A DNA stretch of 64,000 nucleotides from Malachius bipustulatus. Its lineage: Eukaryota; Arthropoda; Insecta; Coleoptera; Melyridae. Each line of letters starts with the position of its first letter. Positions within the stretch are counted from its first letter, which is position 1. Both the position numbers and the translations under genes were made by a program. The stretch is from positions 44,176,012 through 44,240,011 of the forward strand of contig OU342630.1 in NCBI GenBank assembly GCA_910589415.1, in the 5' to 3' direction. This document shows positions 1-64,000 of the stretch, in pieces. The notes under the pieces were generated by a model. It made no database searches. It saw nothing but the letters and a program-made list of their open reading frames with translations, and had not been told where the DNA came from.

Positions 1-288
1 TTTTGGCTTGCATCTTAGACTATTGCGTAATATAACAACAAAAATCAAGTTCCTTAAGTGAAGGTATCTCAGAGGCCAAGGTAAACTTCTTTTTTCCCTT
101 AATGTTCTTGAATACTTGTTATCTTATAATGTTAACTACTTGGGTATTTTAGGTATAACTACATTTGATTTAATATAATAAAAAATTTGTTTTTAATCTC
201 AAATATTACAGGCAATACCGGAAGCAATAATAATCAGAAGTAATAAAATTACTGTAAGCAATCAATTTTTAGGCGAATATACAGAATG
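1..288. other. AT-rich, no feature seen
   Basis: AT-rich sequence without a recognisable gene, RNA or repeat end. It leads up to the first fold-back element. Confidence 0.4.
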
Positions 289-1006
289 TATCTTTAATAT
301 TGCGAAAAAATCTAAAGGCAGATTCTTCGGTAAAAAATAAACAAAAAATTCCCATTAACGTGTGTCATTTGAGATACTGGTGTAATTTTTATTTTATTTT
401 GTCAGTTTCTTTTAAAGATATCTCAGAAACCGTTGGAAGTACAGAGCTCATAACTTTTGTACGGATCTTATCATTACATAAGCAACTTTTTTATTGCTAA
501 CTAATTTTTTCATATGCCAGTGACGGAGGGTTGCGTAGGAATTGTTTGGTTCTTATAGGTATCTAGCACTGGGAAAATTGACATTTTAAAAGGGTTTTTT
601 AACCGCCAATGTTTTCTGCACAAAAAAGGTCTTCTTGGCCCTAATTGCTAACGTGAGCCGTTATCGACAAAAATTGACATTACGAACTTGCTTTGGATGT
701 TTCAAAACATGTGTCGGAAAATCAAGGGCAAAAACTTCGATTAATCCTATGATCTCTGAATATGGCACATGGAAAAAACTGAAATGTTATTAAAAAGTAG
801 CTTATATCAATAATATGATATGTACTAAAGCTGAGTTTTGTATCTCAAAAGGTTATTCCCCAGATATCTTTAAAAAACTGTAAAAATAAACTTTCTTTGA
901 CGGTATCTCAAAAACGGTGCATTTCCGGACACATATTAATGGAAAACATTCTGTTTATTTTTGAGCCAAGAATCATTCTTTAAATTTTTTCGCAATATTA
1001 AAGATA
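289..1006. repeat. Diverged fold-back element (inverted repeat)
   Basis: The left end starts TATCTTTAATATTGCGAAAA and the right end finishes with the reverse complement, CGCAATATTAAAGATA. The two arms, about 289-500 and 790-1006, can be aligned along most of their length with many substitutions and small indels; both carry a degenerate 'TATCTCAAAAACGG'-type block. The middle (about 500-790) is not clearly paired. No transposase is encoded, so this is a non-autonomous palindromic repeat. A possibly related diverged fragment lies near 58,790-58,930. Confidence 0.6.
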
Positions 1007-1059
1007 CCAGATAAAGATAGAATATCTATAAAGATACCAGATAAAGATAGTATATCTAT
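1000..1059. repeat. 30-bp tandem duplication (2 copies)
   Basis: Two adjacent 30-bp copies (1000-1029 and 1030-1059) starting AAAGATACCAGATAAAGATA differ at one base. The first copy overlaps the right end of the fold-back, so the duplication arose at its edge. Confidence 0.85.
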
Positions 1060-2389
1060 TAATTAAAAAATTACTAGTTTTTCATTTTACAAATTTTAAT
1101 TTTTGAAACACCCTGTATAGGGGTCGTACGCCTACTCCCTCTGAAACGTTACCTTCCAGACCAATTAGTGAGACCAGGACGGTTCCTTCGTTACAAGAAA
1201 TTTAGATGCTCACATACAGCGTATCTGACTCATATGTCATGCCTGATACTACCATTATCATTGTCATTACACTCCCTTAGGTTTTGGGAAGACTGCTCCT
1301 CGTTAATCTTGTGGGTGGGGTTTCTTATTGCTCAGGGGCAGATTTCAGGCGTTGTGTTTATAGTGCTCCAAATTGATGTCACAAAATGATAATAGCTGCT
1401 GATTCGCATTATGTCATAAGCCCTAGACTATAATGTATGATTAGGTATACGAATTACGAAGTAGGAATGCTTTTTGTTATTTCAAGAAAAACACATCCTT
1501 GAGCGTGTCAACTTTGAAACTACGTGTTTAAAGTTTAAACCAAAAAGTTTTTTTTAATAATTTTGATACCAACCATTTTTTTATAAATCTTCTCTGCAAC
1601 AACAAGTATTTTCTAATGGACCACAATTTTATTTATATCTACCAGTGGCTAGTTAAAACCACTGCTTTTTCTTAAAGAGGTATTTTTGAAACTTTTGACA
1701 AAAATGTTATCAAATGGTGTTTCTAAATATCTAAATAATAAATATCTAAGAAATGTTCCAAATATGGTGTTGGTATCGAAGTTAATATAGATACAAACAA
1801 CATGTTTTCCTTACAACTGTAAGATCCCGTTGTTTAAAAATTAAGACGTTGTCGCAAGGTAAAGGTGCTTGAAGAAGAACATGCATGGAAACAATAGATT
1901 ATAACAGAGTTTTATTAAGTTTGCAATTATACATCCACACACAGAATACAATAGAAAATATAAAAACACAGTGTGCAAGTGCAACACATATTAGCACCTA
2001 CAACAATACAATAAAAAGCAACCCAATATACAACACAACCTTTATGTCTGCTTTAATCCACTATTCTGTAGCACTTGTCCTGAATCAAGATATTCATGTA
2101 CACTATAAAACAAAAAGGTTTTTTCCAACAATAGAGTTTTAACAGCTTTTGCGGAACCCCGACACGGAGTATGAACGGCAGAAATCTGGAAATCTGTTAT
2201 TAAACTTGACGCACCAATAGTTTATTGTATGTCACGTTATTGTTGAACGGAAGAAAAAGGAAATGGTAAATGTGTCACTTTAGTGTTGTCGTGATGGATT
2301 TGGTCGTTTTTATCGAGCTTGTGCTAGTTTACCTACATGTACGTACCTACATTACACAAACCATTATTAACACAGATGGTACGGTAAGT
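1060..2389. other. No gene recognised
   Basis: AT-rich. A short ACACCCTGTATAGGGG motif near 1110-1125 resembles the TACAGGGTG termini of the fold-back families and may be an isolated terminus. Reading frames of up to about 85 codons (for example 1885-2142) show no family resemblance and are not called genes. Confidence 0.35.
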
Positions 2390-3165
2390 ATGCGCTCAGT
2401 CTCTTAAAAAGCTCCCGCGGCAACTGTCACTGTAGCCCCCTGACGCCAGAAAACGAGCTGCCCTCTTCTGCATCAGCAATACTTCCCGAATTTTCATCGA
2501 ACTGTCCCAAATCAAAATCATATAGGTCATGAGACTATAAAAGTGTGCATAATATACTGCTGAAGCAGCCTGGAACGAGGTAACAGTCATGAGCTTTCTA
2601 ATCAAGTAGTTAACTTTGGACAATCATCTCAAAAATACCCCACGTGGGCCTTCCATTTAAGATCGCTCTGGAAGTAGTCTCTCATGAATTTCACTGGACT
2701 TTCTTTCTGACGCTTACTGGGGGTGAGTAGCTTTGTCTTATTACCATTTAAAGTTAACCCATTTGAAAGAAGCCATAAATGGCCCTGCAAGGAAAATTCT
2801 GTTTGCTCTCCTGTACTTTAGGGTGACTGGAGGTCTTCTTCAGAAACGTGGTATCATCTGCGTACAAGAAGCAACCAACACACTCGACATTAAATTTACA
2901 GGTAGGTCGTTTTATGTACAGTACAAATAAAAGGGGCCCAAGTATGGATCCCTGAGGCACATCAGCAGTGATGATGATACAAGCTAAAGTTTTCATCCCA
3001 ACAAGGACCCTTTGTGTCCTATTTTCGTTATAATTCAATCAGTTTTTAGAGGCATTCCTCTTACACTATAATAGTATTCAAGTTTTTCCAAGAGGATTCT
3101 GTGTGTTATCGTATCGAAGAGGCCTTGCTGAGATCACAGAAGGCAATCTGTGGCACATCTTTATC
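2390..3165 (-). pseudogene. Decayed LINE reverse transcriptase (Jockey-superfamily type)
   Basis: Read on the minus strand from about 3165 down, translated pieces in changing frames match the conserved order of a non-LTR reverse transcriptase: a 'FCDLSKA.D..THRILLEKL' block near 3060-3150, then 'PQGSILGPLLFVLYI' and the catalytic 'FLYADD' near 2850-2960, then the downstream 'IREVLLMQKRAARFL' block near 2430-2500. The frame is broken by stops and indels, and neither the endonuclease nor an ORF1 is present, so this is a 5'-truncated, dead copy. Assignment to the Jockey superfamily is inferred from these motifs. It directly abuts the half fold-back that starts at 3172. Confidence 0.75.
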
Positions 3166-3171
3166 ATCTAC

Positions 3172-3600
3172 AGGGTGAATCATTTCAATCTTCGCACCCG
3201 GATATCTCTGTTGCTAAGCCAGATACAAAAAAATTGTGCGGACAAAAGTTGTTCAAGACAATAGGGGTCATCTGACTGTACTGATGACTTTGACGTTGTA
3301 GACCAATTTCATGGTCATTTGAAGGTGAAGGTTGTTTTTTAAATAGGACACTCTGTATATTTTTGTTTTTTCATATTTCCCGAAAAAAATCCAATAAGAA
3401 TGGTTTTTCCAGTTGCAGTCTAAAATGAGTAGGTTATGTATGAGCTATAAACAACTGAAAACCGCAGTTTCTCATTTTAAAAGCAGTGTACATCGAAAAC
3501 GGCTCCAACTATCGGAAAACGGCTTACATGTCCCTATCCTATTTTTTCATGTAATATCCTATTGTGTGGATAAAATTTTTATACAGGGTGATTAAAAATG
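3172..3600. repeat. Single arm of a TACAGGGTG fold-back element
   Basis: Starts with TACAGGGTGAATCATTTC, carries an internal CACTCTGTA block near 3350, then the module ACGGCTTACATGTCCCTATC near 3520, and ends at TACAGGGTGATTAAAA near 3583. The same order of blocks makes up each arm of the palindromes at 49.5-50.5 kb and 53.1-54.0 kb, but here the partner arm is missing. The 60-codon frame inside it (3413-3595) reflects this repeat and is not a gene. Confidence 0.65.
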
Positions 3601-6600
3601 TGGTAATTTTCTTCATCTTATAATTCCATCTATAATAATCTCATTCTCATCGTTGCTATCTATTATTGTTCTTCTCTTTAGTTCTTCCAAATAATTATTT
3701 TCACTTTTTTTCTTTATTTCTGACATATACTTTTTAAAATTTACCTCTAATACTATTTCCTTGTCGTTGCTATATCAATATTCTTCCACTTCATTTGTTT
3801 CCTTTCATTCCTGATTTTTAAAACAATCAAAATAATTTCCTTTTGACAATTCTAATCATTATTTATTAATACTTTTTATTTGTTGAAAGTCATAAATTTA
3901 ATTGTCACAACATCTAAATTCAATTAAAACTTGAAATCTTCAACTGAAATCAATTTTTCATAACAATATCTGCTTATTTTTATTTTCATGTTACTTTTTG
4001 CATAATGATTATTTACTTCTTTACTTTCGTTGAATAATTATAACTATTGATCATCCTTGTTGATTAATTTTTGCCACTTCATTATGATTTGAATTCAGTG
4101 ATGATCAATAAAATACCTAAATTATCGGGAGGATGATTTTCTACCATTATGTTGGCTCAAAAATAACTTCTCACATACGTACAGGTAATTCCAGAGTAGG
4201 TAGATATTTCTTCATGAAATCGTGAACATTATATCACTGATATAAATACATTTGAATGCTACTAAAATACAACTACTATGATATAAGGGAAAGCATATGA
4301 TAGAATTATTAATAAGTAATTAATGTTCATAATTTTTTGAAATCGAATCTAACAATTTCGCTTTCATTTTATTTCATTGAGTAGTAGTATCATTAGGTCA
4401 TTATACTTCAGCCTAAAATTAATAGCATTGCAGTTTCCCTCAGACCTTAAAATATTCAAATATTTATTAATAGGTAATATCAACTTATAGAAAGTGAAAT
4501 AATCTATTGTAGTAATTTCACTTTCGAATTTTGGATGTTTTATTATTTTCTTATAATCCCATTACCTACAAAACTAATATCTAATGTCATAATAATTATT
4601 ATTGTTTGAAGAATAATGTCTGAATTTTAGTTCTACGACAGAAAATTTTAGGTTAAATATAATGCATTATGTAATAACTGTCTATTTATTTTCGTATCAT
4701 GAAGGAAAAAACTTCTGTTGTCGTTTCGTTTGGATTTCGGAGATTTAAAATTTAACGAGGTCAAAGCAATTTTGATAAAACGTTTCCTAAATTCCTAAAC
4801 TCAAGGTATCAATGAAGAAATGTAAACCGAACCTAATTTCCATTTGCCTTTTACTTTTTTCAAATATATGTAATTAATTTTTTAACATTCATGAGTTATA
4901 AGTACTCGAATAAAATTAATTCTAATGCTTAATACAGCTTAATACACACGTAAATCTAGCCGTAGAGCGAATAAATTTTAACGACCATAATTATTCATTT
5001 GTGTGTTTGGTTTACGATAGTATGAAGAAAACCTGTCAACTTGAATCAATACAAAACGACTATAATCATTGCGAATAAATGAAAATTACCGGGTACTGCA
5101 TCATTACTTTTGAGGAAAAGTTCCTTCGGGCTCCAGTGCCGGCTTTCTCTGAATCAATAAAATAGTAATTATTTGTGAAAAACGTACACGTATAGCACTG
5201 GTTTAATGATGCTAACTCTAATTCACTAGAAGCTCTCCGTTTTTGATTGCACCGAATCTTAGATTGTGGCCTACTTTGGATTAGACGAAGGTGATACCTA
5301 CCAGTTTCAGGACGGTGAGCTGAGCCTTGAATTTATGAGATGTTTCGACCAGTCAATGTTAATGACGTCACTGTTGGATTTACTTTCACCGGAATCAATA
5401 AATATTGTTCATTTCTCATCTGTACAATATTAATCTTCGTCCGATGTTCTGTTAGATAAACCTGAAATTGTTGCAATAGTTATTAGGTCATTCGGCAGAT
5501 GAAACAATAACATCATTCTATTGTTATGCAATTATTCCTGCACGTTTCTTTAGAGGAACAATTTAAGTTATTGAAATATTTTCAATCGATTTTATATATT
5601 TTCAGTCATACAAGGATGACTCAAATTATCTAAAATGTTCTAGGTAATATAAACTTTTATTTTCGAATGTGATTCTGCTATAAAACTTATTACGGAAACT
5701 TAATATTTGGAATGAATTCTACTAATAATTCAATTAAATTGTGTTACACTACTTATCAACTTTTAAAGTTAACCTGAACGATGCTTTAAATCTGAGCCCG
5801 ATCCCCTGTTAATAAAACCACTATAAGCATGAAAAAATTTTAAGTTTGGCATTGCTTCGGAGGTCTGCGAGGTTTCGATATACCTAATGCGTTGAATAAA
5901 ATCACAGTGATTCAGTAAATTTATGATATAGGTATACCTACGACAGCACTGTTAGTTATCATTATCTTTACATAAAGAATTCATTTCTGTCACTGAATAT
6001 TTATGACATTAAATTCATTGACATTGTATATTTCCGAGTAGGATACTGAATATAACGTATGTAAGTAGATCAGTAATGCTTTTTATTTGAGCACGACAGT
6101 TCATTGTCAACTGAAGTAACAGATCTGTGGGTGTATGTAGGAGAAAAACATTGGCATTGACTAAATTACTCAACTACATTCAGACGTCGTTTTTTCCATA
6201 AATGACACAAGACAAGAGTTTGTCTCTACACTTAAAGAACTCAGTTGATACGCAAAGATAAAAATCTTTCCTAGAAGAATCATCAGTACCATATACTTTT
6301 TTTTCGTATTTATTAAATGTGAGGTAGCTCAGAAAGTTCAGGAGGTAGCTATACGAAATATAATTTATGATGATATGTTAAAGCAACCTGTAATTTAGAT
6401 CGTCTGCTTGAAACCGATCTTCCTACATATCAGAAGATATATTAGATAGATGATGGAATTTGGGTCAAATGGGTCTGCAAACATATATGGGCATCAAGTA
6501 CATAATATTACGCACTGATTTGACTGAGGTTAATAAACTTTTTTCATAACACCTCACCTTCACCTCACAGTTTAGGTACATTAATCAGTTATGTATGTAT

Positions 6601-6692
6601 TTTTTTTCATAACGTTAATAAAAGTTTACAATTAAACATCATATCAATATTTGTATGGATAAAATAAATATACATAACTTATTTATATTATG
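3601..6692. other. Three-kilobase AT-rich stretch without recognised features
   Basis: No open frame of note, no long inverted repeat and no recognised element terminus. The base composition is that of ordinary insect non-coding DNA. Confidence 0.4.
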
Positions 6693-7265
6693 TACAGGTG
6701 TCCGTAAATGAATGGGACAAAGCTCAACTGCAGCTTTGCGACCTCAAATAAAAGCAATTAAACGAAACATATCTTTCTAACAAGATTCTAGCTGTCTGAA
6801 GATTTTTTCGTTTGGCTTTTACCATATTTTCTTTATTATCGATTTTTTCGTCACTAGGGTAAACTTAATGAAGAATACGTTATTTTTACGTAAAGAAGTT
6901 ATTTTTGTTTTATGTCGAGAAAATCTATCGTTTTCAAGAAAAACGCACTAAGGTATATAAGTTTTTTAAGACATCGTAAACTAAGATATTTTAATGAAAA
7001 TTTTTTATAGGTAGGTACTAAATAATTTTTATGAAAAGTTTCTATAAATTTTTATTACATTTAAGGGGCTATTTTGAGAATCTTATCTGAATAAAATGTT
7101 ATTTTTATCAAAAAATTGCTCTTTTATCGCTGTGATAGAAGGTATAGTCGCGTCAACGAAGCCTTTTATTCGGAAGTCTCAGAAACATAACCGATTTTGA
7201 TGAATCTGGTTTTAAAAAATTTGTTTTTATGTCATTTAAAATCAGAAACCTCTTCGAGCTTGGAT

Positions 7266-8880
7266 GATATTATATACAGGTTGGTCACTTTCAACTGAGT
7301 GAGCCACCATTAGGAGGTACAATTCGGTTAAATTAATTAGAGAAAGGTCGCACAACTTTAAACTTATTAAGGATCTGAAACAAAATTTAGGATAACTTTA
7401 GTCGTTGCTGCACGTTTTTAGACTTAATTGTTTATTGAGATGTCCTTTATGAAGTTCAGGACGTTGTTTATTTGCGACTGGCCTTCTTCTAAGGGCTGCT
7501 CGAATGTTGTCGGGTAGGTCGTTTGCTGCTCGCGAGGCCTGGGGCATTCGATTAGTACGTGTTTTACTGTTATCCTGCAGTGACATTCCTGGAATTGGGA
7601 GTGGTTGTGATTTGCCATCAAGTAGCCATGTGTCAGGCGTATGACCAAGTTTTAATCTTGTAAGGATTATTTGGCTCTTTCGTTTGGTTGGCACCATCAA
7701 GGGGCTTCTCACCTGGTGTTTGATTACACTTAGCGTCGATGTATTTTGATTCCATTTGTCTTGCCACTGGCTCCACCATGGACTTTTTTTGTTTTTTTCT
7801 TTACATGGGCTTTGATGTCATTAAGCTGGTGAATTTTTGTCATCACAAGGTCTTCAGAAATGGCGACTTCTTTAGCTGCTTCATCGGCTTTCTCGTTCCC
7901 CTTGATTTCGGCGTGGGAAGGAACGAAGATAAGTTGAGTTTTTAATTCTTTCTCTTTAAGTTGACGGATTAACTGCCTGTTTAGTTGTGCTATGGGACTG
8001 GGTGGATATATTGCTTGAATTGATTGTAGGGAGCGTCGGTACAGATGATATTCTCTGTTTTTTCTTTTCTGTTCAGTCAGTGCTAATATGAGTGCTTGGT
8101 AAATAGAGAAAAGTTCGACTGTAAGGATGCTTGTGTCGTTTGGGAGGCGATATTTTGAAGTTATTGTTTTCGGTTATGACTGCCGCTCCTGTCTGGTCGG
8201 AGATAATGAAGGCATCTGCAAAAATTTTGTTGGCGTCTTGGTGCTCTGATATAATAGAGAGATAAGTATTTCGGAGTTGTTCTGTTGATTTGTTGCGTTT
8301 GGGAAGGTAGGTCAGGGTTATGTTAATATGCAATGGAGTTATGGTCCATGGGCTATGTGAAGTTTTTACGCCGACTAGATCCCACAATTTTCGTAGTCCA
8401 CTTTTGTTTTTCTTATGACTTCCTGATTTGTGTTGCCTGTTATTGATTTGATTTTCATTGATTTTCTTGACACCGAATGACATGAAAAACCAAATAACGG
8501 CCTTTTGAAAAACAAAAATTGACTTTAAAAAAAAAAATGGGACCTAGATGCGCGGGCTAGGAAATATTTGCGGCCTGGAAAATTTTTGTTTTGGTAAATG
8601 TAAATGGATAGCATTTGATAACTTATGTAAACCTACAATAAACTATTGAGTCATTTGCAATAATAAAAAAGATATGCCAAATAGAAGAACTTTAAATTTT
8701 TCAGTTTTTCAGCATATTTCAGCAAAAGACTGAAGTTTCCATAAATTTTGTTTCAGATTAAACATTATTTACTAAACATTAAAGTATGAAACTTTTCTCT
8801 ATTTTATCCCTCTCTGCATCTCCAATGTTTTAGGAGATCCCAATAGTGAGTCATTTGAAAGTGACCATTTTGTATACAAT
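7266..8880. repeat. Inner fold-back element, related to the 54.3-kb palindrome
   Basis: The left arm (about 7266-7425: 'GGTCACTTTCAA', 'TTAGAGAAAGGTCGCAC', 'CTGAAACAAAATTTA') is the reverse complement of the right arm (about 8370-8870: 'TTTTGTTTCAGA', 'TTGAAAGTGACC'). The right arm also carries GCCGACTAGATCCCA and CTTTTGTTTTTCTTATG, blocks that recur in the arms of the palindrome at 54,299-55,253, so both belong to one family. The centre is occupied by a LINE fragment (7395-8365). Confidence 0.65.
7395..8365 (-). pseudogene. LINE fragment: RNase H domain and downstream region
   Basis: On the minus strand, going down from about 8365, the translation gives the linker after the reverse transcriptase, an RNase H start ('KIFADAFIISDQTGAAV'), 'VELFSIYQALILALTEQ', then 'GNEKADEAAKEVAISEDL' and finally the post-RNase H segment 'RLTHGYLMAN' with a Cys/His cluster ending 'TVKHVLIECP'. 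This order is that of the I/LOA/R1-type LINEs that carry RNase H. Several frameshifts separate the blocks, and the reverse transcriptase and endonuclease are absent. It lies in the centre of a fold-back element, either because it was captured there or because it inserted there. Confidence 0.75.
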
Positions 8881-9413
8881 GTCGTCCCCGCCCCAATAGG
8901 TTTCTGATTTTGAGTAATATAATAAGAAAAAAATTTGAAAACCAGAATCATCAAAATCGGTGCTGTTTCTGAGGACCTCCAACTATTGCATGTTTTACGT
9001 ATTCATTAACGCGACTAGTAACTGAACAAAAATATCATAATTATTAATGATGTTTTGAAAAACGCTCAAGTACGTTTTTCTTGAAAACGAAACATTTCTT
9101 CGACATGAAATAATAATAATTTTTTAGGTAAAAATAACGTATTCTCCATAAAGTTTACGTATAGTGACGAAAAGATTGATAATAAAAAAATATGGGAAAA
9201 GACAAACGAAAAAAATCTGGCTACTACGCCCTCTATATTTTGCTCTGAAACCGAGTCTGAAACATATATGATAATACCTTTTGAAGTCCTCTGAAACTGA
9301 CGTATATCAATTTTCAGCTTGAGTTCAGTTTTGGATTTTTCTTTACGGTGCCATAATTTTTTGAGGAAGCATTTTTGTACATACTAAAATATGTTTAGTT
9401 TGTCGCTTTTATT

Positions 9414-9540
9414 TGAGGTCGCAAAACTGTAGATGAGCTGTATCCCATTCATTTACGGACACCTGTATAGTATAGAGTCTATACTATACAGGTGTCCGTA
9501 AATGAATGGGATACAGCTCATCTACAGTTTTGCGACCTCA
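9414..9540. repeat. Perfect 127-bp palindrome at a fold-back terminus
   Basis: The right terminus of the outer fold-back (9414-9467) is followed by TATAGTATAGAGTCTATACTA and then an inverted second copy of the same terminus (9487-9540). Arms of 63 bases pair around the central G at 9477 with no mismatch that I could find. Another small hairpin (ATTATCATTGTCTATAC and its complement) follows at about 9541-9576. Confidence 0.9.
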
Positions 9541-10318
9541 TTATCATTGTCTATACTATAGACAATGATAAAGTTAGCCTATACATATCATTTACATTGA
9601 TAAAAAGTTTCATTACCATCCTATATTTATTTATTTATCATAAAATATTTGATATAGCGGAATAAAACTACAAACTTTATTTCTACAAATAATAAAACTC
9701 ATACTATGTAATTATTAAATATCACAGCTGCAAAAATGATCGGGGTTGTGAAAATCAATCAATTGGACCATAAAATCATAATAATTAAACGTACGGATAG
9801 AATTTGTACTGTGAGAGTTCACGTGGCAAGCAAAATTGGAATAAATATGTTCAAAGCATTTAGAGATTTGTGTCCCTTCTATAACAATACGCCGTCTAAA
9901 ATTTGCTAGGTATCCAATTTTATATTTGAAAAAACGAGATGTAAATAATTAATCCTTTGATTGAAATAGACCCCAAAAAAACTTGTTTTCAATTATTCCT
10001 ACATGTGTATGCAGTTGGCATTAACAGATGACCGATCTGCCTAAAAAATCTGTTTTGTTTGTTCAGCTGTATCTAGCACAATTTTAATTCCGAAAGATTT
10101 TTGCCGTTGGAAAAATGAAAAAAAAAGTATTAGAATTTCTATGTATAGTAGTTTTAGGTTTTAACAAAGAAATATATTATCAGAAAAAAAAAATGATAAA
10201 CGAAACAAACTTTGAAGTGTATTCAGATTATTAAGAAGGGTTACTTCTGGGACACTTATTACCTACGTTTATAAATGAAAGGGATAGGTGATGCAATTTT
10301 ATCCATCAATGCAGGTGC
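9541..10318. other. AT-rich, no gene recognised
   Basis: Holds the small hairpin at about 9541-9576 and otherwise nothing recognised. Confidence 0.35.
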
Positions 10319-10480
10319 AACACGATATATAGATCGTGTTGACACACCTAAAACGCTAAATTGTGTACTATATTTGATTCTGAAATATATGTATAATTTA
10401 TAGAGATGAAGCATTTGCATATTTTACGTTTTTGACGCCCTTGTTTTCTATAAAAATTATACATATATACCATTCAGAAT
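10319..10480. repeat. Two adjacent short inverted repeats
   Basis: 10319-10340 is a perfect hairpin (AACACGAT, six-base loop, ATCGTGTT). 10377-10480 is a second inverted repeat with imperfect arms of about 30 bases (ATTCTGAAATATATGTATAA and its complement, with a few-base indel). Either could be a short MITE or a foldable spacer. Confidence 0.6.
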
Positions 10481-11762
10481 ACTGCACTACCTACGGACTA
10501 CGGAAAGCTTTCGGAGCCTTATAGAATCAGCCCTATCGATACATTAGTTGCCGATATTAAATTTACCTCCTTTAATGAACATAAGATGATGCTATTAAAC
10601 CCAACATACTCCCTTAAAATATTGAGCAATCCACTACATCCTAACTTCTCCCTGATAACTTCAATACGATTTCAGACTCGCTATCAACAAAAACCTCATA
10701 CCGCTTCCCTCATTTCCGAAAGAGTAAGAGATCTGCCGGCGGAGCTAATATTCTTCGACACTGGTAAAACTTAAAAAAAAAAAAAAAAACCGGTGGTAAG
10801 AATTTTTGAAGGGCTCAGTTAAATGATGGTGGTGCACAGTATCTGTACATATGCAGATAATAAAGCAACAAGACGTTGCGAGAAAACTTTCAGACAAATT
10901 ACTCAAAAGTGCTATTCAAACTTCTCATTACTGATCAGCTAATAATTTTTCCACAGTAAACGATGTGGCACGAAGATCCACCGAAGACTTACGGGCCGTG
11001 TGCAATAATTGCCATTTAATTATTTTATTTGTTTTGTTATTTGGTATTTTATTTGGTTTATTTAACTATTTAATTGCCAGATAATTATTGTCCATTCTGG
11101 TCCCTCCCTCGGTAGTTACGTCAGTGAACCTCGACATCAAAAAGTATATACATAGTACACAGTCAGGCCAAGATATCTATTCCAACGAAATATCATTCTG
11201 CAAAAATATTACTATCCAAAAGTCAGCAATCGAAAATAAATTAAGAACTTTCCACGCTACCCAAATCTGAAAAGAAGAATACTCAAGTGAATTCAAAATA
11301 AACCACTCCTCAACCGGGACAGCCTTGCTTACCACAAACACAAAATTCTAAGTCACCTCTGCCGCACCAGACCACGCCAGTCTTGTTTTGGTTATGAAAA
11401 TAAGGAAAAGTAATTATATTCTGAAAGACCTGAAAAATCGAGATAATGTTTAATATAACAAAGCTGGTTGTGACCCCTGCCTAGCAAGGTTAAAAATGTC
11501 TATAAGACAGATAATCAGCAGCTGTGTAAACTTCCTAGCTTCAATAGAATTCTTTCTACTTTACACACCTGCATCTGTGAAATAAACTGCACAATTATTA
11601 TATTACAAGTTTCTGCATCAAGGTACCCACATCATATAGGCTCGACAAGTAGTATAACCTTTGTGTGGTTTAATCGTAACATCAGCATTTCAGAAATGTG
11701 CTTGTATGATTAACGAATAAAAACCATTATGCTAAATTCTACTTCTTCTTAGCCTTATTTCG
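10481..11762. other. Unassigned; possible retroposed 3' end at 10.5-10.8 kb
   Basis: A plus-strand frame of 62 codons (10586-10774) runs to a stop followed directly by a 17-base poly(A) run (10773-10789). A stop next to poly(A) suggests the 3' end of a retroposed sequence, possibly a LINE tail, but I do not recognise the peptide. The rest (10790-11762) has no recognisable feature; the frame at 11088-11270 resembles nothing I know. Confidence 0.3.
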
Positions 11763-11979
11763 AGGAGGCGATAGTGCGGCGGTTTAAGTCACTGACTGAA
11801 ACCGTTGACGTCGCCACCGTTTGAGGTTCGAATCTTAGCTTGCCATGGTTGTTTGTTTTCGTTTATAAAACTATTTATTTCTTATAATGTTTCTGTGGCT
11901 ATATGAGCTCTATTTCGATGACAAAATTACCAGAGCGGATCGACAATGTCTTACCTACACAGATGCTCTCGTTTTTTAA
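11763..11979 (+). mobile_element. tRNA-derived SINE (copy 2)
   Basis: A tRNA-like head has a polymerase III box A-like sequence (TAGTGCGGCGG, 11772-11782) and a near-consensus box B (GGTTCGAATCT, 11825-11835), followed by an unrelated body and a T-rich end. The tail shares 'TGTCTTACCTACA' and 'GATGCT' with the SINE at 18640-18842, so both belong to one family. A short imperfect repeat (CCTTATTTC before, CCTATTTC after) may be the target-site duplication, but it is not certain. Confidence 0.7.
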
Positions 11980-12399
11980 GTCCTATTTCAATAGTGATTT
12001 CCGCCACCTGCTGTGTGTCGAAGATACGAGTGTTTTCATTAAGGTGTATCAAGGAGTATAGTGATATAATTAATTGTTTAAAACGATGTGGTACTAAGAT
12101 TAGGTAACTGAATTAAATAAATATTGATCACAGGTATTAGATCATGAATATTGTTAATTCGCCCATGGTGTCAAGAAGAAAGCTCGGAAGAAGGTGTAGA
12201 AGTGGTTAATTATATAAATCCAGTTGTTTATTCACAAGCGTGCGTGAATTGTTTGCCATTGAGTGCGATCTATTATACAATGTGTAATGGATTATCGGTA
12301 TATGTTTTATCAATGTCAATATTTTATCAATGTCGATGTTTTACATACGGTCCTAATAATAAGTGAAGAAATTCAAATTTGAGTTTCCAAAGGTTTTAT

Positions 12400-12860
12400 A
12401 CGTTTTGAAATCCCCTGAAATCAAAAAGTGTTGAAAAAATATGGGTGGGTCAGTCTGTTCTAATTGTGAGAACACCTATAGTCCAAACTATTTTGCTGGT
12501 CTGAGCCGGAAAAAAATGGTTTTCCGATAAATTGGAAAGATATGCCTCAAAACCCATAAAAAATATAAATATCATGTTTTTAAAAGAGCTCCAACCAAGT
12601 TGATGATATTTTGCAGAACTAGAGTTTATTGATTCCTACATAAGCTTCATTAGTGCTTGATGTGAAAAATTTGTTTCCTTTGATAATAAATACTGAAATT
12701 TATAATATTTGAATTTCAGTTTCTCCAAAACTAATAAGGCGCTTAAAAGGAACTGTTGCAAGGTTATAAATAATTCTAGTTTTCAATTTTCAAGTGATAT
12801 GACTACCTACTTATGAAAACTCTTATATTCACAAATTTTTAAATAAAACTCCAACTTTGG
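12400..12860. repeat. Dispersed repeat, copy shared with 35.44-35.90 kb
   Basis: Blocks such as 'GATTCCTACAT', 'TTTCTCCAAAACTA', 'GCAAGGTTATAAATAATT' recur in the same order and orientation at 35,640-35,800, with clear divergence. No coding potential and no terminal repeats seen, so its class is unknown. Confidence 0.5.
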
Positions 12861-13449
12861 ACACAATGTATCTCTTCTAGCCAGCGACATTATTATGGGT
12901 AAAACGTATGTTGTGCTCAATCGTCATATTATTATAAAATAATACTTTTAATCGATCTATATTACCATTTTTCTAAGGATTTGATGTAGCCAGATCATTC
13001 CACTGTTCTATTATTAGAAAGGAAATTATTATTGTCTGCCATAAGAAGAGTCCAACTCCAAAATTGGAGCGTTCGTAGAATATTAAGTGAGTTTTGTTAT
13101 TTATACTGTTGATCAGTCATAAATTGAAGATCAATTTTAAAACACCTGAACAAGAGCGAAAGTTCTCCATATTTAAAAATGAATAAGTTGTTCCCGCTCT
13201 CGACTCGCAGTGTATGCTGATTTAAGGCATGAATATCTTGAATTATTGAAGTAGTAAATGTACAGGGTGAGTCAGTCATCCCAAATTTAGGAACTTTTTT
13301 TTGGAGAAATCTTTTTTTGTTATCACAAATTTCATTGTTTTTTTGTTTAGGAACCATAATAAACATAATAAGGTTGTATTGAAAGTTTGGTAAAGTTTTT
13401 CATAAAATTTATGTTTTCAACCCTTACTTCGTAGAATCTCTGCATACTT
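12861..13449. other. No gene; one fold-back-type terminus
   Basis: TACAGGGTGAGTCAGTCATC at about 13262 looks like a single terminus of a TACAGGGTG fold-back with no visible partner. The remaining sequence is AT-rich and unassigned. The flanking stretch 11,980-12,399 is likewise without recognised features. Confidence 0.35.
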
Positions 13450-13840
13450 ATTGATTATGAATAAAACACTAATGTTTTATAAAATTCTACTGTATATTGA
13501 TCGATGATAGAAACGTTACACGTGTTTCGCTACTTTTCATGTAGCATTTTCAGACGTAAATAAAATTATTGATACAGTAACATAGCAACAGTATTACCTA
13601 AGTGATCACAAAACAAGTACATAACTAGATTTAAATGAATTTTTTAAGAGAACTAACTACATAGATCATAATGTATTTCTTCAGAATCTTCTTAGTTGTT
13701 GATATCAAGAAGAAAATCAAGTAGTGGAGAACGATATGTGTCTAGCTGTTCATTTATTACTGTGTATTGTTGATTATGTAAATGTCTGTGGATCTCTACA
13801 GATTTAAGAAAATTTAATTTAAAATAATGATCACAATGAT
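13450..13840 (-). mobile_element. Penelope-like element, 5'-truncated copy (minus strand)
   Basis: Read on the minus strand, an open frame of about 49 codons ends at the stop 13692-13694 with the peptide end 'YRSPLLDFLLDINN'. About 135 bases further on comes a hammerhead-like motif (13513-13557), and the copy ends in a tail with the hairpin-forming AAAACATTAGTGTTTT. Hammerhead motifs near the ends are an established property of Penelope-like elements. The class is therefore inferred from the ribozyme plus the C-terminal reading frame; no reverse transcriptase remains. This copy faces an inverted second copy that starts at 13866. Confidence 0.6.
13513..13557 (-). ncRNA. Degenerate hammerhead ribozyme motif
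   Basis: On the minus strand: ACGT, then CTGAAAA where the core needs CTGANGA, a stem II GCTAC/GTAGC with loop ATGAAAA, GAAA, the short stem III CACGTG, T-A, then ACGT closing stem I. The G of the GA pair is replaced by A, so this copy is predicted to be inactive. It is otherwise identical in this part to the copy at 18366-18410. Confidence 0.6.
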
Positions 13841-13929
13841 TTATTGTTTATTTATTTATTTAATGATTCATTGTGATCATTATTTTAAATTAAATTTTCT
13901 TGAATCTCTAGAGATCCACAGACATTTAC

Positions 13930-13930
<1 letters not shown>
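13776..13930. repeat. Hairpin at the junction of two inverted Penelope-like copies
   Basis: Arms of about 64 bases (13776-13839 and 13867-13930) pair with only a few mismatches around a roughly 27-base T/A-rich spacer. Both arms encode the same peptide end on opposite strands, so this is the head-to-head junction of two 5'-truncated element copies and not a stand-alone MITE. Confidence 0.8.

Positions 13931-13970
<40 letters not shown>
13931..13970. repeat. (TAA)n microsatellite, LINE 3' tail
   Basis: About 13 uninterrupted TAA units directly follow the end of the minus-strand LINE, where the RNA 3' end primes reverse transcription; its length can vary. Confidence 0.95.
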
Positions 13971-13971
<1 letters not shown>

Positions 13972-14126
13972 TTTATTTCCAACAGGTGCAAGCACCCAAT
14001 TACAGGAAATAGATGGAAAAAAAAATAGAAATTACACCATAAAATACATCAAGTGTACATAACAAGTGTATTATAACAATAGTAACTATAAAAATGAAAT
14101 CAAAACACCCACACAATAATACACAT

Positions 14127-17012
14127 CTAAATATCATAGGTAAAACAGTCCAGTGCTGTGTTCAAGATACCGTGATGACTGTCAAAATGCACATCACATC
14201 GTTCCGAAATAATATTAAAATAATAACACATTATATTAATTGGAGATCGCTTCATCACATTAGTCCTGAACGACGGAGAGTACAATAAAGTGTGCTGCCT
14301 AGCGTTATGACGAGGAACTAAAAAGTATATTCGGCCCAACAGAAACGCACAATCCACGCCATGGTTAAGTATGCCATATAGAAAACGAATAACTGCAATG
14401 ACACGTCTTGTCTCAAGAGAAATGAAGTCAAACATTCTCAGAAGGACACCATGATCAAAACCTCTCTCAGGATAAGCACCACGTTCGACAAGGAATAAAA
14501 ATTTCAAAAACTTCCTCTGAATAGACTCCAAGTTGGTGATATGTTGTTTGTTAATGGGAAACCAAATCATGCAAGCGTACTCAAGTCTCGATCTTATTAA
14601 GCTATAAAATAAACAGGTTAGTGCATTGATGTTTTTAAAGCTCCTACAATTACGGTAAATGAAACCATAGAGTTTATGAGCCTTTGAGACTATATCGGAG
14701 ATATGACTTGCAAACGTAAGTTGGTCGTCAAACAGCACGCCTAAGTCTCTAGTTGTGATAAGTCTATTTAAGATGCAGTTATCAATGGAATAGTCAAAGA
14801 CTATCTTGTTCTGCTTCTTGGAGAAAGACATGACGCTGCACTTGGATGTATTTAGTAGTAGTCGATGTTTCCCACACCACGAAACAAGAGTATCGACATT
14901 CTGTTGCAGAACCAGACAATCATTTATAGAAGTAATGCTTGCATACATTTTAATATCGTCAGCATACATCAAGGCGTTGCAGCTGAGTAAAGGTGGAAGA
15001 TCATTAATCAACAGCAGAAACAGGAGGGGACCCAAATTTGAGCCCTGAGGCACTCCTGAGGTGGGAATAAATGTAGAGGACGTGAAATTCCGATACCTAA
15101 CACACTGTCTCCTTTCAAGAAGATATGATGTAAGTAGCGAAACAAGAGATGGAGCGAATCCATAGAGCTTTAGTTTTTCCAGCAGGACATAATGATCTAC
15201 TCGATCAAATGCCTTCTGGAAGTCAGTATAGATCACGTCTACTTGACCTTTGATATCAATAACCTCGGATGTAAACTGACAGAAAGTGGCCAAGTTGGTT
15301 ACAGTCGATCGCATTGTGACGAATCCGTGCTGTGCTGGCGAAATAAAACCCTTTACATGGTTGTAAATGCGGTTATATATGATGCATTCAAAGCACTTTG
15401 AAAAATTGCACAGAAGTGAAATGGGTCGATAGTTGATAACATCGGCTGCATCTTCCTTTTTTAGGATGGGAGTTATCCATGCCCGCTTCCATAGTGTGGG
15501 AAAAACTTGAGTCTTAACTATAAGATTAAACAGGATATAGAGAGGCTTCATGAAGACACCGGCACAGTCTTTAACAACAAAGCTCGGTATACCATCAGGT
15601 CCGGCGGTAAATGAGTCTTTCACCTGCCTCAAGCCAGACATTACTTCGTCCTCTGAAATAGATGCAATGAAAAGAGGCAAGTCACATTGGGTTTCCAGAT
15701 CACCAAGAAGAGGGTTTGGTTTAGATGCGGTATAGACTCCATTGAAGAATTCGCTGAAAGCATTTAAAATCAGGTCGGGATCCGAAAGCTCATGACCGTT
15801 ATACATCATAACTCCAGGTATTCGCGTTTGACCTCTCCTGCTTCGAATAAACGACCAGAAGTTTTTAGGTTCTCTGGTCAGTGAGGTTTGAATGTTATCC
15901 AGATAGTTTCTGTAAGCGGCCGATATGAGTTGGTTGGAGACAGTGCGAAAATGTCTGAATCTGGTTTGATAATGAATAACCCCAGTCGATTTATACTTCC
16001 GATGATAATAGAATTTAGATCTCAGGTGTTGTACAATTTCAGGTGTGAACCAGCAAGGATAAATTCGTTTAGTGTTACGGGTTTTTGAAAATTTTGGTAC
16101 AGACTGTTCAAATAATTTACAAATAATTTCATAGAACTTGGAACAGGCCTCATCAACATTATCAAAAGAATTCAGAATGCTCCAGTCAGTGTTAAGCAGT
16201 AGGTTATATAAGAGAACATAGTTGGCTTTCCTGAAGTTGAACTGTCGAGTACCAGTATTCAGTCTAAAGTTACTAGATGATTCACTACATAGCTGAAAGG
16301 AGATGTCGATTGCCGGGTGGTAACCATCCTCAGGAACAAGAGCGGTGTCAGATCTGACAACCACGCATTTGGTTAGATTGGAAAATACCAAGTCGAGGAT
16401 TGAATTGTATTTGTTAGGTATGGCGTTAGATTGTGCGAAATTGTTAAACCTTTCGAAGTTACTAAGAGACGAGCTAATTCTAGAGTTTACATCAGTACAA
16501 AAACAAGGCGCGTTAAAGTCTCCTAAAATTATAATATTATTACCCTGTATATTGTCCAGCTGATTAAATAAACTGAAAAATAACTCATAGTCCTCAGCAG
16601 ACACAGCTGGCGGTATATATACAGCAAATAAGCATATATTTAGGCACGAAGATACGTATAATTTTACGCCAACTATGTCAATAAGAGGCAAAGCTTCAGT
16701 TAACGATCTTAGATTAATTTCCTTGGTTAAAAATTTTTTTCGTAAAGCTATTAATACACCTCCGCCCTTCGTGAGACCTGTAGCATGCGTGTCTCTATCC
16801 CTGCGGTAAACTAAAAAGTCCTCACCAAACATCTCACCATCAGCAATGTCCTCGCTTAACCATGTTTCAGTCAGTGCGATGACATCATAGTTTGAGGAAC
16901 ACACACCATTGTAAAATAAGGGAATCTTTGATCGAAGTCCACGAACATTCTGGTAATAGACTTCAGTGGTTGCAGGTGATGTTATCGGATTCCGGTAATT
17001 GGGAGGATTCAG
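14127..17012 (-). CDS. LINE ORF2: endonuclease-reverse transcriptase
   Basis: About 961 residues if counted from the CUG at 17012-17010; the frame is open back to 17060. Domains (numbered from that CUG): an apurinic-type endonuclease, starting 'YYQNVRGLRSK' near residue 27, then 'LTETWL' near 47, 'GDFN' near 164 and 'YHPAID' near 221; a reverse transcriptase from about 450, with 'DFQKAFD' near 587, 'SGVPQGSNLGPLLF' near 642 and catalytic 'YADD' near 673; then a C-terminal tail. There is no RNase H. The enzyme nicks target DNA and copies the element RNA in place. No ATG exists before the first conserved endonuclease residues, and the frame overlaps ORF1 by about 50 bases in -1, so expression must come from frameshifting or non-AUG re-initiation. 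All the catalytic motifs named are intact. Confidence 0.92.
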   Translation of the reverse strand: MNPPNYRNPITSPATTEVYYQNVRGLRSKIPLFYNGVCSSNYDVIALTETWLSEDIADGEMFGEDFLVYRRDRDTHATGLTKGGGVLIALRKKFLTKEINLRSLTEALPLIDIVGVKLYVSSCLNICLFAVYIPPAVSAEDYELFFSLFNQLDNIQGNNIIILGDFNAPCFCTDVNSRISSSLSNFERFNNFAQSNAIPNKYNSILDLVFSNLTKCVVVRSDTALVPEDGYHPAIDISFQLCSESSSNFRLNTGTRQFNFRKANYVLLYNLLLNTDWSILNSFDNVDEACSKFYEIICKLFEQSVPKFSKTRNTKRIYPCWFTPEIVQHLRSKFYYHRKYKSTGVIHYQTRFRHFRTVSNQLISAAYRNYLDNIQTSLTREPKNFWSFIRSRRGQTRIPGVMMYNGHELSDPDLILNAFSEFFNGVYTASKPNPLLGDLETQCDLPLFIASISEDEVMSGLRQVKDSFTAGPDGIPSFVVKDCAGVFMKPLYILFNLIVKTQVFPTLWKRAWITPILKKEDAADVINYRPISLLCNFSKCFECIIYNRIYNHVKGFISPAQHGFVTMRSTVTNLATFCQFTSEVIDIKGQVDVIYTDFQKAFDRVDHYVLLEKLKLYGFAPSLVSLLTSYLLERRQCVRYRNFTSSTFIPTSGVPQGSNLGPLLFLLLINDLPPLLSCNALMYADDIKMYASITSINDCLVLQQNVDTLVSWCGKHRLLLNTSKCSVMSFSKKQNKIVFDYSIDNCILNRLITTRDLGVLFDDQLTFASHISDIVSKAHKLYGFIYRNCRSFKNINALTCLFYSLIRSRLEYACMIWFPINKQHITNLESIQRKFLKFLFLVERGAYPERGFDHGVLLRMFDFISLETRRVIAVIRFLYGILNHGVDCAFLLGRIYFLVPRHNARQHTLLYSPSFRTNVMKRSPINIMCYYFNIISERCDVHFDSHHGILNTALDCFTYDI

Positions 17013-17806
17013 TTTAAAGTGACAATTTTCGGCGAGCCATTGACATAGCGCAACTTCAGATTATTTTCTCCCTGCTCACACCTCAGTTTCATCTCCTCTC
17101 TCAGATGCTTATAGGCTTGCAGTTGTCTTGGAGTTCTGTCGAAACTTATTGACACGTCTTTGTATCGGGTGCTGTTTTTCAAAACCTTTGCCTTCCGAAC
17201 GACATCAACAACCTCAGACTCATGAGTCAAAGAGACCTTCAATGGACGTGGTCGATCTGTTCTACCGTCAAATCGTCCGAGTCTACGAACCTGTAAACTG
17301 GACTTACCAGCATCAGAGTTAATAGCACATAAAATCTCCCCCACTGCAGTAGAATCCTTAGTGATACGCTGGTCTCTCGTTTCCGATGAAGTTTGTTCAG
17401 GCAAGTTGAAAATAATGATGTTCTTGGATCTTCTCTGCCTATCTACAACTTCCTGCATCACATCTTCTAATGAATCTGTTGTGGATGGTTGTTGCTGCTG
17501 CTGTTGAGATATCAGAGCTCTCAAGTTTTTGACTTCAGTACTGAAGTCATTTCTGATCTCTTCCAAGGCCACGGAGAACTCACCCCTCAGCAGATCGACA
17601 AAAGATTTAAGGTCCTTAAAAGAACTCATGTTACCTGCACAGGTGCTGCATACGATCTTGAAGGCCTTAGATTTGGCCCTGGTGACTCTTATGTCCGTTT
17701 CGGAAAGACCGACGCAGGACGAGTGTAGCGGTCCTTGGCATGCATCACACTGTATAGTGCTTTTACTTGACTTTATATCACCGCTACAATTCCGACAAGA
17801 ATTCAT
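17009..17806 (-). CDS. LINE ORF1: PHD-finger, nucleic-acid-binding protein
   Basis: 265 residues from the ATG at 17806-17804; an upstream in-frame GTG at 17845 is less likely. A Cys4-His-Cys3 PHD finger uses C4, C7, C20, C23, H28, C31, C53 and C56. A predicted coiled coil (about 60-105) and a short glutamine run follow, then an RNA-binding-like domain beginning 'NIIIFNLPE' near 133 with basic patches to the end. ORF1 proteins coat the element RNA; PHD fingers in ORF1 are established for CR1-like elements. The last codons form T_TTA_AAC followed at once by TGA, a -1 slippery site into ORF2. The reading frame is intact. Confidence 0.88.
   Translation of the reverse strand: MNSCRNCSGDIKSSKSTIQCDACQGPLHSSCVGLSETDIRVTRAKSKAFKIVCSTCAGNMSSFKDLKSFVDLLRGEFSVALEEIRNDFSTEVKNLRALISQQQQQQPSTTDSLEDVMQEVVDRQRRSKNIIIFNLPEQTSSETRDQRITKDSTAVGEILCAINSDAGKSSLQVRRLGRFDGRTDRPRPLKVSLTHESEVVDVVRKAKVLKNSTRYKDVSISFDRTPRQLQAYKHLREEMKLRCEQGENNLKLRYVNGSPKIVTLN
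17012..17018 (-). promoter_or_regulatory. Candidate -1 ribosomal frameshift heptamer TTTAAAC
   Basis: In the ORF1 frame the heptamer reads T_TTA_AAC and is followed directly by TGA. A one-base backward slip gives CTG AAT CCT, which is exactly ORF2. U_UUA_AAC is among the best-known -1 slippery sequences. The nearest clear hairpin I see, GAAGTC/GACTTC (plus-strand 16934-16939 and 16959-16964), begins about 47 bases downstream, farther than usual. The CTG overlapping TGA could instead serve re-initiation. Confidence 0.6.
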
Positions 17807-18140
17807 GATTTTATTATTTAGGTAGGTAGGTATATATTCCAGCACTTCGATTGTTTATTATTATTATTGCCTCGAAATCACCTCGACCAGTATCACAATG
17901 ATGAAAAAACTCCCGATAAGATATGTGCGTTGAAATTATTGACCCAATTATCGAGATTTCCAAAGACTATGTGTCACTAACAATAGGTAGATTAAAACTA
18001 CTCTCATCAACGGATGTATGAAGGCTAGACGAATCTATTGGTATCAAACAGTCGATTATCACTTGTTAGAGAATGAAGATATTAACGTCAAAAGCAGGAG
18101 CGACGTTCAACCGCACTTTATGATGAATTTGTTTTTAAGG

Positions 18141-18475
18141 ATAATCAACAATACACAGTAATAAATGAACAGCTAGACACATATCGTTCTCCACTACTTG
18201 ATTTTCTTCTTGATATCAACAACTAAGAAGATTCTGAAGATGATGTAGTTGATTCTCTTGAAATGATCTAGTTAGTTCTCTTAAAAATTAATTTAAATCT
18301 AGTTACTTGTTTTATGATCACTTAGGTAATACTGTTGCTATGTTACTGTATCAATAATTTTATTTACGTCTGAAGATGCTACATGAAAAGTAGCGAAACA
18401 CGTGTAACGTTTCTATCATCGATCAATATACAGTAGAATTTTATAAAACATTAGTGTTTTATTAATAATCAATTG
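18141..18475 (+). mobile_element. Penelope-like element, inverted plus-strand copy, 3' part
   Basis: Continuation of the plus-strand copy that starts at 13866 and was split by the LINE. It resumes mid-codon at ATAATCAACAATAC, ends its frame at the stop 18224-18226, carries the hammerhead-like motif at 18366-18410 and finishes in the AAAACATTAGTGTTTT hairpin tail. It matches the minus-strand copy (13450-13777) with some substitutions and small indels. Confidence 0.6.
18366..18410 (+). ncRNA. Hammerhead ribozyme-like motif
   Basis: Stem I ACGT (18366-18369) pairs with ACGT (18407-18410). The core CTGAAGA fits CTGANGA. A T at 18377 is unpaired, then stem II GCTAC/GTAGC closes the loop ATGAAAA. 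GAAA follows, then the short palindromic stem III CACGTG, T, and A as the cleavage-site base (18406). The extra T makes its activity doubtful; the pattern is that of the small Penelope-associated hammerheads, which may act as dimers. Confidence 0.6.
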
Positions 18476-18639
18476 GTAAAGTTTGTTTTTGCTCATGTTT
18501 GGGTAGCTTCTGATTAATTAAAATAGTATTTGGCAAAGTATAAATACTTGTGACTTTTCCCTTTTCAATATCCTAATTCCAAATTGACATATTTTCTAAA
18601 TGTTCCCTCTATAGTGCGAATGTTGGATAAGTACGATGA

Positions 18640-18842
18640 GCCTGGCGTGGCCTCGCGGTTAAGTAGCGAGAACTGCTTGATCGTTGGATCCGTCGGACTG
18701 TGTTGTTTCTACTATTTATTTGGTATACTTGAGGCTGGGTGTATGAGCAAGAGGCTCCAAACCCATATTACCGGTGTGGAGCGACTTTGTCTTACCTACA
18801 TAGGGAAGACCGATGCTTCCCCTTTTTTAAAAAAAAAAAAAA
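18640..18842 (+). mobile_element. tRNA-derived SINE (copy 1) with 14-bp target duplication
   Basis: Flanked by identical GATAAGTACGATGA at 18626-18639 and 18843-18856, which marks a recent insertion. The head carries box A (TGGCCTCGCGG, 18648-18658) and a weaker box B (CGTTGGATCCG, 18682-18692). The body contains 'TTTGTCTTACCTACATAGGG' and ends in T6 followed by a poly(A) tail. It shares its tail with the SINE at 11763-11979. SINEs use the enzymes of a LINE for movement; which LINE is not shown here. Confidence 0.88.
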
Positions 18843-18889
18843 GATAAGTACGATGACCTCAACTCAATGACCCCGATTTAGGAAACGCT

Positions 18890-19400
18890 GCCATATTAGT
18901 ACCTATATGGAAAAATATGATCAGTGTTATGAAAATTCCATCACTCATATTATGAACAGCGTCGGTGGTTTTGATATTTTATCCATTAAAAATTTAAATA
19001 CCTACCTCATAATTTTTAAATTTATTTGTGAATTGCGTAATTCATCAGTTTATTTTTCAGTACTTCATACGAAGTACCAACTTTATATTAACCACGAGCT
19101 ATGACCAGTAATTCTATCATAAGCCCTTTTTGTGGCAATTTGCACCACTAGGGGTAGAGGAGTGAGGTTTGGAATTACCTCTATTGCCGCTGCGGAGCAT
19201 GTTCTCCTGGATCCTGTTATGCATACGCACGCAAGTCTCTATGTATTTGCAAGAACCTCATCCCTTTGGAATTGCATTCCAAGCGAAGTGTTTCCTGAGA
19301 AATACAGCCTGCAACGATTTAAAATGAACGTGAATTGATATCTCCGCTTATGCACCGCTCCCAGAGCACCATAGGGATTTCCCTGCAGTACATATTCCTT
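18890..19400 (+). pseudogene. LINE 3' fragment (C-terminal reverse transcriptase tail)
   Basis: Two plus-strand frames (18907-19104 and 19132-19338) read as the region after the reverse transcriptase of a LINE, ending in 'ARTSSLWN' and 'VFPEKYSLQRFKMNVN', the usual ending of many Jockey/I-type ORF2 proteins. Stops and a frameshift separate them. It is 5'-truncated, with an AATAAA at about 19404-19426. Confidence 0.6.
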
Positions 19401-19825
19401 TTCAATAAAAAATTCCAATAAAAATGCTGATTAATCTTCGTAAAACTTAGTTGTGTATGTTACATGATAGTGGGATGATTAAAATTTCTCATACCGACAT
19501 ACATCGGAGACCTGATTGTCCAATTAATTGTGGCAAATAAAAAGTCACTAAGCTTCGGAGTAAACGTGAAACATAAAAAAGGCTAAATTAAAGTATGAAA
19601 ATAAGACGATTCGCGAATATTCTGAAACATCGGTATAGGAAAGATAACCAATTTCTTAGAGGAGGACACTCTGACTAAAATTTTGAGGCGTAATTCCCCA
19701 TGGGCTTTACAATGTAAGCACTTGGGGAACTTTTTCTTAATCCTCTCAATGAGATGGTCGTAAACTCTATTATGTGGAATCCACAGACAATTACTTTCTC
19801 TCTATGCTGTCTGCTAACATCATTA

Positions 19826-20021
19826 TAAAAGCCCATTAAGCTAACGGGCAGATTTCTGATACCATTTTTAAAGCTAATGTCGACGTCAAATAACTTTTAT
19901 TACCATTTTTATAATCTCTTCCATACCAAGAACCACCAAATTGCTATATTTTTCACCCAGGGTCGATAATTTTTCTAGAAACGGCCCCAGAAATCTGCCC
20001 GTTAACTTAATGAGCCTTTAT
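19826..20021. mobile_element. MITE, about 196 bp, first copy
   Basis: Inverted ends of about 35 bases: ATAAAAGCCCATTAAGCTAA on the left pairs with the reverse complement of TTAACTTAATGAGCCTTTAT on the right, and CGGGCAGATTTCTG/CAGAAATCTGCCCG continues inward. There is no coding capacity. A second, more diverged copy is at 34718-34855. The ends do not match a superfamily that I can name with confidence. Confidence 0.8.
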
Positions 20022-22699
20022 CATACCCACTGAAAGTCTCTTATTCTACAGGAGTTGCTGGCATATTGACCACAAAGTCGGAGCTGTCTTGCAAACTTCA
20101 CCAGTTACTATTTGGCACTTATTGATCTACAGGCCAAGTTCCGCATAAATCTGTTCCCAAAGAAAAACTACAATTCTCGAAATTGCTAATGTTACAGTAC
20201 AGTTTCAGATCGTCTGCTTAAAGTAAAAGTTACTCTGTTCATATAAATGCTGTCGTCAGATCATTAAGGAAACATAATCACAATAGAGGACCTAGATTAT
20301 AAAATTGTGGTACCCCTAAACCGTAAATCCTTTTTTTGGAAGAATGCTCTCGAAAATGCTCGTAAAATTGACGTGTCTCCAAGTAGGGAGCGAAAAATGA
20401 CTATCAGAAAATTTAAACAATCTCATACTTACTCAAAAACACACCATGATACATGTGATCTAATAGCGCATAACTACTGACATCCGCTTGCCCACCGTTG
20501 TCCAATGTAGAGGGGATCAACCTTCAAAAAGTCATTTAAAATAGATATCAGCCAGTAATTCCGTACCTCTTCAGCAGATTAATTTTTTATTAAGGCAGTC
20601 TCTTTAATGAAGATTCAAAAACCTTATCTTTGTTTATTTTTGAGCCAACATTCTTGTTTATTGGTGATAAATGTTTTTGTTTTGTTTTTATCTTGCGGTA
20701 AGATTTGTAAGACTTTAATTTTCTTTTTCATTTAAAGCTTAGAACGAGCTTGAATATAAAAAAGTTGAATTTTTGTTAGATCTTCTATTCTTTTTTTCAT
20801 CTCACTCAACTACAGAAAATTTGTCTTATACGATTATAATATTATACAATTATTCTTCTTCAAGTTCAAATTGGAGCTAATCTCAATTTTCCGCTTCTGT
20901 TGATTAAACTTTGAATTAACTTAATTCCTTGTTTACAAAAGGTGAACGCGTTAGATTGCGTGGATTGAATTATAGTGTTATTGTCTTATAGTGATGGTTG
21001 TAACGTAACACCTAAAATATAACCTGCCTACGATACAACAGGATACTTTCTCTCTTGTATCTGAAATGTTTAAAGGCAAAAGTTTAATTGAATCACGTGT
21101 AGCCTTTATCTAGAGCTATTATCTACATTGTATTGCAAGATTTATTAGAGCGACAGTTTTTTTGTTTCAGATTTAGAACGAAATCTAGCAAGTTGTTGAG
21201 TATAATGTAATATCTGATGTAACGGGCGCTTATAAGACATATTTTAAGACGTGACAAACCTAATCACGAAAATATTGATGTAAATTTAAAGTAAACAAAC
21301 GTATATTTTTGATGAATGTTTGTGTATTTGTGGTTAGCTATGGAGTTTAGCTGGGTGACCATGGTAGGTGTAACTAAAGGATGCTCCAAATAAAACTCAT
21401 AACCGCGATTGTTTAGTGAGTTTAACAACCAATTTATTGACCTTACAACGAGTTAATATAAATGGACATTAGCATAAATCAATAAATCAATATTAGTAGA
21501 GTAAAGTTTGATTTCTACCTCGGAAAAAGTGGCGGAAGAAGTAACTTTTAACTGAGCATTTGTGAGGATGTTAAGAACAACATATAAAAAGTTATCAACC
21601 GTAAGGCCGTAGCTTAATTATTTATTCAACATATGAGAAGTTGGATATTCAAGTTTAGAATGTCTCAAAATTCAAAATATTAATTTTTCAAGGAAAAACG
21701 AATTGAAATTCGAAAGAATAGGCAATTTTACATCAAAAATTTATATAAACTTTTTTGCTAAAATGAAAACTGTAAGCTGTAGAATTTTTTTTTAACACCC
21801 GAAAATCGGAAACAGGGCAATAACGCTCCAAGGGCGCGCGGCCACGAGCGTGCTGCACTAAATTCGTTATAATATATAACTTTTGATCTATACTTAATTG
21901 ATCAAATTGAGCTTTTTAAAATTTTAATGAGAGATCAGTCTTGCAGCTAACAAGGTATCATATTTCCAAATGTGAAAAAATATATTTACAAAAATAGTAC
22001 GTAGGTATGTAAAATAGAATATTTAACAAAATTAGTTAAATATCTTCCATTTTTATAATTCTTACAATAAACATCTGACACTTTCACAGTTCACTCTGAA
22101 ATTACATTTAAACAGGTGAGTGATATAAAAAAATCCTAAAATTATAATTCGAAAAATACAGAGCCCAAAATATTTCAAACTTATAAAAAGTTTAAAAGTT
22201 CAAACTATAAGAAGTGACCAATTTGGTTTTGTAGGTCATGTTTCAAAGACCAAAGACCAATAACTTTAGGTAAAAATGTAATAGTGAAATTTTACAGATG
22301 CTGTTTTTGAAACTTGAAACCTTCACTTTAAGATGGTGTATTTAATTTGATCAGAAAAATTGAATCGATATACATATATTTTTTTTAACAAATTTTTTTC
22401 TTTGTGGTAATGACGTGTAATTAATTGCTAAGTAAACTTTAATGTACCTACTCGGCAAGTTCAGCGCTCACCTTTTGCAAAATTGGAACTGTAAATAGAA
22501 CAAATAGTAGTAACACTTTCTAATAAATGGAACCTGGACCTATTCCATAAATTTGTCGAAACAATTTAGATATCAACATCTCCAACTCCAAGTGCACGTG
22601 GTTACCTATATAGCCCTAGTAACAGTCCCATTCTTTTTCAATGTAAGATGGGACAGATCAACTAGCTCGTTATTAACATAACGACTCTTCTTAACATCC
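20022..22699. other. AT-rich, no gene recognised
   Basis: No reading frame of interest. A short GC-rich island (about 21828-21858, AAGGGCGCGCGGCCACGAGC) stands out from the AT-rich surroundings without an explanation. The stretch 19431-19825 before the MITE is likewise unassigned. Confidence 0.35.
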
Positions 22700-23090
22700 T
22701 TTTTCATCTGCTTGGTCAGACACCATTTGGAATAAATGCCACCGTTGTATGTTCACCCCATTGCGTGGGTGATATTGAACTCGTAGCGAAAGTGCAGAGA
22801 CGATTTTTTAAATATCTGTCTTGCAGGCTGGATGGATTCTATCTGGTAGGTAAGAATATCCTTATGCGTCTCTACTCTCACGCTTTGGGTTTGCTTCCCT
22901 TGAGAAGAATATCCGGAACCAGAACATCTAATTTATCCATTGTATCAGATATTGTATGTAGGTACTGTTTGCCAACTTTAATTAATGCCAACTCAATCTT
23001 ATTCGTCTGTATTGCTCATCCAAATTGGCACACTTTATGTGCTGTCAATGAGTTTCTTGTAAACAAATAAATACAATAAATAAATAACGT
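22700..23090 (+). pseudogene. LINE 3' fragment with A-rich tail
   Basis: A plus-strand frame (22765-23070, 101 codons) contains 'AKVQRRFFKYLSCRLDGFY', the well-conserved segment after the reverse transcriptase in Jockey/CR1-like ORF2 proteins, and ends in a stop followed by a TAAATAAATACAATAAATAA tail (about 23066-23087). Everything upstream of this segment has been lost. Confidence 0.65.
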
Positions 23091-25173
23091 GTGATTAACA
23101 TGATGGATGGTAAAGAAAGCTTACAACCACAGAAGTATATTCATCAGGTACAACAGTTTTCTAGTTTCCAAAAAATTGAAAAGGTTCCTAAAAATAGCTT
23201 GACTATTATAAAAATAACAAGTTGGAAACTCTTTAATATGCAATAATTTACAAAGCAACTTAGCAACTTTACTACCGAATTATTTGCTTAAGAGAATTGT
23301 CAAGAACACTTAAATATTCAGTGTTACAGTGTGGTAAGGTAAATTTCTAGTTATATTTTCTTGCATAATAACGGCACAAAAACTATGAGCTTATTAAAAA
23401 GCAATAAAAACGTCTGGAGTAGCATTTAAGGAGAATCCGGTAATGACTGGCAATAGAACAGGTTCCCATGTATAGGTCCTATGCCTTGACCTTTAAGTGC
23501 GAACACCGCAATGTTTTAAAAGTAGATATACCAGAAACCCCACTCCAAGAGACAATTCGTTCGATATTATCCACTCCAAAAGTGACTCATAATAATAAAT
23601 GACAAAAATATTGTTATTTTAACGATTTTGTTGGGAATTCTTGAGAGTTTTGGAAATGAAATTCACGAGACCTGCAGATCTAAAAAATATTTGTGGTTTT
23701 TGATCTGAAACGATTATCTATATACATACCTACATACATGAAGTTTTATTTTTGAGACTTTCTCTGCAACTCAGTTGATAATAATGAATTTATATGTTAC
23801 CAAATTTAAATTATAATAATAAGACTGCGGTAGATTACTTAAAGAAAAAAATATTGGCCTTTGTTGGGTATCGTTATGTGAACTTTTCAATTGATTGTGC
23901 TCGTCAAATTTATACGGCTGCGTCTTCCAAAACGTAATTATGTAACTGTTCCTATTCAATTATAATAATTGAAGATACAATACTTTCTCGCATACTATAT
24001 CATTGAAACCATACCCAAAAAATACATTACGGAAAAACGAATGTTAAAAAGCACGAGAATATGTAATTAAAATATTTCAACAAAGAAACTTTTAAAATCT
24101 ACAAAAGGTATTACTTTCGACAGCTGCTTCCTGAGAACTATTATCGAAATTGGTAGTTTTTCTTTTAGTAAGGCCGTTACAAAAACAATAATTGCTACAT
24201 ACCTCTTCAATTTTAAACAACATGAAGAAGAATACATACTTTCACTACTTCATAAATATACATAGTAAGAGTAAGATTATGAATTATATACATGTAGGAT
24301 TCTTCAACTGCCGGCGCAACATGGGGAATTACTTGTAAATTTTATTATGCTGAAGTATTTGCCCCCCTGCGTTATTTTTGAGCAGAATTTTATAAGACTT
24401 TTTGAAAAAGCATCTTATTAGAAGTGTAAATAAAAAAAAAAAAAACACGTATACTTTACAGTGGTGATTGATGATGTTTTCAGTCGAAGTAGCTCTGATT
24501 TTAGGTTTAATTTAAACTTAAAAATTTTGCAAATAAATGGCCTCTGTTCATAAAGGTTTTGAATACCACGCAAGTTAAAAATATTTTTGCCCACAACTTT
24601 GTTACCTATTTTTAATAGATTATTATCAATAATATCGCATTTTTAGATTCTCACTCAAATTATTGAGTATTATTTTCTTTTAATTTTGACAGTTGAGTTC
24701 GATATAAAGAATATTAATATCTCGATTATTTATAAACTTTAAGATCTACAAATTGATAGGTAGGTACCACCTACTAGGAAACAATAAGGATTGTCATTTC
24801 AGAAAATGAGAGAGCATTTTCTTTGCTTTATACAGGGCGTTTGGTAGCTATATGAGCCAATAGGAGCAGCTTAGATTGATAATAAGTTAAATATTTTAAA
24901 TACGATACCAAATAATACAGTTGATGGCGACTTCCATTCATCCCATTTTTGTAGTACATATTGTAATATTCTTCTGTATTATCTGTACCTACATACAATT
25001 ATTGGCATTGTAAATAATCACATAAGGTATAATCATTTTGTTGTCACTTTACAAACAGTTTGTTAACATAAATATTGGTTATTAATACAAAAAAAGGCGA
25101 ATACCAAATCAATTAATATTATTTAAAATTTTAAGGAAATTTTTTGCAAGGTTTGGGGTTCCAAAATTTTATT
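23091..25173. other. No gene recognised
   Basis: AT-rich. A lone terminus-like TATACAGGGCG occurs at about 24831. A poly(A) run lies at 24431-24446. I saw no other element boundary. Confidence 0.35.
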
Positions 25174-25766
25174 ATACAGGGTGTACCAGCTCGATTTAGA
25201 GAACGGTAAGGGCCGTGTAGGTCTCGTCAAGACGAAACGTTTTTTTATTTGGAGTTTTTGGATTTGGACCTTCGTTGCGGAAATATGGCCGACTTCGGGT
25301 TTTTAGTTTTTTGGCTCCATAATAGTTATGGCATTTTTAGGTTCTCGCCCAAACTGAAACTAGTTTTGGAAACTCCTTAGCTTCAGTTACAACTTTCATA
25401 TTGAAGTCAAGGTTCTATCTTTGTTGGATTCAAAATGGCGACATGCCCAAGACTTTAAATTTTAAGTCTTTGAATCAATTCAAATTGAATCAAATTGAAA
25501 AATTAAGATTTTGAATCCAACAGAGATAGAACCTTGACTTCAATATGAAAGTTGTAACTGAAGTTAAGGAGTTTCCAAAACTAGTTTCAGTTTGGGCGAG
25601 AACCTAAAAATGCCGAAACTGGAGCCAAAAAACTAAAAACCGGAAGCCGGCCATATTTCCGCAACGAAGGTCCAAATCCAAAAACTTCAAATAAAAAAAC
25701 GTTTCGTCTTGACGAGACCTACACGGCCCTTACCGTTGTCTAAATCGAGCTGATACACCCTGTATA
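25174..25766. repeat. Large near-perfect fold-back element, TACAGGGTGTACCAG ends
   Basis: The left arm (about 25174-25440) and right arm (about 25504-25766) pair over some 260 bases with few mismatches. The ends are TATACAGGGTGTACCAGCTC and its complement. The spacer itself contains smaller repeats (AAGACTTTAAATTTTAAGTCTT). No protein is encoded. The close match between the arms implies a recent origin or gene conversion, and a transcript through it would be a long hairpin RNA. Confidence 0.9.
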
Positions 25767-28700
25767 ATGGTATGCCTCAATTCACATAGCAAGAATTTAA
25801 TATATTTGCCAATGAATGGGACTTTCAACAAAAAATAACTCTACAATATCATAGTCAATCTAACGGTCACGCGGAAAGAAACGTAGGTATACTAATAATC
25901 AAAAAAATATTTAAAAAAACGGTCATTATTTACATCTGCGGCTCCTACAGTTTCACTATGGCACCTATATAGGGGTGGAGAACATACCTATAGTAACACC
26001 AGGAAGGTATTCATTTGCTGGGGAAATGAAAGATAAGCGAACAAAACGGCATCAAAAGAAGGTCTTCCTGAGTGCGGGCCTGTTTAGAACAGTGAATATC
26101 ATAATAAACATGCAAGGTCAGAGTGTCGAGAGGACGGCGGAAACCGCGGAAACTAGTAAACAACACCAGAGCCGGTCTGGTAACAGACGCAACATACGCG
26201 GCATGGATACGTAGTCGGAATATAATAGCGAGCGATGTCGCGTATTTTTGGAGTATAAATGCAAAATAAATGCAAATTTGAAAATAAAAAGCGTGCTACC
26301 GTTATTCTCGAAGATATTCCTTGCCCTGAAAGTGAAAAAAAATAGAAATTCGACCGTAGTGCCAAAGAGGCCTTAGTGGTGACCTTGATATTAGTTTGCC
26401 CTGGCTGTTTTTAGCTTCTTACCCACCCAGCACCCCTATTTCGCTCCTCGGTCCCGAAAAAATTGATGAAACTTAGGAGCCGCGGATGTAAACAATTACC
26501 AAAAAAACTTGCTCAAGAGAGTAAAGATATTTATTTCAGGGCTTTTATAATTAGTATTGATAAATACTTCAATTTTTTATAAGATTTCTTCTTCAGAAAT
26601 GTTAATGTTGCGGAATGTAAGGAACCCGCCCATACATTTTAATATAAATCCACATGTAATTTCGATAATTAACATGTAGGTACCTACTGTGAAGCTTTTC
26701 CGAAAAGTCTGATAAAATTTCGCTATAAGAAAACCAGCGAACCAAATATGTGAGAATAAAAAAATCTGCATGCAAATTCCTATGATGAGCCGGCAGTTGA
26801 AACAAATAAAAATGTCCTCAAGAAAATAATATGAAATAATAATCTTCTAGAGATGATATTAGATGCATTCGTATCCAGCAATGCTTCAGTTTAGAACGTT
26901 CTGGTTTGAGATCTATACAGTCCTAAAAAGGCGGTCTTATTTCTAGATCAATATCAGGTTTTTATTCGAAGGTAAACAATTAAAACACTCAAGCATTGAT
27001 TTCTCCTTGCAGGTAAACACTATACTAGACGAGCTAGAACTGTTCATTTCACCATTATGTATGAGTCACACTAGGTCAATGCCTAAATAAATAAGAATAG
27101 TTCTTAAGTTAGTAATTTCGAAGATATTCCGTATTTTAATTAGCATGTTTCCAAACACTGCATTTGTGTTTTTGCTGTCTCTTGCAAACCGAACCAGTAA
27201 AATATCCAAGGACGATGTTACTCTCTATAACGGGAAAAGTAACTGTAACGAGATACATTTATGTATATTAACATTATGTTTTCCTGTCTACAACATAGAA
27301 AACATTCATTATTTTGCAAAAAATATTTTATTCATTATCTTTGTAACCAATAGAAAATTTTATAAGGTGACGCACTTACACACGTCCTTATGTTTCTACC
27401 TATACCTATATGATTCTTGATTATAATAATTAGGATCTTGATATAGTTTTAACTAGACCGAATAGAACGAAGATATATTTTTATAACTAGATAGGTAACA
27501 GCTCTAAAAACCTAATGCTGATTATATCCTATAAATATTTTAATGTCGTTGGGTATCATTAGAATGCAAAGTTGATGTGCTCTGATATATAAAATATAAA
27601 AGCTCATAATCAATATTCTTGGCCATCGACTTGTAAACAATGATCAGAACAGCGATCACGTTCTTAATTACCCACGTGCAAACAGCATAAGATATCATCG
27701 GTTTGATTAGCAGGATATTAGACCCAGTTCTGGAAAACATTATTTAACAAGCTAATTGCTCGTAAGTACTTGAGAATTACAAAAATCAAATATTTAAAGA
27801 TTTATTCTTCGAACTAGTTCGTGTTATTAATTATTATTTCCTTAACTAATTATCAGACGACTTCAAAATGGCTTGACCAATTATTATTATCATAAACCGT
27901 ATCCGTCTATAGGTAGGTACTATTGTTAGGTAACAGAAGGCTTGACCAGACATATGGGTAATTTTTTACTGAAAAATTCCGCATTTTGTCTTTAATTAAG
28001 CATTGTTTACATTGAAACCTCATTTCTCCAAAGCACAACAAACTATCGTCAATTAATTGGAATGTTTAATCACTTTATGCTATTAGTGTTGACGATTTCT
28101 GCTGAAAATTCGAGCAATTTAAAAAAATAAACTAGGCCAGCTTTGTTCGAACAGATGGCTCATTTTCATAGAGTCGAAGTGACGAATCAGAATAGAATCA
28201 ATCACTGTGGACATACTAGTTCGAGATTAGCCTTGCTTTTGTTTCATTTGCATCCTGTTGTAACAATTTCCATTGAAGGTACATATATGTATATCTATAT
28301 ACACGTTTACATTGTAATAAGTCGCTTCTGTTCACTGTTAAGTGTAGATTTCAGTAGAATAGGAAACGAAATGTTAACTAACTTGTATATAATACATTAT
28401 GTTTTCCTTAGTTGTTTGTATAAAATTTTTTTCAGTAAAAATATCCCGTGAAAATGTATATTCGGGTATTATTTGAGGTTTCCACATCAGGGCATTGATT
28501 AACATAATTAGCCGCTAATTATCCAGTCATAAAATTATTAATCTACTGCAGTTATTACTTTGATAACTTCAGACACTTCTGTTTACCTCAATTACAGACG
28601 ACAAGTCGGTAGTAGGCAATCTTCACAGAATCACGGCGAAATATTATGGTTGAAAACTTACTATAAAAACATTCTTGAACATCTGAAGAATAAAATTTCA

Positions 28701-29965
28701 TGTAACTTCTGTTGCGAAACTTAGATCGCCGCGCTAATTGGCATGGGAGTTTCGCCTTCGAACTCTGCGTCGATATTTTTTTTCTGCTGCGGGCAAAAAG
28801 TATGATATTTTATCCCCTTTGGCAGGTATAAAAATGCCTCTTTATACGAACTGCTTTTTATCGAGGAAAAAAGTAGATTATCAGGGAAAAAAATGAAGAT
28901 GTACTTTTTTTCGATATGGCCGCTTAGGTATACTATTAACACTTGGATATCATGAAATTTATATCCAACATGGATACGAAAGTTACACATTATTGTCCTT
29001 AATGTCCAAATGGTTATTATTGGACTAGGATACTATTATGAATTAACACCAGTTAAATATAATCAAAAGAAACGTTAAATCTTATTTCCAACTAAATAAA
29101 AATTGTTAATATAAGAGATTCCTCGTTATTTTACAAAATTTTAGATATGACATTAATGGTGATATGTCATGTGACCTTGGCAGCCTATTTAGAAAAAAAT
29201 TAAACGCGTCTGTAAACGCTTCTTTGTTGAGATGCAGGAAATTGAAATTTGAAGAGTTTTTCTTTTTTTTTTTTTTTCTTTATGGCTACTTGAGACTAGT
29301 CAAACTTTAGTTAAACAGTTAGTCACACAGGGTCATCCCAGTTTTAATTTTTTAACAGACAGGGCCGGCAAAACTGTCAAAATTATATGAAATGAGAAAT
29401 TATCCCAAAAAGACAGAGCCTGTTTTACCACTTAAAAATGTGAATTTCGTCCAACGAATTAGAGAAAATTTTTTCTTTTTTTTCTTGATAACGGTTGCAG
29501 ATGAAAAAAAAACTATAGGAGAACAAAAAGTTTTTGAATAAAATAGAAAATTCACATTGTTCAGGGGGAGAAAAGGGGGCGAAATGGGAGAAATTTGGGG
29601 GGGAAAATCTCCTTGAAGATTCTCATAAGTCATAACTATTTGTCATGCCCAATGATGCCCTACATCGTAACCTACATTCCAAATTTGAGCCAACTCTCAA
29701 AAAATTATAAAGGAAATACCTACTGCAGGAACTATAAAGAAAATACTAGTTTAATTTGTAATTTACGCACCTTGTAGATTGGTAACGAAGTGGTTGCGGA
29801 CCTTTGTATACATCAACTTTTAGGCATAAAATAAGCCGCAGAGTTACCTCTTTTCATATGTACCAAATATTTAGGAACATCCTGTATAAAATGACTGGAT
29901 GGTGGGGTGATGGGAAAAGACCTATTACAGGATCATTTTGAATTAGGTAGGTATTACAAACAATA
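25767..29965. other. Four-kilobase stretch without recognised genes
   Basis: Several frames of 60-100 codons (for example 25975-26214, 27145-27420, 28143-28451, 28721-28990 minus) match nothing known to me and sit in AT-rich sequence. A lone ATCCTGTATAAAATG near 29877 may be a fold-back terminus, and 29260-29280 is a T-rich run. Confidence 0.35.
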
Positions 29966-30283
29966 ATATTATAACGAACACCGCTCTGGAAAAATTCTAG
30001 TAATTGCTTCTTTAACCTTTAACATTCTAGTCCACGAATTTGCTTGTTTGTTTACATTCTTTTTTTATACTGAGTTAGTCAATGACATGTTCGCGACAGT
30101 TCCAGTCACATGTCATGTGACACATCGACAGACAGACGTTAGTTCTATGGATTTCTGGAGCGGGCTCGCCGAACAATCTGACATTTCCAGAATCCATGAA
30201 TCGACGGCTGGTGCGCCGGTGCGACGTTCGAGAATGTACCTGCTAGAACGGAGTAGAACGTGACTACTAATGCGTCGGGGGAC

Positions 30284-30290
30284 TATATAA
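30284..30290 (+). promoter_or_regulatory. TATA box of the LTR promoter
   Basis: TATATAA in GC-richer context; transcription would start about 25-30 bases downstream, with U3 ending near 30315. The same box is in the 3' LTR near 34118. Confidence 0.7.
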
Positions 30291-30513
30291 GGACAGCCTG
30301 CGGTTGCATGGAAAGTAGTAGTATCCTGAACGTGAAACAGTGAAGACTGAAGTATAGACAGAGCAGAAGTGAAGTGTGAAGTAAGGGAGGCAGTAGTGAC
30401 AGATAGAAAGAATAGACAAGTGCAAGGTGCAAGTAGTAGTGTTGTAGTCAGCTGTTTGTGTTTTGATTATTTAGAAGAATAATAATAATTAGAGGTTATA
30501 ATTTGGATTAGTA

Positions 30514-30519
30514 AATAAA
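30514..30519 (+). terminator. Poly(A) signal in the LTR
   Basis: AATAAA followed by a GT/T-rich stretch; in the 3' LTR the same signal (near 34345) would end the genomic RNA. Confidence 0.6.
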
Positions 30520-30573
30520 GTAATTTGTAAGACTTTTTGGTGGTGATTTATTTATTGCGAGACCCGTAACAAC

Positions 30574-30591
30574 TGGTGTCAGAAGCGGGAT
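30574..30591 (+). promoter_or_regulatory. Primer binding site
   Basis: TGGTGTCAGAAGCGGGAT lies two bases after the 5' LTR. It is complementary to a tRNA 3' end reading CTTCTGACACCA, which fits a tRNA-Leu; the identification is from memory of tRNA-Leu acceptor stems. Confidence 0.7.
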
Positions 30592-30621
30592 ACGGATTCC
30601 AGCAAGAAGATTGATTAGTTA

Positions 30622-31950
30622 ATGGGTAGATTAAGAAGTGGAAAGGAAACTGGAAGCGACAAAATGTCTGAACAAATGTTGGCGGATATGATGTTACTGC
30701 TCAAAAACGGCCAGGAAGAGCAGAAGAACATCATGAAGAAGCTTGAAGACGGCCAGGAAGAGCAGAAGAACATCGTTAAGAAGCTTGAAGACACAGAAGA
30801 GAAGCTGCTGCAACAACATAAGGATAGCGAAGAAAAGCTGATGCAACAGCAGAAGGATAGTGAGGAGCAGCTGCTAAAAGTTATTCTGCAGCAAAGAGAC
30901 GATTATGTTTGTGAACTAAACAAAGTGAAACAAGACATTGACAGTGTTCGCGATGAAGTCGGTGGTGTTCGCGATGAAGTGAAATTGGTAGAAAATCGAG
31001 TAGAACAGAAAACGAAACTGCTGGTAGAGGAGATCGAGAATAAACTCAGAACTCTCGAAAGTTCTGAGGTGAAGCATCCTCCGTGTGCCGTACCGACCAG
31101 CAGTTTTGGCGCGAAAGTGAAACCACCAGCGTACGACGGAACAACTCCCTGGACTGCGTACAAGATGCAGTTTCAGGCTGCATGCATGGCCAACGGGTGG
31201 AACAACGCAGAGAAGGCAACGGCACTGGTTCTTGCTCTTCGAGGGCAAGCTGTGGACATGCTGCAAACACTGCCGGTAGAACTGCACTCAAATTACGACC
31301 AATTGAGTGCAGCATTAGAACTTCGGTTCGGCAATCGCCATATGGAGCAGGTGTTCCAAAATCAGTTGATGAGCAGAGTGCAGAAGCCGAACGAGTCGCT
31401 ACAGGAGTTCGAAGCAGATGTCAACAGGATTGCCCATCAAGCCTACCCGGACTCGCCGCAGAATTTCAAGGAACAACTAGCCTCGCAAACCTTTGTCAAC
31501 GGAATACGAGACACAGAAATACAGAAGATCCTGCGCATGTCACACTTGACAAAGTCCAGCGAAGCGCTAGTTAGAGCGCTCGAAATAGATGCAGCAATCA
31601 AAGCGTCCAATGGTAGGAACTTCTCCAAGGTACGAGCAGTGACAATCAATGAAGAAAAAGAAGAGGACGTGACTACCATATTGGAAAGGCTAAGTAAAAT
31701 GATGGTGGATAAGCTCTCTGACCTGTTGAATAATGATGGGAAAAGAGGTTGGACTCCAAGGGACGAAAACAGGAAACAGTGCTACCGTTGCGGTTCCAGT
31801 TTTCATTTCATACGCAATTGTAAGGCTGGTGAGCAGACTCATCGAAGTAGTGGATCCCTGGAACAAGGACCAGACAGGGAAAGGAACAGAACCAGAGATA
31901 GAGGTATCTATCGGGAACGGAAAGATCTTCGTCCGCAGCAGGAAAACTAA
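30622..31950 (+). CDS. gag: Gag polyprotein
   Basis: 442 residues, intact. Residues about 15-125 are a charged coiled coil that contains two near-identical repeats ('DGQEEQKNI'). Residues about 150-330 form the retrotransposon Gag domain ('WTAYKMQFQAACMANGWNN'). One zinc knuckle, CYRCGSSFHFIRNC (C-X2-C-X4-H-X4-C), lies near residue 388, with a basic Arg-rich end. Gag forms the particle and binds the RNA. The start is the first ATG after the primer site. Pol lies in the -1 frame and overlaps the gag end; the last codons, GAA AAC TAA, resemble but do not match a consensus slippery site. An intact gag is consistent with a need for packaging. Confidence 0.9.
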   Translation: MGRLRSGKETGSDKMSEQMLADMMLLLKNGQEEQKNIMKKLEDGQEEQKNIVKKLEDTEEKLLQQHKDSEEKLMQQQKDSEEQLLKVILQQRDDYVCELNKVKQDIDSVRDEVGGVRDEVKLVENRVEQKTKLLVEEIENKLRTLESSEVKHPPCAVPTSSFGAKVKPPAYDGTTPWTAYKMQFQAACMANGWNNAEKATALVLALRGQAVDMLQTLPVELHSNYDQLSAALELRFGNRHMEQVFQNQLMSRVQKPNESLQEFEADVNRIAHQAYPDSPQNFKEQLASQTFVNGIRDTEIQKILRMSHLTKSSEALVRALEIDAAIKASNGRNFSKVRAVTINEEKEEDVTTILERLSKMMVDKLSDLLNNDGKRGWTPRDENRKQCYRCGSSFHFIRNCKAGEQTHRSSGSLEQGPDRERNRTRDRGIYRERKDLRPQQEN

Positions 31951-33763
31951 TTTCAGCCAGTGTGGAGGGGCGAATACTGGCTGACGACATCAAGGCCCCT
32001 AAGTTCGGTTCCACCAGAACACCGCAGTGCCATGTGGACAGCCAAGACATCAGAGGGCGACAAGATGTTTTCAAGACATCTGGTTCGTGGCGAGACAGAA
32101 ACGGGAGCGAAAGACCCAGCTTCCGAGTGGAGAGCAAAGGTTTCTCGAGGAGTGAGCGAGACTTCAGACGGGGCGGTGGCTGCTGGCGGTTTGGTGATAA
32201 TAATGGTCATGGTCGCAACCATGAACGGAACTGGGACGGAGAAAGACGCCCATTCAGGCGATTCGAGGACCGGAGTGACAGTCAGGGCAGTTTCATCAGA
32301 AACCCGCCACCGGCAAATGATGAGCAGGAGAGTAGGTCATCGGAGCATCATCAGAGGCCCAAGCTGACGTTGGCGCCTCGTGTTAAACCGATTGAGGACA
32401 GCCGGAAGGAAGAATGCGTTCGAAGGATCGTGATCAATGAAGATACGGCATGGACGATAGAAGCATGCAGGAAAGAGCAAGAAAAAGACGAAGACATCGG
32501 AGACATTTTAAAACGTAAAGAAGAGAATGGACCGAGACCAACGTGGGCAGAGGTTTCTCCACGTAGCCCAGAATGTAAAGCTCTATGGTCACAATGGGAG
32601 TCGCTGCAAATCGAAGATGGTCTGCTGAAGAGAGCCTGGGAGAGTGCCGACGGAAAGAAGATCGTCATGCAGTTGGTGGTTCCAAGGAGTAAAGTTCCGA
32701 AGATTCTCGAAGTAATCCATGGAGGTACATCAGGAGCTCACTTCGGAGTGAACAAAACACTAGCGAAAGTTCGAGAGAGGTTTTACTGGGTGAACTGCAA
32801 GGACGATGTCGAAGCCTGGTGCCGTAAGTGCGAGAAATGTGCTGCAAGCAAGGGCCCAAGCAGAAGACTGACAGGCGCTATGAAGCAGTACAACGTCGGA
32901 GCCCCATTCGAGAGAGGATAGCCATAGACGTAGCAGGTCCTTTTCCAATCAGTGACAGCGGCAATCGCTTTATCCTGGTTGCCATGGATTATTTCAGCAA
33001 GTGGCCTGAAGCATACGCCATACCGAACCAAGAAGCTGCTACAGTTGCGAGAGTCTTGGTGGATAATTTCATTAGCAGATTTGGCGTACCTTTAGAGTTG
33101 CATTCCGATCAAGGACGAAACTTTGAATCCCAAGTTTTCGCAGAAATATGTAAACTGCTCGGGATAAACAAGACAAGGACTACACCTCTCCATCCACAAT
33201 CTGACGGTATGGTAGAACGGTTTAATCGAACAATGGAGGAACATCTGTCGAAGGTGGTGAGCAATAATCAGCGAGACTGGGACCAGTACCTGCCTTTGTT
33301 GCTGATGTCGTACAGGGCAGCCATCCATGAGACTACAGGGCAAACACCAGCCAAAGTTGTATTCGGTAAGGAGATTCGGCTACCCTGTGATTTGGTGTAC
33401 GGTTCACCAAGCAGTCCACCATCGGAGATCAGAAATTATGTCGACGAATTAAGAAACTCCATGGCAGAAGTGCATTCCCTAGTCAGGAGGAAGATCAAGT
33501 TGGCCAGCGACCGAATGAAGGCGAGGTACGACTTGAAGGCAAACTCCGGCGGCTTCACAGAAGGAGACAAAGTGTGGTTTTATAATCCAACTAGGAAGAA
33601 GGGTTTGTCGCCTAAGTTTATGCCATCCTGGGAAGGGCCTTACACAATTATTAAAAGGATAAACGACGTGGTGTATAGGATACAGCGGAGCGGAGCCCCC
33701 AAGTGCAAGATGAAGGTAGTCCACCTGAATCGTCTGGCACCCTACTGTGGAGACAGCGAATAA
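31951..33763 (+). pseudogene. pol: Pol remnant: integrase, with frameshift
   Basis: Follows gag in the -1 frame. The first 150 codons are an Arg/Gly/Ser-rich segment with no protease 'DTGA' and no reverse transcriptase 'YxDD' motif. Next come the linker usually found after RNase H ('GPRPTWAEVSPRSPECKALW') and the integrase zinc finger (H near 'IHGGTSGAHFG', Cys pair 'CRKCEKC'). The frame then breaks inside GAGAGAGG at about 32910-32918 (a two-base gain or equivalent) and continues at 32919-33763 with the DD35E core: 'IDVAGPF', 'HSDQGRNF', 'VERFNRT', spaced correctly, and a C-terminal 'GPY' domain. Integrase inserts the cDNA; this copy cannot make it whole without frameshifting. Confidence 0.88.
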
Positions 33764-33786
33764 GTCCGTTCGAGCGGGACGCTCGA

Positions 33787-33800
33787 AAATAGAAAGGGGG
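33787..33800 (+). promoter_or_regulatory. Polypurine tract
   Basis: AAATAGAAAGGGGG, just before the 3' LTR, separated from it by CAG. It would prime plus-strand cDNA synthesis. Confidence 0.75.
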
Positions 33801-33803
33801 CAG

Positions 33804-34402
33804 TATAACGAACACCGCTCTGGAAAAATTCTAGTAATTGCTTCTTTAACCTTTAACATTCTAGTCCACGAATTTGCTTGTTTGTTTACATTCTTTTTTT
33901 ATACTGAGTTAGTCAATGACATGTTCGCGACAGTTCCAGTCACATGTCATGTGACACATCGACAGACAGACGTTAGTTCTATGGATTTCTGGAGCGGGCT
34001 CGCCGAACAATCTGACATTTCCAGAATCCATGAATCGACGGCTGGTGCGCCGGTGCGACGTTCGAGAATGTACCTGCTAGAACGGAGTAGAACGTGACTA
34101 CTAATGCGTCGGGGGACTATATAAGGACAGCCTGCGGTTGCATGGAAAGTAGTAGTATCCTGAACGTGAAACAGTGAAGACTGAAGTATAGACAGAGCAG
34201 AAGTGAAGTGTGAAGTAAGGGAGGCAGTAGTGACAGATAGAAAGAATAGACAAGTGCAAGGTGCAAGTAGTAGTGTTGTAGTCAGCTGTTTGTGTTTTGA
34301 TTATTTAGAAGAATAATAATTAGAGGTTATAATTTGGATTAGTAAATAAAGTAATTTGTAAGACTTTTTGGTGGTGATTTATTTATTGCGAGACCCGTAA
34401 CA
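33804..34402 (+). repeat. 3' LTR
   Basis: Identical to the 5' LTR apart from one missing AAT unit. The frame at 33747-34097 partly overlaps this LTR and is not a gene. Confidence 0.93.
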
Positions 34403-34717
34403 ATATAATTTATGTCGATAAGTATTTTACGTAAAAATCTACATATTTATTTTTTTTGTTGCAGGTTCATCGAAAAATTGAGCAGTAGTTGTGAAGGTAA
34501 GTTTATGTTTAAATAAATATATTATATTATATTAGTAAATTCTACTTTTGTGATTTTATTTCTTAAGGAAACAAATCAGCATTAATATATAAGAATTAAA
34601 ATCACTTTACGGACTAGTATAAGCTTTCAGTGAAACTTAAGTCCTTGAATCAACTTATTGTTAAAATTTGGAAATCATTACACTTACCTTACACGCATTA
34701 ACGGACTATTAAGTATA

Positions 34718-34855
34718 ATAAAGGCTTATTAAGTTAACGGGCAGATTTCAGTGGCCATTTCTGAAGAAGGTATCGAGTCTAAGTGGAAATTTTTTAAATC
34801 TATCTATTCTTGACATGAAATTGATTACAAAAATGTTAGCCTAATGAGTCTTTAT
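34718..34855. mobile_element. MITE, second diverged copy (138 bp)
   Basis: Left end ATAAAGGCTTATTAAGTTAA with CGGGCAGATTTCAG, right end GCCTAATGAGTCTTTATAAT. Same family as the copy at 19826-20021, with a shorter, less well matched right arm. Confidence 0.65.
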
Positions 34856-37800
34856 AATATTGATTGTAAGTAAACGTTTTTATTTCAGTCTAGTCAACGA
34901 ATGACCCAAAAGTAGGTGTAAAGTGTGTGAGCAGGTATCTAAACGACTCCTTAAGAAACGTGTTCAAGTTGTTTAGGAAGGGTGTGAATATACCAAAAGT
35001 GCTGACATTTAAGTAGCGTGCCAAGGAAGGAGGGGGAGGAAAGCTCCCAGTTTTTGGATATCCGCTTATATCTCGAAAACGGTTCATCACAGGGAAAAAG
35101 TTTCTTACAATAAAAAAACCTCATTAAATTATCTAAAACTTTATTTATGCTATAGTTTCTTTTTGCAAATTCCAACGGTTTTCGAGTTTCCAACGGTTTT
35201 ATTTTCGATACACTCTTTCTCAGATGAATATTTTAGATGAAATGATGTATTACTTGATGGAAAATGTGAGGTAAAAATGCTTTTTTCCCTAGCACTTTTA
35301 GGATATTTACTCGTTAAGCACCCTGAAGAAGTTTCTGAAGCAATTGCTTAGGTACCTGCTTACGCACTCTAACAGATTATATTTCCGTTTTCAACGGATA
35401 AACATGTTTTGAGGTCTGCTGAGTCAAAAAGGTGTTTTTTACGGCCTGTCAATCTATTTGTCTATCTGCGAGCGAACATTCAGGCCAAACCGCATGCAAA
35501 CTTGGCACCAAGAATGCGTAAAATTATGCCAGAAATCTAAATGATGAGGTCTCCAGGAAATTGAAAGGGCGTTCTCAAGAAGTCTAAAAAAACAAAAAAA
35601 AATTGCATTTTTTCAAAAACAATCCAAATGATCACAATTCATTGACTCCTACATTGGATTCAGTTAATGCTATACCCGAAAAAATCTGTTTTTCACTGAA
35701 AATAAAGAATGACGATCATTGTTGTCTAACTCAGATTTCTCCAAAACTATTCAAGCGATTAGACGGAATTTGTGCAAGGTAATAATAATTAGAAGCACAT
35801 TGAACTGAAACCTCTGTCAACGGTTTCCGTCAAAAGGTGCATGGGCGTTTAACGCGAAAGGCGATTTTTCCAGAAAAGTAGACTTAAAAAAATTCTTCAA
35901 AGGACTTATATTAACTACACATATACTGCAAGCACTGCCCACAGAAAGAATACAGTGCTTAAAATGGAAGGTTCGATTATTTGTTTAGCCGATAGTTTTT
36001 TCTCCTTACTGAATTTCCTCTGATAGTTATTACGATTCTCATCTTTGAAACATATTAAGCTGGCGTGAATCAAATAATAGTTTAACTTCACTCAGATAGG
36101 ATGTAGTAGGTTTTTTTTTTTTGTAAATTTAACGGTGATTAATTCTACTTTATAAAAATATTTTTTATCTTATCTATTTCTTAAGTAATTACATTTGTCT
36201 ACATCAACTATCGATCGTATGAATCAAATCATTTTTGCTGGTGTATTTTTACGTCTAGGTGGTTTTACATACTGAACAGGTAATAAAAGGATGTGAACAT
36301 TTGTATGGTTGGTCGTGCACTATAGGTAGGTAACATTTATTCAAGAGTACGCAACAATTTTTAAACTGGCGATACCTTTCTGATCATGAAAATATTATGA
36401 ACTAGAAATTTCCCTCAAAGTGAAAAATTCTCCGACGTTTATTCTGTCATTTCTGTAGTTTTATCTCATAAAAAGAGTGAGATTCATTTTCGTTTGTCGT
36501 AATGAATTAGTCCGCACTTGAAGATCGATCAAAGTATTTCACTCACTCATACACAGGAATAATGATGACCCTCATAACTGGGTACCTGATACTGAGAACT
36601 CTCTCATGTCTGCATACAAAAAAAAAAACTAACTTTAGGTATAAGTATAATCCTAAGATACGGTCGCTCTAGATAGCTCTAGATACGGTCGTAATTTATA
36701 TTAGAAATTATTTCTGAAAGGTTAATTTTTTTCTTCAAATAGAAATTTCTTATCAAATAAAAATAATAAATGTATGGAAAACTATAACGTAGTCTTACCG
36801 CAGAAAGGTAAGACCGCAGCAAGATATTTTGCAAATGCAAATGTATTGAAAATTTCTACGTTCACCCATTTTATGCCTTTTAAATAATGCATCGATTGCA
36901 AATTATTGACGAATATATTATTCACAGTATCCATAATAATATATGCACATTAACTACATTTTATTTACATTACGGAATTATTTATTTAGTAAATAAACTC
37001 CGGCTGATTTCTTAAAGACAAGCTAATTTAAATAAGTTGAAAAGTAAACTTTTACTATAACAGAGCTTGTAACACTTATTTATGGAAATTTTTGCAGCAA
37101 TTTTGCGAAATTATTCTAGTAGTTGTCACGACACGAGCTAATCCTCGACTTTAGTATATAAATGTTAATTTTGTATGCACAATTTCGAAACTAAAACGTT
37201 GTATCCAAATAAGTCTCATTAACTTATGCTATTATGTAACGACGATAAGAGAAATAATTGCTTCTAGTGACAGTAAGGACAATAAGCAGGATCTTATTTT
37301 TTGTTGCGATTAGAGAAGGTGTTAACTTCTTGTCCTTGAATGTGTGCAATATACTGGTTCCCCAAATGATAATTAGCCTTACATTTTACATACTACATTT
37401 AGCAAGCATTATTAGAATAACAATGCATATAATAACATTCGTACCTTGAGTTTTTTCTTTATCTAAAAAAATCTATGTAATAAAAATTGTTTTATCAATC
37501 GTCCCGTCAAACAAGAAAGCTATATCTATTCTTTTTGAACGAAAATTCAGCTGAAAATGTTTTCTCGAAAAAAAAAAATTAGTCGGTTATATTTCATTAT
37601 CACTTCATTTATTTTATTTATTTAATCGAGGAGGCTAACACCCATTTGCAGGAAAACTGATTCATAAATATTACTGTTATGGTTTTTGATGTTTAAAATA
37701 AATGAATGAGACCAAAGCAAGGTAGAAATCGCTGCTTGCTGTTGCTGCAATCGATGAGGGCGAATCATTTAATTACCGGTTAAGGAGATAAGAGTTGTGA

Positions 37801-38629
37801 GATTTAAGTTTGAGTGATTTAGTTTGAGTTTGAGTTGAGTAATATATTCATGAAGAGCCAAAATGGACACCGACTTGAACGAGCGAGATTTCACTATCAT
37901 TTCACTATCACTTGGCTTCTTTGAAGCTAGTAGGGAAGAGAGTGTGCGTGTCGCGTCCAGACTTATGAACGCTTTTCTTCGTGAATACGGGGTGAGGGTA
38001 ATAGGAGGAGGGAAGTTAATGCACCTGTGCTGACCTTGATTATAGTTTTGAATTGTACGGAAAAATGATGCATGTTGTATGCAACCAACTTTTCTTGTAC
38101 GAATTCGGAACAATTACAGTAGGTACCTATACCTTCAGTGACCTTGTGGAATTTGAGAACAAAACTAAAAATGCAAGTATCATTATTATTGATCCGGCGG
38201 TGAGATATGAAGTCAATAACTACTTCCAAGGCGAAAAAATAAAAACAGAGACATCATCAATTTACGGACCATGCATAGATTTTTACTCTGAAAAATATTG
38301 AAGCAAATATGGGGAAACACATTGATTAATTTATGTATTATGGTTTATAGTTTGGTAGACGTGGATCGATCGGACAGAGTGTTTTAGATTTTTTTGAAGA
38401 ATTGAAACTAGACAAGTCAGTGTTGGAAGAAATTACAGAAAACGTTTTGGTAGACACTATTAAAATCTCACATATATATTGTATATTCATAACATTTATC
38501 TTATCTTGTAGTTATAGCTATCCAATTAAGTCATAGCAGATAAGACTACATCTATTTACCTCCCTTTTACCTCTATTAGTCATCATGGTAGGCTATATGC
38601 AGGTTTTGGGAAGAATTAAAAATTAAGGT
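34856..38629. other. No gene recognised; fold-back and repeat fragments
   Basis: Contains a 'TATCTCGAAAACGG' fragment near 35065-35080 of the type seen in fold-back arms and the second copy of the dispersed repeat (35440-35900). A local duplication around 'CTCTAGATACGGTCG' lies at 36655-36692. Frames at 37258-37449 and 38053-38301 are unrecognised. Confidence 0.35.
35440..35900. repeat. Dispersed repeat, second copy
   Basis: Shares the ordered blocks GATTCCTACAT-like, TTCTCCAAAACTAT and GTGCAAGGTAATAA with 12400-12860. Its class is unknown. Confidence 0.5.
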
Positions 38630-39000
38630 TGCTGACTGCCTACCCCTCCCTCCCTCAAGACCAGGCCAAATCAAATTGATCAGACCCCGACTTGGCCACA
38701 CCAGACTTATCCACTCTTTCCTGATTTCCAAACAACCTCCCCAAACTGCCCCTCTTGCGGCACTAGACTGACTATCCCCCACATTTATTTCGATTGCCAA
38801 GCTCTCCAACCACTGCGTTCTAAACACAATATAGTTACCACCAATATCATTCTTACTAGCCCGTGTTTCTTCACCCCTCCACGCTGCTTCCTTGAAGAGA
38901 CAGGTTTTTATGACCTGATTCAACCCACTGTATCGGCTGCTAATAACCCCGTGCGGTCGATGCAGCCCAATCAATCTAAGAAAAAAAATTAAAAATTATT
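38630..39000 (+). pseudogene. LINE 3' fragment: post-RNase H zinc region
   Basis: The plus strand gives 'RPRLGHTRLIHSFLISKQPP', then, after a frame shift, 'CPSCGTRLTIPHIYFDC' with a Cys/His pattern, the ending typical of I-type LINE ORF2. An A-rich tail (about 38980-38999) follows. The 132-codon minus-strand frame here is only its complement. 5'-truncated and inactive. Confidence 0.68.
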
Positions 39001-40044
39001 CAGACACGAGCTGGAAGGTTTACGCACTGCCTATAGTTAGCCCTGCTTAACTTTATGGTTTCATATGAAATTCTCTTATGAAATACATTTTCATCGGACG
39101 AAAATATACTTATATTGCAGAAGAGAGCGTTTTAGTTTTTATTCCGCTTGAGTGTGTGCGGAAACCTACAAACTGTTCTTTGTTCATCAGGAATAATTCA
39201 TGTCACTAATCACACTTTTTATTTACAATAACCTGCAGCTTATACACTCAAAGCAAATAAGTGTTGCATGACATATGATGTTTCTTTTGGAGAAATGTTG
39301 CTACTCTTTGAGAGTTTAAACTGTTTATAAAATAGTTTATAAAATAAATTTTTTTGCCTCGTTGCGTTGATCATAGTTTTACTTCCTCTAGTGGCCGTTT
39401 CTCGAGAATGATTCTTAGGCAGGCTTTTTCTCACTAATTCATGATAAAAATGTCGTCCAACCATACTCATATTGCTCGCCTAATTTGTTTAAATTTTTAT
39501 GTAAGCTCACAATGAAACTTAAACAACGCTGTCTTGGTTCGTCAAATACAGAATATTCCTAAAATATGTTATGTTATAATGCGTACGAACTTATGCCATT
39601 ACATACCTAGTATGTACTTAATGCACACGTAATAACTACGCCTCGCAGTTTTCATGTTTTCATAGTTATTAGACCGTTGTTATGTCAAAAACTAGCACCA
39701 TTAGTAAAAGTTAGCGTGATATTACAGCTTGGCGATGTTAATAATATCTACAGTATAATAAGTTGAGTAACAAATGAACTCTCATTAATAATCATGCATG
39801 CTCCATATAACATTGCATTGCCGGTAGCTTGAGTCAATTATTACAAAGTTAGAATTGTCTCACATTTTAGTTCAGTAGCCTGAGATTTGCCTTAGGTCCC
39901 ATTTCTCCATTAAAAGAAATTATCAAATTATCTCCTCTATAATAAGCGGTTTTTACAGTAGAATTGATATGATAATTACATTCCATTTTATTTTCACTCC
40001 TGCACAGAATTTGTATTGACTGGTTACTTAGTAGGGTTATCTGT
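39001..40044. other. AT-rich, nothing recognised
   Basis: No repeats or frames that I could assign. Confidence 0.35.
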
Positions 40045-40175
40045 AAAGGCCGGTTCTCACTTGTACGAAAATTGCGGGGGGATTTCGACTCCCACTTGTA
40101 CGACACCCGACGACATGGCACGTTGTCGTGTTGTCGCTGTCGTCGGGTGTCGTACAAGTGAGAGAACCGGCCTTT
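40045..40175. mobile_element. MITE, 131 bp, AAAGGCCGGTTCTCACTTGT ends
   Basis: Inverted ends of about 23-25 bases: AAAGGCCGGTTCTCACTTGT with TACG, and on the right the reverse complement with two extra bases. The interior also pairs in part (TACGACACCCGACGAC versus GTCGTCGGGTGTCGTA), so almost the whole element folds on itself. TAA lies at both borders, suggesting a PIF/Harbinger-like target, but that is only an inference. Confidence 0.85.
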
Positions 40176-41462
40176 AATACGTTCCTAATATTTTGTGGCC
40201 TCCAGAATCCTTTATCACTGTGGAATAATCTTAAAATTCTCATTATGAGTTTGGTAATGGTAACATAAGGCGTCTTGATAAATAACGAATGAAATGTTTT
40301 AAAGCAGAACAAAAAATTAGGAACAAATGAATCTATTTTATAAAAATTAGTTATATGTATAGTCAAAATTTCAGTCTTAATCAAACCAATTTTAAATAAT
40401 AAATAAAATAATTAATAAGTCTTAATATGCAAAGGTGGCTTGGCTTGTAAATAATATTTATTTGGGTATTCTTTACTTTATTGACATAGGTACTTACAAT
40501 TTTTTTTCATAATGATATTTATTCCAAGGTTGACGTTAACACAATTTTTAATAAAGCACACCGTTCCTATAGAATTAGGTTCACGGTTTTCCAGATGTCT
40601 TCTAGAATTAACTTCACGGATCTGCCAAGCCCTATTTTACTTACTCGTATATTATTTACTTACTCGTATATAATCGTATGTATATGTTTTGAAATTAACA
40701 CACTAACGTAATGCGGTTTCATAACGGGAATGCGAATGAATCTACATTTTGATCTACAGAAACCATGGACGAGTTTTTATGGGAAGCTGACTAAATTATT
40801 GAGGATGACCATCCACAGCTTAAGTGCTATTATGCCGGAATTGATGTAATATTTATTACACATAATATCTGAAAATTGTTGCCATAAAAATATTGGAGGT
40901 CTTCTTTAATAATAAAAGACATAATTAGGTAAGAATTATTTATTTAATAGTTTTGTAAATCTCGTATTGACACCCGACGTTAGTGATCCTATTATTTATC
41001 ACAGTCTTAAGAAGCTAATAAATATTGTTTCTACTTTCCCTTTAGTGTTGATAATTTCTCTGAGAAAATTGTATTTGTAAACTTAAATGCTAATTAACGG
41101 CCATCGTCCTTGTCGAATATTATTTTTGGTGACGAATACTTTCAAGTATCACTTTCACTATGCCTAGTGCAGCATGAAGTTTATATTGAAATTTTGCATT
41201 ATCATTGCACACCAATTAATAAATTAGAAATTTATCGATATTTTTAAAGTATGCGTTGAGTTATTATTTATTATAACACCTACCGACGTTATGATATATT
41301 TTTTAACGTTATGATATATTTTTTATACTCCTAACCTTTAATATGCATATTAAATTTGAATCACCAGTGCGTTAATGAATCTCATTGAGATAGAAATTTT
41401 CATTAACGTATGGTAAACTGCTAGAACTTTAAGGCAATTTTTTGAATGTTATTTATATCTAT
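40176..41462. other. AT-rich; one 20-bp tandem duplication
   Basis: The 20-bp unit ACGTTATGATATATTTTTTA is repeated twice at 41286-41325. No gene or element recognised otherwise. Confidence 0.4.
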
Positions 41463-41550
41463 AACATAAAAAATAATATGGCGGCGACAAGAAAAACAAA
41501 AGCTGTCAATGAAAGCTCTATAGGATCTAGTCGGCTATGAAATAGAGTTT
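41463..41550. repeat. Fragment of the 54.3-kb-type fold-back arm
   Basis: AATAATATGGCGGCGACAAG and GGATCTAGTCGGCTATGAA match the right arm of the palindrome at 54,908-54,970. Its continuation may lie at 44140-44313, beyond the pogo-like element, so the latter may have inserted into it. Confidence 0.55.
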
Positions 41551-41702
41551 AATAATGTTCAATATAGATAGTTTAATATAGAGCAGAAAATATTTCAAAG
41601 TAGAATTTCGACGAGCATTGGACGCCTTATTTTATTTTTTAGAAAAGCTTCTGACAGACATGCTATTATTAATTTTATAAATAATTAAAATGTCGACAGA
41701 TC

Positions 41703-43898
41703 GCACTTGCCCCTTTAATAAGAGGGACAACTGCATTTTATGCCTATAAACTGCCTAAATATGCTTACAATTAACTACTGGCACTAGTGCCATATACTCT
41801 AATAATGTCTTATATTATTAAACCCTTTTTTAAATACTCACACGAAAAACTTTTTTAGTTGGTCAGAAAAATCAAAAACAAAACCGGAGTTTGGTACAAA
41901 TAACAACCTTAATTACTTGATTTAAGTTCTTTTACATTAATAATTGGAGTGTCAAATACATGTTTGGTACAGTTTTCATATCTTAAAATTTTTCGTGGCT
42001 TCAATATTTCTTCAATGTCTGAAATACTGATTACACAATGGTCCTTTTCCTGTTCATTAAGCCTAAACTCATTGTTATAAGTATTCTTTAATTTTCTTAA
42101 ACCTGTTAGGTCAACGTCATCACTGATAAGATAACCTTTCTAATGAGGCAAACATTTGTGTAAATGTTCTTTTTCCCTGGAAAATTAAAACGAAATCGTC
42201 TTCTTGCACCTTCTGGATCAAATTTTCTTCTTCAGCATCAACAAAGTTGCTCTGCTGATTATTGCTTTTTCACTTTTTCACTAGTCATTTCAATATCTGA
42301 CAAATCATCAAATTCTGAAATTCTTTCTTCACTATGATCGCTTTTTCATGACTGTTTATCGCTTTCTGAACTATACTGTCTACCATTTTTTTCTTTAGTT
42401 TACTTGGCTGCACCTTTTTCTTCCCACCTTGAGACTTACGCTTCTTTGAGTGTTTTGTGTTGGAATTTTCAAGTATTTATTGAATTTTTTTCGTGTGATA
42501 ACTTCTGCTTCAAGACTTTTTCGGCTTTTGGTTCTGGTTATGATTATCGCGTTTTACTATTTGCAGTAATAAGTAGTCTTCAAATGTAATACTGGTTCGA
42601 GATGGAACAACGTTTATTTTACTTGAGGAATCTTCTACATGACTAAATGTACGGATTACTAAACGGATTATCTTTAATGATTCACTGTTTCGCTTATATT
42701 CTTTCAAACGTCTTATTGCCATTGGATCAAATATCAAATGCCTCTTCGGGTATGATATTTCGATTTAGAGGGAAAATGCCTGCTTAGAGAATTATTGATT
42801 AGTACTTCGAGCTTCCTGTCCGTCCAGACTTCCCCTAGTAGCTTAGAGAATATGTTCTTTGAAATCTAGCCCCTGAGTTTTTCCTTTGCCATTTCACTAT
42901 TTTTGCATCCCGACGAGATTTTAATCAGCGAAAGACCGACAAATCTAACGGCTTAAGCAAATGACTTATGTGGGGTGGAAGCTTGAGGGTTGTTGCAATG
43001 TTCTCTATTTCCAAATTGATAAGATCTATAGTTAGGCGAGTCGAATGCCCGTCATAGATGACGATCACTCGACGCTGATGTCCCATATGAGCTAAGAATG
43101 ATTTTTTAATAGTTTTTGAAAACCGTGCTTTCATCCAACCTTTTGATGTCGTTGCATATGCTGTACTTATTGGGAAATTCTGTTCTTGCTGGAGCTACCC
43201 ACTGGTCCCACACATGTTTGCCTTAAATATTATTAGAGGAGGTACTTTTGCACCGCTAGCTCACTACATGCCATCAATACTGACGTGTTCTGTCTCCTGG
43301 GACCGCTTGTTGTTCTTGTAGCAGGTAACCCTTTCTGTCCCACAATTTTACTTTTCGAAGGGTCAAAACAAAAAGTACTCTCATCTAGATTCCACACTTG
43401 TGACGGTTTATCTTCTAAGCCCTATTCTTTTATTGTTGTTTCTAGCAAACCAAAATTTATTTTCGAGTTAAACCAAATTCCCATTTCTCCATAATACGAA
43501 TGCAATTAGCTAAAGTTACTTCAACATTTAAAGGGATGCATACAGGCCTAGCATATGTAGAGATTTTTTTACCTCGTCTGTCTTTTACATGATCACAACG
43601 AGTTCTCTTGGATATTATAATATGTATAACTTTGTAACACTGTTGTTGCTTTTATCCTGTTGACAGCGTTTTTTAACGGTTCAACTGTGTAACTAGAGTC
43701 ACGGTCCCCTTTTCGTATATACCTTCTTACCATTTTGGTAGAATACGCTGGAATGCATAAACAAAATTCACGTGAGTAAGTACTGAAAATTTGTTGGGGC
43801 AAGAGCACTCTACCAAGGGGAAGTGCGTTTTAAGACGCACTTCCCCCTTGGATTTCGTCTGCACTTGCCCAATTTTATTTTTAACAAGGGGCAAGTGC
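41703..43898 (-). mobile_element. pogo/Tigger-like DNA transposon remnant
   Basis: Inverted ends GCACTTGCCCCTT (41703-41715) and AAGGGGCAAGTGC (43886-43898). Near the right end the motif recurs as a subterminal array: GCACTTGCCC at 43861, and GCACTTCCCCCTTGG with its complement around 43815-43855. The transposase gene inside is broken. The target duplication was not resolved. Confidence 0.75.
41909..43733 (-). pseudogene. pogo-like DDE transposase, broken
   Basis: Starts at ATG 43733 with 'MVRRYIRKGDRDSSYT', the usual beginning of pogo/Tigger-type proteins, followed by remnants of the helix-turn-helix and 'MEKWEFG'-like segments in shifting frames. The clearest block is 42925-43134: 'VIVIYDGHSTRLTIDLI' (catalytic D and the GHS turn) and 'LPPHISHLLKPLDLSVF', typical of the DDE_1 family. 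C-terminal pieces down to the stop at 41909-41911 ('IEEILKPRKILRYENC') belong to the long tail of insect members. Multiple frameshifts and stops make it non-functional. Confidence 0.8.
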
Positions 43899-44139
43899 AT
43901 CCTAATGTAATTTTTAAGGTTAAAAAAGAGAATATTGGAAAATATTTTTATGGTTAGTTTAATTCAATATCTATTACAATACATATTTACATACGTAACA
44001 ATAATCGAAACTTTCTTTTAGGATCACTAAGATATCAAAAGGTAAAATAATTGTGTCCACGTTTTATTACGTGTGCATACAACTGAAAACAACTCCGGTC
44101 ACAGAAACGCACTTATCCCACCTTACCTTAATGAAAATA

Positions 44140-44313
44140 GGAAATCTCTTTTTTTAAGTTTTTCAGGATATTTCAGCAACGACTGAAAATATCCTAAATT
44201 TTTTTTCAGATTATTACTCAGCATGAAAATACGTAGCTTTGCCGCATTTTAACCGACTTCGTATCTCTCATGCAAGATAACCGAAGCCCCCTCGAAAAAA
44301 GGACACTCGGTAT
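44140..44313. repeat. Right-hand arm fragment of the 54.3-kb-type fold-back
   Basis: TTTTTCAGGATATTTCAGCA and GGACACTCGGTATA match the right end of 54,299-55,253 (GGACACCCGGTATA). The partner arm is missing or lies before the pogo-like element. Confidence 0.65.
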
Positions 44314-47195
44314 AATATGTTACATGCATTGTTTTAGTTTACATTAAGTATTATAAAAGTGTATATGTATAAAGTGTATATACCTAAGGGGAAAATCTTC
44401 GAGGATAAATAACAAGTACTTCTCTATTGTGAATTAATAAGTGAATAATACAAAGATAAATTAGTAAGATAATAAGTGTTTGAATATTTTGTCTGAACAA
44501 AAGTAAAGAAGAAAACTGATTTTCACTTGAGTTAGATTTATACAGCGTTTTGTTGAATTTTTTTCACACGTCCTAAATATTCTTATATTTTCTTGCCAAT
44601 TTGTTGCTATCATCAACATGAAAAGTATTTAACAGATTTAGTAGCACAGATGAAACTAATGACAATAAAAAGACCCACATTTTAAAATTACAATCACAAG
44701 GACAATGCACAAAACAATCGTTTCCGTAACAGTTACTAGGCTATAAAACACATGATTTGCTCTAAGATTCCGTTTTCAATAAACTGTCTATAATTCGAGT
44801 AGCCTCAGCCGTTCTGCATTGAGTAACTCTCTAACTGTACCATTTTAGTTCATAATTGCTGTTTAATGTTGTACAAGATTGTGACATCGCGTGTGAAATT
44901 TGAGTTTACGATTATTTTTCGTTTAGTGCTGGAAATCTATCTCTATGCAACAAAGGAGAATAAAGTACTTATCCCGAATTACAGTCATAAATAAGCAATG
45001 AACTATTGTTCTACTTCCTTATATTCTTTCTGAAATTTTTGAAGAAGTACTTAGCTTTTGATCGGAGGAACTTTATGCATGGGAAAGATCAAGAGCGACG
45101 TTGATTTATCAGATTCCTCGAGAATAGTTCTACGTTCAATAGATTATAAAATTAGGTACATTCAGTTGTACATTCACTTGATCGAAACTTCCGAAAGATT
45201 TTAACATAAATAAAACAATCTTATAATTTTATAAGGGCTTATAATTTTCGAAAGTATTTTTTTTTTCAAGAAAAACTGCTGTTAGTTTTATGTTTTGTCT
45301 CCGTTTTACCGTTTTATCTCAAGACGTGCGCACATTTGGTGTATTATCATGGCACTACAACCCCTGTTCTCATGTGTAAGCTGTTCTAAACGCGATCTTA
45401 ATGTACAGTAAGAAAGAGCTTCAGGCTTATAAATTCTTATATAGTTCATAAGTATGCATAATTCTCCTCCCATACAGATTTAAGCACGCTAATATAAGGT
45501 ATTTATTTATAGCAGTACACTTTATAATGACGCAGAACGCAGACCACAAGTCAGGCTTATATGCAATTCTGAAACCATTGTATCCACTTTTGATTACAGC
45601 CTATGAAATATTGCAGATTTATACTGTTTATAGATAAATCCCTTCCAAAGACTATTATTGGTTTCAAAAATATATCGTAAGTCTTATCGTAACAAAGCTG
45701 TGTCGCAGTTTTATTTGATAACCTAATCATCATCGGCATCGCTGGCGTGTTTTCGATTTTGAAATAATGTTCAACTGTTTATTTGCTTTTTATACTTATA
45801 TCAATAATTATGGTCCTTCTTTAATATTCTGGAGGACAAGGCTATTTAAAAAAATCTCCAGGAAGGAGTTCCACCCTTAGAGTATCCCAGATAAAAGAAT
45901 CTAACAGGGTGTTCCCCAAAGGTACCACCAAAGCTCTAAAGATTCACGAGTTAAAAATATGCATAATATATATATGTATGCATAAAAATATGCATAAAAA
46001 ATATGTAGGTACCTAGTAGGCGGAGAAATTCTAATGTTTTGCATTCAATCGAGTTTTGACTTATTCCAGAAATTTGTGTTTTTGGTTGACTCCTTATAAG
46101 GGATCAATCTTGATATGTTGCCATCTTGGATTTAGATAACTTCGGTTGAATTGGCATATTTTTACCTCAGGAATCTGTGGTAGAGCGTTTGTTGATTCAG
46201 AGTTCCTTGTATAAAAGTGCAGAAAGTTCTTGGAGAAGAAGCTTCGTATGGTTTCATATTGACTGAGAAATAATATGCACAGTTTTCTTTGAACGACCTT
46301 CAGATTATTTGGGATTTTTTAAAATCTCCAAGGGACGTCAAATTATCACAAAATACTCGCTAGATCATCATATTATCTGGCACCACTATACCTCAGTAGA
46401 GGAATTCTGCGCAGTAACTGCCAATACTAAAAAAAAAACTATTTCGGAGCAGCGAAACATACGTTTCGAGGAATACTTTCAGCTCGCCGCTCCCTGGAAA
46501 TTGTTTTCTTTTGTAATGTCAGTTACTGAACAGAATTTCTGTACCGATGTATAGGCTCTGATTAAAACGACAAGCCAATAAATAATTTCACCAAGTTACT
46601 GTTATTCTGGGAGTAACTACTTATATGAATTGATGAACTTCAACATTAGTCATTCCTTCTAACGTGGTTGATTGTTTGCTAAGTCCTGGCCTCCTGGGGC
46701 CTTTTGCTCCTTCATAATGTGGTTGCATATGTGTGTTGCCTTTTTTTTGCTACGTCGTGTGTGCCATTTCTTTATTTTTGTTGCGGCGTGTGAGTGGTTA
46801 TGTGTGTGTCTGCATGTGTGTGCATTGTTTTTTTTTGCGGAAAAAATGTGTTGTGTTGCCTTTTTTTGTGGATTGTGTGTTCAGGTGTTGCTTTTTTATC
46901 AGGGCTTTGATGTCTATGTGTGTGGGTGTGATTTTCTTTCATTTATATTTGTAATTTATATCTGTGGTTGTGTTAAGGTTTATTGCTCAAGGTCTGTTAA
47001 GAAGCTTGCCAGTGGCATATTCATTTTTCTGGGGCTTGTCTTGTTTGTATCTATCGAGCTGATCATCTGGTTTGTGTGGTCTCTATTTTCGTCTACTGTT
47101 TTTTTTTGTTTTTTCTACTTATGGGCTGTGTCAGGTTTTCCATTTCCGTGTGCCTGTGGATTTGTTTGTTTGTCATGTAGTAGGCGGCGTCTGTA
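44314..47195. other. No gene recognised; T/G-rich tract at 46.7-47.2 kb
   Basis: 44.3-46.6 kb is unassigned AT-rich DNA, with an ACAGGGTGTTCC motif at about 45905. 46,700-47,195 is T/G-rich on the plus strand; its long Phe/Cys/Val frame (46672-47196) is the complement of an A/C-rich LINE 3' region and is not a protein gene. Confidence 0.4.
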
Positions 47196-47345
47196 AAATC
47201 ATTCTCGGCAGTTTTTTTTTGTTTTCGTTCCAGTGTCAGGACATTTTTGAGTGTCACGTCTGTCCATAGGATCGATCCATCTGTCATGATCGGTCTGATT
47301 ATTGTTTTATATGTTTTTCTTTCCTAGGTCATTTGGCTTTTGTGG
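47196..47345 (-). pseudogene. LINE fragment, end of reverse transcriptase
   Basis: The minus strand reads 'YKTIIRPIMTDGSILWTD' then 'VLTLERKQ', the segment that follows the reverse transcriptase core in RTE/Jockey-type LINEs. The A-rich minus-strand sequence below it (to about 46,700) may be the rest of the tail. Short and degraded. Confidence 0.55.
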
Positions 47346-47649
47346 TAAATAATTGGTTATAATGATTTGGGGACTATGTTGGTTTTTTAAATTGTTTTGC
47401 TTATGTGTTTTTTTGTATGTATAGTCCTTCATTATCGAATACCTACCTATATAAATACGTCTATTTCAAAAGTGTCTTCAAAAACTCTTTATTTGTGTAA
47501 ATATAGTGACCATCACAGATTTCTGATTACTTCATTTTAAATGATATTTTAATGCAGTTAATTCTATTTTTATAATTCCATGAGAACAGTAATTAAATAT
47601 TTCATTGTTAGTATATTATGTATTATGATTTCGTACGGATTTTCCTGTG

Positions 47650-48275
47650 ACTTGCATGTTGTAGATTGTAGATTGTAATGGGAGGCCTTCTGTAGGTGTG
47701 CACTGCGACCTGTGGAGATCTATTGTGCCCTTCTTATAGTTAGAGCTCCTCTTCCAGCTCTAGTTGTCTTACCAACTTCCAGAGTCTGTTGGGAGACCTA
47801 ATTTAGCTCTCTGGCATAGGTCTTTCAGCGCCTAGGCACAGGAACCGGTAACTAGTTAGTCCTTCACAATGGCAGAGAACGTGCTCCGCCGTTTCTTCGT
47901 CTTCGAGGCAGAAGCAGCGGCATTCGCCGTCGTCTGCCCCTCCGTCGATAGTGTCCTGTGAGCAGGCCTACCGTTATCCGCCCGCAGTCTGGTACGACTG
48001 TGGCCTAGTAGGTTTGTCGTATCCGCGTACGAGGGTTCTTCGCATGCCTCTGCCCTATGCATCTGTTCCATTTGGTCAGAGTTTCTGATAGCATCCACTC
48101 TTTTATGGTGCTTTCATGAGGCTTTTTTCACTCCGCAGTAGGGTTCGGGTCCGATGGGGGCAGTCTCTGATCCCTTGCGGGTAAGTGTATCCACCTTCTC
48201 GTTACCCTCTAGCCCTGAGTGCCCTGGTATCCATACCAGAGTGACGTTGGACTTGCATGTTACGCAAGCAAAACT
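47650..48275 (-). pseudogene. LINE 3' fragment with RNase H (R1/I type)
   Basis: From about 48270 down on the minus strand: 'VTLVWIPGHSGLEGNEKVD', the last catalytic part of RNase H, then 'GHSRTRLRADNGR' and a Cys/His cluster 'EHVLCHCEG' after a frameshift, then the 3' end. GC content is higher than in the surroundings, fitting a younger or GC-richer element. It cannot be one element with 47196-47345, because the order of the domains on the strand is wrong. Confidence 0.75.
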
Positions 48276-49229
48276 CACCACTATAAAGTCACCAGATTGA
48301 GCTTGACAAAGGTTATAAACGATGTTTTTATATGTACCATACAGACCAGTTGATGAAAAAAATTGTTTTGAAATTATTCAAGATCTTCATGTGTATCTAT
48401 AGTTTTATTTCACTCAATAGATAAATTAAATTAATATAAAATTAATCTTACTTGGACGTAATTTATGGTGGAAATTACATAAACCATTACGTTTGAAAAT
48501 ATCAATGCATTAAGCCTATATTGCGCGGAATTCAACAGGCATTCTAGGAAATTTATGTCAGCGTAAATAATGCTCACCGCGCTTAAAAGGAGCTTTTAGC
48601 ACAATTAAAACAGCTCTTTAAACATTGGCTCTATCATTTATCCGCGTTAATAGGTGTAAAACTTAAGCAAAACTATAACGCTCACAAAGACCCATTCGCT
48701 TAATAGCGATAATTTTCAACGTAGGTATAAGTAGCACCAGAAAATCTCAACATAATCGTGAGAATACTAAGAATGCAATTATTATTATTAGTGAGTGATT
48801 TCATTTCAGGTATAACTGTTTCTGCTAGGCCAGTCTCTAATGAGAAAGAAATAATGTCTATTCATTTGTTTGTATCTTTTATTAATGTATAATAATAAAA
48901 CAAAATAGATGAAAATTGTTATCACTGTAAAAAATACTAACGGAGATACTAGCCAAAAGGGCTTGTTATGCATGTTCGTGAAGTCAGGAAGATAACGTCT
49001 AACTTTTATTCATCGCAGTTTGTACATTTTTTTGAACGACGTTAGGAAGGTTTAATTTTATTTTTGGATAAAGAAGTGTTTGGAGCAAGATAAGTATGTT
49101 CGAAAACCTTACATGAGGGCATAAAGTAAAAATATACATTTTAACATTAATATACAGAATATCTCGAATTGAAGCAATATTCATTTTATTTATTAGTTGC
49201 GGCTATCACCTGTGCTTACTTCTTGGACA
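48276..49229. other. AT-rich, nothing recognised
   Basis: No element ends or coding regions assigned. Confidence 0.35.
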
Positions 49230-49309
49230 GAGAAATTATTGAGTAGGTAATAAAGTTAGAGGTAAAATAAGTTCTACCTCCAACTTTATTACCTACTCAA
49301 TAATTTCTC
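49230..49309. repeat. Near-perfect 35-bp hairpin
   Basis: Arms 49230-49264 and 49275-49309 (starting GAGAAATTATTGAGTAGGTA) pair with one mismatch around a ten-base loop. It could be the centre of a larger old fold-back. Confidence 0.85.
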
Positions 49310-49437
49310 TCTCAACCTTTTTAATGCACTTTTCTATCGTTTACCCTATTCTAAGTATTTTTAGTCTCTAAAGCAACTTCTAAAGTATTTTTACTCTCGA
49401 TTCGCTTCAAAAATTCTAAGGACATTCTGATCGATGA

Positions 49438-49482
49438 TAAATAAAACACTAATGTTTAAAAAACTTCTACTGTATACTGATG
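49438..49482 (-). mobile_element. Fragment of the Penelope-like tail
   Basis: AATAAAACACTAATGTTT and CTTCTACTGTATACTGAT match the end of the copies at 13450-13500 and 18430-18475. The hammerhead region is not included. Confidence 0.6.
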
Positions 49483-49506
49483 GAATATTATTGATATATT
49501 CCAATA

Positions 49507-50533
49507 TACAGGGTGAATTATAAAAAACGCCCCAAGCGATAACTCCGTTAATTTTGAAGATATGACAAAACTTTTTGAAGCAAAGTGGCGTAGTTTATCA
49601 TCATCTATATGTTGAGATAAACGCTCGATCAACACAACTTCTTGTTTAACCGGAAGTAACATCAACTTCGGGTTTTTAAATAGAACACCCTGTAAAACTT
49701 TATATTTTTTAAATGTCTGAAGAAATCTAATACAGGTGGTTCTCACCATTGGAATTTAGATTGAGTGGTTTATGAGTTATAAACAAGTGAAGATCGAAAA
49801 TTTTCATCTTCAAATCAGTGTAGGGGCTCAAGAACGGCTCAAGATATCTAAAAACGGTTTACATATCCCTATCCTAACTTTTCATGTTTTATCCCACTAA
49901 GGCCCGTATTCATCAATAAATATAACCCCTGGGGTTATATTTTGGAACATGTCATTGGTTCAAAATTCGTAGCGTTCGTAGGGATTGAGCATTAGACCAA
50001 TCAGCTGTCAGAAAATTCAAAATTTAACCCCAGGGTTATATTTTGAAGTTTGATGAATACGGACATATGTGGAGTAAATTTTAATACAGGGTGATGAAAA
50101 TTATCCGATTTTTCATGACCCTGTATTAAAATTTAAACCACATAGTAGGATACTATGTCAAAAGTTAGGATAGGGACATGTAAACCGTTTTTAGATATCT
50201 TGAGCCGTTCTAGTTCTACACTGCTTTGAAGTTGAAAATTTTCGATCTTCACTTGTTTATAACTCATAAACCGCTCAATCTAAATTCCAATGGTGAAAAC
50301 CACCTGTATTAGATTTCTTCAGACATTTAAAAAATATAAAGTTTTACAGGGTGTTCTATTTAAAAACCCGAAGTTGATGTTACTTCCGGTTAAACAAGAA
50401 GTTGTGTTGATCGAGCGTTTATCTCAACATATAGATGATGATAAACTACGCCACTTTGCTTCAAAAAGTTTTGTCATATCTTCAAAATTAACGGAGTTAT
50501 CGCTTGGGGCGTTTTTTTATAATTCACCCTGTA
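49507..50533. repeat. Large palindromic element, TACAGGGTGAATTATAAAAA ends
   Basis: Arms of about 390 bases (49507-49900 and about 50135-50533) pair closely. Each arm holds an internal ACACCCTGTA block, 'GTTATAAACAAGTGAAGATC', and the module ACGGCTCAAGATATC with TTACATATCCCTATCCTA. The centre (50075-50133) is itself a small palindrome bounded by ACAGGGTG and CACCCTGT-type motifs. Both arms contain the same open frame (49456-49749 minus, 50290-50568 plus) because of the symmetry. Confidence 0.88.
49901..50064. mobile_element. MITE nested in the palindrome
   Basis: GGCCCGTATTCATCAA on the left and TTTGATGAATACGG on the right are inverted ends; inside, ATATAACCCCTGGGGTTATA and AACCCCAGGGTTATA repeat the inversion. 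It interrupts the left arm/centre of the element around it, so it came later. Confidence 0.75.
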
Positions 50534-50729
50534 TTTATTTATTTAAGACTTCACAAAGTAAGGGTTGAAAACATAAATTCTAACAACATTCGTTTCACAC
50601 ACCTAATATTGTGTTGTAGCTCAGCTCATGTTCTACATTTCTACCTATACGATGAAAGTGATCGAAACGAAGGACAAAGATAGTATCACAGAATTCATTG
50701 TGGACTTTTAGTTCATGTACTTTTTCTCT

Positions 50730-51521
50730 CAGTGGTGAAAACAGAGAAACAAGAAAGAGAAAATCTTTATTGGGTTTTTATAATGGGTTTTTGGGTTTTT
50801 ATATTCTCTACTCTAATTATTTAATTAATATTAATTATTAAATACCTAGGCCCGTATTCACAAAGCATTTCTGTCCTATAATATCCCGAAAATAATTAAA
50901 TAAATGGGATGGAGATATGCAGTTTTTATGCGTTAGAGTAAGATGGGTATAATTGATTACGTAATTATTTAGGAAATTATCTTTTGTTGAATATGGGCGC
51001 TAATCGCAATTATTAAGAGTAGATATGAGAATGTATAATTCTTAAAGTGTCACTGAGAATTTGTTCGGACAACTCTTTTAGAGCATTTCTATTTAAATTA
51101 AACCTGTTAAATTTTTTTTTTTAAGAATTTAATACAGAAGAACCCAAAATTACACGTGAACCAAATCACAACTTGTAAACCTGCCAGTCTCTCTTTGACC
51201 AAATTGTTCTGAAAATTTTCTTTATAAAAAGGAATACATTTTTCATAGATATTTTGCTTTTCTTTGATGATTAATAGGTCTTGATTAACATTGTTATTCT
51301 CATAAATATCTTATAGTAGGATCTACTATAATAATTCGATTATTTTTTTGATCAAAAGCTATTATATCACTGCATCTGCTTGATCTGTCAGTTTCAAGAG
51401 CATATTGTTCTTCAAAAAAGTTTACGTCATGAGATATATTCCTATTTTTATATCAAAAAAGTGCCTTTTGGGAAATATCTCATGACGTAAACTTCCAACG
51501 GTTTTTCTGTTTTCACCACTG
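50730..51521. repeat. Inverted repeat with nested units
   Basis: CAGTGGTGAAAACAGAGAAA (50730-50749) pairs with TTTTTCTGTTTTCACCACTG (51502-51521). Inside, AAGTTTACGTCATGAGATAT (51419-51438) pairs perfectly with 51475-51494. The intervening DNA includes a MITE at 50849-51000 and unassigned sequence. Confidence 0.6.
50849..51000. mobile_element. MITE, about 152 bp, GGCCCGTATTCACAAAG end
   Basis: The left end GGCCCGTATTCACAAAG is inverted on the right as CTTTTGTTGAATATGGGCGC. Related to the nested MITE at 49901-50064 by its terminal CCGTATTCA. Confidence 0.65.
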
Positions 51522-52649
51522 TAATAAGCGACAAAAATTCTTCATGTTAACCAATTAACTGTCTTCCTAGCTCCTAACGAAATAACTAACGGCGAACAGA
51601 AGAAAATGTAAAAGAGCCGATTTTTCATCACGCTGTGGACATATTAACTTCATGCCCATGGAAACTTTTGATCGTCGTAAATATATTTGAATTTCTGCAA
51701 TTTTAACCGAGGGATGATTTCCATTTGATCCGTGCGGAGTTTAAACTCTGAAAGTTCATGAAATCAACTTTGCTGGCAGATATCTACAGTTATAGGCGAA
51801 AGTTATCCACCTACGGTTTTCAATGACACTTTAAGAATTTAATTCTCTTTTCACTATGTAAAAATAAATATACCATTCTATATTTTTTTTTTTAGAAAAA
51901 ACGCGATATTTCGAAAAATTTGTAATATGAAATCCACAGAAGAAGGAACACTCTTTGTAAAGGGACTAATCTTGCTAAATTCGTTGAGGTTAACGGGAAT
52001 ATTCGACATTTGAATTAGCAAAGTTTTGACGTTCTCCCACCACTTTATTTATGGAGTTATTAAAATACTGCAAAATAAAAAAAATCGAAGTTATTTAAGC
52101 ATGATATTTTGAATATACCCTAATTTTGAAATGGGTATTATGAGAAAATTCCAATTTTGTGTTTAGTCATGGCTCTTACAAGCTCAAAACAACTATTTTC
52201 CAACGAGTTTTTAGGTTCACTTTTCTTCATTAATAATAATTTAATAAGATTAAATTAATAAATAAATTAAAGATTAATTAAGAAGATTAAATTTCAGGCT
52301 TGTCTTTTCATTTTAGAGTCGGAAGAAATGTTTAGATTATATTGTCGAGCTTTTATGAAATGAGAATTTGCAAGCTAAGTATGTTTTTTTTATAATATTA
52401 GGTAATTCATGGTGTCAAAATATGTGTCGGGAAATGAAAAGTGCCATTTTCTGGCCCCATTCTAATTTTATTTTCTATTAACATGGATTCGCAAACATAC
52501 CGTTTTCAGGATATTTTTTCATATTTTGACGATACACTAGGAACTGTTTGAGGTACAGAATTCAGCTTTTGTTCACATCTTGATTCAATTTGATATTAGT
52601 TGATTTTTGAGCGATAATTAAATTTTATTTTCAGATGATGGTGAAGATT
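51522..52649. other. No gene recognised
   Basis: AT-rich; a single ATCACGCTGTGGACATA motif near 51627 may be a decayed fold-back terminus. Confidence 0.3.
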
Positions 52650-53075
52650 TACATGTTGCGTGAGGTTTTTTATCTCCTACGGTTCACGGCACTGATGAGA
52701 AAGTTGGGATTTTGAAACCACATTTTAAACCTTCGATCTTTTCTACATAAAGAAGCCATTCTTTATCAAAATCTCCAACCTAAAGCGTTTTCGAGAAAAT
52801 CGAAATTTCGTGATGAAAAAACATATAACATTTTTTCGTTTTAGCTGCTTAGTTTTATAAAACAATTTTTTTCATTAGCCGAAAAGCTACTCTTTTACAT
52901 GTTTTTTTTTCATCATTAAATGCCGTTTTTCTCGAACACGTTCACATTAGAGCTTTTGACTAAAAGTACTAACCATTTTTATGTATGGAAAGCATTGACG
53001 GTTTGGAATGTTCTTTCAAAATATCAATTTTTCCCGTGTCCTATAAATTAGAACCAAAAAGATCTCACGCAACCG
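52650..53075. repeat. Diverged fold-back element, about 0.43 kb
   Basis: Left 'GTTGCGTGAGGTTTTTTATC' pairs with right 'AGATCTCACGCAAC', and inside 'GTTTTCGAGAAAATCG' faces 'CGTTTTTCTCGAACAC'. The arms carry many differences, so it is old. Edges are approximate. Confidence 0.55.
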
Positions 53076-53134
53076 TTCAATCTCCGCCACGTTCGTATGA
53101 AAAAATTGAATCAGCACTCAAAAAGTAGCTAATA

Positions 53135-54021
53135 TATACAGGGTTATTCACGGTATACGCCACGGAAGATTATGGCCGTGTCTCTGGATTTTAAGATCTT
53201 TTTATTTTTGGAGTGGATAGAGACCCGGCAGAGGTACGTTTTAAAATTATATTCATAATGTACAGGGTGTCCCAAAAGCATGAAACATATCAAAGTTATG
53301 TTTTTTTAAATGGAATGCTCCTATGTTATTGCATTTTTAGATTGCCTGGGAAGAAAAAAGAAGATTGGCTTTTACAGTTGGTGTTTAAATCCAGAAGTTT
53401 GTGAGTTATAAACAAGTGAAAATCGTCATTTTTCAAGTTCAAGACCCTGTACAACAAAAACGGCTCAAGATAGAGAAAAACGGCTTACATGTCCCTATTT
53501 TAACTTTTCATGTACTATCCTATGGTATAGAAACATTTGTACTTTCTTTGATTTTTTTATTTGTCGACGCGTGGAGAAATCTCAGAATTTTTCAAATTTT
53601 TTATCACCCTGTATAAACATTTCATTTACATCATTGGATAGTACATGAAAATTTAAAATAGGGACATGTAAGCCGTTTTTCTCTATCTTAAGCCGTTTTC
53701 CTTGTACAGGGCCTTGAACTTGAAAAATGACGATTTTCACTTGTTTATAACTCACAAAGTTCTGAATTTAAACACCAACTGTAAAAGCCAATCTTCTTTT
53801 TTCTTCCCAGGCAATCTAAAAATGCAATAACATAGGAGCATTCCATTTAAAAAAACATAACTTTTATATGTTTCATGCTTTTGGGACACTCTGTACATTA
53901 TGAATATAATTTTAAAACGTACCTCTGCCGGATCTTTATCCACTCCAAAAATAAAAAGATCCTAAAATCCAGAGACACGGCCATAAACTTCCGTGGCGTA
54001 TACCGTGAATAACCCTGTATA
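53135..54021. repeat. Large palindromic element, TATACAGGGTTATTCACGGT ends
   Basis: Arms of about 420 bases (53135-53560 and 53610-54021) pair with few mismatches. Blocks in order: terminus, internal TACAGGGTGTCCCAAAAGCA, 'GAGTTATAAACAAGTGAAAAT', ACCCTGTAC, the module GGCTTACATGTCCCTATTTT, and a centre TCACCCTGTATA. The module and 'GTTATAAACAAGTGAA' are shared with 49507-50533 and 3172-3600. The same 63-codon frame appears in both arms (53213-53404, 53752-53943) and is due to symmetry. Confidence 0.88.
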
Positions 54022-54298
54022 TCTCAAATATTCCTGAGATCTCCTAGAGGATCAAAAACAAAAAAAAGAATAAAAAAAATGCCAGGGAATTGAGCCTTTT
54101 GCGACACATGTTTTGAAAGGTCACGAAGCCAACAACAGGACAACTGCTATATTTTTTAAGTGTATCACCCTGAAAATAAGTAGGTACAAGACAAAAGTGC
54201 AGTGTGCATATGCTATAGTGTGCCGGAAGCGATAATTTTCTCTAGTAACTTTTTTTTAAATATTTTACAAACGCATGCGGTAAAATTTTATTCATCAA

Positions 54299-55253
54299 TA
54301 TACCGGGTGTCCAGTTTAAAATGCAGTACATGGGTATATTGGAAACGGTAAGAGATACACGGTCGGTTAAATTAGAGAAAAGTTGCACAATTAGATGCGT
54401 ATCAAGAATCTGGAACAAAATTGAGGACAACTTCAGCCGTTGCTGAAATATTCTGAAGAAACTGAAAATTCAAAATTTCCTATTTTATCCATATCTTTTT
54501 TATTATTGGAAATTAATTCATTATTTTTTGTAGGCGTCAAAAGCTATCCGTTTGACATTACAAAAATTTTCAAAGCCGACTAGATCCCAGAGTTTTCATA
54601 GCCAACTTTTGTTTTTCTTATGGCCGCATATTGGTTTTCTATGTCATTCGGTATGAAAAATAACGACAACAAAAAACTAGTAACCTTCAAAAAATAAATT
54701 TCAAAAATTTTTATTCTTCTTTTTCCTTGAAAAAAAGACAACTTTTTAGGCCGAATATCATAGAGAAATTAAAAAAACCATGAGGCAAGCAGTATGACTT
54801 CATATTGACGAAAAAAGAAGAATAAAAATTATGGATTTATTTTTTTCGAAGTTTATTACTTTTTGGTTTCCATTATTGTTTTCATACCGAATGACGTAGA
54901 AAAACAATAATATGGCGGACATAGAAAAACAAAATTTGGCTATGAACACTCTGGGATCTAGTCGGCTTTGAATATTTTTGTAATGTCAAACGGATAGCTT
55001 TTGACGACCTATGCAAGGCTACAAAAAATAATTAATTAATTTCCAATAATAAAAAAGATATGGGTAAAATGAGAAATTTTGATTTTTCAGTTTTTTCAGG
55101 ATATTTCAGCAACGGCTGAAGTTGTACTCAATTTTGTTCCAGATTCTTGATAAGCATCAAATTGTGCAACTTTTCTCTAATTTAACCGACCCTGTATCTC
55201 TTACCGTTTCCAATATACCCATGAACTGCATTTTCAACTGGACACCCGGTATA
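54299..55253. repeat. Large palindromic element, TATACCGGGTGTCCAGTT ends
   Basis: Arms about 54299-54700 and 54855-55253 with high similarity: terminus, 'GGTATATTGGAAACGGTAAG', 'TTAGAGAAAAGTTGCACAAT', 'CAGCCGTTGCTGAAATATTC', 'GCCGACTAGATCCCAGAG', 'TTTTGTTTTTCTTATGGCCG', and an unpaired middle. Relatives in this window: 7266-8880, 41463-41550/44140-44313, and probably 57690-58480. Confidence 0.88.
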
Positions 55254-57117
55254 CAGAACGTTTAAGGTTTAAAGAACTCCTTAAAAATTGATGCTTATAA
55301 AATATGAATGTAATTAAATATGACTAAAAACCAGCTGGCTACTGTTAAACTGGTCTACAGTCTCGTTTTTTGTGGTTTTCTTGTTTACTACCTACGTGCA
55401 AATACTACCTACATGTCATTGTAATGTCTTCCCCTCTTCGGAGAGACTGGCCTATCAATATTAAGTATTCTTTACAGGGAAAATGCGCGGTGAATGGGCT
55501 CATTTTTCATCACCGACTATGCCTTATTAAGCCAATAAATCAGGAAGGCTTCATTAAGTACACAATCATCAATACCAATGTTGCAGTAAATTTTTGCCAT
55601 TCAGATAAGCAATAAATAAATACAGTACCGTCGCCTATCAGATGCGTTGTTGTCCAGCCGCTGGCGCACGGGTTCTTTCATGGGACACTGTATTGTAATC
55701 TAGTTTTGTTCCTCATGTTATCCAGAGGTCAGAGACCGGTTAATGCCATAGGATCTGTGACATGTTTCGTTTATTTTTACTCACGCGGTTGGCAATGCTG
55801 ATATTGTTCATGATATAATTTAATATATGGAGAATATTTTTACATTTTTTTTGAGATCGACAACCTGCCGACATTTCTTCTTGAATGTGATACATGCAAT
55901 AGTAAGATCAATTTTATTGAGGCCGTCAGATTATTTTATCAGATCATTTCGAGAGAAGAATAAAGCATTAATGCAGTTTTTAAAATATAGAATATCCCTT
56001 AAAGCCGAGTGCTTAAGACTTTGAATGCTACTCATTTACATATCTGAAAGGTATTTACTTCTGGATGGTCAGGCAATAATTCTCGAAGTTTGGTGTATGT
56101 GCTCCGTAGACACCATGCGTCCAACTTCTACATCTAGTTGAAACTTAATCCTTAATGTTGAAGATTGTGAGGAGGCTCTCTTCAAAAACCTCATATTTTA
56201 CTTAAACATTTTTTTTTTCAGCAGGTATGATCATTAAAAAGAGTATTTTTTTCCTCTTCCAAATACCACTAGTAGGCCTTCATATGCCAAAAACAGTCAA
56301 TGTCTAGAAAATATAAAATCAATTATAGGCAATTATAAGTTCACATGCATGATGTATATTCACAACAGAAGGTATAGGATTAAAGAGAATAATTTCATAA
56401 CATATTATTTTACACTGTAGAGATATCATTGATCATTTCATATGATTTTTGGAACGAAAATTGTATGAAGTTGTTACTTTTACAAACAAAAACATTTTTC
56501 TTGTCATGTATTTTGGTTCGAACGGAATTTGGAGACGTGTAGTAGGGCATCAAGCTGCTAAACCTATTGTCTTTTACAACAAAGCTGGGAAATTGAACTT
56601 TTTACATGTGAAGTATCTTAGATGACTTAATGACAAATAATAGTATTTTGTCGATCTACGTAAACACTTTAAGTTTTAACTGTTTTATTCATTGAGGTAA
56701 TTATGTAAGCCATTTGCTTCTTAATTTATGTATGTGCATAAGATATAATTACCAGTTTCTTCACAAACACACTACGGTAATGACCTCTTTTTAAAACATA
56801 TATTACTATAATTGCATCTCAATTTGTTCACAAGTGCCAAAACTACATTTTCAAAACAATCTATGTGCACTTGAAGGTCTTTTAAATTTAATTATAATTT
56901 CTATATTACATGACATGTTTGGTGGTATTATACATTCATATTAGGTATATCTGAAAACATCAAAAGAATATCCCTCGTGAAACAGCAGGTGCAAAATTTT
57001 TATGTGTAGCACATATTCAGTCAGATGTAACCCTAAAAAGAGAACCCAAGTGTCTAAGGTTGCTAATCTAAAGTGGCGTACGTAAACTAGAAAGAGTTCT
57101 CCCCGAGAAAACATTTT
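55254..57117. other. No gene recognised
   Basis: Frames at 55370-55615 and 55827-56024 match nothing known. The GC-richer part around 55620-55700 is unexplained. Confidence 0.35.
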
Positions 57118-57343
57118 GGGCCTGTTGCACGAACGTAATTAAAACTATTTCAGATACTTACTGATTTTAAATTTCAAATTTTGGAAATATGGTGAATATT
57201 GTTAGTGGTATTCAATTTTTTATCGGTAACTAACTCTTCTAAAAGGGAGCAGAGTATATTTTCAGCAATGTCAGACCAACGCACGACGTTTTAAAATGGG
57301 TGATTATCTCACAGATTTTTAATTACGTTCGTGCAGCCGGGTA
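57118..57343. mobile_element. MITE, about 226 bp, GGGCCTGTTGCACGAACG ends
   Basis: GGGCCTGTTGCACGAACGTA with ATTAAAA on the left is inverted on the right as TTTTTAATTACGTTCGTGCA with GCCGGGT. The inner part is unpaired and non-coding. Confidence 0.85.
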
Positions 57344-57689
57344 TTTTTTGTATTCCACCCAATGACGTCATATTGTTGCCTTATGTTTTTTATGACATTC
57401 AGTTTAAAAATTATATTATCGTTTTCAATACCGAAATTTTGAAAATTTTTCTTTCATCTATCAAAGATTACTCAATTTTTTCATACCGAATTACATGAAA
57501 AACAATATGGGGCCCATAATAATAAACAAAAGTGACTGTGAAAACCGTATATAGGACAAGTCTGTTTTGAAATTTTTTTAATTTTTAGCAAATAAATCTT
57601 GATAGTATTCCCAAAGATATTCAACCTATTAGATCTAAATTTCTACAATTTGTGTGTATCTTTGACGTGGTGGATCTAAGAGATACAAG

Positions 57690-58480
57690 AGCGCTTAAAT
57701 TAGAGAAAAGATGTCCTATTTTGTGACCATGTTGAATCCATCAAGACATCTGAAATATCATGAGAAAACTTAAAAACTCCAATTTTTCATTTTCTCAATA
57801 CCTAGCTCTTTTATTATTTGAAGTGTTAATTTGAAAGTTGGTGTAATTGACATTGCTTGACATTTTGAATTTATTGGTGTCACTTGATTGTTTTAACGCC
57901 TACTAGTTTTTAAGATATATGATAGTCAACTTATGTGCCATAGGGATTCTTCTTTGAAAAGTACAGAAAATTATTCTGTGTACAACGGTGCACCTAATTA
58001 ACTATTTTTGTCAAATAATATTAGGAATGTTAAACGTGACAAAAAATAAGTGACCATTGTAACATCATACCATTATTAAATAAATATAAAATTTCGTGCC
58101 TTTCATTTTGTATATCATTGAAATAAAAATTGTCACTTGTATATCTGACATTTTGGCTGCTAAAACTCTTTAAAAACATCTAACAAAATATTTGAAAAAA
58201 AAAATGAGAATTAGGTATATCGTTGGTTGTACACAGAATTTTCTGTACTTTTTTCTAAGAAAAATCCAACATGGCGTCCAAAAGAAATAGAAAAGTTGAC
58301 TGTCACTATTCATATCTTCGAAACTAGTGAGCACAAAAATAATCAATTGACACCAATAGATGCACAATGTCAATACATTAAATTTGAAATTTAAACTTCC
58401 AATAATACGCTGGAGTTTTTCAGTTTTTTCAGTATATTTATTTCATGAACGGTCACAGATATCTTGTAGTATGTCTTTAC
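57690..58480. repeat. Old fold-back element of the 54.3-kb type
   Basis: Arms about 57690-58010 and 58190-58480. Best-matching blocks are 'AAGTACAGAAAATTATTCTG' versus 'CAGAATTTTCTGTACTT' and 'ATTGGTGTCACTTGATTGTT' versus 'AATCAATTGACACCAAT'. The left arm has 'TTAAATTAGAGAAAAGATGT', as in 54299-55253. More diverged than the other palindromes. Confidence 0.65.
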
Positions 58481-61400
58481 GGTTTCTAGATGGCCATAAA
58501 ATCTCCACACATTATTCAGTGTAATTTAACAAACTGAGAATCTTTTATAGCGTTTACCAGATACCCATAATAGTGAGCTCTGAAATAAAGGACATCCGTT
58601 ATTCATAAACTTATTTGGAATAAATTATCATGGTTTGAAAAGTATCTGTTAATTTGGAAAATTTGGAACTTACAAGAGGTGCTCAAACATCATTCGCTGG
58701 GTGGTAGGGTGGTACCCCAAATCCAATCTTTCAATTTACAGCAACAAAAACATGATTTTTTGTTGATTTTTTCACTGCCAGATAATAAAAAAATCAATCG
58801 GTGCTAAAAAAGTAAATAGTATAAATGATATGTATCAAACCTGAGTTCTTTATCTAATCGCTTTCTATAAGAATCGTCAAAATACTAAATTTTTTTAGCC
58901 TCTATCTCGAAAAATGTGCGTCTGCGGTTTTTTAGTATTAGAATGAGCCTATAAGCATCACAGATTTATTTTATTTTCCCAGTATATTTTTTGATATTCA
59001 TTGAAATCACTGCGGACAAGCTACAAAGTGATTGCTATCCTCACTAAGAAATACGATGTATAAAGATTCTTAAAACCGGTTTTTGCAATTTTGTCAATGG
59101 ACTAGATAATATTAATTAAGCTTAGCGACACGATCAGGCTTCCAATACCAATCTGATGTAGGGAGACAGTCTCATAAACTGTGTTATGATATTTATTATT
59201 CTATCTTGGATTTTGAATACTGCGTGAAAGACCAGTCGAGTAGAAATTTATAATTGGGTCCGTCATAAAAAATAGCAACCAGTATCTTGTTTTAATTGCA
59301 CAGAAACTGCAAAAGGCTGGACAGTTTAGTTGCATGTAGGTATATGAGAATCACTACCTACAATCGAAAGTATGTATAATATATTATAAATCCTCTGGCA
59401 GTATATACTTTCACTAAAGCGAGAATTTTTAAAGGTTTAAATGTCTTCTTTAAAGGCTGGACAAAATGTAGGGCAGATTTTATTCCACTGATATTTAATT
59501 TCTTCTTATTTTTTAATTAAATGGGTTTGGTATATTTTCTAAAACTCCCGGTATCATGTTTTTTCCGGTGCAAATAAGAATATTAATAAGCAAACGCGTA
59601 AAAATCACACGTTATTGAATTCGTCATAGGTACAAAGAAAGCAGCGTAATTATCAAGAGCCAAATATAACAACATTTTATATAGAATTTGGACAACCATC
59701 TTATATTCTTTGCTCATTAATCTCACCCCAGAAACTGCACCTGGATGAATAGGTGGACTAAATTATAAATGCTACTTATACACTCTATAGTTAACAATTT
59801 GATAAAAATATCCTTAATATCCGTACTATTCGGAGAAAATTATTTGTGTAAAAATGTGACTGTATAATTTACAATAAACGAACAGAAACTGCGATTGGAA
59901 TATTGAGATAACTGAGTGTTTGATCGTGAATGAAGATTAAATGCGACAGCTAAAGTATAATTTATTAAAAACTGCGAAAATCTAAGATCTCTGATCTAAC
60001 TCTCGCTTTCTTATTTTTTTCTCACTATCGTTGTTCGGTACCTTAGTTACCCTTATAAACATCCTTGAATATGCTACTTATATAAGTATTTATGAAATCT
60101 AAATGTAATTTATGATGGATATTTGCGTTTAGCATGAAGAATTTAACTCGATTCTAGAGTTGACTAAAGTAAAGTTGCGAAAAGACGAGCTTTAGGTATT
60201 TTGTTTGAAGATGATTCACGGAATGCAACTATATTCAAGAAAAGTCTGTCACAGATTCTGTGCTTTACTAACTATTATCCTCTCATTTTGATACAGTTTG
60301 TATTTATTACGTTCGTGTAACTGTTTCGATAAATTGTTATGTCGATGTAAATTTGAGATCATAAAATTATGCTGCAATTCATTTGCACACTTTAACAATT
60401 TACGCTCGTCTTCCTACTGTTTTAAGCTTCCTATCAAAAGCAACGGTGTAACAGAAGTTAGAATTTAGCATAAAATTCAAAAACCGTGAACATAAAGCAA
60501 AAACAGAGGTTCAAAGGTCTAGGCATCTTGTTATATAACCGCAAAAGTTCTAGTGGCACTGTGTCCTAATAATATTTGCATAAATTCTATTCTATACAGA
60601 CGAGACTGCCACAATGTGGTCTCCTGCAGACTCCCGTTATGTAATATTTGCGAATCTCGAAACCGGCTTACCATTATCGACGGTTTTCCTGAACGCTGAA
60701 ATTGTGTGCTGAAGCTTATGTTATTTACTGTAACCTATTTCACCCAATTATTGTTAACCGATACGAACCGGTGAATCCTCCTCCGCCAGTTCATAAATAA
60801 CGGATCAACTCCCACGAAGTCCTCCAGGTGATTCCATGGTACATATTACGGAATTTACCTATTATCTAATAGTATTTTCTAGGTACATACATAGATTTAT
60901 TACTTGTTTCTGTAGAAAATTTTACTCGCAAATAGAGCTTAAAAATTAACGTAATTTATGGGTGCAACAGGGTATAACAGTTTTTTTTTAAACACACAAA
61001 CATACGAAATGGTTTACATATTCATTGCCCCATGAAAAATGTTATATAAAGCGATATCATCATCGGCAAAATGGCCAGAATAAATAAATGATTTGCGACC
61101 AGTTGTGGCCCTTATACATTATTCATCCTTGTGAAAAGCGATAGTATTACTATAAGAATTCTATAAAGCACTGAAATTGTGTGAACTCAAACTATGAATA
61201 TAAAATTTCATTTTATGTCCATGTGTAAGCTGAAAGGACACGCGAAGGAGAATTTTTTGCTTAAATAGGTAGGTACTTTACTGTAATGTTTTTCATTTTA
61301 AATAAGTATTAGTAGATATTTGGGGTAGGTAACTATAAGCACTTAAATTTAAATATGATATTACTACCCGCACCTATAAATTTTAGTGGAGTGTTTCATA

Positions 61401-61560
61401 AAAATGTTTTATCAAAAAATGCACTAATAAATACACTATTAAGGACGACATCACTTTACGAAAATCATCCAAACTCATCAAATGTCCATCGATCCTGATC
61501 CTCCATCACGAAAAAGTGGTTTAAGTGGTTTTCTAAAATTCACCTGCCAAAGATATACAG
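58481..61560. other. No gene recognised
   Basis: AT-rich. 58790-58930 resembles the fold-back arm at about 800-900 in this window ('TATGATATGTATCAAACCTGAG'). Otherwise nothing I can support. Confidence 0.3.
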
Positions 61561-61699
61561 AGTGGTCCAATTTGCAACGTCAGGACTCCAACATTCGATA
61601 GATAACGTTAAAATAATGGCATTTTATTTATACACTTATATCAGGGAAAGCTTCCTTTTCTAGACACAGGTTGTTGAAATTTTGGAAATAAAGTCGAAA

Positions 61700-62200
61700 A
61701 ATAGGAAAATTATCATACAGTATGATCTAAGTATCCGTATGATTGAGGACTTATAGTGATAAATTATGAAAACCAATGGCAGAGATATGGATGTGCCAAC
61801 ACCCCTTTGCAAAATTTTTTTTGATGCCACAGACTTTATGGCAAATACGATAACGTCCCAATAATGTAATAATACAAACAAAATACCGTAACAATAATAA
61901 ACACCACACGGAGATCCGTGTTAATTCTTGGCTTAAGACAAACCAACTTCCATTCATCCAGCAGCATCCTTCCGGATACTCCAGATGCAGCACACTGATG
62001 AGCTACAGTAGAGCGAAACACGTGTCTGTGCTTGTTCTGGTACTCTGGCTGGAGTTTCGGACACTGCCATCATGACAACTGTTAGAGCGATGGAGGAATT
62101 CTCCGACCCCATCTAACAGGCTAGTAATAATTGCACTTTATGTGCTTTATTATATACTCATTCGACCTACCTTCGTTATTTTATTTATTAATAATAAACC
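61700..62200 (+). mobile_element. 3' end of a Penelope-like element (inferred)
   Basis: Contains a full hammerhead ribozyme (61981-62040) whose core and GAAACACGTGT segment match those of the two Penelope-like copies at 13.5 and 18.4 kb, and a downstream hairpin tail (AATAATTGCACTTTATGTGC with TTTATTATA, about 62129-62155) like their tails. A plus-strand frame without stops, ending 'NFHSSSILPDTPDAAH', stops at TGATGA inside the ribozyme core. No reverse transcriptase seen, and limits are approximate. Confidence 0.5.
61981..62040 (+). ncRNA. Hammerhead ribozyme, all core bases present
   Basis: Core CTGATGA (61995-62001), stem II GCT/AGC closing loop ACAGTAG, GAAA (62015-62018), a very short palindromic stem III CACGTG (62019-62024), then T-C, so cleavage is expected after C62026. 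Stem I: AGCACA (61989-61994) pairs with TGTGCT (62027-62032); after a 3x3 internal loop the outer helix CCAGA (61981-61985) pairs with TCTGG (62036-62040). The short stem III suggests a type I, possibly dimer-acting form as in Penelope-like elements. Confidence 0.85.
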
Positions 62201-62204
62201 TTCA

Positions 62205-62715
62205 AGATTATTGAACGAAATATCCAACTCTTTTAAAACTTTTGAAGTAATTTGGATTTGCGTTAAAAAAATTCCAAAAGTCGCGTAACTTCTACAGGGT
62301 GTGCCTTCAATATTCGAAAAAAACGGGTTCTTGTTCGCTCATTTCAGGTCGCAGTTATCAATCTAAGGTACTGAAATTCTTGTGGAAGAAAGATATACAT
62401 AAACAAAAGCTGATATTGCATTTGAGCAAAATCGGATGCAAAATGGCGGACATTTGAATTTTCCGAAAAATGCTATTTTTTGAATCCCGGTAGGAGCAAG
62501 ATGGTAAAAAAAAACTTTGAAACCAAATTAACAAGAAAATTATTTGAAATTTGAGTAATTGAAATAAAATTTGCATTATGTCTGTTAATAAGCCAGTGAC
62601 GTGGGTAGGAAAAGGCTAAAAATGGATAAATTTTATTACCATATATAAGTACATTTTTGAAGGAATTGAACTGATTTTTCTTACAGTAGACAACTATAAT
62701 AATAATATTCAACCT
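62205..62715. other. No gene; one fold-back-type terminus
   Basis: CTACAGGGTGTGCCTTCAAT at about 62294 is a single TACAGGGTG-type end with no partner seen. The rest is AT-rich and unassigned. Confidence 0.35.
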
Positions 62716-62901
62716 TGTGACGTTACGTCGAGCGTCACGACGCCGCAACGTCGAATTATACAATTAATTTAATAAATAATAAATTAATTTTTAATTTTTA
62801 AATACAAAATTCGATTCTTTTATATTTTATAAAATGTTTCATATTAATATTCAAAAGGACGGTAGTAACCGATAAGAAACCGAAGCCAAGCCATCTGAAG
62901 A

Positions 62902-62922
62902 GATAAGACGGCGTTGTTTACG
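62902..62922 (+). promoter_or_regulatory. Upstream repeat, copy 1
   Basis: GATAAGACGGCGTTGTTTAC(G) recurs at 63026-63046 with one difference, 124 bases closer to the TATA box. Probable activator site pair. Confidence 0.6.
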
Positions 62923-63025
62923 GTCGGAAACTAGCGTCACTGGTAAAATTTGTAATATTTCAAATTAAATAAAGGAATGTTGTTGTTGTCATGAAGAAGC
63001 AACAGGCAAAAAAAGGGACGCGCCC

Positions 63026-63046
63026 GATAACACGGCGTTGTTTACG
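63026..63046 (+). promoter_or_regulatory. Upstream repeat, copy 2
   Basis: GATAACACGGCGTTGTTTAC(G), about 12 bases upstream of the TATA box. Confidence 0.6.
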
Positions 63047-63057
63047 CGAAAACCGGC

Positions 63058-63065
63058 TATATAAG
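63058..63065 (+). promoter_or_regulatory. TATA box
   Basis: TATATAAG in GC-rich context (CCGGC before, CAGCGGACG after). Transcription would begin about 25-30 bases on, just before the first hairpin. Confidence 0.65.
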
Positions 63066-63100
63066 CAGCGGACGAAGAATGAATCGAGGAGAGCGAATAC

Positions 63101-63516
63101 AGACGTCTTAGGAAGTTGACCTTTGATATTCTGCTAGCTCTCCGAATCCTCCAAAAAGGAACGAAGTGTTGGAAAGTTGCTCCTCCACTTATGTACTTTT
63201 AATCCAATCCCGAATCTCGCACGTTGCGCGAAATTCATCCAAGTTCACGCTGGAGCTAGGAAGTTGACCTTCCTCCAGGTGGCTTACCAGAGCGCGCCCT
63301 CCGGGCTATCGAACGCGAATCAGCGGTAGCATGTTGCCCTGCCCTGATTTAATTGTTCCGGAGCGGTGTCAATTCTTTTCCCTAGACGCTAGAATGTTGC
63401 TCTAGCGCCAAGTCACCGATCGAGGTCTTCTACGTAAGTTGCACATGGAAGATCTAGTCGGTTAGACGTAAATTTAATCTTCTGTATATCCTATAATTGA
63501 AAGTTGATCAATTATG
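63101..63516 (+). repeat. Series of eight stem-loops with a shared 7-base loop
   Basis: Loops and positions: AAGTTGA 63113, AAGTTGC 63174, ACGTTGC 63221, AAGTTGA 63261, ATGTTGC 63331, ATGTTGC 63394, AAGTTGC 63436, AAGTTGA 63501. Each is closed by a different stem: AGG/CCT; GGA/TCC with AAGTG/CACTT below a 2x2 internal loop; TCGC/GCGA with GAAT/ATTC; AGG/CCT with CTGGAG/CTCCAG below a 2x2 loop; GGTAG/CTGCC (C-C mismatch next to the loop); CGCTAGA/TCTAGCG; a nine-pair helix plus GT/AC; ATAATTGA/TCAATTAT. Loop starts are 40-70 bases apart. Conserved loops on changing stems point to an RNA structure under selection, perhaps a protein-binding site. Confidence 0.85.
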
Positions 63517-63574
63517 CGGTAGCAGAGATTTTATTCCCATGTAGTTTATTCGATTTGTAAATAATTTCATTTTT

Positions 63575-63580
63575 AATAAA
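63575..63580 (+). terminator. Poly(A) signal
   Basis: AATAAA about 60 bases after the last hairpin; it would end a transcript of roughly 500 bases that began after the TATA box, or define the R/U5 border if this is an LTR. Confidence 0.5.
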
Positions 63581-63600
63581 GATAATAAATTTTAAGTCAT

Positions 63601-64000
63601 TAAAACGCCATAGAGCATTACTATTTCAATCAGAAATTATTATATTAAATTTAACGAAATAAAATCAAACTCATTTTTATTTCATTTTCAAATTATTGCC
63701 GCCTTGATAAAATACCAGTTTTTATTCAAGAATCACGGCATCGAGAAATCTTCTGTTGGTAAAAACCCTTATCTGAATATAGACACCAACCGAGGTGTTA
63801 TTATATCTCTCTCGCTCCCGTGCTGCAGTCGCTCCACGAGGTAGGAGCATTTAATCTTGTATTTTTGTGTGTTTTTGTAGCAATCTGACGGCATCAGGCG
63901 ACCAGCTTGAGCGATGACCTTGACCTAGACACCCCTTGCGATAGGTGAACTCGACGCCAGCCGGAAAACCAAGAATATATAATCGGTTCACGATGTTTTA
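63601..64000. other. No gene recognised up to the window end
   Basis: Sequence turns AT-rich, then GC-richer from about 63780. No primer binding site or internal coding region that would prove an LTR element could be identified before the window ends. Confidence 0.35.

Follow-up and report, generated by a model that had tools for sequence, protein, structure and literature searches.

What keeps one seven-base loop constant across eight neighboring hairpins whose stems differ, and what would read it? The question is raised by a cluster of stem-loops in a 64,000-nucleotide stretch of Malachius bipustulatus DNA (contig OU342630.1, positions 44,176,012 to 44,240,011), hereafter the window. We analyzed the array itself, the element that carries it and its relatives in the same genome.

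An array of eight hairpins with a common loop

On the + strand, eight ANGTTGM heptamers start at positions 63113, 63174, 63221, 63261, 63331, 63394, 63436, and 63501, a span of 395 bases (63113-63507). Every ANGTTGM in this span is the loop of a hairpin, and the stems differ in sequence:

63105..63127, + strand: hairpin H1, loop AAGTTGA at 63113-63119
63164..63190, + strand: hairpin H2, loop AAGTTGC at 63174-63180
63212..63236, + strand: hairpin H3, loop ACGTTGC at 63221-63227
63250..63278, + strand: hairpin H4, loop AAGTTGA at 63261-63267
63318..63349, + strand: hairpin H5, loop ATGTTGC at 63331-63337, C-C at the closing position, bulged stem
63387..63407, + strand: hairpin H6, loop ATGTTGC at 63394-63400
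63425..63453, + strand: hairpin H7, loop AAGTTGC at 63436-63442
63492..63516, + strand: hairpin H8, loop AAGTTGA at 63501-63507

The motif occurs 70 times in the whole window against 75.5 expected, which is the chance level, so only its clustering and the stems are unusual. At least six of nine flanking positions pair in 8/8 ANGTTGM hairpins. When the array region was dinucleotide-shuffled 5000 times, one such hairpin appeared in 65 shuffles, two in a single shuffle and more than two in none; the original prediction of eight ANGTTGM loops on differing, paired stems was thus borne out. Across the eight stems, 59 of 72 cells (81.9%) were paired, compared with 49.9% after shuffling of the 3′ letters (equalled in 0 of 500 shuffles), and the second pair beneath the loop was G-C in all eight. 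The plan that had been described originally for two of the hairpins (an upper stem of 3 bp, a 2x2 internal loop and a lower stem) was exact for H1, H2, and H4 but not for the others: one mismatch interrupts H3, the helices of H6 and H8 run without a break, and H5 and H7 are irregular. H1 and H4 have 14 bases in common, AGGAAGTTGACCTT. Tandem repeat finding reported nothing at the array, and no Rfam match above the gathering threshold was obtained in the window.

In the predicted ensemble all eight stems were present. H1-H4, H6, and H8 closed their 7-base loops with a probability of about 0.87-0.95, and the closing pair of H7 reached 0.62 above a firm lower stem, while the C-C at the closing position of H5 widened its loop to at least nine bases over a firm stem. 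Fold energy of the whole region was tried as evidence for the strand and rejected, because both strands fold equally well (z = -3.87 for the + strand and -3.92 for the - strand). G-U cells outnumbered A-C cells (28 versus 13, of 252), which hints modestly at RNA of the + strand. A 64-kb scan for clustered hairpins that have similar 7-base loops, from which loops with six or seven A/T letters were excluded, scored 8 at the array, 6 at its mirror on the - strand and at most 3 (+ strand) and 4 (- strand) elsewhere; without the A/T filter, and with grouping by four loop letters, AT-rich stretches yielded clusters of up to 13.

The array lies in the LTR of a young retrotransposon

The array is located inside a solo LTR, the features of which are as follows:

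62712..62715: target-site duplication ACCT, 4 bp, left copy; the right copy lies past the LTR end, beyond the window
62716..64000, + strand: solo LTR TGTGACG...CGTTACA, 1417 bp, ending at about 64132, beyond the window
62902..62922, + strand: U3 direct repeat, copy 1
63026..63046, + strand: U3 direct repeat, copy 2
63058..63064, + strand: TATA box TATATAA, 55 bases ahead of the first loop
63575..63580, + strand: AATAAA poly(A) signal

From the positions of the TATA box and AATAAA, R is predicted to start near 63088 and end near 63600. The array would therefore lie within R and be present at both RNA ends. The flanks of the window LTR (L129) read AACCT before it and ACCTT after it, and neither the following 7.3 kb nor the rest of the window contained a second LTR copy. 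The core of the 21-base direct repeat in U3 is TTGTTTAC, which to our eye recalls a forkhead/FOXO binding site; GTTGTTTACG is also present upstream of the TATA box in another family (family B below, locus L175).

The array region was searched against the window's own assembly (544 Mb, 52 contigs), and the best 40 of 148 candidates were scored, with 97-100% identity. Sixteen of these 40 copies formed eight LTR pairs with a spacing of 3087-3093 bases, two of which (L128 and L130) were examined. Their LTRs were 1418-1420 bp long, with 99.93% identity within a pair and target-site duplications AGAG and ATAG; the window LTR matched each LTR of L128 at 99.4% and each LTR of L130 at 97.4% identity. 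The retrotransposon LTR setting suspected originally was found, as a solo LTR with its target-site duplication and as the same LTR paired in full-length copies. Two bases past the 5′ LTR, both full-length copies carry TGGCGCCCAACG, a primer binding site (PBS) starting TGGCGCC that may be tRNA-Lys-like. Their interior of about 1.67 kb holds a single 479-aa open frame of Gag plus retropepsin, with matches to PF03732 (Retrotrans_gag, E 2.6e-7) and RVP (E 2.7e-5), both above the cut-off. No frame for reverse transcriptase (RT) or integrase was found in this interior, which has no room for pol. The carrier is a young Ty3/gypsy-type retrotransposon, and the two full-length copies examined encode Gag-protease only. 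TR-GAG elements are gag-only, non-autonomous LTR elements of plants; L128 and L130 likewise have an LTR pair, a PBS, a single gag frame and no pol (neither RT nor integrase), but differ in that the host is an animal, Gag is fused to protease and the LTR carries the array. No NNGTTGN loop with six of nine pairs was found outside R in these two copies.

Phage and plasmid collections gave no match. In viral contigs the three-hairpin pattern of the array fitted at least 119 stretches, none of which had more than five hairpins per 450 bases in the ANGTTGM test; the two with five were taken as chance. By the loose rule, five ANGTTGM hairpins fell within 450 bases in L016 (near 4096) and L094 (near 3311); in L094 the listed hairpin starts are 15 bases apart, as in a tandem repeat. 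In a search for Gag in the viral contigs, two stretches fitted the pattern, with no relative among them.

Related elements in the same genome carry arrays upstream of gag

The Gag of the carrier family (family A) gave 114 matches in the genome (1815 candidates, 89 scored), most of which grouped at 83-100%, 60-67%, 47-58%, and 34-36% identity. A search with the Gag of the D group gave 113 matches (2292 candidates, 112 scored) and brought in a further set, E, about 48-56% identical to D and in most cases aligned only from residue 40 or later. Regions upstream of gag were then compared at 39 loci of the first search (30 extracted automatically, nine picked by hand) and at seven hand-picked E loci. 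Arrays of 5-11 seven-base-loop hairpins were found at 42 of the 46 loci, with Gag identity down to about 34%. Under one fixed rule (loop RNRNTGM plus a stem), arrays of 5-10 hairpins were found at 36/39 loci (A 14/15, B 14/15, C 4/5, D 4/4), where the A copies, and also the B copies, are close kin and the groups are therefore the independent units; 60 dinucleotide shuffles per locus gave at most four hairpins. In set E, 6/7 loci had 7-8 hairpins with the family loop in a ladder listing, and a stricter cluster rule counted 7, 8, 6, 7, 4, 6, and 2 at the seven loci.

The LTR is incomplete or rearranged at all four array-less loci: U3 and R are missing in L165, the 5′ LTR is inverted in L177, homology to C begins only near the LTR end in L183, and R is deleted in L206. 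In L168 (family B) the last two hairpins are gone and the LTR is deleted at that place. The seventh hairpin of family C lies about 300 bases past the other six.

The LTRs of A and B gave no blastn match at 1e-5 and only 45% identity in a forced alignment, and each keeps eight hairpins, which start 55 and 57 bases after the TATA box. At 15 of the 16 array-bearing loci inspected, the first loop follows TATATAA or TATAAA by 43-68 bases; neither motif was found ahead of the array at the remaining one, L188. Genome-wide, the three-hairpin pattern of family A had 180 + 129 matches, and a reversed-pattern control had none. The array is also present in a pol-bearing relative, L167 (RVT_1, E 6.6e-36).

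Some copies depart from the usual layout. The D2 elements (L187 and L188) have 10-11 hairpins instead of eight, several with near-identical stems (GGCT..GGTC, CTCC..GGTG), which would fit a partial duplication of the array. Among older family A copies on one contig, C1 (L194-L199), the identity of R is 70-94%, and the first hairpins of L199 appear to be partly duplicated.

Loops are uniform within families

The loops were uniform within each family and set several of the families apart. Family A has ANGTTGM in 8/8 hairpins, and an older subfamily also admits C at position 4 (ANGYTGM overall); family B has GWAYTGA (8/8), family C GNGWTGA (7/7), D1 GNANTGA (8/8), and D2 GYANYGA (11/11), the D class being close to B. 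Because these class-defining hairpins had been picked with the loop in mind, all NNNNTGN loops on stems were later listed per array. Only family loops were returned for A (8/8), C (6/6), D1 (8/8), and D2 (10/10), and 8 of 10 were of the family type in B, the others being CAGCTGG and AAGTTGG. The latter, an A-like loop on a weak stem, lies at 586-592 in L175 and recurs at other B loci, where it overlaps the 3′ stem of a GTACTGA hairpin.

G6 is common to all family loops, U5 to nearly all, and A7 to most. Positions 1 and 3 set the classes apart within one host genome, with A1/G3 in family A, G1/A3 in B and D, and G1/G3 in C. This uniformity within families agrees with the proposal that the hairpins are repeated sites, apparently made for one reader. 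Stem pairing exceeded that of shuffled partners in each of A, B, C, D1, and D2 (0/2000 shuffles). On folding, at least one stem pair reached a probability of 0.7 in all eight hairpins of A and in 28 of 34 in the other families (B 8/8, C 5/7, D1 8/8, D2 7/11); the other six of the B, C, and D hairpins do not form.

Two further observations concern the loop ends. In the D1/E arrays (L186, L189, L200-L205) the loop-closing pair is mostly U-G, with U at -1 and G at +1, which suggests an extended 9-base recognition unit, UGNANUGAG. In all families, positions 1 and 7 are G + A, or A + A/C, combinations that we suppose could form a sheared pair over the stem.

Loops are conserved while stems and linkers change

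Family A was compared over 30 LTR rows, after three rows from places already present had been dropped; some of the rows are LTR pairs of one element. None of the 40 fixed loop sites varied, against 11 of 144 stem sites and 37 of 313 linker sites; two variable loop sites were seen, at positions 2 and 7. In six older family A copies, found with a pattern that fixes three neighboring loops so that the fixed positions of H4-H8 but not of H1-H3 could show change, loop changes were mainly at positions 2, 4, and 7. The exceptions were a change at position 6 of H5 in L197, a missing position 7 of H8 in L196, the absence of H6 in L195 and L198, and the replacement of H7/H8 by other sequence in L198. 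Within B, nine loop sites varied: two were at position 2 and varied in many rows, and the other seven each varied in one row of 14, which we take to be that of L168, where the LTR has a deletion beyond H6. C and D2 showed no variable loop site (0/49 and 0/77), but their linkers were nearly invariant too (6.2% and 2.3%).

More informative were the R regions of D1 and E, of which eight could be aligned (L186, L189, and L200-L205). Cells with a minor letter numbered 3, 18, 1, 24, 2, 0, and 0 of 64 each at loop positions 1-7, that is 6/320 at positions 1, 3, 5, 6, and 7 and 42/128 at positions 2 + 4, compared with 123/1004 in stems and 223/1021 in linkers, the most variable part. The original prediction had named loops that diverge as fast as the stems as evidence against it, and the opposite was seen in these eight relatives. 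Compensatory stem changes, the other check proposed, gave a divided result. Both-side changes occurred in 9/64 stem pairs (15 cells), above the shuffled means of 4.9 and 6.1 and reached by 2 and 0 of 500 shuffles, where the shuffled cells were still 79.5% paired compared with 82.3% observed. However, of six controls in which the partners were slid, the +1 slide equalled the nine both-side pairs (with 10 cells versus 15). All six slides brought pairing down to 28-53%, and this comparison favors a structure that was itself derived from a single row. The stronger evidence thus comes from the loop pattern, the weaker from the compensatory changes. Taken over the alignable relatives, in which fixed loop positions change far less than stems and linkers, the selection on RNA structure that had been predicted is well supported for these hairpins.

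Candidate readers of the loops

One set of host proteins faces all these families, yet positions 1 and 3 of the loop are constant inside a family and differ among A, C, and B/D, which favors a reader that travels with the family and makes Gag the natural candidate. The Gag proteins were inspected for an RNA-binding domain. None of the Gags read from A, B, C, and E (two from E) has a CCHC knuckle, and the D Gag has one knuckle plus a C-C-I-C variant in which I replaces H. A conserved N-terminal segment of about 40 residues, common to the A, B, C, and D Gags, bears a weak resemblance to a SAP domain (Pfam SAP_new25, best E 0.0038, 2/5 members); between the A and D Gags identity is only about 35%. 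The CCHC knuckle was rejected as sole reader, since it is missing from the A, B, C, and E Gags read, and so was the SAP-like N-terminal domain, for which domain support is weak and which is missing from the E Gags read. No Gag RNA-binding domain tracked the array among the A, B, C, D, and E Gags read. The E Gags L207 and L208 have very long charged tails (T, E, R, Q, K), with neither CCHC knuckles nor a SAP-like N-terminus. The E elements resemble D in loop class and can be aligned with it in the LTR, and they may thus depend on D proteins supplied in trans.

On balance we lean toward the reading that the hairpins are recognized by the element's own Gag and serve, at either end of the RNA, as a packaging signal with many sites. 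On this reading, the array would give the R of this LTR retrotransposon lineage many sites for RNA recognition. Transcription would start at about 63088, and R at both ends of the genomic RNA would give 16 copies of one loop per full-length RNA. The reader would most likely be the element's own Gag or Gag-Pol precursor, many molecules of which would bind the loops, mark the RNA as self, shift it from translation to assembly and nucleate the particle. Since the hairpins of each family keep one loop on drifting stems and linkers, a change of the loop probably goes along with a change of its reader; this putative Gag-to-loop coevolution is drawn from three clearly different loop classes (A, B/D/E, and C) in one genome. 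Against reading by Gag speak the nearly common loop class of B, D, and E in spite of the distance between the B and D Gags, the lack of a known Gag RNA-binding domain that follows the array, the six B, C, and D hairpins that fail to fold, and the four array-less loci, damaged or incomplete as their LTRs are. More tentatively, and with slightly less than even confidence, we propose a self-recognition code, in which co-resident families each carry 5-11 hairpins with one heptaloop (ANGYUGM, GWAYUGA, GNGWUGA, or GNANUGA) read by their own Gag. All sites would switch letters in concert with the reader, and E, lacking the SAP-like segment and the knuckles, would keep the loop of its helper D.

The loops could instead be sites for a host RNA-binding protein that acts in nuclear export, localization, stability or silencing evasion and tolerates R-N-R-N-U-G-M in all families. 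The constancy of G6, with U5 in nearly all loops and A7 in most, would fit one shared reader, as would the near identity of the B and D loops despite distant Gags and the failure of any Gag RNA-binding domain to follow the array. But positions 1 and 3 are uniform per family and differ among A, C, and B/D in a single host, a pattern that a tolerant reader does not need, and we regard a host reader as unlikely, if still worth serious attention. Control of translation or decay through the 5′ leader and 3′ UTR is a weaker contender, which we rate as decidedly improbable. Cap-proximal hairpins could limit scanning or block exonucleases, or a bound protein, perhaps Gag, could stop translation, and the position of the first hairpin near the predicted start site and the stability of most stems in the predicted fold are consistent with this; structure alone, however, would not fix the letters at positions 1, 3, 5, 6, and 7.

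Contact between RNAs, in the form of kissing dimers, circularization or first-strand transfer between the two R copies, would make use of an R predicted at both ends, and some B loops do contain short palindromes (AATT, GTAC). Most ANGTTGM loops, however, have no four-base self-complement (ACGTTGC has one), and inspection by eye showed no pairing among the loops of an array, so we give this reading very little weight. Still harder to sustain is the idea that the array has no function and arose by tandem duplication of one hairpin or by chance. Copying within arrays has occurred, as seen from the 14 bases shared by H1 and H4 and the near-repeated stems of D2, but the stems of one array differ and covary, no tandem repeat was reported, shuffles fail to reproduce the array, and the loop positions of relatives do not diverge like linkers; the chance that such an origin suffices seems minimal. 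Cleavage by IRE1 was rejected. Its consensus CNGNNGN is likewise a 7-base loop, on about five pairs (PMC3149027), and family A loops do carry G3 and G6. But position 1 is A in 8/8 loops, and the scissile G3 is replaced by A in B and D.

Comparison with known systems

Multi-site packaging in small single-stranded RNA viruses, such as satellite tobacco necrosis virus (STNV), is the nearest working analogy to recognition by Gag, as many hairpins with one loop motif are involved there and the reader is the capsid protein. The STNV coat protein prefers many stem-loops with the loop AXXA and is indifferent to stem sequence (PMC3593212); the difference is that up to 30 copies with a 4-base loop are spread across a viral genome that has no LTR. 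Retroviral psi (PMC8096270) resembles the array in having stem-loops near the RNA 5′ end, with loop letters that Gag reads there (the purine loop of MMTV) and may read here, but it consists of several unlike stem-loops (SL1-7) at the 5′ end, whereas here 5-11 copies of one loop are found. In yeast Ty1/Ty3, Gag selects its own RNA with cis signals at the RNA ends, and the packaging sequences are not precisely defined; Ty3 differs in needing a CCHC finger, which is absent from the family A Gag (PMC4974528). An LTR survey describes long R regions as weakly conserved and links the remaining conservation to stem-loops (PMC3601003).

The carrier resembles the Osvaldo lineage of Ty3/gypsy in its long LTR, 1417 bp here and 997-2055 in Culex Osvaldo-like elements. 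The PBS of that lineage is given as invariantly tRNA-Lys, and the section of PMC3286476 on the lineage makes no mention of a hairpin array. The PBS here starts TGGCGCC, which would fit tRNA-Lys; the likeness to the lineage was judged from LTR length and PBS. No description of such hairpin arrays or of their setting was recognized in the literature searched, which agrees with the earlier statement that no described element has one, though a coverage that is partial cannot prove absence.

RNA choice by Ty3-type retrotransposons is poorly known, and the candidate sites described here can be read by eye, with 5-11 per R. They differ between families in one genome and are testable with short RNA hairpins and purified Gag. 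If recognition by Gag is true, the arrays would form a natural series of evolved RNA-protein specificities, allow one to study how a protein evolves jointly with eight of its sites, and indicate on which helper a given non-autonomous element depends.

Other elements in the window

Two other mobile elements were seen in the window. One, at 30619-33763, is again of the Ty3/gypsy type; its overlapping frames encode a Gag domain (Retrotrans_gag) together with integrase domains (H2C2, rve), and protease and RT gave no match in the three frames scanned. On the - strand, 14127-17854 holds a non-LTR retrotransposon with a 977-aa open frame for endonuclease and RT, preceded by a 281-aa frame in which a PHD-like finger scored just below the cut-off.
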